This document shows positions 1 to 64,000 of a stretch of 64,000 bases of DNA, one piece after another. The DNA is from Cytophagaceae bacterium (lineage in GTDB: Bacteria > Bacteroidota > Bacteroidia > Cytophagales > JAIYAX01). The stretch lies in the NCBI GenBank assembly GCA_027488815.1, contig JAIYAX010000012.1:434001-498000 (forward strand), given 5' to 3'. Below the pieces are notes generated by a model. That model was given only the letters and a program-made list of their open reading frames with translations. It did not search any database and was not told the origin of the DNA. The stretch's first letter is position 1; every line of letters begins with the position of its first letter. The translations under genes were made by a program, and so were the position numbers.

Positions 1-690
1 TTTGCGCATTTTGGTCGCCACAGTCTTTACCGTATGGAATACCTCCAAAATATTGTTTCCATCCACCTGTATGGCCTCGATACCATATCCGATGCCTTTG
101 TCTACAAAACTTTTGCACCTAAACTGCTCATTGCTGGGAGTGGATAATCCATATCCATTTGCTTCTACAATAAAGATGACCGGCAATTCCCAAACAGCAG
201 CCACATTTAATGCTTCGTGAAAATCGCCTTCGCTGGCACCGCCATCACCACTGAAAGCTACGCTAATCTTTTTTTCATTTTTAAGAACATGTGCAAGGGC
301 AATACCGTCAGCGACGGCCATCTGTGGGCCTAAATGTGAAATCATCCCGACGATATGATGCTCATTGGTACCAAAGTGAAAGGAGCGGTCACGACCTTTC
401 GTAAACCCGTGCAATTTGCCTTGCCATTGGGCAAACAGTCGGTCAAGTGGGAGTTTGCGTGCCGTAAATATCCCCAAATTACGATGGAGAGGAAGAATGT
501 ATTCGTCAGGCTCCATAGCCATCGTTAGACCAACTGAGATCGCTTCCTGTCCAATACCGGAGAACCACTTAGACACTTTGCCTTGCCGGAGAAGAATAAG
601 CATCTTCTCTTCGATAAGTCTGGGTTTGACGAGCTCAGTGTATAAATGGATCAGCGTTTGATCATCGTAATTTCTCCTGTTAAATTGCAT
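1..690 (-). CDS. Thiamine-dependent 2-oxoacid dehydrogenase E1, alpha part (3' end outside window)
   Basis: The first 230 codons of a thiamine diphosphate-dependent E1 component are present, starting at the ATG at 690; the reading frame is open to the window edge. E1 decarboxylates a pyruvate or branched-chain 2-oxoacid and passes the acyl group to the lipoyl domain of E2. The TPP/Mg motif is intact (GDGGASEGDFHEAL, followed by the conserved EANGYG), as is the upstream RSFHFG / GMISHLGPQ segment of the alpha subunit. In many Bacteroidota this E1 is a single fused alpha-beta chain of roughly 650 residues, and the N-terminal sequence here resembles that type, but the beta half would lie outside the window. 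It is transcribed divergently from ispF. The substrate (pyruvate versus branched-chain) cannot be settled from this part. Confidence 0.88.
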   Translation of the reverse strand, partial: MQFNRRNYDDQTLIHLYTELVKPRLIEEKMLILLRQGKVSKWFSGIGQEAISVGLTMAMEPDEYILPLHRNLGIFTARKLPLDRLFAQWQGKLHGFTKGRDRSFHFGTNEHHIVGMISHLGPQMAVADGIALAHVLKNEKKISVAFSGDGGASEGDFHEALNVAAVWELPVIFIVEANGYGLSTPSNEQFRCKSFVDKGIGYGIEAIQVDGNNILEVFHTVKTVATKMRK

Positions 691-707
691 GAGGTATCAA
701 TATCCTG

Positions 708-715
708 CAAAAATA
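708..715 (-). promoter_or_regulatory. Putative -7 box of the E1 gene (TATTTTTG)
   Basis: Read on the minus strand this is TATTTTTG, a perfect match to the Bacteroidota primary-sigma -7 element TAnnTTTG, 17 bases upstream of the E1 start codon. No TTG was found at the expected -33 spacing, so the call rests on one element. Confidence 0.35.
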
Positions 716-792
716 CGCTTTCAACCAGAACTATTGGTATACATTAACTAATGCTTGATGGCTTATTTGAGCAGTTTTTGCAGTTTTACCAC

Positions 793-1272
793 ATGGATAT
801 CAGAGTAGGATTTGGATTTGACGTACACCAGATAGCAGTTGACCGACCTCTGTGGCTGGGAGGGATTAAGGTTAAGGATGAGCAAGGATTATTAGGCCAT
901 TCCGATGCAGATGTGCTTTTGCATGCCATCTGTGATGCATTACTTGGAGCGGCAGGGCTAAGAGATATCGGTCATTACTTTCCCAATACGGATGAAAACT
1001 GGAAGGGAGCTGACTCAAAGCAACTACTGGCAAAGGTATGTTCATTGATCAGAGAACAAGGTTGGGAAATTTGCAATATCGATGCGACTCTGGTGATGGA
1101 AAAACCCAAGATCAGTTCCCATATTGATGAAATGAAGTTAGTGATGTCCCAATGTGTGGGGATTGAAATTTCCAGAATTGCAATCAAAGCAACTACCAAT
1201 GAGAAGTTGGGATATGTTGGAGCCTTGCAAGGAGCAGATGCCTATGCGGTTGCATTGATTTTCAGGCAATAG
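793..1272 (+). CDS. ispF: 2-C-methyl-D-erythritol 2,4-cyclodiphosphate synthase
   Basis: IspF cyclises CDP-methylerythritol 2-phosphate to methylerythritol 2,4-cyclodiphosphate with loss of CMP, in the cytosolic MEP isoprenoid pathway. The zinc ligands are visible as D10 and H12 (GFDVHQ) and H44 (DADVLLHAICDAL), and the C-terminal family signature TTNEKLGYVGALQG is present. I place the start at the ATG at 793, giving 159 residues, the family's usual size. The frame is open further upstream to 751, but those 14 residues are not conserved in type. The gene is followed after two bases by mnmD, so the two are probably co-transcribed. Confidence 0.96.
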   Translation: MDIRVGFGFDVHQIAVDRPLWLGGIKVKDEQGLLGHSDADVLLHAICDALLGAAGLRDIGHYFPNTDENWKGADSKQLLAKVCSLIREQGWEICNIDATLVMEKPKISSHIDEMKLVMSQCVGIEISRIAIKATTNEKLGYVGALQGADAYAVALIFRQ

Positions 1273-1274
1273 GT

Positions 1275-1985
1275 ATGTCAGACGGGTCTCCAAGGTATCA
1301 CCTCATTACTACTCGTGATCAATCACATAGTGTATTCCTACCTGAGTTAAATGAACATTACCACAGTATCCACGGGGCCTTAACTGAAGCCAGACATGTA
1401 TTTATCAAAAATGGGTTGGATGCCTATCATCTGGAACATGGTTTCAACGAGTATCGTGTATTGGAGCTTGGATTTGGGACCGGCTTAAATGCATTGCTTG
1501 CAATGGGCTGGGCAGAAGAGCATAAGACTAGAATAACGTACACCACATTAGAGAGGTATCCATTGCCTGTTGAACTAGTAAGTGAGCTCAACTATGCCAA
1601 TAGGATGGAGGAAAATTTGCGTGGGGATTGGAAACATTGGTTTAACCAGATACATGAGGCTGATTGGAACAAATCAGAGAGTATAAACCCATGGTTTGTA
1701 TTGGAGAAGCACAAGTTGGATGCGCTTGAATTTACTAAGCTAAAACAATGTGCAGCCGCAGTTGATGTTATTTTTTTTGATGCATTTGCGCCAAATAAAC
1801 AATCGGAGCTTTGGGATATAGCTGTATTTAAGACGTTTTATGAACTGTGTAAACCAGGTTCTTTCCTTGTGACTTATTGTGCTCAGGGGCAGTTTAGAAG
1901 GAATTTAAAGGAAGCAGGATTTGTAAGTATACGATTGGAGGGTCCGCCCGGTAAGCGTGAAATGACCCGTGGGCTGAGACCATAA
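1275..1985 (+). CDS. mnmD: tRNA 5-methylaminomethyl-2-thiouridine methyltransferase MnmD
   Basis: This is a stand-alone version of the N-terminal methyltransferase domain of MnmC. MnmD uses S-adenosylmethionine to convert aminomethyl-uridine at the wobble position of certain tRNAs into the methylaminomethyl form. The SAM-binding loop LELGFGTGLNALL lies near residues 63-75, the acidic FFDAFAPNKQSELW segment follows near residue 167, and the C-terminal GPPGKREMTRG signature of the family is present. At 236 residues it lacks the FAD-dependent oxidase half of the E. coli bifunctional enzyme, which is the normal arrangement in Bacteroidota. It starts two bases after ispF. Confidence 0.92.
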   Translation: MSDGSPRYHLITTRDQSHSVFLPELNEHYHSIHGALTEARHVFIKNGLDAYHLEHGFNEYRVLELGFGTGLNALLAMGWAEEHKTRITYTTLERYPLPVELVSELNYANRMEENLRGDWKHWFNQIHEADWNKSESINPWFVLEKHKLDALEFTKLKQCAAAVDVIFFDAFAPNKQSELWDIAVFKTFYELCKPGSFLVTYCAQGQFRRNLKEAGFVSIRLEGPPGKREMTRGLRP

Positions 1986-1989
1986 TGCC

Positions 1990-2026
1990 GCCAAATCATC
2001 TTTGGCAAACTACGGCAAATGCCGTA
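1990..2026. other. Two consecutive small hairpins after mnmD
   Basis: GCCAAA-TCATC-TTTGGC (1990-2006) and TACGGC-AAAT-GCCGTA (2011-2026) are perfect 6-bp inverted repeats lying back to back directly after the mnmD stop. Neither is followed by a T-run, so they are not a standard intrinsic terminator; RNA 3'-end protection or a binding site are possible. The rest of the gap to 2150 shows no gene. Confidence 0.35.
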
Positions 2027-2149
2027 TAAACGGTTGATAAAAGTGATCAGTGAAAAAAAATATAGAAGCATTTGTTTTGTTTTTGATTGAACATTTTGCG
2101 ACCTTCACCATTGGTTTTACTTAACTACTCACTTTAATTTAACTACAGC

Positions 2150-5100
2150 ATGAGAAAAATTTTTACTCCCTTTGGGGCTATTGCGCTGATAATCTTCGCC
2201 TTTGCAGCCCCAAAACTCGCAGCACAGCCGGCGAACAACTTGATTTGTAATGCCACTGCCCTTACCCTGGGCACCCCTGCGACAGGCACCAACCTAGGTG
2301 CAACAACAACTGGTTCACCTGCAATACCAACCGGCACTTGTTGGACAGATGGACCCGGAACACCACCCGTGGGTACCAATCAGAAAGATGTATGGTTCTC
2401 CTTTGTTGCTCCTGCACAAACAGCAGGAGTTCTCAGAATTACCACTACCGCTGGAGGTATGACAGACTCACAAATTCAAGTTTGGCGTTCAACACCGGCT
2501 TCTTCGTGTACAGGAACACTGGCAGTAGTAGTGGGAGGATGTAATGATGATATTTCTGGTACAAACTTCATGTCTCAGGTAAACATCAATGTAGCTAATT
2601 TGAATGCCGGTGAAACCTATTTCGTTCAAGTGGATGGCTGGGATGGAGACTCTGGAACTTTTGGAATTACGGCCTCTTTTGTGCAACCACCTCCTCCATT
2701 GAATTACCCTGCGGCTATTGCACAGAATTTAGTTACTAACTACACTGATCTTGGCACAAATGGTAGCGTAATCACAGTAGCAAACAATGACAATGCCACA
2801 TCAGCTGCTCAACCCATCGGTTTTACTTTCAGCTTTGACAATGCCAACTATACCCAGTTCCGTTTGAACACCAATGGCTTCATCAAGCTGGGAGCTCTTG
2901 CGCCTTCAACCGATACCCTTTTCCGTAGGTATGGCAATGGACTTGCCAATACTGCTGGTGAAATAGGAGGGGCACTTTTCCGTGGTACAACCGGCGACTC
3001 TGCGATTATTGCTGCTTATGGTCATGACTTGCATGAAGGCTTGGGTGGCCCGGCAGAATTTAGAGTTCAAACTTCAGGAACAGCTCCTAACAGGATTTGT
3101 GTGATTCAGTTTAAGAATTTGAAAGATAAGCCGACTATATCTGGCGGAGCCGACATCGCAGTAGGACTAGCTTTGCCAAACTACTACGCCAACATGAGGT
3201 TTCAGATTAAATTGTATGAAACTTCAAACAGAATTGAATTGGTTTATGACACATTTACGGTAGCAAGCCCTGCACCAGCAAATGTTATAAAAACTGTAGA
3301 GATTGGCATTGTAGGCAGAAATGCTACCGCTGATCAAATCCGTTTTGTTCAAAAAATATCCGCAGGTGCTTGGAGTGTAGCTAGCTTTCAGACCTCTACA
3401 ACCCAAAACATCTTTAATATGAGACCTGCAGGTGGGTATCCTGACGTCCCGGGTAGAACCTTCCGCTTCAATCAGATTAAAGCAAATGACCTAGGAGTAA
3501 GAGGTATCTATAGTTTGGGAAGATTGCCAAGGCCACAAGGTAATCCGGTGGCTACACAAGCAGCCATTACGAATGCAGGTTTGAATACTCAGACAGCCGT
3601 AACTGTTACCTTGCAAATCACCGGAGCAAACTCCTTTACAAACACAAAAACCATTGCAAATCTAGCCCCAAATGCTTCAACAGTTGTTCAGTTTGATAGT
3701 TTTGCTTCAACAACAAACGGAACAAACAACATCCGTGTTTTTGTCAATGCTGATGATAACCGTGATAACGACACTCTGTTGTACAGTCAGCAAGTGAATG
3801 CTGATACTTACAGCTATGCGAGGGTAGGTCAGCCTGCAATAAGCGCAACAGGAGCAACTTCAGGTGGAACAGGTCTGTTTTCAAACCGTTATGTGGCAAG
3901 TGCGCCTGCTTTAATCAATAAGGTGAGGGTATTTATTTTCAATACAGCTCCAAACGTCGGACAAACAGTCTATGGAGTGGTTACCAATGCACAAGGGGTC
4001 ATTTTAGGACAATCAGCCAATCGTGTATTACAAACTACAGATTTAGGTACGTATGTTGAGTTCACCATAAACTACTCTACATTCCCATTACCTTTCTTCA
4101 CCAATTCAGCTTTCTTCGTGGGTATGGTGCATAACTCAACAGGTGTACAAGCGTTCCCTATGTCCAATATTGTTGAAAACCCTTCAAGATTGGGCCCTGC
4201 TGTAAGTTATTTCAATGGTGTAGGCGGTACGCCTTCTGCAATTGGAGATGACAGAGTTTGGATGATCGAGGCTGTTACAGTTGACCCAACTGCTCCTAAT
4301 CAGATAAGTACGTTCAATCTATTGACCCCTGCTAATAATGCAACAGTTTCATTACAAGGACAGGATACAACTACTGCTACTATTCGTTGGAGAAGAGCAG
4401 TTGATGGAGGAGGATTATCAGTTGGTTATCAGTGGCTTGCGGCTGTAGGAGCAGACTTTAACGCACCGGCCATCACTTTGCCATCCAACAATGGTGGAGC
4501 TGATACAACACTTACTGTGCGTTATGTGACAATAGATGACCAATTGGATGCCCTTGGCTTTACCACCATAAGCTGCTCAACTGATATTCCTTTGGACTGG
4601 ACAGTTCGTGCAATTGCAGGTGCCAACTTCAGATTTGCTTCTGATACATTTGGAATTAACTTCAGACGCTGCGGACTACTTTATACACTATGTACTCCTG
4701 GCAATGCAGCCAACACCAATGACTTTATTGATAGTGTATCAATAACCGGAGCACTTGGTACTTTTATTAGGTTTAAATCTGGCAGAAATTTGCCTTCCCA
4801 ATACCGCAATTGGTATGACACTACAGCTTTTGGTTTGGTCATGTTATCTGGACAAACTCAGCAGTTCCGGGTGCGAATGGGTACTTTACCTGCCGGTCAG
4901 GGCCCATTCACGCACCAAGCTATTGCTTTTGTGGATTGGAACAAAAACAATCGCTTTGATGAAGCAAACGGACGCTTTACTACAGATACGTTGCCAAGTA
5001 CTTCAACGACCGGTGCATTGCTTACTGGTAACATTACAGTTCCTGTCGGTACTCAAACAGGTGCTTATCGTTTAAGAATTGTTGGTGGTGATGTTACCGG

Positions 5101-5440
5101 ATTGCTAACTTCTTGTGCCGTTGATTTTGGTGATGTGGAAGATTATAAACTTTTCGTTGATCCTACTGGTATCAGTATTTCTGAATGGACAGAAGGCGAA
5201 GTTGAACTCTTCCCGAACCCAGCCAGTGGTTTTGTAAACATCCACTTTGCTTTTGAGAAACCAACTGACGTTCAATTGGCTGTATTTAGTTCGGTTGGTG
5301 CTCGAGTACTTGTTCAGAATGAAAAAGGAATGACAAGCAACCAAGTCAATCTAAATATTGCAGGACTTGCAAAAGGAGTATACATGGTGCGTATGACTAC
5401 CGCCGAAGGTGTACTTAGCCGCAGACTTGTGATCGAGTAA
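2150..5440 (+). CDS. Large secreted multidomain GEVED protein with T9SS sorting domain (paralogue 1)
   Basis: An exported protein of 1096 residues. A signal peptide covers about residues 1-25 (ending LAAQ). By comparison with the two downstream paralogues the modules are: a pre-peptidase-like beta domain (about 27-182, with DVWFSFVAP and CNDDISG), a beta-sandwich with YTDLGTNG and NTNGFIKLG (183-440), a CARDB-like plus jelly-roll unit (443-712), an Fn3-like segment (714-838), a GEVED domain (about 841-1005, with DWNKNNRFDEA and GDVEDYKL), and a type A sorting domain (1018-1096, LFPNPASG to RRLVIE). Export across the outer membrane by the T9SS and cleavage of the tail are inferred from that C-terminus. 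GEVED proteins are often adhesive; the ligand here is unknown. A terminator follows, so the gene is probably transcribed alone. Confidence 0.88.
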   Translation: MRKIFTPFGAIALIIFAFAAPKLAAQPANNLICNATALTLGTPATGTNLGATTTGSPAIPTGTCWTDGPGTPPVGTNQKDVWFSFVAPAQTAGVLRITTTAGGMTDSQIQVWRSTPASSCTGTLAVVVGGCNDDISGTNFMSQVNINVANLNAGETYFVQVDGWDGDSGTFGITASFVQPPPPLNYPAAIAQNLVTNYTDLGTNGSVITVANNDNATSAAQPIGFTFSFDNANYTQFRLNTNGFIKLGALAPSTDTLFRRYGNGLANTAGEIGGALFRGTTGDSAIIAAYGHDLHEGLGGPAEFRVQTSGTAPNRICVIQFKNLKDKPTISGGADIAVGLALPNYYANMRFQIKLYETSNRIELVYDTFTVASPAPANVIKTVEIGIVGRNATADQIRFVQKISAGAWSVASFQTSTTQNIFNMRPAGGYPDVPGRTFRFNQIKANDLGVRGIYSLGRLPRPQGNPVATQAAITNAGLNTQTAVTVTLQITGANSFTNTKTIANLAPNASTVVQFDSFASTTNGTNNIRVFVNADDNRDNDTLLYSQQVNADTYSYARVGQPAISATGATSGGTGLFSNRYVASAPALINKVRVFIFNTAPNVGQTVYGVVTNAQGVILGQSANRVLQTTDLGTYVEFTINYSTFPLPFFTNSAFFVGMVHNSTGVQAFPMSNIVENPSRLGPAVSYFNGVGGTPSAIGDDRVWMIEAVTVDPTAPNQISTFNLLTPANNATVSLQGQDTTTATIRWRRAVDGGGLSVGYQWLAAVGADFNAPAITLPSNNGGADTTLTVRYVTIDDQLDALGFTTISCSTDIPLDWTVRAIAGANFRFASDTFGINFRRCGLLYTLCTPGNAANTNDFIDSVSITGALGTFIRFKSGRNLPSQYRNWYDTTAFGLVMLSGQTQQFRVRMGTLPAGQGPFTHQAIAFVDWNKNNRFDEANGRFTTDTLPSTSTTGALLTGNITVPVGTQTGAYRLRIVGGDVTGLLTSCAVDFGDVEDYKLFVDPTGISISEWTEGEVELFPNPASGFVNIHFAFEKPTDVQLAVFSSVGARVLVQNEKGMTSNQVNLNIAGLAKGVYMVRMTTAEGVLSRRLVIE

Positions 5441-5460
5441 TTAAGCTAAACCTATGACCG

Positions 5461-5497
5461 AGGGGCCGGAGCTTTGCTTCGGCCCTTTTGTTTTTTT
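5461..5497 (+). terminator. Intrinsic terminator after GEVED paralogue 1
   Basis: The stem GGCCGGAGC / GCTTCGGCC with a TTT loop is extended by weaker pairs and followed by a run of T (5486-5497). It lies 20 bases after the stop codon. Confidence 0.85.
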
Positions 5498-5548
5498 GTA
5501 CCAAAAGCCAATATTTTGTTCCATTTCCTACCGTTCACCAAATTTTTT

Positions 5549-5579
5549 TTGGACTTAGTGAATGGTGCTGTTAGTTTTG
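5549..5579 (+). promoter_or_regulatory. Bacteroidota-type promoter of GEVED paralogue 2
   Basis: TTG at 5549-5551 and TAGTTTTG at 5572-5579 are separated by 20 bases, a full match to the TTG / TAnnTTTG promoter used by the Bacteroidota primary sigma factor. The predicted start of transcription near 5583 leaves a leader of about 20 bases before the ATG at 5604. The promoter follows the terminator of the upstream gene. Confidence 0.62.
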
Positions 5580-5603
5580 CGGCTCACTATTTTGCAAAAC
5601 GTT

Positions 5604-8600
5604 ATGAAAAAAATTTACCTGCTTTCCCTATCGATCCTGCTTCTATCGGCAGCCTCGGTAAATGCACAGCTGAATTATCAGGTAAGTAATGCTACCAACA
5701 CCCTTGGTACATATACTGATCTTGGTACTTCCGGAACTGTAATCACCACAGCTAACCAGGACGATGCTAACTCAGCAGCTACTCCAATTGGATTTGCCTT
5801 CAGTTTTAATGGGCAAAACTTTAATGACTTTATCCTTAACACAAATGGATATATCAAACTTGGAACAGTAGCTCCCTCCAGTCCATCATTGTCTTACACA
5901 GGAGTTGCCCCAAACTTGTTAGGTCCAATTGAAAGCACAGATCCACTTGACGTCAACCTGATTGCGGGTTTTTGCCATGATCTTGAAGCTGGCCCAGGAG
6001 GTGCAGAGTACAGAATAGCAACTACAGGTACGGCTCCTAACAGGATAACTACGATACAATACAAAGGCGTTAGAGACAAAGCTGGTAACAACCCAAATGC
6101 TGTTTTCGCTGATGTCCAGTTTTCTAACATTCAGTTTCAAATCAGGCTATTTGAAACAACTAACCGTATTGAAGTTGTTTTTGGGCCATGGACAGCAACT
6201 ACAAATACTTCACAGTTTAAGGCCGCAGCAGCAGGTATAAAAGGTAGCTCGTACACCACAGGCAACTTTATATCGACAACTAAAGGTTCAGCGGCAGCGT
6301 TTTCAACTACAACATTTGTTTCTGCTGCTCCATTGGCAGGTAATCGTTTGAATTTTGGTAATCCCCCTGCTAGACCTGCACCTGATGCCGGAAGAACCCT
6401 TACCTTTATCCCCAATGTGGCCAATGACTTAGCCGTAACAGTGATAGAAGGTCTTGGAAGTGCTCCGGTTAACCTTACTTTCCCCCAGATTATTAGAGCC
6501 AGAGTGGCCAATATCGGAACAAACCCACAGACTAGTTTTTTTGTAAGGCTTAATATTTCAGGAGCAAATACAAGAGTTGACTCTGTTTTAGTAAATAACC
6601 TGGCTTCAGGTGCAGTGAATACAGTAGCCTTTAGCGCTTTCAATCCAACTACTCCAGGGGTAAACGTAATATCTGTAAGTGTACCAACAGACCAAAATCC
6701 TGCAAATAATTCAAGAACTATTGCACAAAGATTTAATACAAATGGTATTTACAGCTATTCTGATACAACAACGGCATTTGCAAGTTCATGGGGATTTAAC
6801 GGGTCTGTGATTGGAGCCATTAGAGTAACTGCAAGCAAACCAGTTGGTACAAATGTTACGCAAGTAGTTGGAGTTCGTCTCCCTATTACTGCAACTTCAG
6901 GGGCGACTGGTCGAATTTTAAGAGCTGTAGTTTGTGACAATACAGGCAATATCATTGGACAAGGCCCAGACTACACGGTACAAGCTGCTGATTTAGGTAC
7001 AACCCTGACTTTGAACTTCCCTAGTCCAGTCAATGTCGCTGATTCTACTTTCTTAGTCGGAATGTTTGCCGAAAGAATTACTGGTAGCCCAGGATGGTTC
7101 CCATTCACGTATCAAGCTGAAGTCCCCGGTAGAGCCGGTGCTTTTTATACTGTTCCTGCAACAGGTGGTGCACCATCTGAAAGGACAGATCTTGAGCGTC
7201 TTGCACTTGAGGCTGTTATCCAATCAGGAAACGTGCCTCCTGACTTGTCAGTTCTGACAGTGTTTGGTTCAGGAAGGATACCTCGTGGTTATGGAACCGA
7301 TAGCGTTCAAATGTTTGCCAGAGTTAGAAATTTGGTGGGACCGACTGCAACAAGCCTACCTGTGACGTTGACTGTAACCGGGGCTAACCCAAGATCCATT
7401 TCAACTAACATAGCTGTAAGTGCCGGAGCAACAGCTACCGTGACTTTCCCTGGTTATAAACCAACTGTTGCCGGATTTGATACTGTTAGAGTAAGTATTC
7501 CAAGCGATGGCAACAACAGCAACAATATTGCTACCTTCATTCAGCAGATTACTACTAAAGAATGGCATTACCATCAGGTAGGTTCCTCAGCAACCAGTTT
7601 CGTAGGTTTTAATACCACCAATGCCATAGATGATGAGTTGTTTTTAAATCGCTTTTTTCTAAATGACACAGCTTCGGCTTTTGTGACTAAAGTACTTGTG
7701 CAGATAGGAACAGGAGCGACCATTCCAGGCATTCGGATGAGAGGAGTTGTAAAAACAGCCTCAGGTGCTGTAGTTGGTCAGTCAGCTGAACGTGTGTTGA
7801 CTGCGGCAGATGCAGGAACTACTGTAGAGTTTAACATAGTTCGTGATCTTACTGCTGCGCCTTTTGGCCCTAACCAGGCGATTTTTGCTGGAGTAATGTA
7901 TAGCAAACCTACAGGTGCTGCTGCATTCCCAATTGGTTTCCAGACTGAAGATCCAATTCGACCTACTGGAACCCCTTCATTTAGGGCATCGGGTATAGCA
8001 GGAGCACCTAGTGCAGGTACAACGCCTTGGATTTACCAGATCACTGCAGAAGTTGTAAATGCGAATGCTCCAAATACCATCACAAACTTTGCTTTGGTAG
8101 CTCCAGCAAACAATACTTCGCTTACTCTTGTAGGACCAGCTGCAACTGCCGTAAATATTTCATGGAACGCAGCTACTGACCCGGCAGCTACAGGTCCTAT
8201 TTCATATACCTTCTTGTTGGATATTGCCGGTGGTTTTGGTCTTAGCAGTGCAACTCAGATACCCTCAAATGGTGGCGGGTTGAACCCATCTTTGACCCTC
8301 ACTTATGGCGCACTGGACTCTTTGCTTGAACTGTTCCAGGTACCTTCCGGAACTCCTTTCGCTTTTGAATGGTCAGTAGTGGCTAGCTCCGGTGCTAACT
8401 TTAGGTTCGCTTCTGATACCTTTACACTCACCCTTACCCGTGGATTGGTTCAGTTCCAATTGTGTACACCTTCATCAACCAACAACTCCAATGACTTTAT
8501 TAACAGCTTTGTATTGAATGGGGCTACGGCAACCAGTATAAACAGAGTAACTGGTAGAAATACACCAACACAGTACAGGAATTTGTACGACTCTACAAAT

Positions 8601-9224
8601 GTAAGTTTGCTACCTAACACGTCCTATCCATTTACCATTACCATGGGTATTGGAGGACCTGGTAATACCCTTGTAGGCGCATTTACCTATACAGGGTTTG
8701 CAATCATTGACTGGAACAATAACAATGGATTTAGCATAGTTGATGAAGGGCGCTCTACCAACACCGCTTCAGGTGATACCGTGTTGTTCCAGCCCGCAGT
8801 TTTGACAGGTTCAATTACAGTGCCACCAGGGCAGGCGAATGGACCATACAGAATGCGTGTGATTGCTGGAGATGTATCCGGTGTTATTCAGCCATGTCAG
8901 GTACAGTTTGGAGATGTAGAAGATTATAAGATCACTGTTGGTCCAATTGTGGGTATAAAGAGTGTTGAGAAATTTGAGAACAGTTTCTTTTTATTCCCCA
9001 ATCCTGCTCAGGACAAAGTGAGGTTAACCTATACTTATGACAAACCAAGCAACATGCAGCTTACTATTATGAATAGTGTAGGAGCTACAGTGTTTAGTCA
9101 GCAGTATTCTGATCTTATTGATGGTCAAATTGATTTATCAGTTGAGAATTTAACTTCAGGTGTTTACTTCGTCAGGGCAACAGTGGATGGAGTGAATACG
9201 ATACAAAAACTGATTGTAGAATAA
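5604..9224 (+). CDS. Large secreted multidomain GEVED protein with T9SS sorting domain (paralogue 2)
   Basis: I place the start at the ATG at 5604, which gives a clean signal peptide (about residues 1-22, ending VNAQ) and 1206 residues; the frame is open upstream to 5562 but runs into the promoter. It lacks the N-terminal pre-peptidase-like domain of its neighbours. Modules: beta-sandwich with YTDLGTSG and NTNGYIKLG (23-265), CARDB-like plus jelly-roll unit 1 (about 272-541), a second copy of that unit (about 542-818), an Fn3-like segment (820-945), a GEVED domain (948-1110, with DWNNNNGF and GDVEDYKI), and a type A sorting domain (1128-1206, LFPNPAQD to KLIVE). It is probably a secreted or surface-anchored T9SS substrate. 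Internal duplication of the CARDB/jelly-roll unit makes it the longest of the three. Confidence 0.87.
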   Translation: MKKIYLLSLSILLLSAASVNAQLNYQVSNATNTLGTYTDLGTSGTVITTANQDDANSAATPIGFAFSFNGQNFNDFILNTNGYIKLGTVAPSSPSLSYTGVAPNLLGPIESTDPLDVNLIAGFCHDLEAGPGGAEYRIATTGTAPNRITTIQYKGVRDKAGNNPNAVFADVQFSNIQFQIRLFETTNRIEVVFGPWTATTNTSQFKAAAAGIKGSSYTTGNFISTTKGSAAAFSTTTFVSAAPLAGNRLNFGNPPARPAPDAGRTLTFIPNVANDLAVTVIEGLGSAPVNLTFPQIIRARVANIGTNPQTSFFVRLNISGANTRVDSVLVNNLASGAVNTVAFSAFNPTTPGVNVISVSVPTDQNPANNSRTIAQRFNTNGIYSYSDTTTAFASSWGFNGSVIGAIRVTASKPVGTNVTQVVGVRLPITATSGATGRILRAVVCDNTGNIIGQGPDYTVQAADLGTTLTLNFPSPVNVADSTFLVGMFAERITGSPGWFPFTYQAEVPGRAGAFYTVPATGGAPSERTDLERLALEAVIQSGNVPPDLSVLTVFGSGRIPRGYGTDSVQMFARVRNLVGPTATSLPVTLTVTGANPRSISTNIAVSAGATATVTFPGYKPTVAGFDTVRVSIPSDGNNSNNIATFIQQITTKEWHYHQVGSSATSFVGFNTTNAIDDELFLNRFFLNDTASAFVTKVLVQIGTGATIPGIRMRGVVKTASGAVVGQSAERVLTAADAGTTVEFNIVRDLTAAPFGPNQAIFAGVMYSKPTGAAAFPIGFQTEDPIRPTGTPSFRASGIAGAPSAGTTPWIYQITAEVVNANAPNTITNFALVAPANNTSLTLVGPAATAVNISWNAATDPAATGPISYTFLLDIAGGFGLSSATQIPSNGGGLNPSLTLTYGALDSLLELFQVPSGTPFAFEWSVVASSGANFRFASDTFTLTLTRGLVQFQLCTPSSTNNSNDFINSFVLNGATATSINRVTGRNTPTQYRNLYDSTNVSLLPNTSYPFTITMGIGGPGNTLVGAFTYTGFAIIDWNNNNGFSIVDEGRSTNTASGDTVLFQPAVLTGSITVPPGQANGPYRMRVIAGDVSGVIQPCQVQFGDVEDYKITVGPIVGIKSVEKFENSFFLFPNPAQDKVRLTYTYDKPSNMQLTIMNSVGATVFSQQYSDLIDGQIDLSVENLTSGVYFVRATVDGVNTIQKLIVE

Positions 9225-9242
9225 ATAGTATTGCTTTCATTT

Positions 9243-9274
9243 AAAAAGGGGGGCCTAAAAGCCCTCCTTTTTTT
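9243..9274 (+). terminator. Intrinsic terminator after GEVED paralogue 2
   Basis: The stem AAAGGGGGGC / GCCCTCCTTT, with one G-T pair and a CTAAAA loop, is followed by a T-run. Confidence 0.85.
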
Positions 9275-9323
9275 ATTTCTTTGCTTTGAATTCAATCATT
9301 TTTAGACTTCAAAATCAAGAATC

Positions 9324-11732
9324 ATGAAACAATTTTACACCGCTTTCCTTTTTCTGCTTGGCGCAATGGTAGGAGCTATTGCACAACCTGCAAATGATAC
9401 CATTTGCACTGCAGTTCCAATTGTATTGAATGCCCCTGCAATTCAAGGTACTTTTGTAGATGCTACTCCAGATGGGCCCAATATCAATTGCGCAATCCCA
9501 AGTGACCTCGGAGTACCTATACGTGATGTTTGGTATTCTTTTGTAGCTCCCGCAGTAGGGGCCGTGATTATCGAAACACAAGCAGGTACAAACAATGACA
9601 CTCAGCTACAGTTGATCAGGACAACTCCTGCAAGCACTTGCACAGGTACGAGAACTGTTGTTTCCTGTAATGATGATATTTCGGGCTCTAACTTTTTATC
9701 CAGAATTACAGCCACAGGTTTGACTCCGGGCGAAACCTATTATGTTCAGGTTGATCCTTGGGGCAATGGTAACGGTACCTTCTTTATTTTTATTAATTCT
9801 GTTGTTAGCGACGATTTGAGGCTCAATGCAGTCTACTCAGCAGGTAAGGTACTTAGAAACCAAGCGCAATCTCTTGCAATTCGTGTCAACAACATTGGCT
9901 CGGCCGCTTCATCAGGAAAGTTTGCCAGATTTAGGGTGAATGGTGCCAATCCTCGTGCCTTAGACTCCATTGCTGTGCCGGCTATTTCATCGGGTTCAGG
10001 TGTTAGGCTCAACCTGATTAATAGTTTTACTCCGTCTAATCTGGGTTTTGATACCATCATCATTACCCTTAGCAACGATCAAAACAATGCCAACAACAGT
10101 ACAACCTGGGTAATGGAAGTAACCAATGACCGTCAAAGACTGGCAGCTGATGGCCCTAATGAAGTGAACGGATTTGTTTGGACTGTAGGTGGTGGAGCAG
10201 GCCCGGGTACCGGCTCATGGGCGATAAAATACAGAAGTACTACACCCAGAATTATCACCAATGTGAGGGCATTTGTAAGAAACACTACAACAGCTGTCGG
10301 TGAGGCAATAACTGGTATTGTTTATAATGCTAACGGTACCATTGCCGGGGAATCTAACCCTAGAGTAATAACCGCAGCGGATTTAGGAACCTATGTTGAA
10401 ATGTTTGTCCCCAATACTCCTCAAGTAGGTCCAGGTGTTTATTTCATTGGAGTGAAGCAAATTGCAGGAACCAATATTTGGGGTGGAGGTCCAGGGCAAA
10501 ATGAAGACCCTAACCGTGACAGTACTTTTTACGCTGTGGGTGGAGGTGGTTCCGCTCTCGATCCTGCAGGAGACCTTTTTGATGAAGGCATTCGTTTGAT
10601 GGTAGAGGCTGTTTCTTGTGATCCAACTACCCCAGTAGCTTTGACCAACTTCAACCTAGCAGCACCTGCTACCCCGACCAGAGTTGTTCTTCAGGGTGCA
10701 GGGTCTCAAAACATCAATTTCCGCTGGACACGATCAAACAACCCGGGTGGCAATGCTCCAAGCTACCGGTTTAAGGCAGATGTTGACTTTGGTACACCTC
10801 CAGATTTTACAAATCCATTGATCGAGGAGTTTTCCAATAATGATGGTCTTGATACCTCTTTTGCACTAAGTTATCAAGATGCATTGGATCTCGTTTTGGC
10901 GTTACAGGCTGATTCGTTGGATATGTTTTGGATTGCAGAAGCTCGTTCTTGCGCTACAAGGAAGTTAGCTCAGGACACTTTTAAAATCAGACTTGTTCCA
11001 GGCAATTTGGTTTACACGCTATGCACGCCAAACAACACAGCTAATAATGTTGACTTTATCAATATCTTCAACATGGGTCAGATCAATAAAACTACCGGAA
11101 GAAATACTCCAACACAGTATCTGGATTTTTCATCTACCGACTCAACTGCACATAATCCTGGGAACCCGATACCTTTCTCGATCAGGATGAATGCTTCACC
11201 ATTTTCTTATTTTGGTGCAGTTATGGTTGATTGGAATAATAACAACAGGTTTGACTCACTTGGCGAAGGATACTACACCCCAACGGTACTTGACTCAGTG
11301 AACGGAGCTCTTCTGGTTGGCTCTGTCACTATACCTACTGGAACACCAATAAACACATCCTATCGAATGAGGGTAATCGGAGGAGATAACTCAGGTTTAG
11401 TTAGACCATGCGAAGTTACGTTTGGAGATGTAGAAGACTATCGGCTAAGAGTGGGTACCACTGGTATTTCCATTGAGGCAATCGAGAGCGGTATCGACCT
11501 ATTCCCCAATCCTTCTAAAGGTAAAGTGCAACTACATGTTGATCTGGATAAATCATCATTGCTTCAGTTCAAACTTGTAAATGCCGTAGGAGCAGAGTTG
11601 ATGACCAAATCTTTTGGTGTTGTAAGTCAGGAGCAAATCGATCTTGACCTTTCAAACTTGAGCCCAGGCATTTACTTCGCCAGAATTTTGGTTAATGATC
11701 AAGTCATCAATAAGAAATTGGTGATTGAGTAA
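9324..11732 (+). CDS. Secreted multidomain GEVED protein with T9SS sorting domain (paralogue 3)
   Basis: The shortest of the three paralogues, 802 residues. The signal peptide ends near residue 21 (AIAQ). Modules: pre-peptidase-like beta domain (22-160, with DVWYSFVAP and CNDDISGSNF matching paralogue 1), one CARDB-like plus jelly-roll unit (162-430), an Fn3-like segment (432-558), a GEVED domain (560-712, with DWNNNNRFD and GDVEDYRL), and a type A sorting domain (724-802, LFPNPSKG to KLVIE). It lacks the YTDLGT-type beta-sandwich found in the other two. Export by the T9SS is inferred from the C-terminus; adhesion is a family-based guess. Confidence 0.87.
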   Translation: MKQFYTAFLFLLGAMVGAIAQPANDTICTAVPIVLNAPAIQGTFVDATPDGPNINCAIPSDLGVPIRDVWYSFVAPAVGAVIIETQAGTNNDTQLQLIRTTPASTCTGTRTVVSCNDDISGSNFLSRITATGLTPGETYYVQVDPWGNGNGTFFIFINSVVSDDLRLNAVYSAGKVLRNQAQSLAIRVNNIGSAASSGKFARFRVNGANPRALDSIAVPAISSGSGVRLNLINSFTPSNLGFDTIIITLSNDQNNANNSTTWVMEVTNDRQRLAADGPNEVNGFVWTVGGGAGPGTGSWAIKYRSTTPRIITNVRAFVRNTTTAVGEAITGIVYNANGTIAGESNPRVITAADLGTYVEMFVPNTPQVGPGVYFIGVKQIAGTNIWGGGPGQNEDPNRDSTFYAVGGGGSALDPAGDLFDEGIRLMVEAVSCDPTTPVALTNFNLAAPATPTRVVLQGAGSQNINFRWTRSNNPGGNAPSYRFKADVDFGTPPDFTNPLIEEFSNNDGLDTSFALSYQDALDLVLALQADSLDMFWIAEARSCATRKLAQDTFKIRLVPGNLVYTLCTPNNTANNVDFINIFNMGQINKTTGRNTPTQYLDFSSTDSTAHNPGNPIPFSIRMNASPFSYFGAVMVDWNNNNRFDSLGEGYYTPTVLDSVNGALLVGSVTIPTGTPINTSYRMRVIGGDNSGLVRPCEVTFGDVEDYRLRVGTTGISIEAIESGIDLFPNPSKGKVQLHVDLDKSSLLQFKLVNAVGAELMTKSFGVVSQEQIDLDLSNLSPGIYFARILVNDQVINKKLVIE

Positions 11733-11750
11733 TTGACTTTCATAAATTTG

Positions 11751-11784
11751 AAAAAGGGTGGCCCTAAAGGCTGCCCTTTTTTTA
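11751..11784 (+). terminator. Intrinsic terminator after GEVED paralogue 3
   Basis: The stem AAAGGGTGGCC / GGCTGCCCTTT (11 pairs, two of them G-T, loop CTAAA) is followed by T residues. It lies just before the metalloprotease start. Confidence 0.82.
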
Positions 11785-11796
11785 TTCATTTCAAAG

Positions 11797-11804
11797 TATC
11801 TTTG
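11797..11804 (+). promoter_or_regulatory. Putative -7 box of the M43 protease (TATCTTTG)
   Basis: TATCTTTG is a perfect TAnnTTTG match ending three bases before the ATG at 11808. If used, the transcript would start at or next to the start codon and be leaderless. No TTG is seen at the -33 position, where the terminator T-run lies instead. Confidence 0.38.
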
Positions 11805-11807
11805 CTT

Positions 11808-13856
11808 ATGCGAATTCTGTTCATCATCTCAATTCTTTTACTATCGCATGAGTGGGTTTTATCGCAATCGATAGGAAGATGCGCTACCACTGAAAGAGCC
11901 AAAGCAATGGGCTTCCAACCTCCTGTGTTTTTGGGTGGGCATCAGTTCTCAAGAATTCAGCAGACAAGAATTATTCCCGTGATAGTTCATGTTGTTTACC
12001 AAAATCAGGATCAAAACATTTCAGACCGAAAGGTATTGTCCCAATTAGACGTAATCAACCGTGATTTTAATCTCAAGAATGCAGACACCGTTTTGGTACC
12101 AAACATTTACCAATCCTTGAAAGGAAATGTTCAAATTCAATTTGCCCTGGCCAAGACTGACCCACAGGGAAGAGCGTGCTCCGGGATACAGCGCATTCAA
12201 ACTAATGTTGCTTCTTTTAGTTTTGACGACAGGGTTAAGAAAACGATTGAAGGAGGTTCTGATGCCTGGCCATCTGATCGGTACTTAAATATTTGGGTTT
12301 GCAATATGCAAAGCCCTGTTCTTGGGTATTCGTCATTTCCGGGAGAAAACCCACAAAATGATGGGGTTGTCGTTGACTTTATGGCATTTGGTAAGGTTGA
12401 AGAGCGTTTTAGGGAGTTTAACCTTGGTCGCACACTCACACATGAGTTGGGGCACTATTTCAACTTATACCATATCTGGGGCGATCAGCCAGGCTGCACT
12501 GCTTCTGACAGTATAGCGGATACTCCGGTACAGAATAACTCAACCACGGGCTGCCCTCAACATCCAAGAGTTTCCTGCAATAACTCGGGAGACCTGTTTG
12601 TTAATTTTATGGATTATACTGACGACCGCTGTATGGTAATGTTTACGGAAGGCCAAAAAGGAAGGATGTTGCAAACCGTTTCAACTTTTAGAGCCACTTT
12701 GGGGACACATGGTCTGGATCAACCACCTTTAGTAAATGGTCCTTATGCAGTTATCTCAAATGTTAAGCAGCCAAATTTATTTGAATGCGGAGCAATCAGG
12801 TTAACTATTGATCTGTTTAACAGAGGATCAGATACCATCAAAGCTCTGGGTCTGCAAAGCCCTGGTTTTGCTTTTACCATAGATCCTTTTGCTTTCATTC
12901 CACCAGGTAAAAGCTCCCAGATCACAGCCTCATCCAACATTAGCCAAAGAGGTTTCTTTTCCGCAGAAATTGCCTTGTCGCAGGTGAATGGAGTTCAAGT
13001 TGTCGATTCGTTTCCAATCAGGTTTAGCTACTCAAGCTCCGGAGACACTGCATTGTTCCCTAAAACGATAGCTAGAGAAAATCTGGAAACTGAGAAACTA
13101 TTGAACTGGAAAGTAAATAACCCTGATAGTTTAGATGACTTGACATTCGAAATTGGCAATGAGTCAGGCTTTTCAGAAGGGGAACATAGTTTGTTGATTC
13201 GGTCTTTTGGTTCAGCAATACAGACCTATGGTCAGGTTGATGAGTTGATCAGCCCTTCTATAGATTTCACAAACCAGCCAAAAGCAGTATTAACTTTTGA
13301 CTACGCCTATTTGTATTACAATAGCTCTGAGAATAACGATACGCTGATCGTGGACTATTCAACGGATTGTGGACAAAACTTCAATGTTCTTAAAAAAATG
13401 TTCGGATCCAACCTCCGAACATCTCAACGTTCCATCACTCAAGACTTGAATGCTTCCAGAAGGTCTGATTGGAGAGCTATTGGCATCGATCTTCCGGAAC
13501 TGGTTTCTAAGGTGTCATTTAGAATTCGATTTGTGAATGATGGTGGAGGGGCGCTATGGTTAGATAACCTTGGCATTGGCACTGATTTGCCAAATAAGCC
13601 TGCTGTTAGGTTTTCAGTTTATCCTAATCCAGTAAAAGAAATCCTCAACATCAACTCTTCACAAGCCATAGATCAGGCACCGGTTGTAAGCTTAATTACA
13701 ACTTCAGGTAAGCTGTTGATCAGTGAGTTGACACCTATTGAACAGCTTTCAGACTCTTGGACATTCAAACTGCCTGAGATAGCACCTCAACTTTTAATTT
13801 TGAAAATTGAAGCTCAAGGAGCAGTTCAACATGCAAAGGTGATGATTGCTCATTAG
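11808..13856 (+). CDS. M43 (pappalysin-like) zinc metalloprotease with T9SS sorting domain
   Basis: A secreted metzincin-type protease of 682 residues. I start it at the ATG at 11808: the signal peptide (about residues 1-19, ending VLSQ) begins there, while the frame upstream passes through a terminator. The zinc site is HELGHYFNLYH (H212, E213, H216, H222); Asn219 stands where most metzincins have Gly. A Met-turn-like segment follows (FVNFMDYTDD), and several cysteines between them are typical of M43. After the catalytic domain come a beta-sandwich of CARDB type (about 305-410), a jelly-roll-like region (about 425-595), and a sorting domain beginning VYPNPVKE. It follows the GEVED genes but probably has its own promoter. 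It faces the M28 peptidase tail to tail with a single base between the stop codons. Confidence 0.9.
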   Translation: MRILFIISILLLSHEWVLSQSIGRCATTERAKAMGFQPPVFLGGHQFSRIQQTRIIPVIVHVVYQNQDQNISDRKVLSQLDVINRDFNLKNADTVLVPNIYQSLKGNVQIQFALAKTDPQGRACSGIQRIQTNVASFSFDDRVKKTIEGGSDAWPSDRYLNIWVCNMQSPVLGYSSFPGENPQNDGVVVDFMAFGKVEERFREFNLGRTLTHELGHYFNLYHIWGDQPGCTASDSIADTPVQNNSTTGCPQHPRVSCNNSGDLFVNFMDYTDDRCMVMFTEGQKGRMLQTVSTFRATLGTHGLDQPPLVNGPYAVISNVKQPNLFECGAIRLTIDLFNRGSDTIKALGLQSPGFAFTIDPFAFIPPGKSSQITASSNISQRGFFSAEIALSQVNGVQVVDSFPIRFSYSSSGDTALFPKTIARENLETEKLLNWKVNNPDSLDDLTFEIGNESGFSEGEHSLLIRSFGSAIQTYGQVDELISPSIDFTNQPKAVLTFDYAYLYYNSSENNDTLIVDYSTDCGQNFNVLKKMFGSNLRTSQRSITQDLNASRRSDWRAIGIDLPELVSKVSFRIRFVNDGGGALWLDNLGIGTDLPNKPAVRFSVYPNPVKEILNINSSQAIDQAPVVSLITTSGKLLISELTPIEQLSDSWTFKLPEIAPQLLILKIEAQGAVQHAKVMIAH

Positions 13857-13857
13857 A

Positions 13858-15048
13858 CTACTCAGTTACAAAACGTATGATGAGGCGATGGAGAGCTTCA
13901 AAATGTGATAACGAAATCGTTTTGGGTTGGTCTCTGACATCGTGGTAGTAATGAGTTGACTTACTTTGGGTATAAAGATATAAAGAAGGGACACCGGCTT
14001 CAGTGAAATAATGGTGATCAGAAATCGGTGCCTTCCCCCTTACTATCACTTTAGGCAATAGGTTCTCCTCTTTGTTGATTTTGTTCAGCCGATCAAATTC
14101 TTCTTTAAAAATAGTGGCATTCACTACCGTTATTCCTTCATCTCCAGTGCTGCAAATATCTAAGTTGAGAAGGCATTGAATAGAAGGTAACAATCGCTCA
14201 TTTTCCTTCACAAAATGCGCTGAACCCCAAAGTCCTACCTCTTCGCCAGTGAACGCAAGGAACAGCACATTGCAAGGAGGAGGAGCTGCTTTTTGTGTCA
14301 ATGTTCTTAAAACGGCCATAAGCAAAGCCATGCCGCTTGCATTATCACTTGCTCCGGGAAAATAGGTGCCGCCTGGATAGCCACCCAGATGATCGTAATG
14401 GGCTGCTATGATCAGCCAAGAAGTGGTGTCCTTCCCTTTTAAATAGCCACAAACATTGTAGACTTCATTTCTCTCTCTTATCAGTGTTGTTGAGACTGAA
14501 TAAGCCAATTCATCCGTCGTCAGGAAAGTGTCTCGTTTTAATTGAATGACTGGAATCGGTAAACGATCAAAAGAAAGCGAAGCGGTAAGGTTCTTTTCCA
14601 GATAGATCAAGCACTGATGGCTTTGATAGCTGATTTCTGAAGGCAGATACGGTGCCTTTTGAAAATGAACTTTTACGAAATTTTGACTTGTATTGCCTGT
14701 TCCGCTTCCGGATGCCGGATAGATCAGATAGTCTGTCCCAGCTTTAAGTTTTGTGCCATTTAGGGTGACTTTAGGTTTCCGGTCAACTCTACAAATGGCA
14801 GGGGTAGGCAATGGGTGCAAAAATTGGCCTTTGAATGGTGTCAGGCCTGACTTTTCCCAAACGTTTGCCAGGAACTTAGCCGCTTTTTGATTACCTGTAA
14901 AAATGTACCCCCTTCCATAAAACCGTTTGGAGCACAGGGTTTTTATGTCATTTCTAGCCTGAATGACAGTTTGACCCCAGGTTGCAGAAACAGAAATCGC
15001 TAAAAACAAAAAACAGGCATAAAGCCTGTTTTTTGTTTTGATGAGCAT
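13858..15048 (-). CDS. M28 family zinc aminopeptidase-like protein, exported
   Basis: Residues typical of the co-catalytic zinc site of M28 peptidases are all visible: H217 and D219 (AAHYDH), D235 (GASDNASG), E269/E270 (FTGEE), D297 (NLDIC) and a C-terminal histidine (H366 or H369 in THYYHD). M28 enzymes remove N-terminal amino acids or act on related amide bonds. The signal peptide is about residues 1-26 (ending TWGQ), so it acts outside the cytoplasm; no T9SS tail is present. I chose the ATG at 15048 because the hydrophobic segment then sits near the N-terminus; an in-frame ATG at 15072 would overlap the end of tonB. It lies 13 bases after tonB and is probably co-transcribed with it. Confidence 0.88.
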   Translation of the reverse strand: MLIKTKNRLYACFLFLAISVSATWGQTVIQARNDIKTLCSKRFYGRGYIFTGNQKAAKFLANVWEKSGLTPFKGQFLHPLPTPAICRVDRKPKVTLNGTKLKAGTDYLIYPASGSGTGNTSQNFVKVHFQKAPYLPSEISYQSHQCLIYLEKNLTASLSFDRLPIPVIQLKRDTFLTTDELAYSVSTTLIRERNEVYNVCGYLKGKDTTSWLIIAAHYDHLGGYPGGTYFPGASDNASGMALLMAVLRTLTQKAAPPPCNVLFLAFTGEEVGLWGSAHFVKENERLLPSIQCLLNLDICSTGDEGITVVNATIFKEEFDRLNKINKEENLLPKVIVRGKAPISDHHYFTEAGVPSLYLYTQSKSTHYYHDVRDQPKTISLSHFEALHRLIIRFVTE

Positions 15049-15061
15049 CAGCTGATGATTT

Positions 15062-15739
15062 TTAGCCACCAAGTTTGAAAAACACAGGCACGACCATTTT
15101 AACTTTTACGGCTCTTCCTCTTTGTTTTCCGGGGCTCCATGCCGGGGCGGATTTCAATACACGAACGGCTTCTTCATCACAACCACCTCCAATGCCTTTG
15201 ATCGCTCTGATGTCTGTCAGGTTACCGTTTTTGTCAACGATAAACTCAACGAATACCTTTCCTTCCATTCCCATGCGTCGGGCTTGCTCAGGATAAACTA
15301 TATTTTTTCCTAGATAACCAAGGAATGCTTCCATTCCTCCTGGAGGCGAAGGCTGAGTTTCAGCAATGGTGAAGATTTCTTCTGTTTCCTCTTCTACAAC
15401 GTCTGTTACAGGTACTACTTCTTCAACTCTGGTGTTTTCGTTTACCTCAACGTCTAGATTTACATCTACCGTCTGCTCAATTTCCTGCTCATCGGGTACT
15501 TCAATGATTTCTGGCTGCTGGATCACAGGAGGGGGCGGTGGTGGTTGTACCGTTAATGGGATATCGATTACTTCTTCCGTTACCACTTCCGCAACTCCCA
15601 AATCTTTAATGTCGCTCTCATCATATTTTTTCCACTCGAAAGCGGTGATGGTAACGATCAGGGTAATGACCAATCCGATGTTGAAAAATAAACCTGTAAA
15701 TCGATTCAGGTCTTTTTCCGGTGCTTTTTTAGGTTCCAT
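15062..15739 (-). CDS. tonB: Energy transducer TonB
   Basis: TonB couples the proton motive force from ExbB/ExbD to outer-membrane receptors. The 225-residue protein has one N-terminal membrane anchor (about residues 17-33), a periplasmic spacer with a run of six prolines and a strongly acidic E/V/D-rich stretch, and a C-terminal TonB domain (about 130-225) with the usual YPEQARRMGMEGKVFVEF and NGNLTDIRAIKGIGGGCDEEA segments. A 150-base gap separates it from vanZ upstream, and that gap holds a putative promoter, so it is probably the first gene of its own unit with the M28 peptidase. No exbBD is nearby. Confidence 0.93.
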   Translation of the reverse strand: MEPKKAPEKDLNRFTGLFFNIGLVITLIVTITAFEWKKYDESDIKDLGVAEVVTEEVIDIPLTVQPPPPPPVIQQPEIIEVPDEQEIEQTVDVNLDVEVNENTRVEEVVPVTDVVEEETEEIFTIAETQPSPPGGMEAFLGYLGKNIVYPEQARRMGMEGKVFVEFIVDKNGNLTDIRAIKGIGGGCDEEAVRVLKSAPAWSPGKQRGRAVKVKMVVPVFFKLGG

Positions 15740-15760
15740 AACTCAAAATGAATTAGAGGT

Positions 15761-15768
15761 CAAAAATA
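15761..15768 (-). promoter_or_regulatory. Putative -7 box of tonB (TATTTTTG)
   Basis: On the minus strand this reads TATTTTTG, matching TAnnTTTG, 21 bases upstream of the tonB ATG. A TTG at -33 was not found. Confidence 0.35.
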
Positions 15769-15806
15769 CAAAATACTATGGTTTTTTTGGGTACTAACGT
15801 CAATTC

Positions 15807-15848
15807 ATACACAATAATTGTGCTCAATGGAAAGTGAGATACACAATA
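15807..15848 (-). promoter_or_regulatory. Paired direct repeat upstream of tonB (possible operator)
   Basis: ATACACAATA occurs exactly at 15807-15816 and again at 15839-15848. Start-to-start spacing is 32 bases, about three helical turns, which would put both copies on one face of the DNA. They lie 68-109 bases upstream of tonB. A regulator-binding site is an inference. Confidence 0.35.
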
Positions 15849-15889
15849 TGGTCTGGAATGAAGTTTTTTGGAAGAATATTTTCTTTATT

Positions 15890-16258
15890 CTACCACTTGT
15901 AAAGTATGTAATAAGTCAGAATTCCCAATAATGCCCCAGTGAGGTTTGCAATAAGATCAACCACATCAAAGGTCCTCCCATTGATTAATAGCTGACAAAC
16001 TTCAAGGATTAGGCCCAGAATATTGCTGTAAAGCAATGTTAGAGGGACAGCATTAATTTTTGCAATCAGATAATTGGTTTGTTTCAAAAGGCCAACCACT
16101 ACCAACAGGCATAGGATCCAATAAAGCAATACATGAACTACTAAATCAATGGGAATAACTCCAAAAGAAATACCCGGCAGGGCATCGCCGGGTATCAATG
16201 AGAAAGAAATCACCAGAAGGCTCCAACTGATGCCAAAGGCATTGAACCTCCAAAACAT
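15890..16258 (-). CDS. VanZ-family membrane protein
   Basis: A 122-residue integral membrane protein with about four hydrophobic segments and the polar motifs expected of the VanZ-like family: D/N-rich turns before the third and last helices (LYSNILGLILEVCQLLINGRTFDVVDLIANLTGALLG). The founding member gives low-level teicoplanin resistance by an unclear mechanism, and most family members have no known function. It starts four bases after gcvH, in the sprA-gcvH-vanZ order seen in other T9SS-bearing Bacteroidota. Linkage to T9SS is by position only. Confidence 0.8.
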   Translation of the reverse strand: MFWRFNAFGISWSLLVISFSLIPGDALPGISFGVIPIDLVVHVLLYWILCLLVVVGLLKQTNYLIAKINAVPLTLLYSNILGLILEVCQLLINGRTFDVVDLIANLTGALLGILTYYILYKW

Positions 16259-16262
16259 ATGA

Positions 16263-16646
16263 CTAAGCAGCTCCGATTAGTTTTTTGTAGGCTTCCGCAG
16301 TCAGCAAGCCATCTAGTTCTGCCGGGTTTTCGACCTCCATCTTGATCATCCAACCAGCCTCATAAGGATTGGAGTTCACTTGCTCAGGTGTTCCGTCCAA
16401 ACCGTTGTTTTTTTCCTTTACCGTACCTGTGATAGGGCTGTAAAGGTCAGACACCGTTTTAACAGCCTCCACTGTGCCAAAAATGGCCCCTTTGGCTACT
16501 TTTTGTCCAACGGTATTGATATCGACATAAACAATGTCACCCAATTCGCCTTGGGCAAAATCGGTAATTCCTACAGTAGCGGTATTGCCATCTACCAAGA
16601 TCCATTCATGGTCGGCTGTGTACTTTAAGTGGCTGGGAATGTTCAT
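16263..16646 (-). CDS. gcvH: Glycine cleavage system H protein
   Basis: GcvH carries the lipoyl arm that shuttles the methylamine group between the P, T and L proteins of the glycine cleavage system. The lipoyl-lysine is K63 in VEAVKTVSD, and the N-terminal LKYTADHEW and [16 protein letters not shown] segments are typical. I start it at the ATG at 16646, giving 127 residues, the usual length; an alternative in-frame start at 16667 adds seven residues of unconserved type. It sits 48 bases after sprA. No gcvP or gcvT is in the window, and the protein may also serve as a lipoate carrier for other complexes. Confidence 0.95.
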
Positions 16647-16694
16647 TTGACTATTTTTTTGGTTCAAAGATACAGTTTTACCCTCATGCTGATT

Positions 16695-19600
16695 CTAGTT
16701 TGAAAGGCTAAATCGTGCTTGAATTCCAAATGAAGTATTAGCGGTCTTAAAGGAGCTCGAAATTCTTGGGGTGGTCACATTGCGCTCGAAGTAAGCCTGC
16801 AAGTTCAGTCGTTGATTGAACTGATAGGAGATGTTGGGCCGGATTTGGATGATCAGGGTACCTGCAGTTACCGTCTGTACATCTTCAATCTTTCTTTGAA
16901 CGGTGCGGGTGTCTCTTACTGTGAAGCTCATTCGGGCATTCAGTTCATTTTTTAGTGAAACAACCCTGCCTTGCACCCTGAAGGGTACTTTTAGGTTTGA
17001 TTTTGCAAAACCAAGCTCTGTCACAACATCAGCACCGGACACTTCAGTGACTTCAGAGTTGTTAACGTTTAGGCTTAGACTTCGATCTCTTTTGTATTGC
17101 ATATTGATGGTGATGTTGGACTTGGTTCTCATGTTTACTCCCAGCAGTGGTGCAAATCGTTCTGTAATGAGTACGTTGCCAATGACATAGACCGGGATAA
17201 ACTCTCCGTCCGCATTGGTAAGGGTTGGGTTGGGATAAAAAGCGAAATCACTTAGCTGAACAAACGAAGCCCCATAGTCTGCTGAAGAGTTGAAGGTACC
17301 CACTGCATAAGTACTGGAGTAGTTATGGGTGATATTGATCGAATTGAAGTACTTTTTGAAAAAACCAACCCTGTTGAGTCCCGCATAATCAATTCGCCAA
17401 TTGGGTAATGGGATGGCAGGAAAAGGTGTCAGTGGGTTCTTAGTGGGGTCAGTGCCTGTGTAAGCAGCATAGAAGGAATTGATTAAAACATCAGGAGAGT
17501 TGATCCCATAGTTTCCACCTGGCGTTAGGTTTTCATCCTCCAGGCGTTGTCTGATGATGCTGCGGTTTTGCACAAAATTTTGGAATACAGGACTTTCATT
17601 TTTTTCATTACTTCGGATGAAGGCCGTCCGTATACTGATGATGCTGATGGTATAACTCCCTGACTTTAAAGGGTTATTCGTTTCAAATCGCTGGTTTTGG
17701 CCGCTAAATCTAAATATCTCAGAGTAGGTTTGATTGGCAGTCTTTTTAGCATCTGCAGTAATTTTGAAATCACGAACGGGCTCAAAAGATGTCCTAAGAC
17801 CCAAAGTGATGTTTCGGCTTTGGGAAAAAGGAGTGTTCAATGACTGGCTGTTGCTGATCCAACCGTTTTGTGCAGCATTTCTTTTTATTGAAGTGTTTTG
17901 ATCACCCAGCACAAAGGGGATGCCCGGAGCTCCATCAAGATCGGATAGACCAAAATAGTTTACCCCTCTCAGGTAGCCGGCCAGCATTGTCCCTTCTTGA
18001 AGGCTATAGTTCAGATTTATGGTTCTTATGGTCATAAGTGAGCGAAGAACCGCTTTTATGACTTTTAGTTCCGGAGGTTTTTTGGCGTTAGTGGTATCTT
18101 TTTGTGCGTTTGCATCGGCAGACCCTGCTTTACCTGAGCCGGCCCGGGTACGCTCATTCCTTCCCTGGCCCCCGCCTCCCGTAGGACTATTGATCCTTTT
18201 GAGAAAAGGACTCTTGTTGTACAAATTCAATAGGTTGATACGTCCGTTCACTGCGATTTCTCTCGTGTTTTGTACATTGTTACCAAGAGAGTCGGCTACC
18301 CTGAGTGAGCCTGCTGTCCAGGTATAGCCTGCCGAATATCGAACATCACCTCCCATCCAGTTCAGCAATGGAATTTTGTCGAGTGGCAAAGTATAGTTCA
18401 CGCCCAGAAGCTGGTTGTAGAGCTTCATACGCCCAAGGTTTTGTAGGTTTTTTATAACGGAGTCTCGTTTTACTTGAGTGTCAAGATCACCTTCCGGTTC
18501 ATCAATGATGGCATTTACATTGGCATTGTAATCGATGGCTAGTGCTTTGGTTAGGTTCCAGCGCATGGTATAGGTCCTGTTAAACAAAAAGGCTTTTTCC
18601 CAGGTAGGGATAATACCTTCTGTGCCCAGTTGAGCATTTCGGAGTTGAGTTCGAACAAACCTGCGATCCAGATCGGCACGAAATCCAAGCGCTGAAGGAA
18701 AAAAATTGATGTTGAAATCTTTGACCAGAGCCAGGTATTTGGAAGACAACATTTTGCTGTTTTTCAAGGGTTCAAAACTCAAACCCTGAGACGTGTAATT
18801 CCAGGCTAGACCACCCCGTTGATTTCGAAGCAAATAGGATGCAGTCTGGAAATTGCTGGTCATCACGTCGTTGTAAGCATAATTAACAGAGAAATTTTCA
18901 ATGTCCCAGATCCGACTCTTAGCGCCTTGCTTGGTCTTTATCTTTTGAATGTTTGCGAAATTCAAGCTCCTTCGGGTTGAGAGATCAAGCAACTTCCGTT
19001 CATAATCCCTTCGCTCGTCCTTATCTTCAATCGCATCCAGAGCGGCTTCTAAGGGCACATCAGGATCAATGGGTGAGAACTGAGGCCTGATTTTGACATT
19101 CTCATAGCTGAGGAACAAAGGCAGACGTATCCCCCACTTTTCTGGGAAGAATTTATCCAACGTGATGTTGGTTTGAATATCGTATTGAGTGGTCGTTGCT
19201 CTGCTACGCTCTGCTATCCGTTGCTGCAATCCGCCAAAACCTATTGTAGTATACCTGCCTGATGCAGAAACTGTAGCCAAATCAGCCAATTTGGTATTTA
19301 GTCGGCCTGTTGCAGCCCAACCCGGTTCTTTGTCAAAATCCGTCATCCTCAACTCATTCACCCAAATACACATGGTCTTGGGCTCCAGATCATCATTGAC
19401 AGTACTTCTGTTTTTGATCCCGATCATGATGGTTCGAACGGCACTTAGATCAGGGTTGCCAAGCACCGTGACCGTATGTCTTCCATCTTCACCCAGCCCT
19501 TCACGGGTGAACGGCACCCTCAGGTCACCTCTTAGTCGGTTTCGGTTTGATTTCGTTCCGGTGAGATCATTCAATGCAATGTCTATCTCATTTTCTAATG

Positions 19601-22600
19601 GCCAGATCGTACCAGGATCTGTGGTTCCGTTGGGAGTGATGCGCAATGGGACTTCTATTTCATAGTAGTTTTCATTAAAGTCTGTTCCCATCCTAATAAA
19701 AACACTCATTTGACCATCTCTAGTGTTGGGATTGGAACTCTGCGCATGGATAAACATTTTGACCCGTTTATACACGATAAAATTCATATTGACATTTTTG
19801 AATACCGCTCTTGCATCTTTATCCTGTAAGTCTTCCACACAAAGCTGAAGGGATTGCTCGTTGAGTCTCCGGCTTACCTGGGAAAAATTGTCCCTGTCAC
19901 GGTTAATACCCGGAGGCAAAACATAAGGTATTTTGCCCGTACCTACGGTTCCGTTTTCCTCGATATTAACTGTGCCTATGGTAAATCCGGCTTTGTAAGG
20001 CTCTGGGGGCAAGTATAGACCCGGTTCAAGTAGGTTAAAGAGATAGCGACGCCATTGGCTTGCCACCAACTGCAGATTTACAAAGCGCAGCACCACAGGT
20101 TTATCCCAGCCAGTTACAAACATCCTCATGAAGCGGATCGACTTGAAATTGGTGATGTTACCCACTGTTCTATTGAACTCACGAATAGGAATTCTGAATT
20201 GATACCAGGTAGGTCCGGCAGGATCGGGTGTTGTTTCATCAACAATGTAACCTTGGCCTTTGCGCAATCCCGGTCTCAGAGGTACTCTGTATTCGAAGTA
20301 ACTTTCCTGATCAGAAACGGTAAGGTCCTGGTTGAGGTCTTCATTGTCCGGTAAGGTACTGCTAGAAGGAATAAAGGGTAGGTTTCCACTCGATTCTGGG
20401 GAGTTGGCTTCAGCACCTGAAAAATCCTTGTAGCGTTGGAGTACTTTCAGGTTTTGGTTATCCTGATCATTACCGAGGTAGTATTTGAAGTCATCAGCTG
20501 AAGGGTCACTCAGGATTTTTTGTTTAGCATTGCCATCGGTAACAACGGTATTTACAGCCTGAACAAAGTTACTATAAAAGCCTGGCTCATCCGCACTTTT
20601 CAACCCATCAAGGCCCACATCCTGATTGCTTCTGGCTCCGGGTATATTATCAAAAGCATTGGTAAGGTACTGCTGCCTGGTGACCCTGCCCCAGTTATTT
20701 AGATCGGTATTGTTAAAATTCCCATCAATTGGAAGTCCATTTTCAAAAGCATGCCTTCCGTCTCTCATCACATCTTCTGAAACGCTTCCCAGGTTAAAAA
20801 ACAGCTCTCCACCTGTGTCGTTGTTCGTATTGCGTACACCATCGAGTACCACGCCATCAGGGCCTTGAATAAAGGGGTTCAATAACCAGAACTCGATATA
20901 CTCGACATTGGCATTATCAAAGTCTGTTTCGAAATTAATTGCTCTGGTGATGGCTGCATAGTTGCCTTTTGGGTTTTTTAGCTTTCCATCTGAAGTAAGG
21001 TCAGGATTGTAGTTGTACATTCCTCTTTCCTCCGGGTAATAGGCAAGGTCAAAGGTGAACTCGTTGTTGTTGATGACCGTAGGGTCTCTGTTGCGTAATA
21101 CTTCATTAAATCCTATTGCCCTTACATAATGATTTTTCATGTCCTGCTCATTGATGTTAGTAGGTCTTGAACGACCTTGTGAGCGGTAGAAAATATTGTC
21201 GATACTGTACCAGGACAGCTTAGCTCTTTTGTAGGCAAACTGAGGGTCAAAAAGCTCCGCACCCGGGATGCCCTGAGGGGTTGAGCCAAGCCTCCAACGT
21301 TGAGGTACACGGGTGAAATCGTAGGGGGTCTCTGCACCTTCAAAATCGTCGATAAAGGAAACCCCATTTCTTCCCAGCAGCCTTGCATTTCCCGGGATCA
21401 GTTGGGCAAATTCTGCTGTCAATTGCACAGTTGAAGGCGCTTTGGTTTGTATGAGAGGCAGTTTGTCGACCATTTTGGTGATGAAGCGACTGTCCTTTTT
21501 TAGACTGACATCAAGCCCGTAAATCGAGTTACGCACAGGCTCATCACCGATCGAAACCCTTGAAATCAAAGGCCTTTCGCTAAGGTGCATGAGGGTACCT
21601 CCGATATTTACATCACGGCTCACCCGATAATCAGCCCGCATCCCCAGCAGCGTTTTTGCCTGAAAGTTGAAAAGGTCAGCCTTTTCATAACTGATCCGTA
21701 TTTCCCTGCCGGAGGCACTGATTCCTTCGTTGATGATATTCACCTGACCGGATCCATAGTCAACTGTATAATCCGTACCTTCCTGAAGGGGGATTGATCC
21801 TGCGGAAATCTGCACTGAGCCGGGTGCGATATTAAGACCGGGTAGCTGAATTGCCCCACTACCTCCGGATGCAAATGACCCACTTAAGAAGAATTTGTTT
21901 TTATTCGATAATTGCTGAGCATCTGCCCGGGTAGAGTCATACAATTCGGAATACACGTATTTTTGGATCAAACCATTCTCAATTGCCGGATCGAAAAAGG
22001 TAAGCAAATGCTTTCCGAAGGGTTCAAGTACGGGGAAAATGATACGGCCATTTCGTACATCAATGGTTGTTCCTTCAATAAAGTCAAAGTTGCCATCCGC
22101 AGGAGGATCGCCATTTGGGTTTAATCGGTCCAGGTTAGTAATCTGCACCAAAGGAATATCCCTCAGTCGTTGACCCTCGTGAAGGGAAGGATTGTCAATT
22201 CCAGAAGCATCATCTTTGTAAATAACCCTCAACTGGAAGTTTTGACGGGTAATCTGGCTTGCAGAAAGGGAATAGACATTCTTCATCATCAGGTCCCAAA
22301 TGGGTAACCTGGTTTGGATGTTGGTAGGCCTTAAAAGCTTCAGAACGATGTTTTGGCCCTCACTTCGGTTGGCATAGTCTTCGACCATTTCACCGACTTT
22401 ATGGGTTACCCCACGATCAGAGTACTGGTAGGATACTGCCAACACTTCATCGGCCCGCATGGGAATATTTAAGGAGATATAACCCAGCTCAGGGTGAAAA
22501 GTAAATTCACGATCGGTTAGCTTTCGGGCACCTCGTATGATTTCAAAGTCTTCTCCCCTTACCATATTGTAGGGTGGTCCGGTGAGGGAGGCAGCTACAT

Positions 22601-23924
22601 TATCCGGGTCACGAAATACTGGTGTATTGGCTAAATATTGACCAAAAAGCGTATTGGCATTGTTATCAGCAAAAGCTGGGGCATTGCTTTGCCACTGTGG
22701 TCGGTAGGGTTGTGACTCCCCCAAATCCATAAATCCAACTATGTTTCTGAGGGCATTGGTATTGTTTTGCCGGTTGGTAACATATACCTCAACTCTGGTA
22801 ACCGTTACTCCGGAGGTGATAGCCGGGAGGCCTTTCAGCGCATCTTCATACTTTGACCTATGGTAGTGGGAAAGAAAAAAGTGCCTGTTTTCTTCATAGT
22901 CTGAAGCTCTCACTTCAAAAGGCCGCCTTTGCACTCCACCCTGCAATGTGATACTTTCTGACTTGCCTCTTTGCTGTGAAGCGATAGTGCTTACAGACAA
23001 TCGTCCAAACTGAAGCTGGGTTTTGATACCAAATAAGTTCTGAGCACCCGTGATGAGGGTACTGGGGATCGGCATGCTCACATTACCTGCCTCTATTTTT
23101 TTTATGATCTCCTCAGGAAAACCAGTGTATTCGATCCTGATGTTGTTTTCAAAATCAAAACTAGCCTTGGTATCCCAGTTGGCAGTGATTTTTAGCTTTT
23201 CACCAATCTTACCAATCAGGTTGAGGCTGATCTGCTGATCAAAGTCAAATGCTCCGTTTCGTTGCTGGCGTATGGGAATGGAAGGGTTGTCCGTTCGCTG
23301 CCACCTTCCTCCAACTTGCAGACTTACATTTCCATTGGGCCGGATGTCGACAAAGTTTCCTCCAAAAATCCGGTCAAACACAGGACTTATGTAAATCTTA
23401 GGGATTAGTCCTTTGCCAGTAACTGCGCTTTGCCCTCCGGCAGCTTCTGTTTTAGTTCGCAGATAGTCTCTGTTGATTTGTTCGTTTCGGTACTTGACGT
23501 ATTCATCAAAAGTGAGAGTGGTCGACGGACGATAGTCAAAATTGCCCACTTGCTCATATACAGAATAATACTGCATGCTGGTATCCAACTCCACAGAAGT
23601 CTTGATATTCGAAGGCAAACCAAGAATTAGGGGGGACTTACTGGGCTTATTGTAAAGAGGGTCGCCCATCCTGTCCTGCAACTGGTAGGTGGGAAACTTT
23701 GAAGGTTGGTATTTTTGGGTCGACTTCTTTTTCTTGGGAGCGAAGGGGTTGTCTTCATCTTCTTCCTCTTCTTCTTCTTCCTCTGTAGTGTCAGAGGCTG
23801 CCAGTTTTTGAAGGCTGATCTCAGAATTTACCCAGTATGAATTCGGGGATGCCCATATCAAGCTACATAGCGACAATAGGATCCCTAAAGAGAATACTGG
23901 ATATTTCTTTTTGGAACTCAGCAA
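16695..23924 (-). CDS. sprA: T9SS outer-membrane translocon / gliding motility protein SprA
   Basis: At 2409 residues this has the size and sequence character of SprA (Sov in Porphyromonas), which forms the very large outer-membrane beta-barrel through which T9SS substrates leave the cell; it is also needed for gliding where that occurs. An N-terminal signal peptide (about 1-25) is followed by a highly acidic run (about residues 45-60, mostly Glu) and a basic KKKKS patch, then repeated YxxG/aromatic beta-strand patterns and the family's N-terminal motifs (GKIGEKLKITANWDTKA, DFEN), ending FGIQARFSLSN. The gene order maeB-ruvA-sprA-gcvH-vanZ supports the assignment. It starts 12 bases after ruvA. 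The seven sorting-domain proteins in this window are its likely substrates. No frameshift was seen over the 7.2 kb. Confidence 0.95.
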   Translation of the reverse strand: MLSSKKKYPVFSLGILLSLCSLIWASPNSYWVNSEISLQKLAASDTTEEEEEEEEDEDNPFAPKKKKSTQKYQPSKFPTYQLQDRMGDPLYNKPSKSPLILGLPSNIKTSVELDTSMQYYSVYEQVGNFDYRPSTTLTFDEYVKYRNEQINRDYLRTKTEAAGGQSAVTGKGLIPKIYISPVFDRIFGGNFVDIRPNGNVSLQVGGRWQRTDNPSIPIRQQRNGAFDFDQQISLNLIGKIGEKLKITANWDTKASFDFENNIRIEYTGFPEEIIKKIEAGNVSMPIPSTLITGAQNLFGIKTQLQFGRLSVSTIASQQRGKSESITLQGGVQRRPFEVRASDYEENRHFFLSHYHRSKYEDALKGLPAITSGVTVTRVEVYVTNRQNNTNALRNIVGFMDLGESQPYRPQWQSNAPAFADNNANTLFGQYLANTPVFRDPDNVAASLTGPPYNMVRGEDFEIIRGARKLTDREFTFHPELGYISLNIPMRADEVLAVSYQYSDRGVTHKVGEMVEDYANRSEGQNIVLKLLRPTNIQTRLPIWDLMMKNVYSLSASQITRQNFQLRVIYKDDASGIDNPSLHEGQRLRDIPLVQITNLDRLNPNGDPPADGNFDFIEGTTIDVRNGRIIFPVLEPFGKHLLTFFDPAIENGLIQKYVYSELYDSTRADAQQLSNKNKFFLSGSFASGGSGAIQLPGLNIAPGSVQISAGSIPLQEGTDYTVDYGSGQVNIINEGISASGREIRISYEKADLFNFQAKTLLGMRADYRVSRDVNIGGTLMHLSERPLISRVSIGDEPVRNSIYGLDVSLKKDSRFITKMVDKLPLIQTKAPSTVQLTAEFAQLIPGNARLLGRNGVSFIDDFEGAETPYDFTRVPQRWRLGSTPQGIPGAELFDPQFAYKRAKLSWYSIDNIFYRSQGRSRPTNINEQDMKNHYVRAIGFNEVLRNRDPTVINNNEFTFDLAYYPEERGMYNYNPDLTSDGKLKNPKGNYAAITRAINFETDFDNANVEYIEFWLLNPFIQGPDGVVLDGVRNTNNDTGGELFFNLGSVSEDVMRDGRHAFENGLPIDGNFNNTDLNNWGRVTRQQYLTNAFDNIPGARSNQDVGLDGLKSADEPGFYSNFVQAVNTVVTDGNAKQKILSDPSADDFKYYLGNDQDNQNLKVLQRYKDFSGAEANSPESSGNLPFIPSSSTLPDNEDLNQDLTVSDQESYFEYRVPLRPGLRKGQGYIVDETTPDPAGPTWYQFRIPIREFNRTVGNITNFKSIRFMRMFVTGWDKPVVLRFVNLQLVASQWRRYLFNLLEPGLYLPPEPYKAGFTIGTVNIEENGTVGTGKIPYVLPPGINRDRDNFSQVSRRLNEQSLQLCVEDLQDKDARAVFKNVNMNFIVYKRVKMFIHAQSSNPNTRDGQMSVFIRMGTDFNENYYEIEVPLRITPNGTTDPGTIWPLENEIDIALNDLTGTKSNRNRLRGDLRVPFTREGLGEDGRHTVTVLGNPDLSAVRTIMIGIKNRSTVNDDLEPKTMCIWVNELRMTDFDKEPGWAATGRLNTKLADLATVSASGRYTTIGFGGLQQRIAERSRATTTQYDIQTNITLDKFFPEKWGIRLPLFLSYENVKIRPQFSPIDPDVPLEAALDAIEDKDERRDYERKLLDLSTRRSLNFANIQKIKTKQGAKSRIWDIENFSVNYAYNDVMTSNFQTASYLLRNQRGGLAWNYTSQGLSFEPLKNSKMLSSKYLALVKDFNINFFPSALGFRADLDRRFVRTQLRNAQLGTEGIIPTWEKAFLFNRTYTMRWNLTKALAIDYNANVNAIIDEPEGDLDTQVKRDSVIKNLQNLGRMKLYNQLLGVNYTLPLDKIPLLNWMGGDVRYSAGYTWTAGSLRVADSLGNNVQNTREIAVNGRINLLNLYNKSPFLKRINSPTGGGGQGRNERTRAGSGKAGSADANAQKDTTNAKKPPELKVIKAVLRSLMTIRTINLNYSLQEGTMLAGYLRGVNYFGLSDLDGAPGIPFVLGDQNTSIKRNAAQNGWISNSQSLNTPFSQSRNITLGLRTSFEPVRDFKITADAKKTANQTYSEIFRFSGQNQRFETNNPLKSGSYTISIISIRTAFIRSNEKNESPVFQNFVQNRSIIRQRLEDENLTPGGNYGINSPDVLINSFYAAYTGTDPTKNPLTPFPAIPLPNWRIDYAGLNRVGFFKKYFNSINITHNYSSTYAVGTFNSSADYGASFVQLSDFAFYPNPTLTNADGEFIPVYVIGNVLITERFAPLLGVNMRTKSNITINMQYKRDRSLSLNVNNSEVTEVSGADVVTELGFAKSNLKVPFRVQGRVVSLKNELNARMSFTVRDTRTVQRKIEDVQTVTAGTLIIQIRPNISYQFNQRLNLQAYFERNVTTPRISSSFKTANTSFGIQARFSLSN

Positions 23925-23936
23925 AAAAACAGGGTC

Positions 23937-24530
23937 TTAGGGCGTTTTTAACGCCTTTTTAATGATCTCTTCTACAGATAGTTGTTCACCTTCGGCTTTA
24001 AGTATTTTCTCAATGCTCTGCTGGGCTACATTTCTTGCAATACCCAGCATCATCAAAGCACTTAACGCTTCCTGACTGGCTTTAGTGTGTGAGCCAACAG
24101 TTTTTGATAAGGAAATGGTCGATGTATTGGTTTTTTGAACCTTATCCTTCAATTCTAAAATGATTCTTTGAGCAGTTTTAGGCCCTACGCCTTTTATGCT
24201 TCTAATCAACACTTCATTGCCTTCCAGTATGGCTTGCTGCAATTCGTCCGGGCTTAGTGAAGATAAGACCATGAGGGCAGTATTTGGCCCTACACCCGAA
24301 ATACTGATCAACAACTGGAAAAGGCTTTTTTCGAGCACATCTGCAAACCCATAAAGCAGGTGAGCATCTTCACGCACAATCAGTATGGTGTGAATTCTGC
24401 AATGCTCCGTATCCGGAAGTCTGCTGTACGTGTTCATAGACACCCTTACTTCATAGCCTACTCCCTGACAATCAATGATGATCAGCCCGGGCTCCTTATG
24501 CAGTAGTTTGCCGTTTAGTTGAGCAATCAT
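23937..24530 (-). CDS. ruvA: Holliday junction branch migration complex subunit RuvA
   Basis: RuvA binds four-way junctions and loads the RuvB motor for branch migration during recombinational repair. The 197-residue protein shows the N-terminal OB domain (MIAQLNGKL, VGYEVRVSMNTY), the tandem helix-hairpin-helix region (LISISGVGPNTALMVLS, SIKGVGPKTAQRIILELKDK) and the small C-terminal domain that contacts RuvB (about 150-197). It overlaps the end of maeB by four bases (ATGA) and precedes sprA by 12 bases, so translation is probably coupled with its neighbours. Confidence 0.96.
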   Translation of the reverse strand: MIAQLNGKLLHKEPGLIIIDCQGVGYEVRVSMNTYSRLPDTEHCRIHTILIVREDAHLLYGFADVLEKSLFQLLISISGVGPNTALMVLSSLSPDELQQAILEGNEVLIRSIKGVGPKTAQRIILELKDKVQKTNTSTISLSKTVGSHTKASQEALSALMMLGIARNVAQQSIEKILKAEGEQLSVEEIIKKALKTP

Positions 24531-26806
24531 TTTCCTTTAAGTTGGTGATAATTCTGAGCATCAATCACGCCAATGGCCACCATGTTCACAATGTCACGCA
24601 CAGAGCTGCCTAACTGCAATATGTGAACAGGCTTGTTCATACCCATCAGTACCGGACCGATCAGTTCTGCGCCTCCGATTTCCTGCAACAATTTGTAGGA
24701 AATGTTTCCTGAGGCCAAGTTAGGGAAGATAAACGTGTTGGCTCCTTCTCCTGCGAGGTGACTGAATGGAAAGTTTTCTTGTAACAGTTTAGGGTTCAGG
24801 GCGATATTGGCCTGGATATCGCCGTCGATTACCAAACCTGGAAAGCGCTCACGGGCTAGCTGAGCAGCGTGTGCGGCCTTGGCGGGCACTTCGCCTCTGC
24901 TAGATCCAAAGTTTGAATAGGAGAGCACCGCCATCCTTGGCTCCGTATCAAAAAAACGAACCGTTCTGGCAGTCTGGCCGATGATATCAACCAGTTGCTC
25001 GACAGTCGGGTCTTGATTTACAGAGGTGTCTGCAAAAAAGTAAGTGCCTTTTGAAGTATTGATGATGTACATTCCCGCCACTACTTTGTTGTTGGGATGT
25101 ACTCCGATTACTTGCAAAGCAGGACGAATGGTTTTGGGGTAATCTTTCGTAAGGCCAGAGATCATGACATCTACTTCTCCTTCTGCGAGCATCATGGCTC
25201 CAAAATAGTTTCGGTCCCTCATCAGCTTTTTGGCTTCATAAGGCGTAACTCCTTTTCTCTGCCTCTTTTTGTAGAGCAATTCAGCATAGGCTGACATGCG
25301 ATTTTCCTCCTCGAAAGGATCTAAAATGGGGCAGTCCCCTATTTCAAGGTTATGCTCCCTGATGAGGTTCTCAATTTTGGCTTTGTTACCCAGTAATATC
25401 GGTTCAGCTATTTTTTCATCAAGCACAATCTGAATGGCTTTGAGAGTCTTTTCATTGTCAGCCTCTGCAAAAACGACCTTTTTGGGGAACTTCTTTGCCC
25501 GGTTGATCACTCTTGCCATCAATTTTTGATCGATGCCCAGGCGCTGATGAAGCTCAACCTCGTATTGTTCCCAATTTGAAATAGGCTTTTTGGCCACTCC
25601 GCTTTCCATTGCGGCTTTTGCAACAGCAGGAGAAATACTGGTGATCAGTCTTGGGTCAAGGGGTTTTGGAATAAGATACTCTTTCCCGAAACTAAGTTTT
25701 TTATCCCCATAGGCTTTGCTCACAATGTCTGGGACCGCTTGTTTTGTGAGCTCTGCCAGAGCTTTAACTGCGGCCAGCTTCATAGTCTCATTGATCTGTG
25801 TCGCTCTCACATCCAAAGCACCTCTGAAGATATAAGGGAACCCCAATACGTTGTTCACCTGATTGGGATGGTCTGATCTGCCTGTTGCAATCAAAGCATC
25901 AGAGCGTGTGGCCAAAGCCAATTCATATTCGATTTCCGGGTCTGGGTTGGCCAAAGCAAAGACAATAGGGTTTGTGGCCATTTTTAATAACATCGCCGGG
26001 CTAAGCACATTTGCAGCAGAGAGCCCTAAAAACATGTCTGCTCCTTCTATTGCCTGCTCGAGGGTATAGACATCTCTGTCGGTAGCAAACTCACTTTTGA
26101 ATTTGTCCAACCCTTCACGGTCTTTTCTGATCACCCCTTCCCGGTCGACCATGATGACGTTTTCCCGACTGACACCTAGTGAAAAATAGAGTTTGGTGCA
26201 GGCAATGGCAGATGCTCCGGCGCCATTTACAACAAGCAGAATCTTATCGATGTCTTTTTTAACCAGTTCAAGCGCATTGAGTAAAGCTGCCGCTGAAATG
26301 ATGGCTGTGCCATGCTGGTCATCATGCATGACGGGGATGCTCATTTGCTCACGCAATGCCGCTTCAATGATAAAGCTCTCCGGCGCCTTAATATCTTCCA
26401 GGTTGATGCCGCCAAACGTTGGCTCCAGGGATTTTACAATGCGAATAAACTGCTCAGGCTCTTCACAGTTAATCTCGATGTCGAACACATCTATGCCTGC
26501 AAATTTTTTAAAAAGCACACCTTTACCTTCCATTACAGGCTTTGAAGCTTCCGGGCCAATATTCCCTAGCCCAAGTACCGCTGTGCCATTGGAAATAACA
26601 CCTACCAAATTTCCTTTGGCTGTGTAATTGTACACTTTTTCGATATCAGCAGCGATTTCTTTGCAAGGCTCTGCAACACCGGGAGAGTAGGCAAGCGCAA
26701 GATCCATCTGGCTGCTGAGCATCTTGGTGGGAACCACTTCTATTTTTCCTGGCTTGCCTTGCTCATGGTATTGAAGAGCATCTTCCCTTCTGATTTTTAT
26801 CGACAT
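24527..26806 (-). CDS. maeB: NADP-dependent malic enzyme with C-terminal phosphotransacetylase-like domain
   Basis: Oxidative decarboxylation of malate to pyruvate with NADPH formation. The malic enzyme part spans about residues 1-410: the catalytic tyrosine region LAYSPGVAEPCKEI, the metal-binding NLEDIKAPESF, the DDQHGTAI motif and the nucleotide-binding VVNGAGASAIACTKL. A phosphotransacetylase-like domain (about 430-755) follows; in E. coli MaeB it mediates acetyl-CoA regulation rather than catalysis. The total of 759 residues is the standard MaeB length. It lies 34 bases after the DUF4837 gene and overlaps ruvA. Confidence 0.95.
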   Translation of the reverse strand: MSIKIRREDALQYHEQGKPGKIEVVPTKMLSSQMDLALAYSPGVAEPCKEIAADIEKVYNYTAKGNLVGVISNGTAVLGLGNIGPEASKPVMEGKGVLFKKFAGIDVFDIEINCEEPEQFIRIVKSLEPTFGGINLEDIKAPESFIIEAALREQMSIPVMHDDQHGTAIISAAALLNALELVKKDIDKILLVVNGAGASAIACTKLYFSLGVSRENVIMVDREGVIRKDREGLDKFKSEFATDRDVYTLEQAIEGADMFLGLSAANVLSPAMLLKMATNPIVFALANPDPEIEYELALATRSDALIATGRSDHPNQVNNVLGFPYIFRGALDVRATQINETMKLAAVKALAELTKQAVPDIVSKAYGDKKLSFGKEYLIPKPLDPRLITSISPAVAKAAMESGVAKKPISNWEQYEVELHQRLGIDQKLMARVINRAKKFPKKVVFAEADNEKTLKAIQIVLDEKIAEPILLGNKAKIENLIREHNLEIGDCPILDPFEEENRMSAYAELLYKKRQRKGVTPYEAKKLMRDRNYFGAMMLAEGEVDVMISGLTKDYPKTIRPALQVIGVHPNNKVVAGMYIINTSKGTYFFADTSVNQDPTVEQLVDIIGQTARTVRFFDTEPRMAVLSYSNFGSSRGEVPAKAAHAAQLARERFPGLVIDGDIQANIALNPKLLQENFPFSHLAGEGANTFIFPNLASGNISYKLLQEIGGAELIGPVLMGMNKPVHILQLGSSVRDIVNMVAIGVIDAQNYHQLKGK

Positions 26807-26840
26807 GGTGTTGATGGGTTGTCTTAAAAAAATGAACAGT

Positions 26841-27944
26841 CTAGTTTGATTTGACCGTCTGAAATTTAATGCTATTCAATAGCGCTGTGTACTCTCTCAG
26901 TTTGTCTCTTTTTCCTTGGCCGGGAGCATATAAAAAGCTTTCCACATAGTACACTTTCTGACTTATCGTATCCAAAATTTGACGGGCAATGAATGATCCA
27001 CCTCTTGAATTGTTCTTAAGCCTCCATAGCCCTCGCATTTCAGTGGTATAGGGAGAGTTGCTGATGACCTTGTAATCCGGCTGAATCAGTGTTTCTGTAA
27101 GCATGTAAGAGACTGTATCTTTCAATCCTGATCCGGTCAGATTGGGCTTCATGATCAGATCACGTGTGGCTAACATATCTGTCAGGGTAAACTGCCCGGT
27201 AGAAATATAGGGCTCATGTGAGATCACCAGGCTATGGTCATAAGGGTCCTTGATTTCTCTGATCCAAAGGAAGTTATCTTGATTTTTTACGATTTGAAAC
27301 CCTTTTGGAATATCCATCTTAAGACCGGTAATCTCCGCTACCTGCTCCGCCAGCTTGGTGTCTAAAGTTTTGCTGAGGTCATACATGGCCTGAACTACTG
27401 CTTCCTGCTCCAGTATATTTCTTAAGTACCCCTGATGCTTGCTTAGGTTCTCTTTCAATTGGGCTATTGTTGGGGCGAATAGCAATAAAATCATTTGGTT
27501 TTCAGCATCTGCATTCCTTCGAAGAAGCATAAACAAATCGTTATTACCTGCTGATTTGAGTTTAGTTTCTTTTGAAAGGTACCGGTTCATTACCTTACCA
27601 GCGGCTGTTTGGTTGTCAAAAGTGATTACATACACCACGTTTCTGAACTTCTCCAGGGTGGGGATCATCCGCAATGGATTGACGTTTCTGACTTTGAAGT
27701 AGGGTTCCTCCTGTAAAATACCCGGATAGGGACTAAGGATAATTTTTCGAAGGCTGTCGCCTAATTCAGACTGCCAGAGTAAGGTATCCATCACTACAAG
27801 CATTTCCCCTGATTTGCCCAGGCTGTTAGGTAAAATTGGGTTAGAGTCTTTAGTATCCTTATCAGAAGGACTACAGGATACAAGCAGCAAAGTGCTCAGG
27901 ATGAAAACAAAAGAGCAAGTTTTGCAAAAGTCAGAACGATTCAT
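26841..27944 (-). CDS. DUF4837 family lipoprotein
   Basis: A 367-residue lipoprotein of unknown function. The signal peptide ends in the lipobox LVSC, with the lipidated cysteine at residue 24. The mature part matches my recollection of the Bacteroidota-specific DUF4837 family (GEMLVVMDTLLWQSELGD near residue 45, then alternating strands and helices). Its ATG shares a base with the TGA of the lytic transglycosylase gene (TGATG), implying translational coupling. The envelope location and the neighbour suggest a cell-wall-related role, but nothing in the sequence shows one. Confidence 0.82.
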   Translation of the reverse strand: MNRSDFCKTCSFVFILSTLLLVSCSPSDKDTKDSNPILPNSLGKSGEMLVVMDTLLWQSELGDSLRKIILSPYPGILQEEPYFKVRNVNPLRMIPTLEKFRNVVYVITFDNQTAAGKVMNRYLSKETKLKSAGNNDLFMLLRRNADAENQMILLLFAPTIAQLKENLSKHQGYLRNILEQEAVVQAMYDLSKTLDTKLAEQVAEITGLKMDIPKGFQIVKNQDNFLWIREIKDPYDHSLVISHEPYISTGQFTLTDMLATRDLIMKPNLTGSGLKDTVSYMLTETLIQPDYKVISNSPYTTEMRGLWRLKNNSRGGSFIARQILDTISQKVYYVESFLYAPGQGKRDKLREYTALLNSIKFQTVKSN

Positions 27945-29377
27945 CAGCTGACTTTTAACTTCATTCCGGTTTTAATGGTATTCCCTTTCAGGTGATTAAG
28001 TTTTTTGAGCTGCTCAATACTTATGGAATGAGATTGGGCTATGCTCCAAAGGGTATCACCATATTGAACAGAATAGGTGCGATTATCGGTTGTTTTCTGG
28101 ATTGATGTTTTCCCTTTAGTGACAGGTGCGGCTGCTGTGATGCGGGCTGAACTTGACTTTGGGTAAAGGACAAGCTTTTGGCCTACATAGATGGTATTCC
28201 GGTTGAGACGGTTCCATTGCTTGATTTGAGCAACTGAAACGCTAAATTTTCGGGCGATGCTTCCCAGCACTTCCCCATTTTTTACTTTATAAACAGTTTT
28301 GGAGCCTTTGGGACTGTAGTAAACGGACTGGGTTGAAGAGGATCGACCTCTCTGAATTAGAAAATCGACCTCAAATGGGGCAAAGCAATTCAGGGTATCA
28401 AACAAGCAGAAATAGTTGGCATGAACAGCCGGCATTACATGCTGAGGGAGTCTGATGGAATAATTGCTGTTGCCAGGCAGGTAGCCTCTGCGTAATGATG
28501 GGTTGTAATGAAGCAGGTCTTCCATACACACACCGGTGGCAAGAGATAGCGCCAAAAGATTGACCGGATGATGAGTGTGAAGTGTGTCTAGAGATTGTGG
28601 CAGATCAAAGCCTCCAGGATGAAGCAAATGAGGTTCATAATGCTCAAGTGTATAGGCCAAGGCTATGAACTGTGGCAGGTAGGAGCGGGTCTCTCTGGGT
28701 AGATGATTGTAAACTCTCCAAAAATTTCTCTTTCCCCCTGATCTTCTGATGGCTTTACGCACATTACCAGGCCCGCAATTGTAGGAGGCAATTGCCAACT
28801 CCCAGTCGTTAAAAATGTGATGAAGCTGCTTCAGGTAAAGACAGGCTGCCTCTGTTGCCTTGTATGGGTCAAGCCGCTCATCGATATAGTCGGTCTGGTT
28901 CAAGGCAAACTGCTTGCCTGTATAGGGCATAAACTGCCATAACCCTGCTGCACCAACTCTTGATAAGGCTCTTGGGTGTAAGCCTGATTCCACTACCGCC
29001 AGGTATTTAAGCTCTTCCGGCATTCCATGTCTCTTGAGTGCTTCGACAAACATGGGGAAGTAGACCTCCTTTCGCTGAATCATCAGCTTGGAATATTCCC
29101 TGTTCCGGACGGTGAAATAATCGATAAACCCTTTGGTAATGTTGTTATAGGTAAGTGGGATCGTTTTCTCGATTTGTTTTAGCCTGTTCTCAATTACCTC
29201 TTCTGAAAACCGTGGAATACTGTCGACCGGACTTGCTGCAAAGATTTTAGAGGTAATCAGGGAACTATCCTCTGCTGCCTCGATTGGCTCAAGTTCAGCC
29301 GATGCCTCATCCAATTGTTGAGCAAGCAGTCGGTAATGAACTGAAATCAGTAATAAAATTAGGAGCAGTTTTTTCAT
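27944..29377 (-). CDS. MltD-like lytic transglycosylase with two LysM domains
   Basis: This exported enzyme is expected to cleave peptidoglycan glycan strands non-hydrolytically, leaving 1,6-anhydro-MurNAc ends. A signal peptide (about 1-19) precedes an SLT-type catalytic domain: the catalytic glutamate is E130 in VVESGLHPRALS, followed by GAAGLWQFMPYTG and ASYNCGPGNVRKAI. Two C-terminal LysM repeats bind peptidoglycan (starting YKVKNGEVLGSIA and YSVQYGDTLWSIA). The length of 477 residues and the domain order match MltD. It overlaps gatA by four bases. Confidence 0.92.
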   Translation of the reverse strand: MKKLLLILLLISVHYRLLAQQLDEASAELEPIEAAEDSSLITSKIFAASPVDSIPRFSEEVIENRLKQIEKTIPLTYNNITKGFIDYFTVRNREYSKLMIQRKEVYFPMFVEALKRHGMPEELKYLAVVESGLHPRALSRVGAAGLWQFMPYTGKQFALNQTDYIDERLDPYKATEAACLYLKQLHHIFNDWELAIASYNCGPGNVRKAIRRSGGKRNFWRVYNHLPRETRSYLPQFIALAYTLEHYEPHLLHPGGFDLPQSLDTLHTHHPVNLLALSLATGVCMEDLLHYNPSLRRGYLPGNSNYSIRLPQHVMPAVHANYFCLFDTLNCFAPFEVDFLIQRGRSSSTQSVYYSPKGSKTVYKVKNGEVLGSIARKFSVSVAQIKQWNRLNRNTIYVGQKLVLYPKSSSARITAAAPVTKGKTSIQKTTDNRTYSVQYGDTLWSIAQSHSISIEQLKKLNHLKGNTIKTGMKLKVS

Positions 29378-30807
29378 ACCTGAACTTGTTGCAATTGCAT
29401 AAATGCCTGAGCAATTTGAAGCAGCTTGCCTTCTTCCATATTTCCGGTCACCAGTTGTAGTCCTATAGGTAAACCCTGGTGGTCATTCCCAACTGGTATG
29501 CTGATTGCCGGAAGTCCGGCAACTGAGGCCTGTACGGTAAAAAGGTCTGCTAAATATGATTCAACGGGATTGGAGAACGATTTATTGAGTTCAAAAGCAG
29601 TGGTAGGGGTAGTTGGTGTCAGAATGCAGTCATGTTCCCCTAGAATTTCCAATGTTTTATCACGAACCAACCTTCTTACCTTCTGAGCCTGAGTATAATA
29701 GGCATCATAGTAAGAAGCACTGAGCACAAAAGTGCCTAAAAGAATTCTTCGCTTCACTTCAGGGCCAAAGCCTTCAGACCTTGATTTTGAATAAAGGTCA
29801 TGCAATGATGCATTGGCAGAACTCCTGTAGCCATAGCGAACTCCATCGAATCTGGATAAATTAGAGCTTGCTTCAGCGGTGGTTAAAATGTAGTAGACCG
29901 GCAATATGTAATCCAGTAATGGAAAATCGACCAAAGTGACTGTATGCCCTTGAGATTTAAGCAGCTCAATAGTTGCCTCAGTTGCTTCAACAATTTCTTT
30001 CTGGATGCCTTCATGAGCGATGGTGTCTCTGATCACGGCCACTTTGAGTGCCTGATCGAGTTTAGGAATCCTGCTGTAGGCCATAGTTGGTGCTGAGGAT
30101 GAGGTGGCGTCTAATTCATCTTCTCCGGCACAGAGCTCTAAAATGAGCGCAGTATCTTCAATGGTATTGGCAAGAATTCCTATACAGTCAAAGGAGGAAG
30201 CATAAGCGATCAGCCCATAGCGGGATAGTCTGGAGTAGCTAGGCTTTAGTCCCACAAGCCCGCAAAAAGCTGCAGGCTGACGTACAGAACCTCCTGTATC
30301 AGAGCCCAGCGAAGCATGGCAAGTGCCAGCGGCCACTGATGCTGCGGATCCTCCAGACGACCCTCCCGGAACAAGATCCGGATTAACTGGATTTTTAACC
30401 GGGCCAAAGGCTGAACTTTGATTGGAAGAGCCCATTGCAAACTCATCACAAGACACCCTTCCGATCACAATTGCACCCGCTTCCACAAGCCTTTGCAGCA
30501 CAGTGGCGTGAAAAGGAGAAATATAACCATTGAGAATTTTTGATGAGGCCTGCAAAGGGTGGTCCTTATAGGCGATCACATCTTTGACGGATAGTATCAA
30601 GCCCTCAAGCGCCCTTGCATTGCCATTGGCAAAGCGTTCGTCTGCACTTTTTGCGGCAATTTTGGCTTCCTCAGCATACACTGAAAGAAAAGCGTTCAGG
30701 TTTTTATTGTTTTCAATTGCTGACAGACAGGCATTCACCTCTGCAAGTGCAGACGTTTGGCCTTTTTCTACAGCCTCTCTGAACGGAGCATATGCACGTC
30801 TTTCCAA
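29374..30807 (-). CDS. gatA: Aspartyl/glutamyl-tRNA amidotransferase subunit A
   Basis: GatA is the amidase of GatCAB; it releases ammonia from glutamine for conversion of Glu-tRNA(Gln) and Asp-tRNA(Asn). The Ser-cisSer-Lys triad is visible as K75 (LSVKDVI), S150 (GGSSGGSAAS) and S174 (SDTGGSVRQPA). The length of 477 residues is normal. It begins five bases after tatA and overlaps the downstream lytic transglycosylase by four bases. gatB and gatC are not in the window. Confidence 0.95.
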   Translation of the reverse strand: MERRAYAPFREAVEKGQTSALAEVNACLSAIENNKNLNAFLSVYAEEAKIAAKSADERFANGNARALEGLILSVKDVIAYKDHPLQASSKILNGYISPFHATVLQRLVEAGAIVIGRVSCDEFAMGSSNQSSAFGPVKNPVNPDLVPGGSSGGSAASVAAGTCHASLGSDTGGSVRQPAAFCGLVGLKPSYSRLSRYGLIAYASSFDCIGILANTIEDTALILELCAGEDELDATSSSAPTMAYSRIPKLDQALKVAVIRDTIAHEGIQKEIVEATEATIELLKSQGHTVTLVDFPLLDYILPVYYILTTAEASSNLSRFDGVRYGYRSSANASLHDLYSKSRSEGFGPEVKRRILLGTFVLSASYYDAYYTQAQKVRRLVRDKTLEILGEHDCILTPTTPTTAFELNKSFSNPVESYLADLFTVQASVAGLPAISIPVGNDHQGLPIGLQLVTGNMEEGKLLQIAQAFMQLQQVQV

Positions 30808-30812
30808 CGAGA

Positions 30813-31019
30813 CTACTCTTTAATCTTTGGCGTTTCTTTACTACCTTTTTCGATTTCGTCTTTTATTTCATTTGTGGCGTCTTTGAACTCACGGATACCA
30901 CGACCAAGGCCTCTGGCAAGTTCAGGTATCTTTTTAGCGCCAAACAGCAAAAGGAAAATAAGGATAATAAGGAGGACTTCCCAACCGCCTATACCTCCGA
31001 GAAATAAGAGTTGTAGCAT
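30813..31019 (-). CDS. tatA: Sec-independent protein translocase TatA
   Basis: TatA oligomers form the pore of the twin-arginine export system for folded proteins. The 68-residue protein has a single N-terminal hydrophobic helix, the hinge FGAKKIPELARGLGRG (family signature FGxxKxPEL), an amphipathic helix and a charged tail. It is the first gene of the long minus-strand series leading to sprA and has its own putative -7 box. tatC is not nearby. Confidence 0.94.
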   Translation of the reverse strand: MLQLLFLGGIGGWEVLLIILIFLLLFGAKKIPELARGLGRGIREFKDATNEIKDEIEKGSKETPKIKE

Positions 31020-31024
31020 GATGT

Positions 31025-31040
31025 GCTTTTTCTAAAAAGC
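31025..31040. repeat. Inverted repeat in the tatA leader
   Basis: GCTTTTT-CT-AAAAAGC is a perfect 7-bp inverted repeat between the tatA start codon and its putative -7 box. With a 2-base loop it is more plausible as a DNA-binding dyad than as an RNA hairpin. Confidence 0.35.
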
Positions 31041-31047
31041 AAATATA
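31040..31047 (-). promoter_or_regulatory. Putative -7 box of tatA (TATATTTG)
   Basis: On the minus strand this reads TATATTTG, a perfect TAnnTTTG match 20 bases upstream of the tatA ATG. No clear TTG is seen at -33. It would drive the tatA to vanZ series. Confidence 0.42.
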
Positions 31048-31130
31048 GCAAATCATTTAGCAGCATCATCCGAAGCTGTTTTCCCAAAATTGGAAGAAAA
31101 ATCCTCCAGAGGGATGGAAATCAGTGTTTG

Positions 31131-31326
31131 GCATGGCGTGATGTGCCTCAGAAAGGCTCAAAGGGAATTTTTGCCTTACGGCACGGTGTTTCCTTATAGG
31201 GTATTGTCTCTGAGTAATACGGGGACTTAACCAGAAGAAAGTTAGGCTTTTGAAGAGATAAAGACATCACATCGATAACCTAACCCCAATCAACGTTGGC
31301 TGCCATCGAAAGATGGCAGCTTTTTT
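31131..31326 (+). ncRNA. Candidate structured noncoding RNA between tatA and the EnvC-like gene
   Basis: The 305-base gap 31020-31324 has no protein gene, yet ends in a strong plus-strand terminator. Upstream of it I can nest several helices: GTGATGT (31138-31144) with ACATCAC (31264-31270); CTCAGA (31147-31152) with TCTGAG (31209-31214); AAGGGAA (31161-31167) with TTTCCTT (31189-31195); and TGCC-TTAC-GGCA at the tip. A side hairpin CTTAAC / GTTAGG (31226-31246) sits on the 3' side of the internal loop. A long irregular hairpin with a bubble recalls 6S RNA, but I cannot confirm that family. No standard promoter was found; only a partial box ending TTTG at 31130 is present. Confidence 0.42.
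31299..31326 (+). terminator. Orphan plus-strand intrinsic terminator
   Basis: A perfect 9-bp stem GCTGCCATC / GATGGCAGC closed by a GAAA tetraloop is followed directly by six T. It points in the plus direction, although no plus-strand protein gene lies upstream for many kilobases. It reaches two bases into the stop codon region of the minus-strand EnvC-like gene. Confidence 0.85.
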
Positions 31327-32512
31327 ATTTACCCAATAGCCAGGATTGGGGGTCAAGCCTTTCCATGTTGTTCCAAATCTGGAACTGCACCTCAGCAATG
31401 CCATCATGGTCCTGCACCTCACCGATGACTTCTTTCATTTTGATTTTTTGTCCGGCTTTGACCTGAATGCCCTTGAGATTTGAATACACCGTGAAATAGT
31501 CTCCATGCTGAATGGTGACGAGGTTTGAGCCTTGAATGGAGGCAATTGAGCCAACCACACCATCGAAAACTGCCCTGACTTTCTCGCCTTTATTGGTTTG
31601 AATTTTTACTCCCAGATTGTCGATCACCACATTTCGAAGTACCGGATGAGGTTGTTTCCCAAATCTGGAACTGATAAACCCATTCTCTACGGGCCAAATC
31701 AGTTTGGACTTATTGCCTGAGAACGAACGTGAAACCAGTCCAGCTTCTGGAGTAAGGCTTATTTTATCGGCATTTCTAACCTTTGTACTCTTGCGAATCT
31801 CTGATTTGATCAAATCTGCAATCAACTTTTCAAGAGCCGAATTGGCTTTGCGAATGGCTTTGATTTCATCATTCAGCTCTTTTTCTTTCTTCTTTAGCTT
31901 CTGCACCAATTCTGCTTGCTCAGTACGCATACCTTGCAGGGTAGTGTTTTCCATGTATTCACTATTGAGCAGTGTCTTCTTTGCGAGCCTTTTGGAGTTC
32001 AGTTCCTTTTGCTGACCCAGCAAAGCTTCTGTGACTTTTTTAATCTCAGTTACCTGTTTTCTCCTGGCTTCTGCATAAAACCTGAGATAGTTCAACCTTC
32101 GATGGAGTTGCTTGAAAGTTTCAGCTGTAAAGAGAAATACCACAAATCGATCTGAATATTTCACCTTTGAAGTGGCATACACCATCGCCCCGTACTCTTT
32201 TTTTAGCATTTTCAGATCTTCTTCCATCGCTTCAACCACCTCATTGTTTTCAAGAATATCGGCATCCAGCAAACGGAGTTCTGATCCTATGTTGCGGATT
32301 TTGGCTTCCTGAAGGCTGATTTTTTCATTAAGCGCACTGAGTTGCCCAAGTGTAGCTTGCTGTTTTTCCTTCGTTTCATTAAGGATTTTACTGGTCTCTT
32401 CGAGCTTTTTTCGGTTTCGTTGCTTTTCTCTCTCAAGCTCTGTGCGACTTTTTTGAGCATGAGCCTGTACCATCCAAAAAAGAAGTAAAAGTATGCTCGT
32501 CCACCTCAGCAT
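31325..32512 (-). CDS. EnvC-like murein hydrolase activator (degenerate LytM/M23 protein)
   Basis: The 395-residue exported protein has a signal peptide (1-19), a long coiled coil (about 20-250, rich in K/E/L heptads) and a C-terminal LytM domain (about 275-395). The fold signatures are kept (WPVENGFISSRFG, GEKVRAVFDGVVGSI, VKAGQKIKMKEVIGEV), but every zinc ligand is replaced: the HxxxD site reads NLGVK, the YSHL histidine is YSNL and the HLHFEI site reads EVQFQI. As with E. coli EnvC, this predicts a non-catalytic activator of cell-wall amidases rather than an endopeptidase. It lies six bases after the DUF4292 gene at the end of the series. A target amidase is not in the window. Confidence 0.88.
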   Translation of the reverse strand: MLRWTSILLLLFWMVQAHAQKSRTELEREKQRNRKKLEETSKILNETKEKQQATLGQLSALNEKISLQEAKIRNIGSELRLLDADILENNEVVEAMEEDLKMLKKEYGAMVYATSKVKYSDRFVVFLFTAETFKQLHRRLNYLRFYAEARRKQVTEIKKVTEALLGQQKELNSKRLAKKTLLNSEYMENTTLQGMRTEQAELVQKLKKKEKELNDEIKAIRKANSALEKLIADLIKSEIRKSTKVRNADKISLTPEAGLVSRSFSGNKSKLIWPVENGFISSRFGKQPHPVLRNVVIDNLGVKIQTNKGEKVRAVFDGVVGSIASIQGSNLVTIQHGDYFTVYSNLKGIQVKAGQKIKMKEVIGEVQDHDGIAEVQFQIWNNMERLDPQSWLLGK

Positions 32513-32518
32513 CGGGCT

Positions 32519-33271
32519 TTAGGGTTTGGGCATTTTGAAAGGGAAAGTAAGCGGATCGGAAACAGTCTCAGCCTTGCTATGTTTAATCCGAAGTATGGTG
32601 TAGTAGGTTTTGTCTTTGTCCTTATACTCGATATTGAGATTGCTTGAATAAGCAAAGACAGTGCTTTGTCCTTCGATTGGGCTGAAGTCACTGTAGGAAA
32701 CGACTACTGATGATTTCGTAGGCTCGTTGACAATTTTAACTTTCTCTAGTTTGTTTGAAATGGAGCCGAAGTAGTTATCGATAAAGGTGAAATCATCCCG
32801 TTGATTGATCAAAAAGTAATCCGTACCCCTGCTGAATTTATCCTGTCTCCGTTTCTTACGGGGCATATTCCCAATGATCATGTTTTGAGCTAATTCAAAA
32901 TCAAGGTTGAAATTGATGCGCTTACTCAATGTTTTAAAATCATATGCAGCAAACTTTTGATTGATCTGGTCTGAAATATAAATACTGTCACGGGTGATAA
33001 GGCAGCGCATAGCTTCAATGTTCAATGCTGTGCCCATAATGGACAGCCAAATGATGCTATCCTTTTTCATGCGAATGGTCATCTTGCCTTTAATCACATC
33101 CTGACCATCGCTATATTCGATTTTGGACCTGGCCGTGAAGTACTGGAAATCGATTTCTGGAACTTTAAATTCCTCTTCATCTGGTGAGTTGGTGATAATC
33201 ACTGTTTTTCTGCTGCAGGCAACTTGCAACAAGGCTGAAAAAAGCAGAATAAAAAGAACCGACTTATTCAT
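32519..33271 (-). CDS. DUF4292 family lipoprotein
   Basis: A 250-residue lipoprotein with lipobox LLQVAC (Cys19). The mature part has the pattern of the Bacteroidota DUF4292 family: a series of beta strands such as GKMTIRMKKDSIIWLSI and a basic MPRKKRRQDK turn. That pattern (lipid-facing curved sheet) resembles the LolA/LolB type of fold, which would fit a role in lipoprotein or lipid handling, but this is inference only. Its start overlaps the end of the TPR gene by eight bases and the EnvC-like gene follows after six bases; the three appear to form a unit. Confidence 0.82.
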   Translation of the reverse strand: MNKSVLFILLFSALLQVACSRKTVIITNSPDEEEFKVPEIDFQYFTARSKIEYSDGQDVIKGKMTIRMKKDSIIWLSIMGTALNIEAMRCLITRDSIYISDQINQKFAAYDFKTLSKRINFNLDFELAQNMIIGNMPRKKRRQDKFSRGTDYFLINQRDDFTFIDNYFGSISNKLEKVKIVNEPTKSSVVVSYSDFSPIEGQSTVFAYSSNLNIEYKDKDKTYYTILRIKHSKAETVSDPLTFPFKMPKP

Positions 33272-34988
33272 AGAGCTTTTTATCTAAAATCTTTTTGTCG
33301 ATCAGGGTTGAGGTTTCTCCTTTTTCCTTTGCCTTTTTCCAAAACTCTAGAGCTTTTTCTGCATTTCCGGTTTGGTACCAGGCATCTCCCAAATGCTCCA
33401 GTATCACTCCGTTGCCACTATCGTTCTCCACTGCTTTTTCGAGGTATTTTCTTGCGTTTTCAAACTCACCCAGTTTATACAAAACCCAGGCATATGTATC
33501 CAGATAGGTAGAATTGTTGGGTTCTTTATCGACAAGACCGGCAACGAGATCTTTGGCTTTGTTCAGATTGACACCACGTAAGGATAGGAAATAGGCATAG
33601 TTGTTTCTGGCGATGGCATTTTCAGGGTCTTTTTTCAAGACTTCTTCATAAGAGGCATCAGATTTCTCGTGCTCTTTCAAATAGTGGTAGGTGTCCCCAA
33701 GCTGTGCAAGTACCTGTAAGTAAATTTCCTGTTGTGCCTTGTTGAGGGTTTTGGCTTGCTCCAGGCTAAGGGCTGCTGCGGAGTACTTTTTCAACAACAG
33801 CTCTCCTGTGCCTTTAAAAAACCATATCAAACCCTGACTTGGGAAAAGTTCAACAGCTTCTGAGGCATGAGAAACCATCGAGTCATAGTAAGTAAGTTCA
33901 TACTCCACGATGATCAACTGTCTCCATGCACTAAAATTGGAAGGATCAAGGCTAATGGACTTGCGATAGGCCAATAAGGCCTCGACTTTATCCTGCTGGG
34001 TATAGCGGATGTCTCCCATGAGCGCATAGGCCCTGGCATCGTTAGGGTGTGTATCAAGGGTAAGCTGTGTAAGCTCCTTTGCAAATGACAGATGGTCCTG
34101 CCCGGGGAGATTAAGGTAGCCGGCGATGATGTTGATCTTTTGCTCGGCAGACAAATCAGGGTCTTTAAAAGCCATTCTTAATTGTTGTTCGGCTTCTGCA
34201 TTTTTTCCTTCAGATTTATAAATGTTGTGAAGCATCAGGTGGGCCATGGAGAAACCGGGTTTCTTCTTAAGCAGGTCTTCCATGAGTGCTTTGGCCTCCT
34301 TATTTCTGTTGTTGGAATTAAGTATCTCGGCCTGGTTAATTAAAAACCTTGGCTCATCAGGATTTGAAGAAATCAATCTTTGGCCTTCTTCAAGTGCTTT
34401 GTCCAGCTTATTCTGACGCAAATAGATATACTGTTTTTGCTTGACAACTTCTTCATTTAGCCCAAAGACCTGTTCAAATTTATTGAGTTGCTCCAGCGAC
34501 TCTTTGTATTTGCCCATGTACAGATAAAGAGAAGCCAGCTCATAGTGGTACTCTTTTGTACCCGGAACTTCTTCCAGCATTTGAAGGTAAGTTTTGGTGG
34601 CCAGGTCAAGCTTAAGCTCTTTGCGATAGAGCTCGATCAACAGCAGATAGTAGTATTTGTTTTTTTGATCACCCAAAACAGCTTTTTCAGCAAAGGATAT
34701 GGCTTCAGCAGTTTTATTTAGCTTCTGAAGTGTCTCAGCAGTCTTGTAAAGGATACCACTATTTTGAGGATCGGCAGAAAGAGCTTTCTCGAATTGAATT
34801 AGTGCAGCAGGGTACTGCTCAATCATAAACAGCCGTACACCATCGGCAAAGGCAGCCTGTACAGCGGGCGACTCTTCACCCTGCTGCTCTCCATTGAGTT
34901 GTTTTTTGCTTTTTTTAGCCTGAGCAAATGCTTCCGAAAAGCATAACAAGCCAATGAGTATCAGGTAAAGAAGCGCTGCTTTTTTCAA
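33264..34988 (-). CDS. Exported tetratricopeptide repeat protein
   Basis: The 574-residue protein has a signal peptide (about 1-22, ending AFAQ) and is almost entirely built of TPR motifs of about 34 residues, which form a helical scaffold for protein binding. Clear units include NSGILYKTAETLQKLNKTAE, KEYHYELASLYLYMGKYKES, ARAYALMGDIRYTQQDKVEA and the C-terminal NGVILEHLGDAWYQTGNAEK. Partner proteins are unknown. It is probably periplasmic. It is coupled to the DUF4292 lipoprotein by an 8-base overlap. Confidence 0.88.
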   Translation of the reverse strand: MKKAALLYLILIGLLCFSEAFAQAKKSKKQLNGEQQGEESPAVQAAFADGVRLFMIEQYPAALIQFEKALSADPQNSGILYKTAETLQKLNKTAEAISFAEKAVLGDQKNKYYYLLLIELYRKELKLDLATKTYLQMLEEVPGTKEYHYELASLYLYMGKYKESLEQLNKFEQVFGLNEEVVKQKQYIYLRQNKLDKALEEGQRLISSNPDEPRFLINQAEILNSNNRNKEAKALMEDLLKKKPGFSMAHLMLHNIYKSEGKNAEAEQQLRMAFKDPDLSAEQKINIIAGYLNLPGQDHLSFAKELTQLTLDTHPNDARAYALMGDIRYTQQDKVEALLAYRKSISLDPSNFSAWRQLIIVEYELTYYDSMVSHASEAVELFPSQGLIWFFKGTGELLLKKYSAAALSLEQAKTLNKAQQEIYLQVLAQLGDTYHYLKEHEKSDASYEEVLKKDPENAIARNNYAYFLSLRGVNLNKAKDLVAGLVDKEPNNSTYLDTYAWVLYKLGEFENARKYLEKAVENDSGNGVILEHLGDAWYQTGNAEKALEFWKKAKEKGETSTLIDKKILDKKLYE

Positions 34989-34999
34989 GTTTAATTCAT

Positions 35000-36004
35000 T
35001 TATTCTGCCAGAGTAGAATAATCACCCAGACTGAGTTTGTTCATTTTGCCTTCGACTGAGGTGTGATTCCCTACCATCGAGCCGCTGATCATGCTATTTT
35101 TAATCGAACTGTTTTTTAGCACGATAGTTTCTTTTATTCTGCTGTCAGTGATTTGGCTGCCGTCACCGATAGAGGCGTAAGGGCCTACAACAGAGCGGGT
35201 TATTTTAACTCCCTTCCCAACATAACTAGGTTGTATCACGACCGAATGTTCCAAAACCACATCTGAAGCCATGAGGTTTTGTCCTTCCAGATAACTCAAA
35301 TATCTTGTATTGGTGTACACCGTTGCATCACTATTGCCACAATCGAGCCATTCGCTTACTGAACCGGGAAAAAATCTGGTTCCCTTGTTCTTCATATTTT
35401 CCAGTGCGTTGGTGATCTGGTACTCTCCTTTATCCCTGATGTTGTTATCCAACAGGTATTGGATTTCATTTTTCAGGTAGCCTCCATCTTTGAAATAATA
35501 AATTCCGATGATCGCCAGGTCAGAGACAAAAGTCTTGGGTTTTTCAACGAAGCCTTCGATATGCCCATCACTACCGATGGTCACAACTCCAAAAGCAGTA
35601 GGATCGGCAACTTGCTGCACAAAGATGACCCCATCTTTGCTGGTATCAATGGTAAAATCTGCTTTGAACAAAGTGTCTGCAAAAGCGACCACCACTTCTC
35701 CATTCAGGCATTCTTTGGCGCACTGAACAGCGTGAGCCGTCCCAAGAGCCTCATCCTGGTAAAAAATCCTTCCCTTGGCACCTACTTCAGCAGCTACCTG
35801 AATGAGGTGTGCTTCCACTTCAGGTCCAAATCGGCCAATAATAAACGCTATCTCATGAATTGGTTTACCACAAACTTTTGCAATATCCTCCACCAATCGC
35901 TGCACGATGGGTTTTCCGGCAATGGGGATGAGCGGCTTTGGAATTGTTAAGGTATGAGGCCTCATGCGCTTGCCCATACCTGCCATAGGGATAATGATGT
36001 TCAT
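35000..36004 (-). CDS. Sugar-1-phosphate nucleotidyltransferase with left-handed beta-helix tail
   Basis: A 334-residue enzyme of the NTP-transferase family that joins a nucleoside triphosphate and a sugar 1-phosphate to give an activated NDP-sugar. The catalytic motif is IPMAGMGKRMRPHTLTIPKP at the N-terminus, and the metal-binding aspartate lies in VAFADTLF near residue 110. From about residue 250 there are hexapeptide-like repeats (VVIQPSYVGKGVKI, GPYASIGDGSQI), the left-handed beta-helix seen in bifunctional or regulated members. The sugar cannot be told from sequence. It lies in the same series as a flippase, consistent with surface polysaccharide precursor synthesis. Confidence 0.88.
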   Translation of the reverse strand: MNIIIPMAGMGKRMRPHTLTIPKPLIPIAGKPIVQRLVEDIAKVCGKPIHEIAFIIGRFGPEVEAHLIQVAAEVGAKGRIFYQDEALGTAHAVQCAKECLNGEVVVAFADTLFKADFTIDTSKDGVIFVQQVADPTAFGVVTIGSDGHIEGFVEKPKTFVSDLAIIGIYYFKDGGYLKNEIQYLLDNNIRDKGEYQITNALENMKNKGTRFFPGSVSEWLDCGNSDATVYTNTRYLSYLEGQNLMASDVVLEHSVVIQPSYVGKGVKITRSVVGPYASIGDGSQITDSRIKETIVLKNSSIKNSMISGSMVGNHTSVEGKMNKLSLGDYSTLAE

Positions 36005-36037
36005 ATCTGTTTAGATACTTGATTTCTGTGAACTAGA

Positions 36038-36472
36038 TTAGTGTTTTCCCGTGCTTCCAAACCCGCTGGCCGAGCGCTCGGTATCTGTGAGTTGCTCCAC
36101 AAGTTCCCATTGTATAGTTTCATGCCTGGCAACCACCATTTGGGCGATCCTTTCTCCATCATTGATTAAAAAATCATCATGAGAGTGGTTGATCAACAGA
36201 ACTTTAACTTCTCCCCGGTAGTCAGCGTCAATAGTGCCCGGACTGTTTAGAAGGGTAATACCATGCTTGAGAGCGAGGCCGCTCCTTGGTCTTACCTGTG
36301 CCTCAAATCCGGAAGGCAACTCAATGAACAGACCTGTGGGGATCAAACTGTAGGTACCCGCTTTCAACAAAAAAGGTTCGCCAAGATGAGCCCTTAAATC
36401 CATTCCTGCAGACATGATCGTCTGATAGGCAGGAAGAGGATGATGGGAATGGTTTACAACTCGAATAGTCAT
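36038..36472 (-). CDS. dut: Deoxyuridine 5'-triphosphate nucleotidohydrolase
   Basis: dUTPase hydrolyses dUTP to dUMP and pyrophosphate, keeping uracil out of DNA and feeding dTMP synthesis. All five motifs of the trimeric family are visible: [39 protein letters not shown] and the C-terminal [14 protein letters not shown] place the start at the ATG at 36472 (144 residues, normal length); it is preceded closely by TGAGGC, which may help ribosome binding. An in-frame ATG at 36487 would add five residues. Confidence 0.95.
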
Positions 36473-36496
36473 CGCCTCAAAATTCAAAATTAGAAA

Positions 36497-37963
36497 TTAA
36501 TTTATGCCACGCTTTGAAAAAGGTTTTTCAGCCATAAGAATCCACACACCCATCCCAAGAATGGCCAGCCAGCCAAAAACCAGTCGGCCATATTGCCAGC
36601 TAAAGGGCCAGAGCGCCAGCCAAAAGGTAATTCCTGCGCTGATACTGAGGTATAGCAGACCTGAAACAAGACGATAAGGCACATTAAGTTGGTTTTTACC
36701 CCACACATAACTTAGCAATACCATACCTGAATAACACAAAAGGGTACTGATGGCAGCGCCTTTCATACCTAAAACAGGGATTAAAAGAAAATTGGCCACA
36801 ATGGTTATCAGGGCGCCCATCATGGTAAGCCATGTGCCTGCCATGGTTTTGTCCTTAAGCTTATACCAGGCTGACAAGTTAAAAAACACTCCCAGAAGCA
36901 CATTAGCGAGCAGCAAGTAGGGGACAACCTCCAATCCCAGATAGTAGATGTCGTTTCTCAACAATAATTTGAGCAGGTCAAGATTGGTTTCAATAAACAA
37001 CATGGCCAAGCAAGCAGAGATGATGTAGAGGTGCATCACATGACTGTACTTTTCAAGAGCGCCCTGGTTTTTGAACTCATTGAAAAAAAAGGGTTCCACT
37101 GCATATCTAAATGCCTGAATGCCAAGTGTAATCAGGATAGCCAGTTTGTAACATCCGCTGTAAATCCCGATAACGGCCGGCGTGCTAAGGCCAGAATAAA
37201 ATCCTTCGGGCAGCCAAAATTCGAGCAGCAACCTGTCCAGCACTTCATTGATCATCCCGGCGAAGCCCATTAGCATCAATGGCCAGCCATATTTGATAAG
37301 TCGACTAGCGTGTTCTTTGACCCAGGGGCTTGCCAGCGTACGATAGTCAGGCAAGAAAACCAACAGGATCAGCACATTGGCAAAAAGGTTGGCCAATAGA
37401 ACGAGAGCCACCGGATCAGAAGGCAGGAAGGTTGGAAGTTGTGCCACCCCGCTACCCGGCATATAAATCCACCACAGGTTTAGTACCAGTGTCAATAGCA
37501 CCTGACCTGACTTGAGCATGACAAACCTAAACGTTTTTCCCAGCAGCCTAAGCCGGGCAAACGGCAACAGCAGGAGAGCATCTGTACCCAGTATTTGCAA
37601 CAGCAAATGGACTTGAAAAGGGCTTACCATGCTGCCGCTCCAAAAAGGTAAATACAAGGAAAGTCCAATGAGGCCCAGAACCAAAACGGACCAAACCACT
37701 ATGAGCTGAAGTGCAGTGGTATACGTGCTCTTTTCGTCTGCTGGTTGTGCACTGCCATACCTGAAGTAAGCAGTATCTATCCCCAGACTCAGAATGACAT
37801 TGAGAAAGGCCGCCCAGGCATAGAGGTAGCTGATTTGACCATATTGCTCAGGCAGCAGAAAGGCTGTATATAAAGGAACCAGTAGGAAATTAACAGCTCG
37901 AATGAGCACCGAGCTAAGCCCATAAGTTGCGATCTGCCCGAGTAACTTATTGAGACCGCCCAT
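36497..37963 (-). CDS. Polysaccharide / oligosaccharide flippase (Wzx/MATE-like)
   Basis: A 488-residue integral membrane protein with about 12-14 hydrophobic segments throughout and the N-terminal pattern of Wzx-type exporters (LLGQIATYGLSSVLIRAVNF, LLVPLYTAFLLPEQYGQISYLYAW). Such proteins flip lipid-linked sugars across the inner membrane. It lies between a crotonase gene (nine bases upstream) and dut, with a nucleotidyltransferase next in line. The absence of glycosyltransferases nearby leaves the cargo open. Confidence 0.87.
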   Translation of the reverse strand: MGGLNKLLGQIATYGLSSVLIRAVNFLLVPLYTAFLLPEQYGQISYLYAWAAFLNVILSLGIDTAYFRYGSAQPADEKSTYTTALQLIVVWSVLVLGLIGLSLYLPFWSGSMVSPFQVHLLLQILGTDALLLLPFARLRLLGKTFRFVMLKSGQVLLTLVLNLWWIYMPGSGVAQLPTFLPSDPVALVLLANLFANVLILLVFLPDYRTLASPWVKEHASRLIKYGWPLMLMGFAGMINEVLDRLLLEFWLPEGFYSGLSTPAVIGIYSGCYKLAILITLGIQAFRYAVEPFFFNEFKNQGALEKYSHVMHLYIISACLAMLFIETNLDLLKLLLRNDIYYLGLEVVPYLLLANVLLGVFFNLSAWYKLKDKTMAGTWLTMMGALITIVANFLLIPVLGMKGAAISTLLCYSGMVLLSYVWGKNQLNVPYRLVSGLLYLSISAGITFWLALWPFSWQYGRLVFGWLAILGMGVWILMAEKPFSKRGIN

Positions 37964-37972
37964 ACCTACGGT

Positions 37973-38758
37973 TTATTTCCCGCTAAACTGTGCCTGTCTT
38001 TTTTCCAAAAAGGCTGAGGTTCCCTCTCTGAAGTCGGCTGATTTACATAAATGACTAAAGCTGTTTGCCTCCAGTTGGTAACCATCGGTTTTGGGATCGA
38101 ATGCTCCATTGACACAGGCAATTACCTGCCCGATGGCCAGAGGGGCTTTGGTAAAGATTTTTTGCAGTATTCTTTGTGCGTCTGCCAACATCTCCTCTTT
38201 GCTTTCATAGAGTTGATTAACCAATCCCCAGCCCATAGCTTGTTCGGCTTGAATCATATCCCCTGTCATCATGTACTCCATCGCTTTGCCTTTCCCGATC
38301 AGATGAGAAAGACGCTGAGTACCTCCATAGCCCGGAATCAAGCCAAGATTAACTTCCGGTTGTCCGAATCTGGCAGTTTTCAATGCCAGACGAAAGTGGC
38401 ATGACATCGCAAGCTCGCATCCACCTCCGAGAGCAAAGCCATTAACCGCAGCCAGCACAGGCTTGGGGCAATTTTCAATCATGGCAAAAATCTCTTGCCC
38501 ATTTTCGGCAAACTTGCGGGCATTCAATTCATTGAGGGTAGCTATTTCTGCAATATCAGCACCTGCTGCAAAGGCTTTTTCACCAGAGCCAGTGAGGATC
38601 ACTCCGGCGATATCCTCCCGATCATATACCTCCCTGAGAGCTACCCTCAGTTCTTCGAGCAGGGCTACATTTAAAGCATTGAGTTTTTCAGTTCTGTTGA
38701 TGGTAATGGTACAAATTTGCTGACTGACTTCCATCAGCAGTTGGGTGTAGGTGTTCAT
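37973..38758 (-). CDS. Enoyl-CoA hydratase / isomerase (crotonase family)
   Basis: Adds water across the double bond of 2-enoyl-CoA (or the reverse) in fatty acid or butyrate metabolism. The oxyanion-hole segments AAGADIAEI and NGFALGGGCELAM are present. Both catalytic glutamates of true hydratases are kept: E115 (GGGCELAM) and E135 (FGQPEVNLGLIPG), equivalent to the pair in rat mitochondrial crotonase. At 261 residues it is of normal length. The start is the ATG at 38758. No other beta-oxidation gene is in the window. Confidence 0.92.
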   Translation of the reverse strand: MNTYTQLLMEVSQQICTITINRTEKLNALNVALLEELRVALREVYDREDIAGVILTGSGEKAFAAGADIAEIATLNELNARKFAENGQEIFAMIENCPKPVLAAVNGFALGGGCELAMSCHFRLALKTARFGQPEVNLGLIPGYGGTQRLSHLIGKGKAMEYMMTGDMIQAEQAMGWGLVNQLYESKEEMLADAQRILQKIFTKAPLAIGQVIACVNGAFDPKTDGYQLEANSFSHLCKSADFREGTSAFLEKRQAQFSGK

Positions 38759-38804
38759 GAATGTAAGGGTGTGTTGTCAACGGTTGAAAAGGCAAATCTA
38801 GAAA

Positions 38805-39707
38805 CTAATTTTTCTGACTTGCACTGAAGAGCTTTTGCTTCTCCTCTTTGGAAAGGCTCTCATAGCCCGATTGGGAGATTTTGTCAAGTATGGCATCTAT
38901 TTCGTCCTGATTGGGATAACCCGGTGAAGCAGGCTTTGCAGATTTTTCTTTAGGGTCAGCCCTGTAGCTTACCTTTACTTTAGGTTTGGGTTTGGCCGTA
39001 ACAAATCGCTTAATCCCCAGAAGTACGGCATCCAGTGGCTTTCCCCAGTCAGATCCTGATTTAAGACTAATGACAAACAGATAGCCCAGCATCGCTCCTC
39101 CAAGATGTGCAATATTACCCCCGGCATTGGTGCCGATAATACCGGCAAAGGAGAGCACCAGATAAAACAAGGCAATCCATTTGATTTTTACCGGTCCGAG
39201 CAGCAGCAGATGCAAGGTATAGTTGGGAGCAAGGGTTGCTGCGCCAACCACAACAGCATATACACCAGCGGAAGCACCCAGCATGGCCGAAGTCATCACT
39301 TTTGAATGGTAAAAAGGGATCAGGTTGTAGATAAGCAGATAAAACCCACCCCCAACGAGCCCGCCCAGAAGGTACAAATTTACCACCCTGCGATCTCCTA
39401 CCAATTGCTGTACAATGATGCCAAACCAATACAAAAACAACATGTTGAACAGAATGTGGAAGATGTCCTCATGAAAAAAGAAATAAGTGACCAAAGTCCA
39501 GGGTCTCTTTATAAAGGTCAAAGGGTCTGCTGGCATCATCAAAAAACCGCTGACGGTTTCATAAAGGCCTTTGCTTTGTGCCAATACCAGCACCACTTTG
39601 AGGACCAGCATGACCAGAAATACGATCACATTGATCAAGATGATCTGAACCAGCCCGTTATCTCTTTGGCTGAAGGTGTTTTTGAGGTCGTTAAACAAAC
39701 TGTTCAT
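38805..39707 (-). CDS. Rhomboid family intramembrane serine protease (second of a pair)
   Basis: A 300-residue polytopic membrane protein with the rhomboid dyad: S146 in MLGASAGVY and H201 in NIAHLGGAMLGY. The WxxxTYFFFHEDIFHILFNM segment is the conserved loop/TM2 region. Ser sits in GASAG rather than the common GASG. A soluble C-terminal tail of about 85 residues (PKPKVKVSYRADPK to SASQKN), charged and ending in a short helix, is an extra not seen in the partner. Rhomboids cut transmembrane substrates; none is evident. I start at the ATG at 39707, two bases after the upstream rhomboid's stop codon. Confidence 0.88.
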   Translation of the reverse strand: MNSLFNDLKNTFSQRDNGLVQIILINVIVFLVMLVLKVVLVLAQSKGLYETVSGFLMMPADPLTFIKRPWTLVTYFFFHEDIFHILFNMLFLYWFGIIVQQLVGDRRVVNLYLLGGLVGGGFYLLIYNLIPFYHSKVMTSAMLGASAGVYAVVVGAATLAPNYTLHLLLLGPVKIKWIALFYLVLSFAGIIGTNAGGNIAHLGGAMLGYLFVISLKSGSDWGKPLDAVLLGIKRFVTAKPKPKVKVSYRADPKEKSAKPASPGYPNQDEIDAILDKISQSGYESLSKEEKQKLFSASQKN

Positions 39708-39709
39708 GA

Positions 39710-40504
39710 TCAATAGAAACGATTGCGGTCGTTCTGCCAGATAAATTTAATGAGAATAAACGCAATTAACATACCTCCAAGGTGGGCATAGTGTGCCACA
39801 TTGTCACCGGGTTGATTTTGAATAGCTCCAAAAAAGGCATAGATACCATAAAAAGCAACCATAAATTTCGCCTTGATCGGGATCGGCGGAAATAACAACA
39901 TCAAGACAGTGTTGGGGAAAAGGAGTCCGAATGCCATTAAGATACCAAATATGGCTCCTGAGGCACCTACCATAGGGATGTTCGATTGAATATCATAAAT
40001 TGACCTAACCAGTAGTTTAGAGTCCTTAATAAGGCTGCCATTATCAGGTTGATTATGAAATTCATTGATGAAACTGAGGTATTCACCTTCGTAAATTCGG
40101 GCATGATCTCGAAAAAAAGCATCAAGTGCCTCAGGAGAAGGGCTTGATATATAGGTATCTGCCGCCTGACCCAGCGTATAGATTTCATAAAAGTTCACAC
40201 CGCTGTATAGCAAGCCGGCACCCACGCCACAGATCATATAAAAGATAAAAAACCGTTTGCTGCCCCAGAAATGTTCCAGCATGGGGCCAAAAACGAAAAG
40301 CCCAAGCATGTTGGATAGCAAGTGGCTAAAGTTTGCATGCACAAACATGTGAGTAATGAGCTGATAGGGTGCAAATGTGGCGGCCAAAAAATACCTCATG
40401 CCAAGCCAATTGACCAGATCCAGGCGCATGAAGTATTGTAGCACAAAGATCAAAACATTGATCAGCAATAAATTGCGTACTACCGGGGTGAGGTTAAATC
40501 CCAT
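39710..40504 (-). CDS. Rhomboid family intramembrane serine protease (first of a pair)
   Basis: A 264-residue rhomboid with the dyad S182 (MVGASGAIFG) and H241 (NVAHYAHLGGMLIAF). The loop-1 and TM2 segments (QLITHMFVHANFSHLLSNMLGLFVFG) match the family. Between TM2/3 and the catalytic serine there is a long hydrophilic insert (about residues 108-176, including SSPSPEALDAFFRDHARIYEG) that is unusual for small bacterial rhomboids. The start at the ATG at 40504 overlaps the end of mutL by 11 bases; a further upstream in-frame start lies at 40531. The mutL-rhomboid-rhomboid order recurs in Bacteroidota as far as I recall. Confidence 0.88.
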   Translation of the reverse strand: MGFNLTPVVRNLLLINVLIFVLQYFMRLDLVNWLGMRYFLAATFAPYQLITHMFVHANFSHLLSNMLGLFVFGPMLEHFWGSKRFFIFYMICGVGAGLLYSGVNFYEIYTLGQAADTYISSPSPEALDAFFRDHARIYEGEYLSFINEFHNQPDNGSLIKDSKLLVRSIYDIQSNIPMVGASGAIFGILMAFGLLFPNTVLMLLFPPIPIKAKFMVAFYGIYAFFGAIQNQPGDNVAHYAHLGGMLIAFILIKFIWQNDRNRFY

Positions 40505-42341
40505 CTGTCGATTTTTTTTCAAAAAAAGCACTTAGCTGATCCAGACTAATGGTGCGAACCGTCGGTTGACCTCCAGGTGCAAACTGCGGCGACTGGCAGG
40601 CAAACAATTGATCAATCAGGCTGTTCATTTCTGCCACACTTAACCTGCTGCCGGGCTTTAAGGCAGCCTTTTTTGCCAGGGAGCGTGCCAGTGCATCCTT
40701 TTTATTCACTTTGAGTTGCTGTTGTTGGGTTTTGTATTGCTCAATCAGCCCTTCAAAAATATCTTTTTCATGGCCGGGTCGCAAACTCAGGTCTGAAGGA
40801 ATTCCATTCACCACAATGGTGTTTTTACCAAAGTGGCTAAACACAAAACCCAAGTGCCTGAGTTCTTGCTCCATTTCCATGATTAACTCAAAATCAGCGG
40901 CATTGAGTTCAATCGTTTGCGGGAAGAGGAATTGCTGAGAGGCCGTAAAACGTTTTTCAAGAAGGCCCAAAAACTTTTCGTAAAGAACTCTTTGGTGTGC
41001 TAAATGTTGATCAATGATCACCACTCCTGAGCGAATTTGGGTGATGATGTACCGGTCATGTACCTGAAACGTGTTTCTTTCCTGTGACTCCCTTTGTTGA
41101 AAGAGTTCTTGTTTGTCGCCAATGCTGGCCTGAGGAATGGCATTTTCAGTCTCTGAAGATGTGTAGGCTTTTTCCCATCCTGCCGGTATGTGTTCTTTTT
41201 TGAAAGGCCAAACCATTGCTTTATCAACGGAGCTTGAGCCGGTTTCGGCATTGGCCCATGCTCTTGAAAGGACTCTTCGCTCCTCAGGCATATTGCCTTG
41301 CATTCGATCGAAAAAGTTTACATCCCGTTCAAAATCGATGGCAGGAAGCATTTGATTTTCATTGAGTGCCCTTTTGATGGCTGATTGCACCAGGGCATAC
41401 AAGCCCCTTTCGTCATCAAACTTTACCTCTGTTTTGGTAGGATGCACATTTACATCGATTCGGGAAGGGTCGATCTCAAGAAACAATACATAAAAAGGGT
41501 GCATTTCCGGACCCAGTAAATGCTGATATGCCTGCACAATAGCATGGTGCAAATAGCCATGCTTTATAAACCGTTGGTTGGCATAAAGGTATTGCTCACC
41601 CCTTGTTTTTTTGGCTGTTTCAGGTGTCCCCAGTAAGCCATTAATTCGGACGTAATCGTTTTCTTCCTTGCATACAGCCATTTCAGCACGGTAAGCATCT
41701 CCAAAAAGGCCTACAATTCGTTGACTAAGATTGGTGGCCGGCAAATGATAAGTCTCGAGATCGTTTTGAAACAGCCTAAAAGTTATTTCCGGTCTGGAGA
41801 GTGCGATGCGCTGGAACTCCTCTAAAATATGCCTTAGCTCTATGGGATTGGATTTGAGGAAGTTGCGGCGGGCAGGAATGTTATAAAACAGATTTTTGAC
41901 TGTAATGCTCGTTCCGGCGGGTGTTGAGATAGGGTGTGTTTCTTTGAACTCAGCCCCGTCAATCAGTACCAATGTCCCTAACTCATCTTCATGCCGACGG
42001 GTTTTCAGTTCAACCTGTGCCACAGCAGCGATGGAAGCCATTGCCTCACCCCTGAAGCCCATGGTTTTCAGCCTGAATAAATCTTCAGCAGCCTCAATTT
42101 TGGAAGTGGCATGTCGCTCAAAACACATCCGGGCATCTGTTCCGGTCATCCCGCTGCCATTGTCAACCACCTGAATCAACGTTTTGCCTGCCTCCTTGAC
42201 GATTAAGGTGATCTGGCTGCTGCCGGCATCCAAAGAATTTTCCAAAAGCTCCTTCACGACAGAGGCAGGCCTTTGAACCACTTCACCGGCGGCAATTTTA
42301 TTGGCAATGCTGTCAGGCAGCAATTTGATGATGTCGGGCAT
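40494..42341 (-). CDS. mutL: DNA mismatch repair protein MutL
   Basis: The GHKL ATPase motifs are complete: VKELLENSLDAGS, VDNGSGM, TMGFRGEAMASI and TSITVKNLFYNIPARR (residues about 30-160), followed by the transducer domain to about 330, a linker and a C-terminal dimerisation domain (about 420-615). In the C-terminal domain the endonuclease motif DQHA(x)2E(x)4E is degenerate: residues 444-455 read DQHLAHQRVLYE, with Gln in place of the key Glu, and the downstream Cys-containing and CPHGRP motifs are not kept. This MutL is therefore probably not a nicking endonuclease. The 615-residue length is normal. The gene begins eight bases after the small membrane protein gene. Confidence 0.95.
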   Translation of the reverse strand: MPDIIKLLPDSIANKIAAGEVVQRPASVVKELLENSLDAGSSQITLIVKEAGKTLIQVVDNGSGMTGTDARMCFERHATSKIEAAEDLFRLKTMGFRGEAMASIAAVAQVELKTRRHEDELGTLVLIDGAEFKETHPISTPAGTSITVKNLFYNIPARRNFLKSNPIELRHILEEFQRIALSRPEITFRLFQNDLETYHLPATNLSQRIVGLFGDAYRAEMAVCKEENDYVRINGLLGTPETAKKTRGEQYLYANQRFIKHGYLHHAIVQAYQHLLGPEMHPFYVLFLEIDPSRIDVNVHPTKTEVKFDDERGLYALVQSAIKRALNENQMLPAIDFERDVNFFDRMQGNMPEERRVLSRAWANAETGSSSVDKAMVWPFKKEHIPAGWEKAYTSSETENAIPQASIGDKQELFQQRESQERNTFQVHDRYIITQIRSGVVIIDQHLAHQRVLYEKFLGLLEKRFTASQQFLFPQTIELNAADFELIMEMEQELRHLGFVFSHFGKNTIVVNGIPSDLSLRPGHEKDIFEGLIEQYKTQQQQLKVNKKDALARSLAKKAALKPGSRLSVAEMNSLIDQLFACQSPQFAPGGQPTVRTISLDQLSAFFEKKSTDGI

Positions 42342-42349
42342 TAAAAAAG

Positions 42350-42685
42350 TTAGAAAGTGCCTTTGCGCTTAAACAGGTAGTAAGCTCCCAGACCCACGAT
42401 CAGCAAATAAAGACTAAGAGAGGGTTTATAAAAAAAGAGCCAGGCGGTACAGCCCAATAATGCGATGAGCATCAGTTGAGAAAGACCTATATTTCTTTTG
42501 GATACTTTGCGGTTGTCTTTAAATGCTGAACGAATGCGATCCTCTCTACCGATTTGCGTACCTTCACCCTCAGCACTCAGACGTTCCATTCGTTTTTGAC
42601 GTTCCTCTTTTTCCGGGTCGTAAAACCTGGGTTCGTATTGAAAAGTTTTGTGACGGGAAGTTTTAAAAAGAGAAAATCTTAACAT
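42350..42685 (-). CDS. Small uncharacterised membrane protein next to mutL
   Basis: A 111-residue protein of unknown function. It begins MLRFSLFKTSRHKTFQYEPR, continues with a charged region (RFYDPEKEERQKRMERLSAEGEG) and ends with two hydrophobic segments (about residues 65-85 and 87-104), so it is probably anchored in the inner membrane with the charged N-terminus inside. I chose the ATG at 42685; in-frame codons upstream overlap the start of the divergent GH3 gene. I recall similar short proteins near mutL in other Bacteroidota. Confidence 0.72.
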   Translation of the reverse strand: MLRFSLFKTSRHKTFQYEPRFYDPEKEERQKRMERLSAEGEGTQIGREDRIRSAFKDNRKVSKRNIGLSQLMLIALLGCTAWLFFYKPSLSLYLLIVGLGAYYLFKRKGTF

Positions 42686-42744
42686 TGAAACAATTTCTTC
42701 TGTATCGCCTGTTTTGTTGCTTTGCCTTGGGAAACAACGCCCCA

Positions 42745-45700
42745 ATGTTCGTAAAAGTTTTTCAGTTGAGTCATTCTGTTTTCGCCCTGCGCTTTGTCAC
42801 TGCGCTTTGCTGCCTTTCGGTTAGCCTCTGCACATTAGCCGGGTCAGACACTCCTCCTTATTCCTCAAAAATCGGGCAGAAAGATGCCAAGGCTCAGGCA
42901 TGGGTCAATGCCATGATGAAAAGCCTGTCAGGCGATGAAATGATCGGACAACTTTTCATGGTCTCTGCCTATTCCAATCGAGATGACAGCCATCGGGACA
43001 TGCTCATCACGCTGATCAGAGAGTTTCACATTGGCGGGTTAATTTTTTTTCAGGGAAGCCCCTATAAACAGGCGGTTCTGAGCAACCGATGTCAGGAAGT
43101 GTCAAAAGTACCCTTGCTGATCGGCATGGACGCAGAGTGGGGACTTGCCATGCGGCTGGATAGTGTGGCAGCCTTCCCAAGACAATTGACCGTGGCAGCC
43201 TCCTGCCGTGCAGACCTGGTCTATCAAATGGCCCGCAAAATCGGGCAAGAATGCAGGAGAATGGGGGTTCATGTGAATTTTGCCCCTGTTGTAGATGTGA
43301 ACAGCAACCCTACCAACCCGGTGATTGGCAGCCGCTCCTTTGGAGAAGAGGTGGATCGGGTAAGTGAAATGGGCATTGCTTATATGAAAGGGCTACATGA
43401 AGAGGGAGTGCTTGCCAATGCAAAGCATTTTCCAGGGCATGGTGACACAGATACCGACTCCCATTACGCCTTGCCCAAGGTGAACCGGTCAAAAGAAGCC
43501 ATTTATTCCGTCGAACTGGAGCCATTCCGGCAATTGCAAAAGGAGGGCCTGGCCTCTGTGATGGTGGCGCACCTCAGCATCCCATCACTTGACTCAACGA
43601 TGGATTTGCCAAGCACACTTTCAAAACCCATCGTTACCGGATTGCTAAAGGATAGCCTTGGTTTTCAGGGTTTGATATTTACTGATGCGCTCAACATGAA
43701 AGCGGTCACTACCTGGTACCGCAAAGGGGATCGGGAGTTGATGGCGTTGCTTGCAGGTAATGACGTCTTGCTTTTTCCGGAAGACGTGCCGGCAGCCTTT
43801 TACCGGATCAAACAAGCCTTACAGGATGGCGAGCTCGATTGGCAGCGAGTAGAGTATAGTGTGAGAAAAATTCTTTTGGCAAAATATCAGGCTGGGCTCG
43901 ATGCCTACCTGCCGGTGGAAACGGATAACCTTACTGAGGATCTTAACTCGGTTGAAAAGCAACAACTCATTTTTGAATTATATCAATCATCCATCGTGAT
44001 GCTGAACAACAAGAAACGTCTCATTCCCTTCCGTCAGCCGGATATGGGCAGTATGGCCGTTTTGAGCATTAACGACTCAGCCGATGGGCTATTTGCCAAA
44101 ACATGCAGCAACTACCGAAAGGTAGATAGGTTTGCTATCAACATTCGCTCCATTAGTTGGGCAATATCAGATAGCCTGTTTGAGCAGCTTCGGCACTATC
44201 ATACAGTCACTGTTGGTCTTCATGAAATCAACAACCGGCCCCGCAGCAACTATGGCTACACGGAGCCTATGCTTAGCTTGCTCAATCGGCTAGACAGTTC
44301 TGGCAGATTGGTGGTGGTTCTTTTGGGAGTTAGTTATGCAGCCGGTCCACTGGCCAATCTGAGCACAATTGTTTGCCTGAATCAAGACAATGAATTTACC
44401 AGAAGTCTAGGGGCATCAGCCATTTTTGGAGCAGTAGGCAGTTCTGGAGTACTGCCTGTCACAGCAGGCACTTTGCCATTGGGGTTGAGCCATTTAAGTC
44501 CAAAATTAGGCAGACTACGTTATGGAATGCCTGGTTGGTTGGGCATTGATGAGCAAAAGCTAGATAGCATCGACAAGATCATGGATCAAGCTCTTGGAAG
44601 CGGGGCTACGCCGGGTGCTCAGGTGCTTATTGCAAAATCAGGCATGGTGATCTGGAACAAAGCATACGGTCGATTACAGTACAATGATAGCATTCAGGTC
44701 AACCGGGAGAGCATTTACGATCTGGCCTCCATTACAAAAGTCGCCTCTACCGCTCAGGCCATGATGTGGCTGAGCGACAGGGGAATGATCGATGTACGCA
44801 AAAAACTTAGTTATTACCTTCCTGAACTTTCAGGAACTGATAAAGGTGATATTCGCCTTGAAGACCTTATGCTTCATCAGGCCGGACTTAAACCTTATGT
44901 CCACTTTTACGAACGAACCTTGATGCAAGGGAGGCTTGACACAGCCTGGTACGATATTATCTATTCTGAGCAGTATCCATTGCAAGTCTCTGAACAACTA
45001 TTCGCTAAGAAGCTTTTACAGGATAGTCTGTATAACTGGGTGATCCAAACTCCTTTGGAAACAAAGCCAGAAGGAGAGAAGAAGCATGCCTATAAGTATT
45101 CAGATTTGGGATTTTATTTCCTGCAACGAATCATTGAGAAGAAAACGGGAATGGCTCTGGACGCATTTATGGAAGAGGTTTTTTATGCTCCTTTAGGTGC
45201 CTACCGAATGGGCTACAGGCCACTGGATTGGGCAGATACACTCAATGTGGCACCTACAGAACTTGATTTGAAATTCCGGAATAGCCTTGTAAAAGCAACA
45301 GTACACGATCCCGGGGCTGCCATGTCCGGTGGGGTAGCGGGGCATGCAGGTCTTTTCTCCAATGCGAACGATTTGGCAAAGCTGATGCAGATGAATTTAC
45401 AAAAAGGGTATTACGGAGGAAGCTATTACTTCTATAAGCCGGAAACTTTGGAACGCTTTAGTACTACTCATGTCAAAGGAAACCGAAGGGGGTACTTATG
45501 GGATAAGCCTGATCGTGAAAATACCAATGGTCCAACCTCCAATCTGGCATCAGATGCATGTTATGGTCATACAGGATTTACCGGTACAGCGGTTTGGGTC
45601 GACCCGAAGTATGAGTTGATTTACATCTTTTTGTCCAACCGGGTTAATCCTGCTGTCAACCCTTCTTTGATTCAGCAAAACATTCGTACCCGAATTCAGG

Positions 45701-45750
45701 ATGTTATCTATAGAGCAGTCATGTCTACCGAAACTAAATCTTCAGATTGA
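42745..45750 (+). CDS. GH3 beta-N-acetylglucosaminidase-like / serine hydrolase (beta-lactamase-fold) fusion, exported
   Basis: A 1001-residue two-enzyme protein. A signal peptide precedes a GH3 domain of NagZ type (about 45-400) with H232/D-containing KHFPGHGDTDTDSH and the nucleophile region FTDALNMKAV (D314). After a linking alpha/beta domain (about 430-585) comes a class C beta-lactamase/PBP4-like domain (about 600-1001) with catalytic SITK (S662, K665), a YSD triad (KYSDLGFYF) and an HTG motif (YGHTGFTGTAVW). The GH3 part would remove GlcNAc from muropeptides or other glycans; the second part would hydrolyse D-amino acid amide or ester bonds. I use the ATG at 42745 because the signal peptide fits it; a TTG at 42685 is possible but overlaps the divergent gene. 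Confidence 0.88.
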   Translation: MFVKVFQLSHSVFALRFVTALCCLSVSLCTLAGSDTPPYSSKIGQKDAKAQAWVNAMMKSLSGDEMIGQLFMVSAYSNRDDSHRDMLITLIREFHIGGLIFFQGSPYKQAVLSNRCQEVSKVPLLIGMDAEWGLAMRLDSVAAFPRQLTVAASCRADLVYQMARKIGQECRRMGVHVNFAPVVDVNSNPTNPVIGSRSFGEEVDRVSEMGIAYMKGLHEEGVLANAKHFPGHGDTDTDSHYALPKVNRSKEAIYSVELEPFRQLQKEGLASVMVAHLSIPSLDSTMDLPSTLSKPIVTGLLKDSLGFQGLIFTDALNMKAVTTWYRKGDRELMALLAGNDVLLFPEDVPAAFYRIKQALQDGELDWQRVEYSVRKILLAKYQAGLDAYLPVETDNLTEDLNSVEKQQLIFELYQSSIVMLNNKKRLIPFRQPDMGSMAVLSINDSADGLFAKTCSNYRKVDRFAINIRSISWAISDSLFEQLRHYHTVTVGLHEINNRPRSNYGYTEPMLSLLNRLDSSGRLVVVLLGVSYAAGPLANLSTIVCLNQDNEFTRSLGASAIFGAVGSSGVLPVTAGTLPLGLSHLSPKLGRLRYGMPGWLGIDEQKLDSIDKIMDQALGSGATPGAQVLIAKSGMVIWNKAYGRLQYNDSIQVNRESIYDLASITKVASTAQAMMWLSDRGMIDVRKKLSYYLPELSGTDKGDIRLEDLMLHQAGLKPYVHFYERTLMQGRLDTAWYDIIYSEQYPLQVSEQLFAKKLLQDSLYNWVIQTPLETKPEGEKKHAYKYSDLGFYFLQRIIEKKTGMALDAFMEEVFYAPLGAYRMGYRPLDWADTLNVAPTELDLKFRNSLVKATVHDPGAAMSGGVAGHAGLFSNANDLAKLMQMNLQKGYYGGSYYFYKPETLERFSTTHVKGNRRGYLWDKPDRENTNGPTSNLASDACYGHTGFTGTAVWVDPKYELIYIFLSNRVNPAVNPSLIQQNIRTRIQDVIYRAVMSTETKSSD

Positions 45751-46886
45751 TGAGAATAGGAATTGTATGTTATCCGACGTTTGGCGGAAGCGGGGTAGTA
45801 GCCACTGAGTTGGGAAAAGCACTTGCCAAAAAAGGGCATGAGATTCATTTTATCACCTATACTCAACCTGTCAGGCTTGATTTTTTTCATGAGCGGGTTT
45901 TTTATCATGAAGTAAGCATTTCTTCTTATCCACTCTTTCAGTTTCAGCCTTATGAGTTAGCCCTTGCGGGTAAAATTGTAAATGTGGTAAAGTATGAAAA
46001 GCTTGATCTTTTGCATGTGCATTATGCAATCCCTCACGCTTCGGCAGCCTATATGGCCCGACAGATTTTGCTCACCGAAGGGATCTACCTGCCTGTAGTG
46101 ACCACCTTGCACGGCACAGATATTACTCTGGTAGGCAAGGATCCATCTTTTGAGCCTGTGGTGACATTTTCCATCAACCAGTCGGATGGCGTTACCGCTG
46201 TATCGGCTGACCTACGAAAAGATACACTTCAACTGTTTAACATCAATCGTGAAATAGAAGTCATTCCTAACTTCATCGACCTGGAACGCTTTCGTAAGCG
46301 TAAGATGGATCATTTCAAGAAAGCCATTTGTCCAAACAATGAAAAATTACTGGTGCACACCTCCAATTTCAGGAAGGTAAAAAGGGTTCAGGATGTTATT
46401 CTCATTTTTGACCGTATCAGGCACAGGATCCCCAGCAAACTGCTTTTGGTGGGAGATGGCCCAGAGAGGGTAAACATGGAGAAGCTATGCCGTGATTTGG
46501 GTAGTTGCAATGATGTTCGGTTCCTCGGAAAGCTTGACGCAGTAGAAGATGTGCTCAGTGTGTGTGACCTGTTTTTGATGCCTTCTGAGAAGGAAAGTTT
46601 TGGTCTCGCCGCTTTGGAAGCCATGGCCTGCGAAGTGCCTGTGGTATCCACCAATACTGGAGGGTTGCCGGAGTTGAACATTCATGGAGTGACAGGCTTT
46701 ATGAGCGAGGTAGGGGATATTGACAGCATGGTAGCTCAGAGTCTTGAAGTGCTGGAAGATGCCAACTTACCCAGGTTCAAGGCCAATGCACTCAAAAGGG
46801 CCCAGGAGTTTGACATTGAGTTTATATTGCCTCAATATGAGCAGTACTACGAGCGTATACTCCAGCAAAAAATGGCTGAAAAATAG
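45750..46886 (+). CDS. bshA: N-acetyl-alpha-D-glucosaminyl L-malate synthase BshA (bacillithiol synthesis)
   Basis: BshA transfers GlcNAc from UDP-GlcNAc to L-malate, the first step of bacillithiol synthesis. The family's N-terminus is clear (MRIGIVCYPTFGGSGVVATELGKALA), as are FFHERVFYHEVSISSYPLF, LHVHYAIPHA, TLHGTDITLVG and the C-terminal GT4 nucleotide-sugar site MPSEKESFGLAALEAMACEVPVVS. Length is 378 residues. The ATG at 45750 overlaps the TGA of the GH3 fusion gene by one base (TGATG), so translation is probably coupled. bshB and bshC are not in the window. Confidence 0.95.
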   Translation: MRIGIVCYPTFGGSGVVATELGKALAKKGHEIHFITYTQPVRLDFFHERVFYHEVSISSYPLFQFQPYELALAGKIVNVVKYEKLDLLHVHYAIPHASAAYMARQILLTEGIYLPVVTTLHGTDITLVGKDPSFEPVVTFSINQSDGVTAVSADLRKDTLQLFNINREIEVIPNFIDLERFRKRKMDHFKKAICPNNEKLLVHTSNFRKVKRVQDVILIFDRIRHRIPSKLLLVGDGPERVNMEKLCRDLGSCNDVRFLGKLDAVEDVLSVCDLFLMPSEKESFGLAALEAMACEVPVVSTNTGGLPELNIHGVTGFMSEVGDIDSMVAQSLEVLEDANLPRFKANALKRAQEFDIEFILPQYEQYYERILQQKMAEK

Positions 46887-46887
46887 T

Positions 46888-46908
46888 GGGCACGCCGAAG
46901 GCGTGCCC
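46888..46908. terminator. Perfect GC-rich hairpin between convergent bshA and SPFH gene
   Basis: GGGCACGCC-GAA-GGCGTGCCC is a perfect 9-bp inverted repeat one base after the bshA stop. It lies between two converging genes and could end transcription from both sides. It lacks a following T-run in the plus direction; in the minus direction a short T-rich stretch (ACTATTTTT) follows. Confidence 0.5.
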
Positions 46909-46933
46909 AACAAATCCCTGATCTATCCCTGAT

Positions 46934-47719
46934 CTACTCCTCATCCTGCATGATGAAAGGCATATTGCCATTGGTGATGATCACTTTTGAGTTTTGCGAT
47001 TTAGATAGCTCACGCATTGCCTCGATACCTTTGTAGCGAATTAAAATCTCATTCAGGTTTTCATTGATGATCTTTTGAGCAGTGTTGATCCCCTGTGCCT
47101 CGATGATTTTACGCTCTGCCTCTTTACGCTCCTTTTGCAAGACATATTCCATTCTCTGGGCTTCTTGCTCAGCCTGCATTTTTTGCTCAATCGACTGGTA
47201 TAGCCCATCCGGTAAGCGGATGCTCTTTAGCAAAATCGCCTCTACCACAAGTCCACGATCACCTAGTAATTCCGTCATGATTTTTGCGATATCCCTACCG
47301 ATTTCATCCCGCTGAGCGGTATGCAGGTCTTTTGCATCGTGTCGTGCGGTCACATTTGCAGCGGCGGACCTTAGTACGTTGCGTATCACTTCTTCCCCCT
47401 CGTCCACACCCAAAGTCTCTACGATTTTAACTGCCGACTCAGGCCTGATATGAAACAAAACAGAAAATTCAGCCTGCACATTAAGTCCTTCTCTGCTGGG
47501 TAAAGACTCCAGTGTGACCGGCAGGTTAATGGTACGAACCGGTACCTTGATGACCCTTGTGAGAAAGGGATTTATCAGGTAGGAGCCTGAAGGCAACTCT
47601 TTTGGTTTTAATTTTCCAAGGGTTCTTTTCACTCCGACCTCGCCTTGGCGCACCACTTTGATACAGCTACTGGCGGAAAATCCGATCATGGCTGCGGTTA
47701 TGAATACAATTGTTCTCAT
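46934..47719 (-). CDS. Prohibitin-family SPFH domain protein
   Basis: A 261-residue SPFH/prohibitin-type protein: QGEVGVKRTLGKLKPKELPSG, the SPFH core (LNVQAEFSVLFHIRPESAVKIVETLG), then a coiled coil (about 180-225, QEAQRMEYVLQKERKEAERK) and a short C-terminal domain. Such proteins form ring-like membrane scaffolds and often regulate membrane proteases such as FtsH. I start at the ATG at 47719 because the N-terminal hydrophobic segment then begins directly; the frame is open to 47755. The segment ends SASSC (Cys19), so lipidation rather than a simple membrane anchor is possible. It is separated from nadD by 84 bases. Confidence 0.87.
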   Translation of the reverse strand: MRTIVFITAAMIGFSASSCIKVVRQGEVGVKRTLGKLKPKELPSGSYLINPFLTRVIKVPVRTINLPVTLESLPSREGLNVQAEFSVLFHIRPESAVKIVETLGVDEGEEVIRNVLRSAAANVTARHDAKDLHTAQRDEIGRDIAKIMTELLGDRGLVVEAILLKSIRLPDGLYQSIEQKMQAEQEAQRMEYVLQKERKEAERKIIEAQGINTAQKIINENLNEILIRYKGIEAMRELSKSQNSKVIITNGNMPFIMQDEE

Positions 47720-47803
47720 CGTTTTTGGGTTTTCAATTTGACTATTCAATCCCAATGCCAGAGCGAACGAAAAAGAGGGATATAGGATATTTTTTTGTTC
47801 TTT

Positions 47804-48376
47804 TTAGGAAAAGAATTTTTTGAGGCGGATGTATCCTTCTACTTCAGGGGTTACCAGGTAACGAATGCTTCTTTGATGTTGGATAGCCTCCCGAATAAAA
47901 GTTGCTGAGATATCGAGTAATGGAGCTAGTACCCAGCGTACAGAGGGGTGTTTCTCCAGACTTGCCGGACCAGCCTCCGGCCGGGGATAAACATAGAGTT
48001 GGTGGTGTTGCAATAGGGTCTCAGCGTTTTTCCAGCGGGGAAAGCTTTCCAAATTGTCGGCACCGATGATCAGCACAAATTCATTTGCCGGATACTTATC
48101 ATGAAGCCAGGCAAGGGTGTCAGCTGTGTAACTTGGCCTCGGCATTCGCAACTCTATATCGCAAGCCTTAAATCCGGGATTATCATTAATGGACAGCTCC
48201 ACCATGTGGAATCGGTCATGCTCATGGAGCAGGTTCTGGCTTTTCTTGAATGGGTTTTGAGGACTTACGACAAACCAAACCTGATCGAGATCAGTGGAGT
48301 CAAGCATGGTTTGGGCAATGATCAGATGGCCCACATGTATCGGGTTGAATGACCCGAAAAACAAGCCTACCTTCAT
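47804..48376 (-). CDS. nadD: Nicotinate-nucleotide adenylyltransferase
   Basis: NadD adenylates nicotinate mononucleotide to deamido-NAD in NAD synthesis. The nucleotidyltransferase motif [15 protein letters not shown] is at residues 8-22, with [11 protein letters not shown] near residue 37, the [11 protein letters not shown] segment near 100, and the C-terminal SATFIREAI (family ISxTxIR) near 160. Length is 190 residues. It overlaps gmk by four bases (ATGA). Confidence 0.94.
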
Positions 48377-48948
48377 TTTGTCTCTGATTCTATAAATCGA
48401 TCAATGATCAGTTTTGCCTCAACCAGTGTCAGTTCGAGGACTTCATTGATAAGGATCACATCAAACTGATCAGCAAAACTCATTTCATAAGTTGCTTTAG
48501 CTAGCCTTTTGGCAATACTTTCTTCCGAATCGGTCTCTCTTTTGGATAGCCGGCTTTTGAGTACTTCGATATCGGTCACCTTTACAAAAACCGCCAGGGC
48601 TTTTGGCCCGAATTCTTTTTTGATGCTCAAGCCTCCCTTTACGTCAACATCAAACAAGATCACTTTGTCTTCTGACCACAGCCGCTCAATTTCAGATTTC
48701 AAGGTGCCGTAGTAATACCCCGGATAAACCTCTTCCCACTCTACAAAATCACCTTTCGCTACCCTCGCTTCAAACTCAGCTACGGATAAAAAGTAATAGT
48801 CTTTACCATGTATTTCATTTCCCCTGGGAGAGCGGGTGCAGGCTGAAATAGAAAAGCCAAATCGAGGGTCGGTCTTGAGTAAGGTGCGTACTATAGTCGT
48901 CTTGCCTGAGCCAGAGGGGGCTGAGAAGATGACTAGACGACCGGACAT
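48373..48948 (-). CDS. gmk: Guanylate kinase
   Basis: Phosphorylates GMP to GDP with ATP. The P-loop [15 protein letters not shown] is at residues 10-24, followed by the GMP-binding [21 protein letters not shown] and [10 protein letters not shown] segments and the lid region ([17 protein letters not shown]). At 191 residues it is of normal length. Its ATG directly follows the TGA of the putative anti-sigma gene, and it overlaps nadD, so four genes from the sigma factor onward appear tightly linked. Confidence 0.95.
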
Positions 48949-49221
48949 TCAGGTAGATTTACGGATCAGTTCAGAAATATGCTGTTTTAAGCTTTCTGGT
49001 GGGTCAATATAGAGAATATTATGTTGTACCAAGCCTTTCAAAGCACTTAGGTCTTCAAAATGTTGCCTGCAAGGCTTACAATACTGACCGATTTGGTCAT
49101 AAAATTCATAGGCTGAGGGTGCAGCTGTTCCATCCACCATTAGCTGATGCTCCTCCTTACAAGTGCTGATCCTTTCGCAGTAATCGGTATTGTTTATTTT
49201 TGAAGGAAGCGTACTATTCAT
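48949..49221 (-). CDS. Putative zinc-finger-like anti-sigma factor
   Basis: A 90-residue protein coded directly behind the ECF sigma factor. I place the start at the ATG at 49221, which overlaps the sigma stop codon by eight bases (ATGAATAG); a longer reading from 49266 would lie mostly inside the sigma gene. It has the spacing of a small metal-binding domain: Cys14, Cys20, His25 and a CxxC (YCKPCRQHF) about 30 residues later, loosely like anti-sigma ZAS/HC2 domains. No membrane segment is present, so it would be a soluble redox- or metal-sensing partner. Function is inferred from position and cysteines. Confidence 0.68.
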   Translation of the reverse strand: MNSTLPSKINNTDYCERISTCKEEHQLMVDGTAAPSAYEFYDQIGQYCKPCRQHFEDLSALKGLVQHNILYIDPPESLKQHISELIRKST

Positions 49222-49819
49222 GGCTTTGATCAATTTGAATAGTTCCAAATCCTTGTGTGCGGGCATACTCCAACAGCATGTCTTTCAGTAAATTACGGGC
49301 ACGATGTAGCCTTGAACGCACCGTTCCTATTGGAATATCAAGGATCTTTGACATCTCTTCGTAGGTGAATTGTTCAAGATCGCATAGAATGATCGCTGTT
49401 CGGAAATCCACGGGTAAGGCATTTAGGGCGTTGGCTACTTCATCTCCCAGTTTATCCTGCATCAGGTCTAGACGCAAGTCACTGTTTACTTTGTGTTCTG
49501 CTTCTTCAGAATTGTAAAAACTTTCAAGCTCATTGTAGTCCACCTTACCAGGCTCCTTGGATTTTTTCCGGAAGTCATTGATGAAGGTGTTTTTCATTAT
49601 CCTGAACATCCATGCTTTAGCATTGGTTCCTTCTGAATAGGAAGAAAAGAAACGATAGGCTTTCAGGTAGCTCTCCTGAACCAGATCATTGGCCTCATCT
49701 TCGTCCTGAGTGAGCTTTAGAGCGAAGTTGTAAAGCGGCTTCATCAAGGGCATAAACTCCTTGAGGAAGGCTTCGTCTTTTTGTATTTTTTGCTGGTTTT
49801 TTCCGATGCCTGAACTCAT
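49214..49819 (-). CDS. ECF RNA polymerase sigma factor (sigma-70 family)
   Basis: A 201-residue group IV sigma factor. Region 2 spans about residues 22-95 (MKPLYNFALKLTQDEDEANDLVQESYLKAYRFF, then AWMFRIMKNTFINDFRKK), and region 4 about 125-185 (LPVDFRTAIILCDLEQFTYEEMSKILDIPIGTVRSRLHRARNLL). It would direct transcription of a set of genes on an envelope or redox signal under control of the small protein encoded next. It lies 72 bases after the beta-propeller lipoprotein gene; that gap has no clear primary promoter, but a GTAAC-type stretch might be an autoregulated site. Confidence 0.93.
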   Translation of the reverse strand: MSSGIGKNQQKIQKDEAFLKEFMPLMKPLYNFALKLTQDEDEANDLVQESYLKAYRFFSSYSEGTNAKAWMFRIMKNTFINDFRKKSKEPGKVDYNELESFYNSEEAEHKVNSDLRLDLMQDKLGDEVANALNALPVDFRTAIILCDLEQFTYEEMSKILDIPIGTVRSRLHRARNLLKDMLLEYARTQGFGTIQIDQSHE

Positions 49820-49891
49820 CTTAGCTTAGCGGGCGGCGCACATTGTTAGGATAACCTCCCTGATTAAGAATTGTTACAGGCAATTAAGTAA

Positions 49892-51094
49892 TTATTGAAA
49901 ATCTGTGGAGAGACGATAAAGCAATATCCTCTTGTTGCCACCATCAACCACCATCACTACCCTGCGGAAATAGGCCACAGCTCTGGGCTCAAAAAACTGA
50001 TTAAGTGCGTTTCCCCTTCCGCCAAAAGAGGCGATGATATTTCTTGTTTCCTGAGAACCTGGAGGAGGAACTACCCCTTCTGCACCGGCGTTGGTGAACT
50101 GAAAGAGACTGTCTTTCTCTGAATCAACAACAAAAAGATAGTTAGTGCCATCGCCAGTGATCGCCAGCCCGGTAGGTTTAGCAAACCTCAGGGGGTCATA
50201 CAAGAAACGAGTGGATTTTGTGGTGTCACCAACAGCAAGGGTACGCACGGAATAAAATGCATTGTCCTCCGTTTGGGTGTAGCCTATCAATTGGGTTCGA
50301 AGGGCAACCCCATCTCCTAGTGAAGTAACAAAAAAGTCTCTGGAAGTGCTGGGATTGACCCGCTGAGGAGGTTGAACAAATGTGACCAGACCAAAGGGCT
50401 TTTTGAAATAGTCCCTGATATTGCCAAACTCCTGCGAAAAGATCTCAATGTTTGATCGGTACCTGTCCTGATCATCAAACAGGATCACCCCATCATCCGG
50501 CCCTCCAAACTGCGTGGTGGTGTTCACCGGCCCATTGCGTGTCACATAGTAAAAGTTATCCGCCAGCACGGCTATCTTGTTAAATACCACTTGCTCAAGC
50601 AGAGGCCCCTTGCTCAGATTAGCAGTTACATAAAAAGGATGGACAATAAGTTTTTTAATGGAAGCATAGGGTATCCCATAATTGGTACCACTTTTCAGCC
50701 CGATGCGATAGATGGCATTCAGGCGGTAGGAAACACTGTTTACAACGGTATCCACTGTGCCGAGTACGAGCAGATCCAGCCTTAGGTCCTGAGCGATGGC
50801 TTTTGCTCCAGGAACATTGAGTCTTCCCAATTCCCTGAATCCTTGGTCATAACAGATCACCTGCTGGGCTCCTTTATCCACCACATAAAGCAGTTCATCA
50901 AAACCGGCCATTACATCCGTAGGATCCAGATACCCGGAAAGTACCGGCTGAATAGGAATATAAGCTACAGGACGCACCTCAAAAACAGGCACCCCAAGGA
51001 AGTCGGTTGTGATTTTCTTTCCAAAAAAGCCCTCGCATGAGCTCAAAAGCCAGGGGAGGAGGGCTATGCCCAGGAGTATTTTGATTCTATTCAC
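49892..51094 (-). CDS. Beta-propeller (NHL-like) lipoprotein
   Basis: A 400-residue lipoprotein of unknown function. I chose the GTG at 51094 because it starts a lipoprotein signal peptide (lipobox LLSSC, Cys20) and overlaps the stop of the PorV-like gene by eight bases (GTGAATAG); an ATG at 51127 would lie inside that gene and spoil the signal. The mature part carries repeated NHL/six-bladed-propeller features (LDPTDVMAGFDELLYVVDKG, KPTGLAITGDGTNYLFVVDS, FFEPRAVAYFRRVVMVVDGG). Propellers of this kind bind proteins or small ligands. It closes the four-gene module starting at 56382. Confidence 0.78.
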   Translation of the reverse strand: MNRIKILLGIALLPWLLSSCEGFFGKKITTDFLGVPVFEVRPVAYIPIQPVLSGYLDPTDVMAGFDELLYVVDKGAQQVICYDQGFRELGRLNVPGAKAIAQDLRLDLLVLGTVDTVVNSVSYRLNAIYRIGLKSGTNYGIPYASIKKLIVHPFYVTANLSKGPLLEQVVFNKIAVLADNFYYVTRNGPVNTTTQFGGPDDGVILFDDQDRYRSNIEIFSQEFGNIRDYFKKPFGLVTFVQPPQRVNPSTSRDFFVTSLGDGVALRTQLIGYTQTEDNAFYSVRTLAVGDTTKSTRFLYDPLRFAKPTGLAITGDGTNYLFVVDSEKDSLFQFTNAGAEGVVPPPGSQETRNIIASFGGRGNALNQFFEPRAVAYFRRVVMVVDGGNKRILLYRLSTDFQ

Positions 51095-52100
51095 GCTCGT
51101 CCCTGTTAAGTCTGAAAGATAACCCAATCGAATGCAGCAGTCCCAGATGAACTGTTGGATTTACACCGTATTCCAAAAGCAAAGAATGCCTCCCAGCCGG
51201 TATCTGAATGCCAAAGCCACCTGTAGGGAATTGTTCTCCTGCCACATTGGCTTTGATCCCTGTTCTTAAAAAGAGAAGGGAGCGGAATTGGTATTCAATG
51301 CCCAGTCGAATGTTTTCCGAATCGTCGTTGGGGTGATTAAGTTGAGTGCCTACCATTAACTGATGGTTTTCGTCTTTGTAAGGCACAATTGAAACGCCAA
51401 AACGGAAAACGGTAGCCGCCGGATTACGCTCCAAGGAAAAAGTTCTGCGGTTGTATCGCACAGGGATGGCGTTCTGGTCTCCGGATAAGTTGGAGTTAAA
51501 CCCAAAGTTTTGAACCGAGGCTGCAAATCGAAGATCCTTATAATCTGTTCGGTATAAAAAGCCCAAATCAGTTACAGCCGTATGCTCCCTGAATTCAGCC
51601 AGTTGCTCATAAACATATTTGAGGTTCAATCCAAAACTGAACATTCTCGAAAGCTTCTTGGCATAGCCTAATCCTACCGCTGTGTTGGCAGCATAAAAGA
51701 ATTCCCCGGTGCCATCAGGTTGAAACTCGGTACGTTTCTCCATCCTGCTGGTGGCAAGGTTGGTAACGCTTAACCCAAATGCTCCGTCGTTTTTAGTGGG
51801 CATGGTTACCGCAAAAAACTGATGATTGATGTCACGCAGGAGCACCATATTCGAACTGGCCACTTGCAAACCTTTCAGGTCAGACATTGCCGCCGGGTTG
51901 GTCTGCATCGAGTAGGCATCACCGTTGAGCGTAATGTTGTAGCCGGCAAGTCCTACTGATCTTGGGCTGATGTCATTGTTCAGAAAAGTTAATGCAGAAA
52001 TCCCTACCCTTTGTCCACCCAGATTAGGGAAAAGTTGCGCCTCCGTTTCGAAATGCAGCAACAGCCAACAGCAGAGGAAGAAAATGATTTTTTTCAACAT
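51087..52100 (-). CDS. PorV/PorQ-family outer-membrane beta-barrel protein
   Basis: A 337-residue exported protein (signal peptide about 1-21) with the pattern of the PorV/PorQ group, which belongs to the FadL-type barrel fold: RVGISALTFLNNDISPRSVGLAG, NPAAMSDLKG, and repeated amphipathic strands ending HSIGLSFRLNRDERE. In P. gingivalis PorV shuttles T9SS cargo from the translocon to the attachment complex, and PorQ works at the same step. This copy is located with a TonB receptor and two lipoproteins rather than with por genes, so a dedicated role in the module is also possible. It starts three bases after the receptor gene. Confidence 0.78.
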   Translation of the reverse strand: MLKKIIFFLCCWLLLHFETEAQLFPNLGGQRVGISALTFLNNDISPRSVGLAGYNITLNGDAYSMQTNPAAMSDLKGLQVASSNMVLLRDINHQFFAVTMPTKNDGAFGLSVTNLATSRMEKRTEFQPDGTGEFFYAANTAVGLGYAKKLSRMFSFGLNLKYVYEQLAEFREHTAVTDLGFLYRTDYKDLRFAASVQNFGFNSNLSGDQNAIPVRYNRRTFSLERNPAATVFRFGVSIVPYKDENHQLMVGTQLNHPNDDSENIRLGIEYQFRSLLFLRTGIKANVAGEQFPTGGFGIQIPAGRHSLLLEYGVNPTVHLGLLHSIGLSFRLNRDERE

Positions 52101-52103
52101 GGC

Positions 52104-54944
52104 TTAAAACTGAAAGGCTACACCGAACATGATTTGTCTGGGGTTGAGGTACCTAGCTGGATTGAAAGGGGGCTCACCGTTATTCTGAGGATCGATAAAT
52201 GACGGATCCCGATCGTTGATCGGCAAAGGATCACCCAATTCATAGCCCCTGCCTGTCACCGGATTGATGATTTGAGCATTCTTGTTGTTGAACACGTTTC
52301 TGACTTCAAAACTGAAGCTTAGTATTTTCTTGCCCAACAGCCTGCGGGCTTTGATGGGAAAGTCATACGTGAGCCTGATATCCGTCCAAAACCAATTGGA
52401 GCCTACTTTAGCAAACGGCTGGTCTTCGATTGGTTGGTAAATCGGGCGCCCATTGTCGGCTACGCCAGTTTGCTCATGAGGTGTGTACCTTAATCCACTT
52501 CTCCAATTGGTAAAAATAAATACCCTCCAGTTCTTTAAACTGTAGTTTCCGATACGAATGCTGGAGTCTGGAAGGAACGTAATGCCTCCCTTTGCTTCAA
52601 AAGGTCTGTCCCAGGCCAAAAACTGCTCCTTGGTGGCATTTACGAAACCATTTTGCCTGATCTGCAACTCTGACTCGGCAGCAGTATTTGATTTACCTGT
52701 TGCAGCCTGATAGGAGAAGGATGCATTCACACGGAAAATTTTACCCAGGCGTTGGTTGTAGCTGATTTCAACTCCTCTGATTCGTGCGTAGTCCTGGTTT
52801 ATGAAAAAGGTCTTTTCGACAAATCTTCCCGTTGGATCAGCAATGATAATTCTGCGGGAAACAATGTAGTCAAACATGTCTTTGTAAAAGGCAGTGAAGC
52901 TAAATCCTAAGTCACGGGTGATCTGTGTTTTGTAGCCTAGCTCATAGCTGACTGAAACCTCGGGGTCAATGTCAGGGTTACCCAGGCTGGAAAGGAAGGA
53001 ACGATCCTGGAAAACAGGATCAAGCCCTTGATACACAAAACGGGGGTGGGCAATGCGCATCGAGTGTCCGTAGTTAAAGTAGAGGACATTGTTATCCGTT
53101 ACAGGGAAGGAAACATTGATTTTAGGCAGCAGTCTGGCTTTGTAGTTTCTGCCAAACACACCTACCGTTTTTCGCTCATAGTCATCTCTGGTCTGCTGCA
53201 GGATAGTGGTGGCCGGATTGGCAATGGCATCATCCACAAACCGTCCGGGAGCCCAATACTTAAACATAAGACCAACCCTGGCAATAATTCCTTTGTACCT
53301 TATCTCATCCTCCGCAAAAAGGCTTCCTTCAGCAGGGCTTACTTTCCATACATCACTGCTTGATCCTATCGAACGCAGGGTGGTCGTCAAGGTATCGTTG
53401 ATGCGGATAGGGGCTCCTACCCAAGGGCGCTCGACATCGATCCACTGGAATTGTTGCTCTTTATGCTCAAAACCCAATGTGTAAAAGTGAACATTGCTTT
53501 TGCTGAAGTACGTCAGCTTTGATTTGATAGAATACTGGTCCACATAGTGGTCATGCCAATCGCTGCCAATACCTCCGTTGTTAAAAAGGCCGGGGCCGGG
53601 AAGTACGAAGACAAGGTTATCGTTCGGATTAAAAACGCTGATGGGGTCGCTTACAATGGAGGAAGGATCGTATACCGCCTGGTCAAGTGCCGAAGGCCTG
53701 AACTCACGCCCATTGGCATCAGAGCGCACATTTACAAACAGTCGGCCAAGAGTGGTTTGCAAGCGCAGCCTTTCCCTGAACGTATGGCTGTAATTAATTG
53801 CAGTCAGATTGGTGCGGTTGGTGAACGTGTTGGCCTTGTCCATATCGAGTGAAAAACGATACTGTAGGCCGGGTTGCAGGATTTGGTCATTCCCAACCAC
53901 CTGTAACAAACGGGTGTTTTGGCTTACGCTGATGCTGTGCTGATTGGTGATGGTGATTTTGATGTTTTTCCTCAGGTTATAGCTGAGTTTCAGCGTATGG
54001 GAAAAGTTGTTGTCCTGCCGGGGAGCAAATCTGGTCCTATCAGGAAGGATTGAACTTTGTAGTTGGTCAGCTTTGAACCTGAAATAGGTATCCGTGAGGT
54101 TGGCATTCAGGGCTGTAAAGTAGGTGAGTTTGTTTTTGGTGAAAGGCATGGGCCCGGAAGTGGCTACATCCACGATGTCGGTGTTCCATGATGGGCCTGA
54201 ATTTACCCTGAAGCCAAGATTGTCCCTTTGCCAGGTACCTGTAGTGATGTATTGATTAGTACCTTCTTTGATTTGGGTCAGGATCACACCGCTGGTGGCA
54301 TCACCGTACTCTGCTCCTGCACCACCGGTAAGCACTTCCACTGATCCTATTGAATTGGATCCCAGGCCTACCCCAAATCCTGTACCTGCGAGAGGATCAG
54401 TTGCGGAAACCCCATCAATCACAAATTGGGTCTCATACACCCTGCCTCCCCTGATTTGTAATCCATCCGGTGACTGGCTGACACCTGCCTGCATGGCGAC
54501 CACTTCCTGCACATTGTTCACATTCATCTGCTTGATTTCAGTACTGCTGATCTTTACCACAGAAGCAGCTGCCTCGATATCCACCAGATTTTTCTCTCCA
54601 ACAACGACTACTGTCTCAAGTGTTTTGCCCAACTCCACCAGTTCTATATTCAAGGTGGTGACATCGTTGTTTTTGATCCGTATACCGTTGAAAATCTTTT
54701 CAGTGTACCCCAAGTAATTTACCCTGATGGTATAATCCCCTTGCTTGAGCTCAGTCAGTTGATAAAATCCATCGATATTGGTAGCGACACCTTTATAAGT
54801 GCCGACCACTGAAACACTGGCTCCGATTAAAGGCTCCTTGTTACCGGCATCGGTCACGACTCCCTTGAGAATCCCCTGGCCCATTGTCCAGCCGGAACAA
54901 AGGCATAACAACCCGATAAGAACGTTTTTACCAGTTAAATTCAT
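52104..54944 (-). CDS. TonB-dependent receptor with carboxypeptidase-like regulatory domain
   Basis: A 946-residue outer-membrane transporter. Signal peptide 1-22; a CarboxypepD_reg-like domain about 25-110 (GVVTDAGNKEPLIGASVSVVG, GDYTIRVNYLGY); a plug domain about 115-235 with QIRGGRVYETQFVIDGVS and GGAGAEYGDATSGVI; then the beta barrel ending in the aromatic MFGVAFQF. It imports a ligand using TonB energy. There is no SusD partner next to it, so it is not a typical SusCD pair. It overlaps the upstream lipoprotein gene by 17 bases and is followed after three bases by the PorV-like gene. The ligand is unknown; the siderophore, peptide and nucleic acid options remain open. Confidence 0.93.
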   Translation of the reverse strand: MNLTGKNVLIGLLCLCSGWTMGQGILKGVVTDAGNKEPLIGASVSVVGTYKGVATNIDGFYQLTELKQGDYTIRVNYLGYTEKIFNGIRIKNNDVTTLNIELVELGKTLETVVVVGEKNLVDIEAAASVVKISSTEIKQMNVNNVQEVVAMQAGVSQSPDGLQIRGGRVYETQFVIDGVSATDPLAGTGFGVGLGSNSIGSVEVLTGGAGAEYGDATSGVILTQIKEGTNQYITTGTWQRDNLGFRVNSGPSWNTDIVDVATSGPMPFTKNKLTYFTALNANLTDTYFRFKADQLQSSILPDRTRFAPRQDNNFSHTLKLSYNLRKNIKITITNQHSISVSQNTRLLQVVGNDQILQPGLQYRFSLDMDKANTFTNRTNLTAINYSHTFRERLRLQTTLGRLFVNVRSDANGREFRPSALDQAVYDPSSIVSDPISVFNPNDNLVFVLPGPGLFNNGGIGSDWHDHYVDQYSIKSKLTYFSKSNVHFYTLGFEHKEQQFQWIDVERPWVGAPIRINDTLTTTLRSIGSSSDVWKVSPAEGSLFAEDEIRYKGIIARVGLMFKYWAPGRFVDDAIANPATTILQQTRDDYERKTVGVFGRNYKARLLPKINVSFPVTDNNVLYFNYGHSMRIAHPRFVYQGLDPVFQDRSFLSSLGNPDIDPEVSVSYELGYKTQITRDLGFSFTAFYKDMFDYIVSRRIIIADPTGRFVEKTFFINQDYARIRGVEISYNQRLGKIFRVNASFSYQAATGKSNTAAESELQIRQNGFVNATKEQFLAWDRPFEAKGGITFLPDSSIRIGNYSLKNWRVFIFTNWRSGLRYTPHEQTGVADNGRPIYQPIEDQPFAKVGSNWFWTDIRLTYDFPIKARRLLGKKILSFSFEVRNVFNNKNAQIINPVTGRGYELGDPLPINDRDPSFIDPQNNGEPPFNPARYLNPRQIMFGVAFQF

Positions 54945-56382
54945 TGTTCATCACCCTGTTAAACAACTGCCTCAAAGCCTGAGGATTTCCATTATAACCG
55001 TATAGATCCACGCTGAAAAAGACCATGTTCGTTTGCCCGTTGCCAAAGAAAGCTTTTGCGCCAATGGTTCTGGGTGGATTCCAGTTGCCAAACACATCAA
55101 GTTCGGCTCGGTAAATCGCCTGAGCACTAGGTTTGACAAAAAATGGTGCTGCATCCACAAATCCACCTGCATTGTACAATAGGGTATCAAACTCAGCCGT
55201 ATTGGATGGGAAAGCCCTGAAACCTGGATAAACATCTGCACTCGTCTGCTGTGTGCTGTTTCGGATGCTGTCCATAGGGGTATAAAAAAACAGTCGTGAC
55301 GAGTTTGAAAGTCTTCCGGTCAATTGTGTACTCATCATGAGCTTTTTCCCTTTGCTCAAATAGTTCTCAAACAAGGGTGCCGTAACTTCTAAGTAAAAAC
55401 TATTGCTTCCCGACGAATACCAAAACAGCTTTTGGTATTGGCTGATCAGAATGTCAAAGTCGTATTGCCAAAAGCGTATTTGTGTTGCGGCTTGATAGTT
55501 TGCTACCTGTACCACATCATATGTCTGGCCTGCTGAGCTGAACGTACTTTGATAAATTTGATCGGCCTGAGCATCATTATGCGCATGTGCCAGTAACAGA
55601 TTGCTTGAGGCTTTTCTTAAATAAAATAGTTTGGTGGTATCGGTATTGCTTTCAGCTCCGGACTGGTCCTTCACTTTTACATAAAGTACATTTGTTCCAT
55701 TCAGGTTAAGTCCCGGAAGTGTGTTAGGCTCCGTGCGGGGGGATGTAATGCGGAAGTCAGGGAAAGCCGCAACACCGGAGAAGAGGGTAGCGGACATGTT
55801 TCCTTGTCCTGTCAGGTTATCCGGCACGATACGAACCATGTTTGCCCTTCGATTGATGGCTGTCCAAGGCCCCTGGTTGATTTTAATAAACAGACTGTCG
55901 ATGGTTTCTTCACCATCCGGATCGTTGGCAATCCATTGAAAGCAGGCGACCAATTGGAGCGTATCTGGCCTGAAATAGGTATCATCAAAGGCAACAGTAG
56001 GAGGGGAGTTGCGAATGGGTATTTTTAAAAAGGCAGGACTGAGGTCTTTATTGCCATCATTATCTATTGACCGGATGTAAAAAGTGATATCACTGGTGTC
56101 GCCACCGGTAGTACGAAACCGAAATGTTGTATCCTGAGTGGTGGTGAATTTCCAGGAGATCTGATCCGTAGAGTATTCAAAACCTGTTACAAAACCATCT
56201 CTGTCAAACCCAAACCATTGCAAACTAACCAGGCTGGTGAGTCGGTCTGGGCCATCCAACTTAATGGAATTAAGGGCAAGCTGCGTTTCAGGGGCCTCGT
56301 TTTCGAGCTCAAAGCCCTTTTTACAAGCCGAAGTAATCCCTAAAAGCAGGATGAAAAAAAGAAGAGATCGTTGGAAGGTCAT
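54928..56382 (-). CDS. Lipoprotein with Ig/Fn3-like domains and a GATase1-like C-terminal domain
   Basis: A 484-residue lipoprotein; lipobox ITSAC, Cys20. The start is the ATG at 56382. Two Ig/Fn3-like regions follow (about 27-130 with FGFDRDGFVTGFEYS, and 130-255). The C-terminal half (about 260-484) has the alternating pattern of a ThuA/class I glutamine amidotransferase-like fold: DFDILISQYQKLFWYSSGSNS, a helix, GKKLMMSTQLTG, and a final TNMVFFSVDLYGY. No catalytic Cys is evident. It probably sits on the outer membrane as first gene of the four-gene module and is coupled with the receptor gene by a 17-base overlap. The domain call is by eye. Confidence 0.72.
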   Translation of the reverse strand: MTFQRSLLFFILLLGITSACKKGFELENEAPETQLALNSIKLDGPDRLTSLVSLQWFGFDRDGFVTGFEYSTDQISWKFTTTQDTTFRFRTTGGDTSDITFYIRSIDNDGNKDLSPAFLKIPIRNSPPTVAFDDTYFRPDTLQLVACFQWIANDPDGEETIDSLFIKINQGPWTAINRRANMVRIVPDNLTGQGNMSATLFSGVAAFPDFRITSPRTEPNTLPGLNLNGTNVLYVKVKDQSGAESNTDTTKLFYLRKASSNLLLAHAHNDAQADQIYQSTFSSAGQTYDVVQVANYQAATQIRFWQYDFDILISQYQKLFWYSSGSNSFYLEVTAPLFENYLSKGKKLMMSTQLTGRLSNSSRLFFYTPMDSIRNSTQQTSADVYPGFRAFPSNTAEFDTLLYNAGGFVDAAPFFVKPSAQAIYRAELDVFGNWNPPRTIGAKAFFGNGQTNMVFFSVDLYGYNGNPQALRQLFNRVMNNEFNW

Positions 56383-56390
56383 CAGGATCA

Positions 56391-56424
56391 AAAAGAAAAA
56401 GGAGGTCAGATGATTCTGACCTCC
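56391..56424 (-). terminator. Intrinsic terminator after the OB-fold T9SS protein gene
   Basis: Reading the minus strand, GGAGGTCAGA-ATCA-TCTGACCTCC is a perfect 10-bp stem followed by TTTTTCTTTTT. It separates the upstream secreted-protein genes from the four-gene module, whose first gene starts nine bases later. Confidence 0.9.
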
Positions 56425-56435
56425 TCTGCTTTGAT

Positions 56436-58616
56436 TTACTTGGTGATAATCAGTTTGCTACGCTGTAAAATAGCAGAGTTGAGGTTATCAACGACCTGAG
56501 TCAGGTAAGTACCTGAAGGCAGGTGAGCGATGTTCACCACATTGAATTGTCCTGAGAGCTTTTCATTTAGCAACTCTCTGCCGGCAAGGTCGAGAAGACG
56601 GAAACTGGTAAACTCTCTGCCATCAACACGAACAGCAACCTCTGTATTGGCAGGGTTAGGGAAAAAGGTGATGTTAAAATCCTTTTGTTCATTCTCTACT
56701 CCAAGTACAAGTCCTGTATAACCAACCACATCAGCATTGTTACGTGGATACAGCTTGTAGTTACTGAATGACCAGAACAAGAGACCTGTCATTGACTTGA
56801 AGCCACGGCCAAGAGTCACTACCACAGCACTTGCAGTATCGTTCAAAAGACCAGGGCTTGTTTGAGGAGTGATCAAAGAGACATTTGGCGAAGCTGGCTC
56901 AGAAGCATATCGGCCGGTTTTTACACGGATACCTACAGTTGGAGCAGCAACGCTTTTACCAATTCTGAACTCACCAAAGTTGGAAGTACCATCTGCATTG
57001 GTTTGAATGATGTACAAACTGTCATTAGGAGCAGGATCATTGTTTTGTATTCTCACCAACATGCCTTCATACACTTCAGCAGCAGGGCTTGTAGTAGCAA
57101 ATAGTTGAGGCTCAAGTGCTACAGGAGTGATGGTTCCTGTACCGGCTGAAACCACACTGGTTACATTGCCAATGCGGGTAAAGCCAAAGTTTTCCTGACA
57201 AGTACCGGTTATTGTCACTCGATTACCTAAAGAAAGGGTAGCCAAAGCAAGGTTTCCGGTTACTTCAAGACCAGCCCACTGGTTTACACCTTCCTGTTGT
57301 ATGAAAATGCGCTCCAGATCATTCTGTGAAGCTGTTACTACTCCGGTAACCGTTACAATCTGGTTTCTGTAAGGGCTGTTTCCATTTGCAAATGGCGTAA
57401 ACTGTAGGTCTTGGATTTGCAATCCATTTGTGCTTACACGATAAAAAGTGTACTCGTTGGGGGCGTTGGTCGGGCTTAATGCAAACTGACTTGGAACACT
57501 ACCCACAGCTCTTACGAAGTATTTCACATAGGCTGAGTCGGCCACAGCTGGAATTGTTGCTGTATAGCTACCTGCTGATGCAGTCATGGTCACTGAGTCC
57601 CAAGTGGGGTTGAAAAGGCCTTTAGCCCAAACCAAGCGAACAGTTGGGGTACCTTGAGTGAAGTTTACATTGGCAGTAACCGTTACACTTTGAGTAGGGG
57701 TTGGCGCCAGAATGCTTCTGCTTACCGATACAATTTGAGGAGCAACTGTTACTCCTTTGGTAAACTGTGACGTATCCCATGGAGAGATGGTGTAACCGTC
57801 TGTCCCTACGAAATTGATCATTCCTTTGATGCTGGTATAGAATTCACCTACCAAAGGAGGCACGAAGTTGGGATATACCGTGAGGCTAGGGCCCATTACA
57901 GTGTTTGTAAGAGTTGAGGCATTGGTTCTCATCACGTTAAAGGTAGCATATACAGTTACCCTGCACCCATTGCTTTCGATAACGAAATCCTGACGATTGG
58001 CTGAACGAATTGGAGGAACATCCACTACAGTTGCATTTTGGATTTCTCCATAAACACCTTCCCACTTTTCACCGGTAGCTGCCTGCCAGTTACGGTTGGC
58101 ATCATTCAATTCACAGGCATTGATGACTACAGGAGCAGGAGCCACTCTTGGCACTGGGAAACGAGTCACATAACCTCCAGGGAAGTTGGTCCATATTTCC
58201 AATTGAGTTTCGTTTCCACTGTAGTTTCCGAAAGCGTTCACTATACCTACGACCTCTACAGAGTCTCCAGGGATACCGTTTGCGAAATCATAAGTACCAG
58301 CAGAGGCACCTGTATATTGATTTGGACGGTAATTGATACCGCTCCAAGGTCCTGTACCGCTTTGGATCCATACCCAGCGGGCTGATCGACCATCACTGGT
58401 CGAGTAGGCTTGTCCCGGCAAGGTTACCAATCGGCCACGTACTCGCACCGTATCGCCATGTCTCATAGAGCGGTCTCTAGGTGGTACAGCTATCAATGAG
58501 TCCTGAGGTACTTGCTGTACCTGGGTAATGGTCACCAGCGGGTTTGCTGTCCCCTGGCCAAATGAAACGGAGGCTGCGATAGCCAGCATTCCAAGACTGA
58601 GTAATAGTTTATTCAT
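56436..58616 (-). CDS. Secreted OB-fold-like repeat protein with T9SS sorting domain
   Basis: A 726-residue exported protein (signal peptide 1-20, ending SFGQ). The N-terminal half and a region near residues 400-520 show OB-fold-like patterns (GDTVRVRGRLVTLPGQAYSTSDG; QIVTVTGVVTASQNDLERIFIQ, GNRVTITGTCQENFG) of the kind found in extracellular nuclease-associated and DUF5689-like proteins. Between them is a starch-binding/Ig-like region (about 300-380, TPTVRLVWAKGLFNPTWDSV). A T9SS type A domain ends it (FFPNPANTEVAV to KLIITK). It lies 32 bases after the 710-residue protein gene and is followed by a terminator. Catalytic residues are not apparent; it may bind substrate for the EEP enzyme upstream. 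Confidence 0.8.
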   Translation of the reverse strand: MNKLLLSLGMLAIAASVSFGQGTANPLVTITQVQQVPQDSLIAVPPRDRSMRHGDTVRVRGRLVTLPGQAYSTSDGRSARWVWIQSGTGPWSGINYRPNQYTGASAGTYDFANGIPGDSVEVVGIVNAFGNYSGNETQLEIWTNFPGGYVTRFPVPRVAPAPVVINACELNDANRNWQAATGEKWEGVYGEIQNATVVDVPPIRSANRQDFVIESNGCRVTVYATFNVMRTNASTLTNTVMGPSLTVYPNFVPPLVGEFYTSIKGMINFVGTDGYTISPWDTSQFTKGVTVAPQIVSVSRSILAPTPTQSVTVTANVNFTQGTPTVRLVWAKGLFNPTWDSVTMTASAGSYTATIPAVADSAYVKYFVRAVGSVPSQFALSPTNAPNEYTFYRVSTNGLQIQDLQFTPFANGNSPYRNQIVTVTGVVTASQNDLERIFIQQEGVNQWAGLEVTGNLALATLSLGNRVTITGTCQENFGFTRIGNVTSVVSAGTGTITPVALEPQLFATTSPAAEVYEGMLVRIQNNDPAPNDSLYIIQTNADGTSNFGEFRIGKSVAAPTVGIRVKTGRYASEPASPNVSLITPQTSPGLLNDTASAVVVTLGRGFKSMTGLLFWSFSNYKLYPRNNADVVGYTGLVLGVENEQKDFNITFFPNPANTEVAVRVDGREFTSFRLLDLAGRELLNEKLSGQFNVVNIAHLPSGTYLTQVVDNLNSAILQRSKLIITK

Positions 58617-58648
58617 GGTTTGTGGATTTGGGTTGTTTAATCTTTAAA

Positions 58649-60781
58649 TTATTTAATGATGGCAAATTGTCCGGTGGCGGCCTCGCCAGACTCGAGGTCT
58701 TCGACTGTAAAAAGGTAAATGCCTCTGGCGATGATCTGCTGATTTTTTGAAAGCAGGTCCCAGGCATGTTCCCCACCTGCAAAAATGGTTTCTTTGGTAT
58801 TGGAAAAGGTTTCAAACCAGCGGCTTCCTGTTCCGTTGTAGCCTTCAAAATGCTCAAACTCATCTACCATAGCCCCGTTGGTGGTGAATACCTTGATCTT
58901 ACAACGAGCAGGCAGGTTGGCAAACATAAGCTTACGATCTTCCGCAAAAATGCTTTGTCCCTCCCAGGATGCCCCTCCATAGTAGGGATTGGGGTACACA
59001 AAGGGTTTATTCTTGTCAATAGAGCCATTCGCTGGCTTACCCGGGAACACCCGATACAGATTGGATAGCTTGGAAGACTCAAGTGAACCTACATTGTTTT
59101 CAGGATCACCACGGTCAAATGAGGTAAGTGAAACAACATGCTGCCAGCCACTTTGTATGTTGTTCAGGGTGTACTTAAATTGATACACATTAGTGTCACC
59201 CTCAAACTGAACCGGTTGCGCAAGTCTGATGGCATCAAAGCCATTGTCAAAAAAGATTTTGTTGCCGGTACTGTCGTACGAAGCAAGCAGGGTAAGCGAC
59301 TCTTCCAGGTTTTGGGCACCTTCCACGTCAAATCCTACCTTGGTCAGATAGAGCCTGAAGCCTTCAAAATCCTTTACCTGAGAAATAGGGTCAATGGACT
59401 TAAGTGAATTGTCTGTCCAGTAAATCTCAATTTTGTTTTCCGTTGGAATTACTTTGGTTTTTGGGATATCAGGAGGAGAGGGCAGGATAAAACGTTTGAT
59501 CCTGCCGCTGCCATCGTCTTCATCTGGCTCAAGTATTCCATTGCCATTTCGGTCATTGCCGTAAAAAGCAGTCTGAACCCATTCCGCATTTTCTATTAGC
59601 TTGAGTCGCTCTTCAAGCCGGTTGTCGTTGACGGTCGTTGAGGCGGATGGGTTTTTTAAATAAGGAGCAAAAATAAAGGCATAATAAAAAACGATCTGAT
59701 CACCGGGGTTCATAGTGGCAAAAGGACCCACGCTGTTCAGGTTGGAGCGGTTACCTGCCCGGTTAAGCTGCTGCTGGAAGGTGCCCACCGTTGCATTGGC
59801 GCATCCAGGAAATCCGATGCCGTTCCAACAGTTGTTGAAATTAAGCCCGGAACTCAACTTGTCATACCTCAGCTGCTCCGTGCCAGGGAAACCAAAAAAG
59901 AGGTTGGCGGTGCTCTGAAACTGCCAACACTGGTAAAAATTCTTAAAACCCGGATCTATTTTGGGATGACGGAAACCTGTTTTGTCTTCTGCACCTAGAA
60001 ATTTTTGAGCAAAGTACACATTGGTAAAGCCTACATCTCCTGTCGCATCAAAGTCATAGGACATGTTCAGGGTGTCGATAAAGGCATTTCCACCTTTGTC
60101 AAAATAGGCAGTGCCACCCTGCCCGGCAGGGGTGAAGTTGTTGTTTCGTACAACGCCGTTGGTCAGGTAACCCACAAACACACTGTCGAGTACATTATTT
60201 CCAACATTACGAATGGTGAACTTGGCCACAACGAAGAAGTTGGCGAAATCGAAATTCCAGTTGTAGGTCTCCATGTCCACATCAATACCCATCGGTGTAT
60301 GCCCTGACACTGGAATGCTCGTGCCTGGTACGATGATGTTGCGGTCTGTGAAAGTCGAGCGAAAATCCTGATGTGAAACCGCAGTAGGGTTGAAGTTTGG
60401 GCTGTTCAACAGGCTGGAAAGCTCCTGATAAACCAGACCGGGATTTGAAGTGAATTCAAAATTATTGGCTCCTGTGCTGTAGCCGCTGGGGCTGTCGTTG
60501 TATCCTGTACTTACCCGGAAATCTGCTCCGTTGACACGGGCTCCGACCCAAAGCCCTCCCTGAAAGGCACATTCGATCCCTGAATTAACAGGATACTCCA
60601 CTGAAGGCTGGTTGTTGAGGTTAAAACTTCCACGAAAAGCATTTCCCACTAATCCGATATTCGAAATGGTCATGCCAATATTTGAAACACTGGTCACTTT
60701 TTCCTGATAGGTGGACTGGGCAAAAACCCCAATACTATAGGTGCAAAAGCAAAGGGTCAGAAAGAGGGACTTTCTCAACAT
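58649..60781 (-). CDS. Secreted protein with EF-hand-like loop and T9SS-type C-terminus
   Basis: I do not recognise the family of this 710-residue protein. It has a signal peptide (about 1-22, ending GVFAQ), a large beta-rich N-terminal part with many Asn/Gly/aromatic residues, an EF-hand-type calcium loop (D410 to E421, DRNGNGILEPDE, fitting DxNxNGxLxxxE), an Fn3-like part near 440-570 (ENKIEIYWTDNS, FEGFRLYLTK), and a C-terminal region with VYPNPYYGG, IKVFTTNGAMVDEF and GIYLFTVED that resembles a sorting domain, ending GQFAIIK. The start is the ATG at 60781. It lies 47 bases after the EEP gene. It is presumably secreted or surface-displayed. Confidence 0.75.
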   Translation of the reverse strand: MLRKSLFLTLCFCTYSIGVFAQSTYQEKVTSVSNIGMTISNIGLVGNAFRGSFNLNNQPSVEYPVNSGIECAFQGGLWVGARVNGADFRVSTGYNDSPSGYSTGANNFEFTSNPGLVYQELSSLLNSPNFNPTAVSHQDFRSTFTDRNIIVPGTSIPVSGHTPMGIDVDMETYNWNFDFANFFVVAKFTIRNVGNNVLDSVFVGYLTNGVVRNNNFTPAGQGGTAYFDKGGNAFIDTLNMSYDFDATGDVGFTNVYFAQKFLGAEDKTGFRHPKIDPGFKNFYQCWQFQSTANLFFGFPGTEQLRYDKLSSGLNFNNCWNGIGFPGCANATVGTFQQQLNRAGNRSNLNSVGPFATMNPGDQIVFYYAFIFAPYLKNPSASTTVNDNRLEERLKLIENAEWVQTAFYGNDRNGNGILEPDEDDGSGRIKRFILPSPPDIPKTKVIPTENKIEIYWTDNSLKSIDPISQVKDFEGFRLYLTKVGFDVEGAQNLEESLTLLASYDSTGNKIFFDNGFDAIRLAQPVQFEGDTNVYQFKYTLNNIQSGWQHVVSLTSFDRGDPENNVGSLESSKLSNLYRVFPGKPANGSIDKNKPFVYPNPYYGGASWEGQSIFAEDRKLMFANLPARCKIKVFTTNGAMVDEFEHFEGYNGTGSRWFETFSNTKETIFAGGEHAWDLLSKNQQIIARGIYLFTVEDLESGEAATGQFAIIK

Positions 60782-60828
60782 GGGCTGCAAAAATACAACT
60801 CATTCAGGGGGGTAATGTTACCGGAAAA

Positions 60829-62139
60829 TTATCTTTTCAACAGTTTTTTTACTTGCTGTTCACCCCTGCTATTCGACACTTTGAGGAGGTAAAGTCCATC
60901 AGGAAGGCCCGAATGATGCCTTTCAATGGTTTGGAGTTGCTGAGACGGGGATAATTCGAACTGATCTATTACCAGGCCCTGAAGGTCATGAAGGATCATG
61001 GCAAGTCTTTCCGTACTATAAAAACTCAATTTCAAATAATCGTTTTCAAAGTTAACCGATTGAAGCCAGTTCGCTTCCTGAGAAGCTGTCTCGAGGCTTT
61101 GAACGACAGGCTGAGTTACTTTTAACTTTAGCACCACCGGCAGATGGTCTGACATTTCAGCGAGGGCATTAACAACAGCAGCCGGAACACTTGTATTTGT
61201 AGGAGAATTGATGGAATTGTTCAACCGTAGACCATCCTGTCCCAAGGCAAGATAGCTGCCGGGAATGTATCCGACTCCCATACTGTCGCCCATCACCCTT
61301 CGATCGGCCAATATGAAATCAAATCGGTCATCCATCCCACCTCCGGCTTTACAAGAGCCAGAGACTGCTGTAGATTGAGTATGGAGTGGTGCAAATAATG
61401 AGCTATTGTTCCATGTACCATTAAAATTGACGGGATCTCTAAATCGAATGGCAACGTTGCTATTGTTGATCAAGGCCTGATAGGAGGCCTCATTGCTGCT
61501 GGGAATGTTAAAGTCACCACTCAAAATGAAGTTGCCATTGGGTTGAGTGGCTACCGCAGCCATGATGGCATTGGTTTGAGAGAGTCTGTCACTTGCATCA
61601 GTAGCGGTGCTTCCGGCTTTCAGGTGCACAGTGATTACATTCAGTTTAACGGTGTCAGCTCCAAGGGCCAGTTGAGGGGATTTGTAGTAAAACCTGACTA
61701 GATTAACATCTCTGAGGGAATGGCTGATGACCTGCTGGCTAAGATAACCTAGTTTGTTCTTGTTGTAAAAAATGCCATTGATGATGCCAGAAGAGGCATT
61801 ATTCGTAGGGTCCACATATTCCCATTTTGTTTCTCCATTGATGTTCAGCGCCTGATTTCGGATGTTGAGAACATTAAGACCTATCAGCCCCCCGGCTGTG
61901 GTGCTAGTTATTTCATTTGCGGTAAACAAATCAGGCTGTACATGTGTGATGATGGTGTTCAGCCAGCCGTTTTTACTCTGGGTGTTGTTGTTGGTGTTGG
62001 TACAATTTGGCGGAGGGTTAATGTTGCCGTAGTACAACAAGTTATAGTGAATCACAGTAAGGGTATCATTTGATTGTGACCAACCCGGAAGTGTTAAAAC
62101 GAGTACCAGTGAAAAGGAAACTAGGGTTCGGAGCAGCAT
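60829..62139 (-). CDS. Secreted endonuclease/exonuclease/phosphatase (EEP) family enzyme with T9SS sorting domain
   Basis: A 436-residue exported protein (signal peptide about 1-22, ending WSQ). The EEP fold is complete with all expected catalytic motifs: N in VIHYNLLYY, E in FTANEITS, H in VITVHLKAG, GDFNI, D in DRFDFILAD and SDHLPVVLK. EEP enzymes cleave phosphodiesters of nucleic acids or lipid and sugar phosphates using a divalent metal. The last 75 residues form a sorting-type beta domain (LSFYSTERLAMILHDLQG to VKKLLKR). The start is the ATG at 62139, as it fits the signal peptide. It lies 36 bases after the symporter gene. The substrate is unknown; extracellular DNA or RNA is likely. 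Confidence 0.88.
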   Translation of the reverse strand: MLLRTLVSFSLVLVLTLPGWSQSNDTLTVIHYNLLYYGNINPPPNCTNTNNNTQSKNGWLNTIITHVQPDLFTANEITSTTAGGLIGLNVLNIRNQALNINGETKWEYVDPTNNASSGIINGIFYNKNKLGYLSQQVISHSLRDVNLVRFYYKSPQLALGADTVKLNVITVHLKAGSTATDASDRLSQTNAIMAAVATQPNGNFILSGDFNIPSSNEASYQALINNSNVAIRFRDPVNFNGTWNNSSLFAPLHTQSTAVSGSCKAGGGMDDRFDFILADRRVMGDSMGVGYIPGSYLALGQDGLRLNNSINSPTNTSVPAAVVNALAEMSDHLPVVLKLKVTQPVVQSLETASQEANWLQSVNFENDYLKLSFYSTERLAMILHDLQGLVIDQFELSPSQQLQTIERHHSGLPDGLYLLKVSNSRGEQQVKKLLKR

Positions 62140-62175
62140 GATGTGGTGATTCTGCTGCAAAGGTAGAGTTAAAAA

Positions 62176-63648
62176 TCAGGAGACTGGGTTCTGATTGGAA
62201 ATCTGTCTTCCAAAAACAATCACCAGCAACCAAAGCCCGAAATAGGTGATCAGCCCATTTAAAAGTACCAATTCAAATCCAAAGCGATATCCTCCCAAAA
62301 AGACTGGTGAATAATGACTTGCCAACCAGGTGAGGAAAGGAGATGCCAGGCAAACAAGGGGTATCCTTCTGTCAGAGGGTTGGGTTTTGTGAAACAAACC
62401 AAATGCAAAAAGGCCAAGCAGGGGCCCATAGGTATAGCCCGCAGCCGTAAAAACAGCACTTACGACACTTTGATCATTGATCCATTTGAAGGCAATGACC
62501 ATTAAAGCAATCAGAAGGGTAAAGCCTAAATGTACCCTCATCCTCGTGCGCCTGTTTTTTCTGCTTTCTTCTTGATTCATAGCGAGTATATCCACACAAA
62601 AGGAGGTTGTAAGGGCGGCGAGTGCCGAGTCAGCTGAAGAGTAAGCAGCAGCAGTCACCCCAATCAGAAACACAATACCTGCTGCTGTTCCCAAAGGGCC
62701 AAAGGCAAGGGCAGGGAACAAGTCATCGGATTTTTGAGGGATAGGGAAGCCCGTTGCATCGGCATAGCTATAAAGCAAAGTACCAAGGCTTAAAAACATG
62801 AGGTTGACGACGATAAGTATCCAGGAAAACCAAAGCATGTTCTTTTGAGACTCCGCCAGTGTCCGGCAAGTCAGGTTTTTTTGCATCATATCCTGATCAA
62901 GGCCAGTCATCACAATGGTGATCAGCATGCCGGCTACCAGGTTTTTTAAGAAAAATCGTGCATCAAGAGGGTCGGTATAAATGATCTGGCTTTTGGGGCT
63001 ATCGATGATATGTTGGATCAGGTCCATTCCTTTCAACTGCAAGGCGTCCCCAATCATATAAATGGTAAGAATGACCGCCACCAACATCGCAATGGTTTGT
63101 AAAGTATCGGTGAGAACAATGGTTTTAATGCCTCCCTTAAAGGTGTAGACCCAAATCAGGAATACCGTGCAGATCACCGCCAGCTCAAATGGTAAACCAA
63201 GAGGTTCGAAGACAGCCAGTTGCAACACGATCGCTACTAAAAACAGCCTGAAGGCGGAACCAATGCTTCTGGAAAGCAAAAAGAAGAAGGCTCCGGTAAA
63301 ATAGGTGCTTTGTCCAAAACGATTTTTTAAATAACCATAAATTGAAACCAGACCTTGCTCATAATACAGCGGAAGCAAGTATTTGCGTATCACCCAGTAA
63401 CCAAACCAATAACCGATCACCATGATGAAATAGGACCAGCCAGCCTGTCCTACGTAGCCGGGAATTGAAATATAGGTGACCCCTGAAAGTGAAGCACCAA
63501 TCATCCCAAAGGCTACCAGGTACCAGGGCGAATGCTTACCTGCCTGAAAGAAATCACTGTTGCTGCTGCCCTTTGATGTAAAAATGGCAAACAGGATCAG
63601 CATGAGAAAGTAAGCTGAAAGGATTAAAAAAGCCAGATATGGGCTCAT
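62176..63648 (-). CDS. Sodium:solute symporter family transporter
   Basis: A 490-residue integral membrane protein of the SSS family with about 13 transmembrane segments. It begins MSPYLAFLILSAYFLMLILF and has the family's unwound TM1 region (GMIGASLSGVTYISIPGYVGQAGWSYF), the ICTVFLIWVYTFKGGIKTIVLTD segment and the conserved AAYSSADSALAALTTSF. It imports an organic solute with sodium ions. The substrate cannot be told. It may be co-transcribed with the EEP gene 36 bases downstream. Confidence 0.92.
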   Translation of the reverse strand: MSPYLAFLILSAYFLMLILFAIFTSKGSSNSDFFQAGKHSPWYLVAFGMIGASLSGVTYISIPGYVGQAGWSYFIMVIGYWFGYWVIRKYLLPLYYEQGLVSIYGYLKNRFGQSTYFTGAFFFLLSRSIGSAFRLFLVAIVLQLAVFEPLGLPFELAVICTVFLIWVYTFKGGIKTIVLTDTLQTIAMLVAVILTIYMIGDALQLKGMDLIQHIIDSPKSQIIYTDPLDARFFLKNLVAGMLITIVMTGLDQDMMQKNLTCRTLAESQKNMLWFSWILIVVNLMFLSLGTLLYSYADATGFPIPQKSDDLFPALAFGPLGTAAGIVFLIGVTAAAYSSADSALAALTTSFCVDILAMNQEESRKNRRTRMRVHLGFTLLIALMVIAFKWINDQSVVSAVFTAAGYTYGPLLGLFAFGLFHKTQPSDRRIPLVCLASPFLTWLASHYSPVFLGGYRFGFELVLLNGLITYFGLWLLVIVFGRQISNQNPVS

Positions 63649-63688
63649 CAGGGATGGGGAATAGTCCGCAAGTGAGTAAAAAAAATCT

Positions 63689-63696
63689 TAATTTTG
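63689..63696 (+). promoter_or_regulatory. Putative -7 box of clpS (TAATTTTG)
   Basis: TAATTTTG is a perfect match to TAnnTTTG, 34 bases upstream of the clpS ATG. No TTG is seen at the -33 position. Confidence 0.42.
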
Positions 63697-63730
63697 CATG
63701 TACACTTGATGATCAACACTCATTTATCGC

Positions 63731-64000
63731 ATGTTATCACCAATGCATTCTCAACAAATCGCAAGTCCTGAAGTACTAGACGAAGTTCTGGAAGATATTG
63801 GCATTGAGTTAGGTAAAAAACTTATTGTGTATAATGACGATGTAAACACCTTTGATCATGTGATTGACACCCTGATTAAAGTTTGCCGGCATACTCCTGA
63901 ACAGGCAGAACAATGTACCTGGATCATACACTTTAAAGGTAAGTGCGCAGTAAAAGAGGGTACTTTCTCTGAATTGCAATCTTTTCGTACGGGTATAACC
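63731..64000 (+). CDS. clpS: ATP-dependent Clp protease adaptor ClpS (3' end outside window)
   Basis: ClpS delivers N-end-rule substrates to ClpAP/ClpCP. Ninety codons are in the window, and the frame is open at the edge. After a variable N-terminus, the ClpS core is clear: KLIVYNDDVNTFDHVIDTLIKVCRHTPEQAEQCTWIIHFKGKCAVKEG. The NDD(V)NTFDHV stretch forms part of the substrate pocket. A second in-frame ATG lies at 63743. It is transcribed divergently from the symporter gene. Confidence 0.92.
   Translation, partial: MLSPMHSQQIASPEVLDEVLEDIGIELGKKLIVYNDDVNTFDHVIDTLIKVCRHTPEQAEQCTWIIHFKGKCAVKEGTFSELQSFRTGIT

Follow-up and report, generated by a model that had tools for sequence, protein, structure and literature searches.

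Northern blots have confirmed most of the intergenic small RNAs (sRNAs) of Bacteroides thetaiotaomicron that carry an intrinsic terminator, and of the 49 high-confidence intergenic sRNAs in this species, 27 are strain-specific (PMC7366714). GibS of the same species (PMC7366714) and Rfp18 of Flavobacterium psychrophilum (PMC9723704) both come from short intergenic loci on a gene-free strand, with an intrinsic terminator at the 3' end and a narrow range. The locus considered here, which lies between tatA and an EnvC-like peptidase gene (envC) in a 3.37 Mb genome of a Cytophagaceae bacterium, resembles them in all these respects; unlike them, it has no recognizable promoter and is known from sequence alone, the comparison with both having been made by sequence through Rfam only. 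On balance, we regard it as a candidate for a short, lineage-restricted intergenic sRNA gene encoded on the plus strand of the tatA-envC gap. The closest named EnvC matches are from Cytophagales (Pontibacter, Marivirga, Hymenobacter and others), and among the genomes compared the source genome is the sole representative of its family. The features of the gap and its borders are given below in coordinates of the window, i.e. the whole 64-kb stretch of DNA analyzed.

30813-31019, minus strand: tatA (TatA_B_E), flanking gene
31040-31047, minus strand: exact TATATTTG, of the TAnnTTTG type, the likely -7 box for tatA, with counterparts in the gaps of several relatives
31166-31173, plus strand: best plus-strand -7 match, AATTTTTG, with TGTG 20 nt upstream; chance-level
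31178-31326, plus strand: putative sRNA if its start is set by the weak promoter match, the strand being that of the terminator
31298-31326, plus strand: intrinsic terminator with nine perfect pairs (ten with the terminal G-U), a GAAA loop and T6
31325-32512, minus strand: EnvC-like M23 peptidase gene (envC), which runs toward the putative sRNA and has its stop codon right beside the terminator

The terminator carries the main weight of this reading. Its stem arms, GCTGCCATC (31299-31307) and GATGGCAGC (31312-31320), lead into the T6 tract at 31321-31326, and the segment 31298-31326 folds at -18.3 kcal/mol (z -5.6 against shuffles). Across the 64-kb window, a perfect 9-bp stem followed by T6 occurs at one plus-strand site, 31299-31326, and the same criterion returned 0 sites in 200 simulated first-order Markov sequences of 64 kb each. 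It is an excellent intrinsic terminator and sets the plus-strand 3' end near 31326. The window's strong terminators at 5464(+), 9247(+) and 56402-56423(-) likewise combine a G+C-rich stem with a T-run, but each of them follows a protein gene on its own strand, whereas that of the candidate does not: in the ORF map, the minus strand carries every gene from 13858 to 42341, including tatA and envC, and the closest plus-strand gene upstream of the terminator ends at 13856, ~17 kb away. The initial annotation, which had described a perfect stem with a GAAA loop and T6 on the plus strand and no plus-strand protein gene upstream, was right on both counts. Because so strong a terminator lies on a gene-free strand, we read the locus as a plus-strand sRNA gene; the quality and direction of the terminator likewise support the step from an orphan terminator to an unannotated small RNA, whose transcription we infer. 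The gap between tatA and envC is 306 nt here, as against 47-221 nt in those relatives that have tatA directly after envC, and its greater length would leave room for an extra gene. Neither of the two open frames examined in the candidate region matched a Pfam family, and the idea of a coding relic was rejected on this basis. Taken together, the uniqueness of the terminator, the gene-free strand, the longer gap and the lack of a protein family in the frames support an sRNA, whereas a chance-level promoter, a body with no excess of stability once the terminator is left out and the lack of a homologue, both in 390 genomes of the order and by covariance model in the loci of relatives, count against it.

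The primary sigma factor of the Bacteroidota recognizes TAnnTTTG at -7 and TTTG near -33 (PMC7366714). The best plus-strand match to the -7 element, AATTTTTG, carries no weight as a promoter because equal scores arise ~2 times per kb per strand. Transcription would start at around 31050-31180, which would give an RNA of ~150-270 nt with its 3' end near 31326. On the minus strand, the likely tatA promoter is at 31047-31040(-), so the candidate region would not be part of a tatA leader made from the TATATTTG promoter; a reading as a tatA leader or riboswitch is out, the likely promoter lying downstream of the candidate region.

Within the body of the candidate, three pairings are predicted.

31139-31272, plus strand: alternative closing helix of GTGATGT (31138-31144) with ACATCAC (31264-31270), enclosing several hairpins, the arms being placed to within 1-2 bases
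31200-31232, plus strand: predicted hairpin GTCTCTG/CGGGGAC inside GGT/ACC
31241-31284, plus strand: predicted hairpin closed by GTTAGG (31241-31246) and CCTAAC (31279-31284)

The 160 bases preceding the terminator had been described as nested helices, with a closing helix, a bubble bearing a side hairpin and a long irregular hairpin, and the GTTAGG/CCTAAC pairing as one side of a switch between folds. Helices are indeed predicted, but their excess stability is weak: with the terminator excluded, 31178-31297 is no more stable than its shuffles (z +0.22), while 31138-31285 shows a modest z of -2.2, with 4 of 200 shuffles equally stable, and 31178-31326, which includes the terminator, reaches z -2.5. 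The segment 31136-31285 scores below ~93% of the background windows sampled from the 64 kb, with ~7% lower still. Largely, these folding statistics owe most to the terminator. The rod with its bubble does not hold up: when the closing helix is forced, the optimum (-41.9 kcal/mol, 0.2 kcal/mol apart from the -42.1 of the GTTAGG/CCTAAC alternative) joins separate hairpins in a multibranch junction and does not form a one-bubble rod. The GTTAGG/CCTAAC pairing itself is retained in the predicted fold; the proposed switch rests only on these two isoenergetic folds. Near-equal alternative folds are a common occurrence in RNA, and two such folds modeled for a single sequence are no evidence for a switch. 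We hold it to be very improbable that the locus encodes a new type of family-specific, structured regulatory RNA with two competing folds that acts in envelope biogenesis.

Relatives of the candidate were sought by several routes. The Infernal search proposed in the initial annotation returned nothing credible from Rfam for 30950-31450 at either gathering or permissive thresholds (E up to 10), RF00013 and RF01685 included. BLASTN against 59 relatives and then 390 genomes of the order yielded no convincing homologue, all matches being 21-32 nt long and due to chance or to the terminator; the match in L003 is a chance coding match inside a 2-oxoacid dehydrogenase E2-like gene. The EnvC relatives recovered by an alignment-based search are at most 47% identical, and the candidate region is common to none of them. 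A comparison of the tatA-envC gap in relatives had also been suggested, and in EnvC-anchored loci the gaps examined contained no similar sequence. In 75 further loci of relatives, a covariance model built on the body produced weak matches, none of which stood up to inspection: the one in L105 (E 0.0024) lies just past the end of a gene, breaks one helix and leaves half of the model deleted, whereas the one in L020 is inside a DUF4292-like reading frame. Phage and plasmid records gave no match, which speaks against a mobile origin. A candidate of this kind without homologues is not unusual, given the strain-specific fraction of the B. thetaiotaomicron set (27/49; PMC7366714).

For 6S RNA, the Rfam null is uninformative in Cytophagales, as RF00013 found nothing in the 59 relatives; RF00013 and RF01685 also found no 6S in the sampled genomes of the window's order. 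Because of this, a bridge was built by way of a 6S set from the class. RF01685 gave sub-threshold matches in 14 genomes of the class, ten of which (L123-L132) form a clear 6S set below the RF01685 cut-off (e.g. L124:1469-1637 + and L129:1468-1679 -). Nine of these ten lie just upstream of a ~480-codon RNase Y-like reading frame, which Pfam confirmed as RNase Y (rny) in L124 and L126, the order in L124 being zapA - 6S - rny. In the alignment of L123-L132, from which the tested structure was itself taken, 94% of cells are paired and 20 of 29 pairs show two-sided changes, and all slid controls score far below this. The closing stem of the set (98% of cells paired; two-sided changes in 10 of 12 pairs) leads directly into the U-tract. 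The model R1 recovered probable 6S RNAs in six genomes of the order to which the window belongs.

L137, 1501-1691, plus strand: probable 6S, R1 match
L138, 1501-1701, minus strand: probable 6S, R1 match
L139, 1501-1715, minus strand: probable 6S, R1 match
L140, 1501-1684, minus strand: probable 6S, R1 match
L141, 1501-1685, minus strand: probable 6S, R1 match
L142, 1501-1681, plus strand: probable 6S, R1 match

These six largely share the sequence cores AGGCCTCA, ACAGTGGAAG and CAAATCYTGT, and none has rny beside it in the loci viewed. As a by-product, sub-threshold 6S RNAs of Bacteroidia and Cytophagales are thus reachable by a bridging model, which is more useful than the sRNA itself, and the 6S gene lies just upstream of that for RNase Y in a large part of the class set sampled.

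The architecture of the candidate had been likened to that of 6S RNA, a resemblance that dissolved on comparison with these sequences. What the candidate has in common with 6S RNA (RF00013; 6S-Flavo, RF01685) is an approximate length, which makes the size plausible, and a closing helix that is present in one of its two isoenergetic folds. In contrast, it lacks the three cores shared by the order's 6S RNAs, matches neither R1 nor R2 and, when aligned to nine recovered 6S RNAs, scores -0.7 SD, as against +18 to +30 SD for true members. Its anatomy differs too: the 6S rod, with a closing stem, one central bubble and a long terminal hairpin, is replaced by separate hairpins or a multibranch junction, and where the closing stem of the Bacteroidia 6S RNAs runs directly into poly-U, the candidate has a separate terminator hairpin at its 3' end. 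The place of 6S is formally vacant, none having been located elsewhere in the source genome with RF00013, RF01685, R1, R2 or the core pattern; these searches score part of the candidates, so that this shows little. The sole core-pattern match in that genome is antisense within a long open frame, with the other 6S cores missing. Judged by its sequence and predicted fold, the candidate and the 6S RNAs of its relatives are not homologous, and that it should be the organism's own 6S RNA, sequestering RNA polymerase, appears extremely unlikely.

The remaining explanations concern the terminator itself. A promoter no better than chance, a body without excess structure and a region that is not conserved would all suit a bare terminator with no dedicated sRNA, either an insulator that keeps stray or antisense plus-strand transcripts from running into envC or a relic of a lost plus-strand gene. 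In both forms we consider this possible but unlikely, as terminators facing gene-free strands are otherwise rare in the window and the gap is ~100-250 nt longer than those of relatives. Alternatively, the hairpin, which starts ~4 nt past the envC stop codon, could serve the minus strand by ending or stabilizing the envC mRNA, the T-run then being the complement of an A-run beside the stop codon. However, when read on the minus strand, the stem is followed by AACGTTGATT with no U-tract, in contrast to the window's terminators that follow genes, and the relatives have no such hairpin after envC; we give this explanation little credence.

Returning to the plus-strand sRNA, we suggest with low confidence that it may be an ordinary trans-acting base-pairing sRNA, which would act via an unpaired purine-rich stretch at ~31232-31240, and, again with low confidence, that its terminator might also shield envC from antisense transcription. 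If transcribed, it would be one more orphan sRNA for a part of the Bacteroidota that is poorly mapped, which is of value for annotation and unsurprising. As to the surrounding gaps, the TAnnTTTG -7 box upstream of tatA recurs in the order, in the gaps of L023, L028, L040 and L073. In two of these, L023 and L073 (Sporocytophaga sp. MAG), we also observed an element that differs from the window sequence and does not match the 6S model R2; it is ~100 nt long, lies upstream of tatA and is common to both gaps (AAAGATAGGTAATAAACTGCAGGCCGCAAAAC...ATGTGGAAAACTTTCC).
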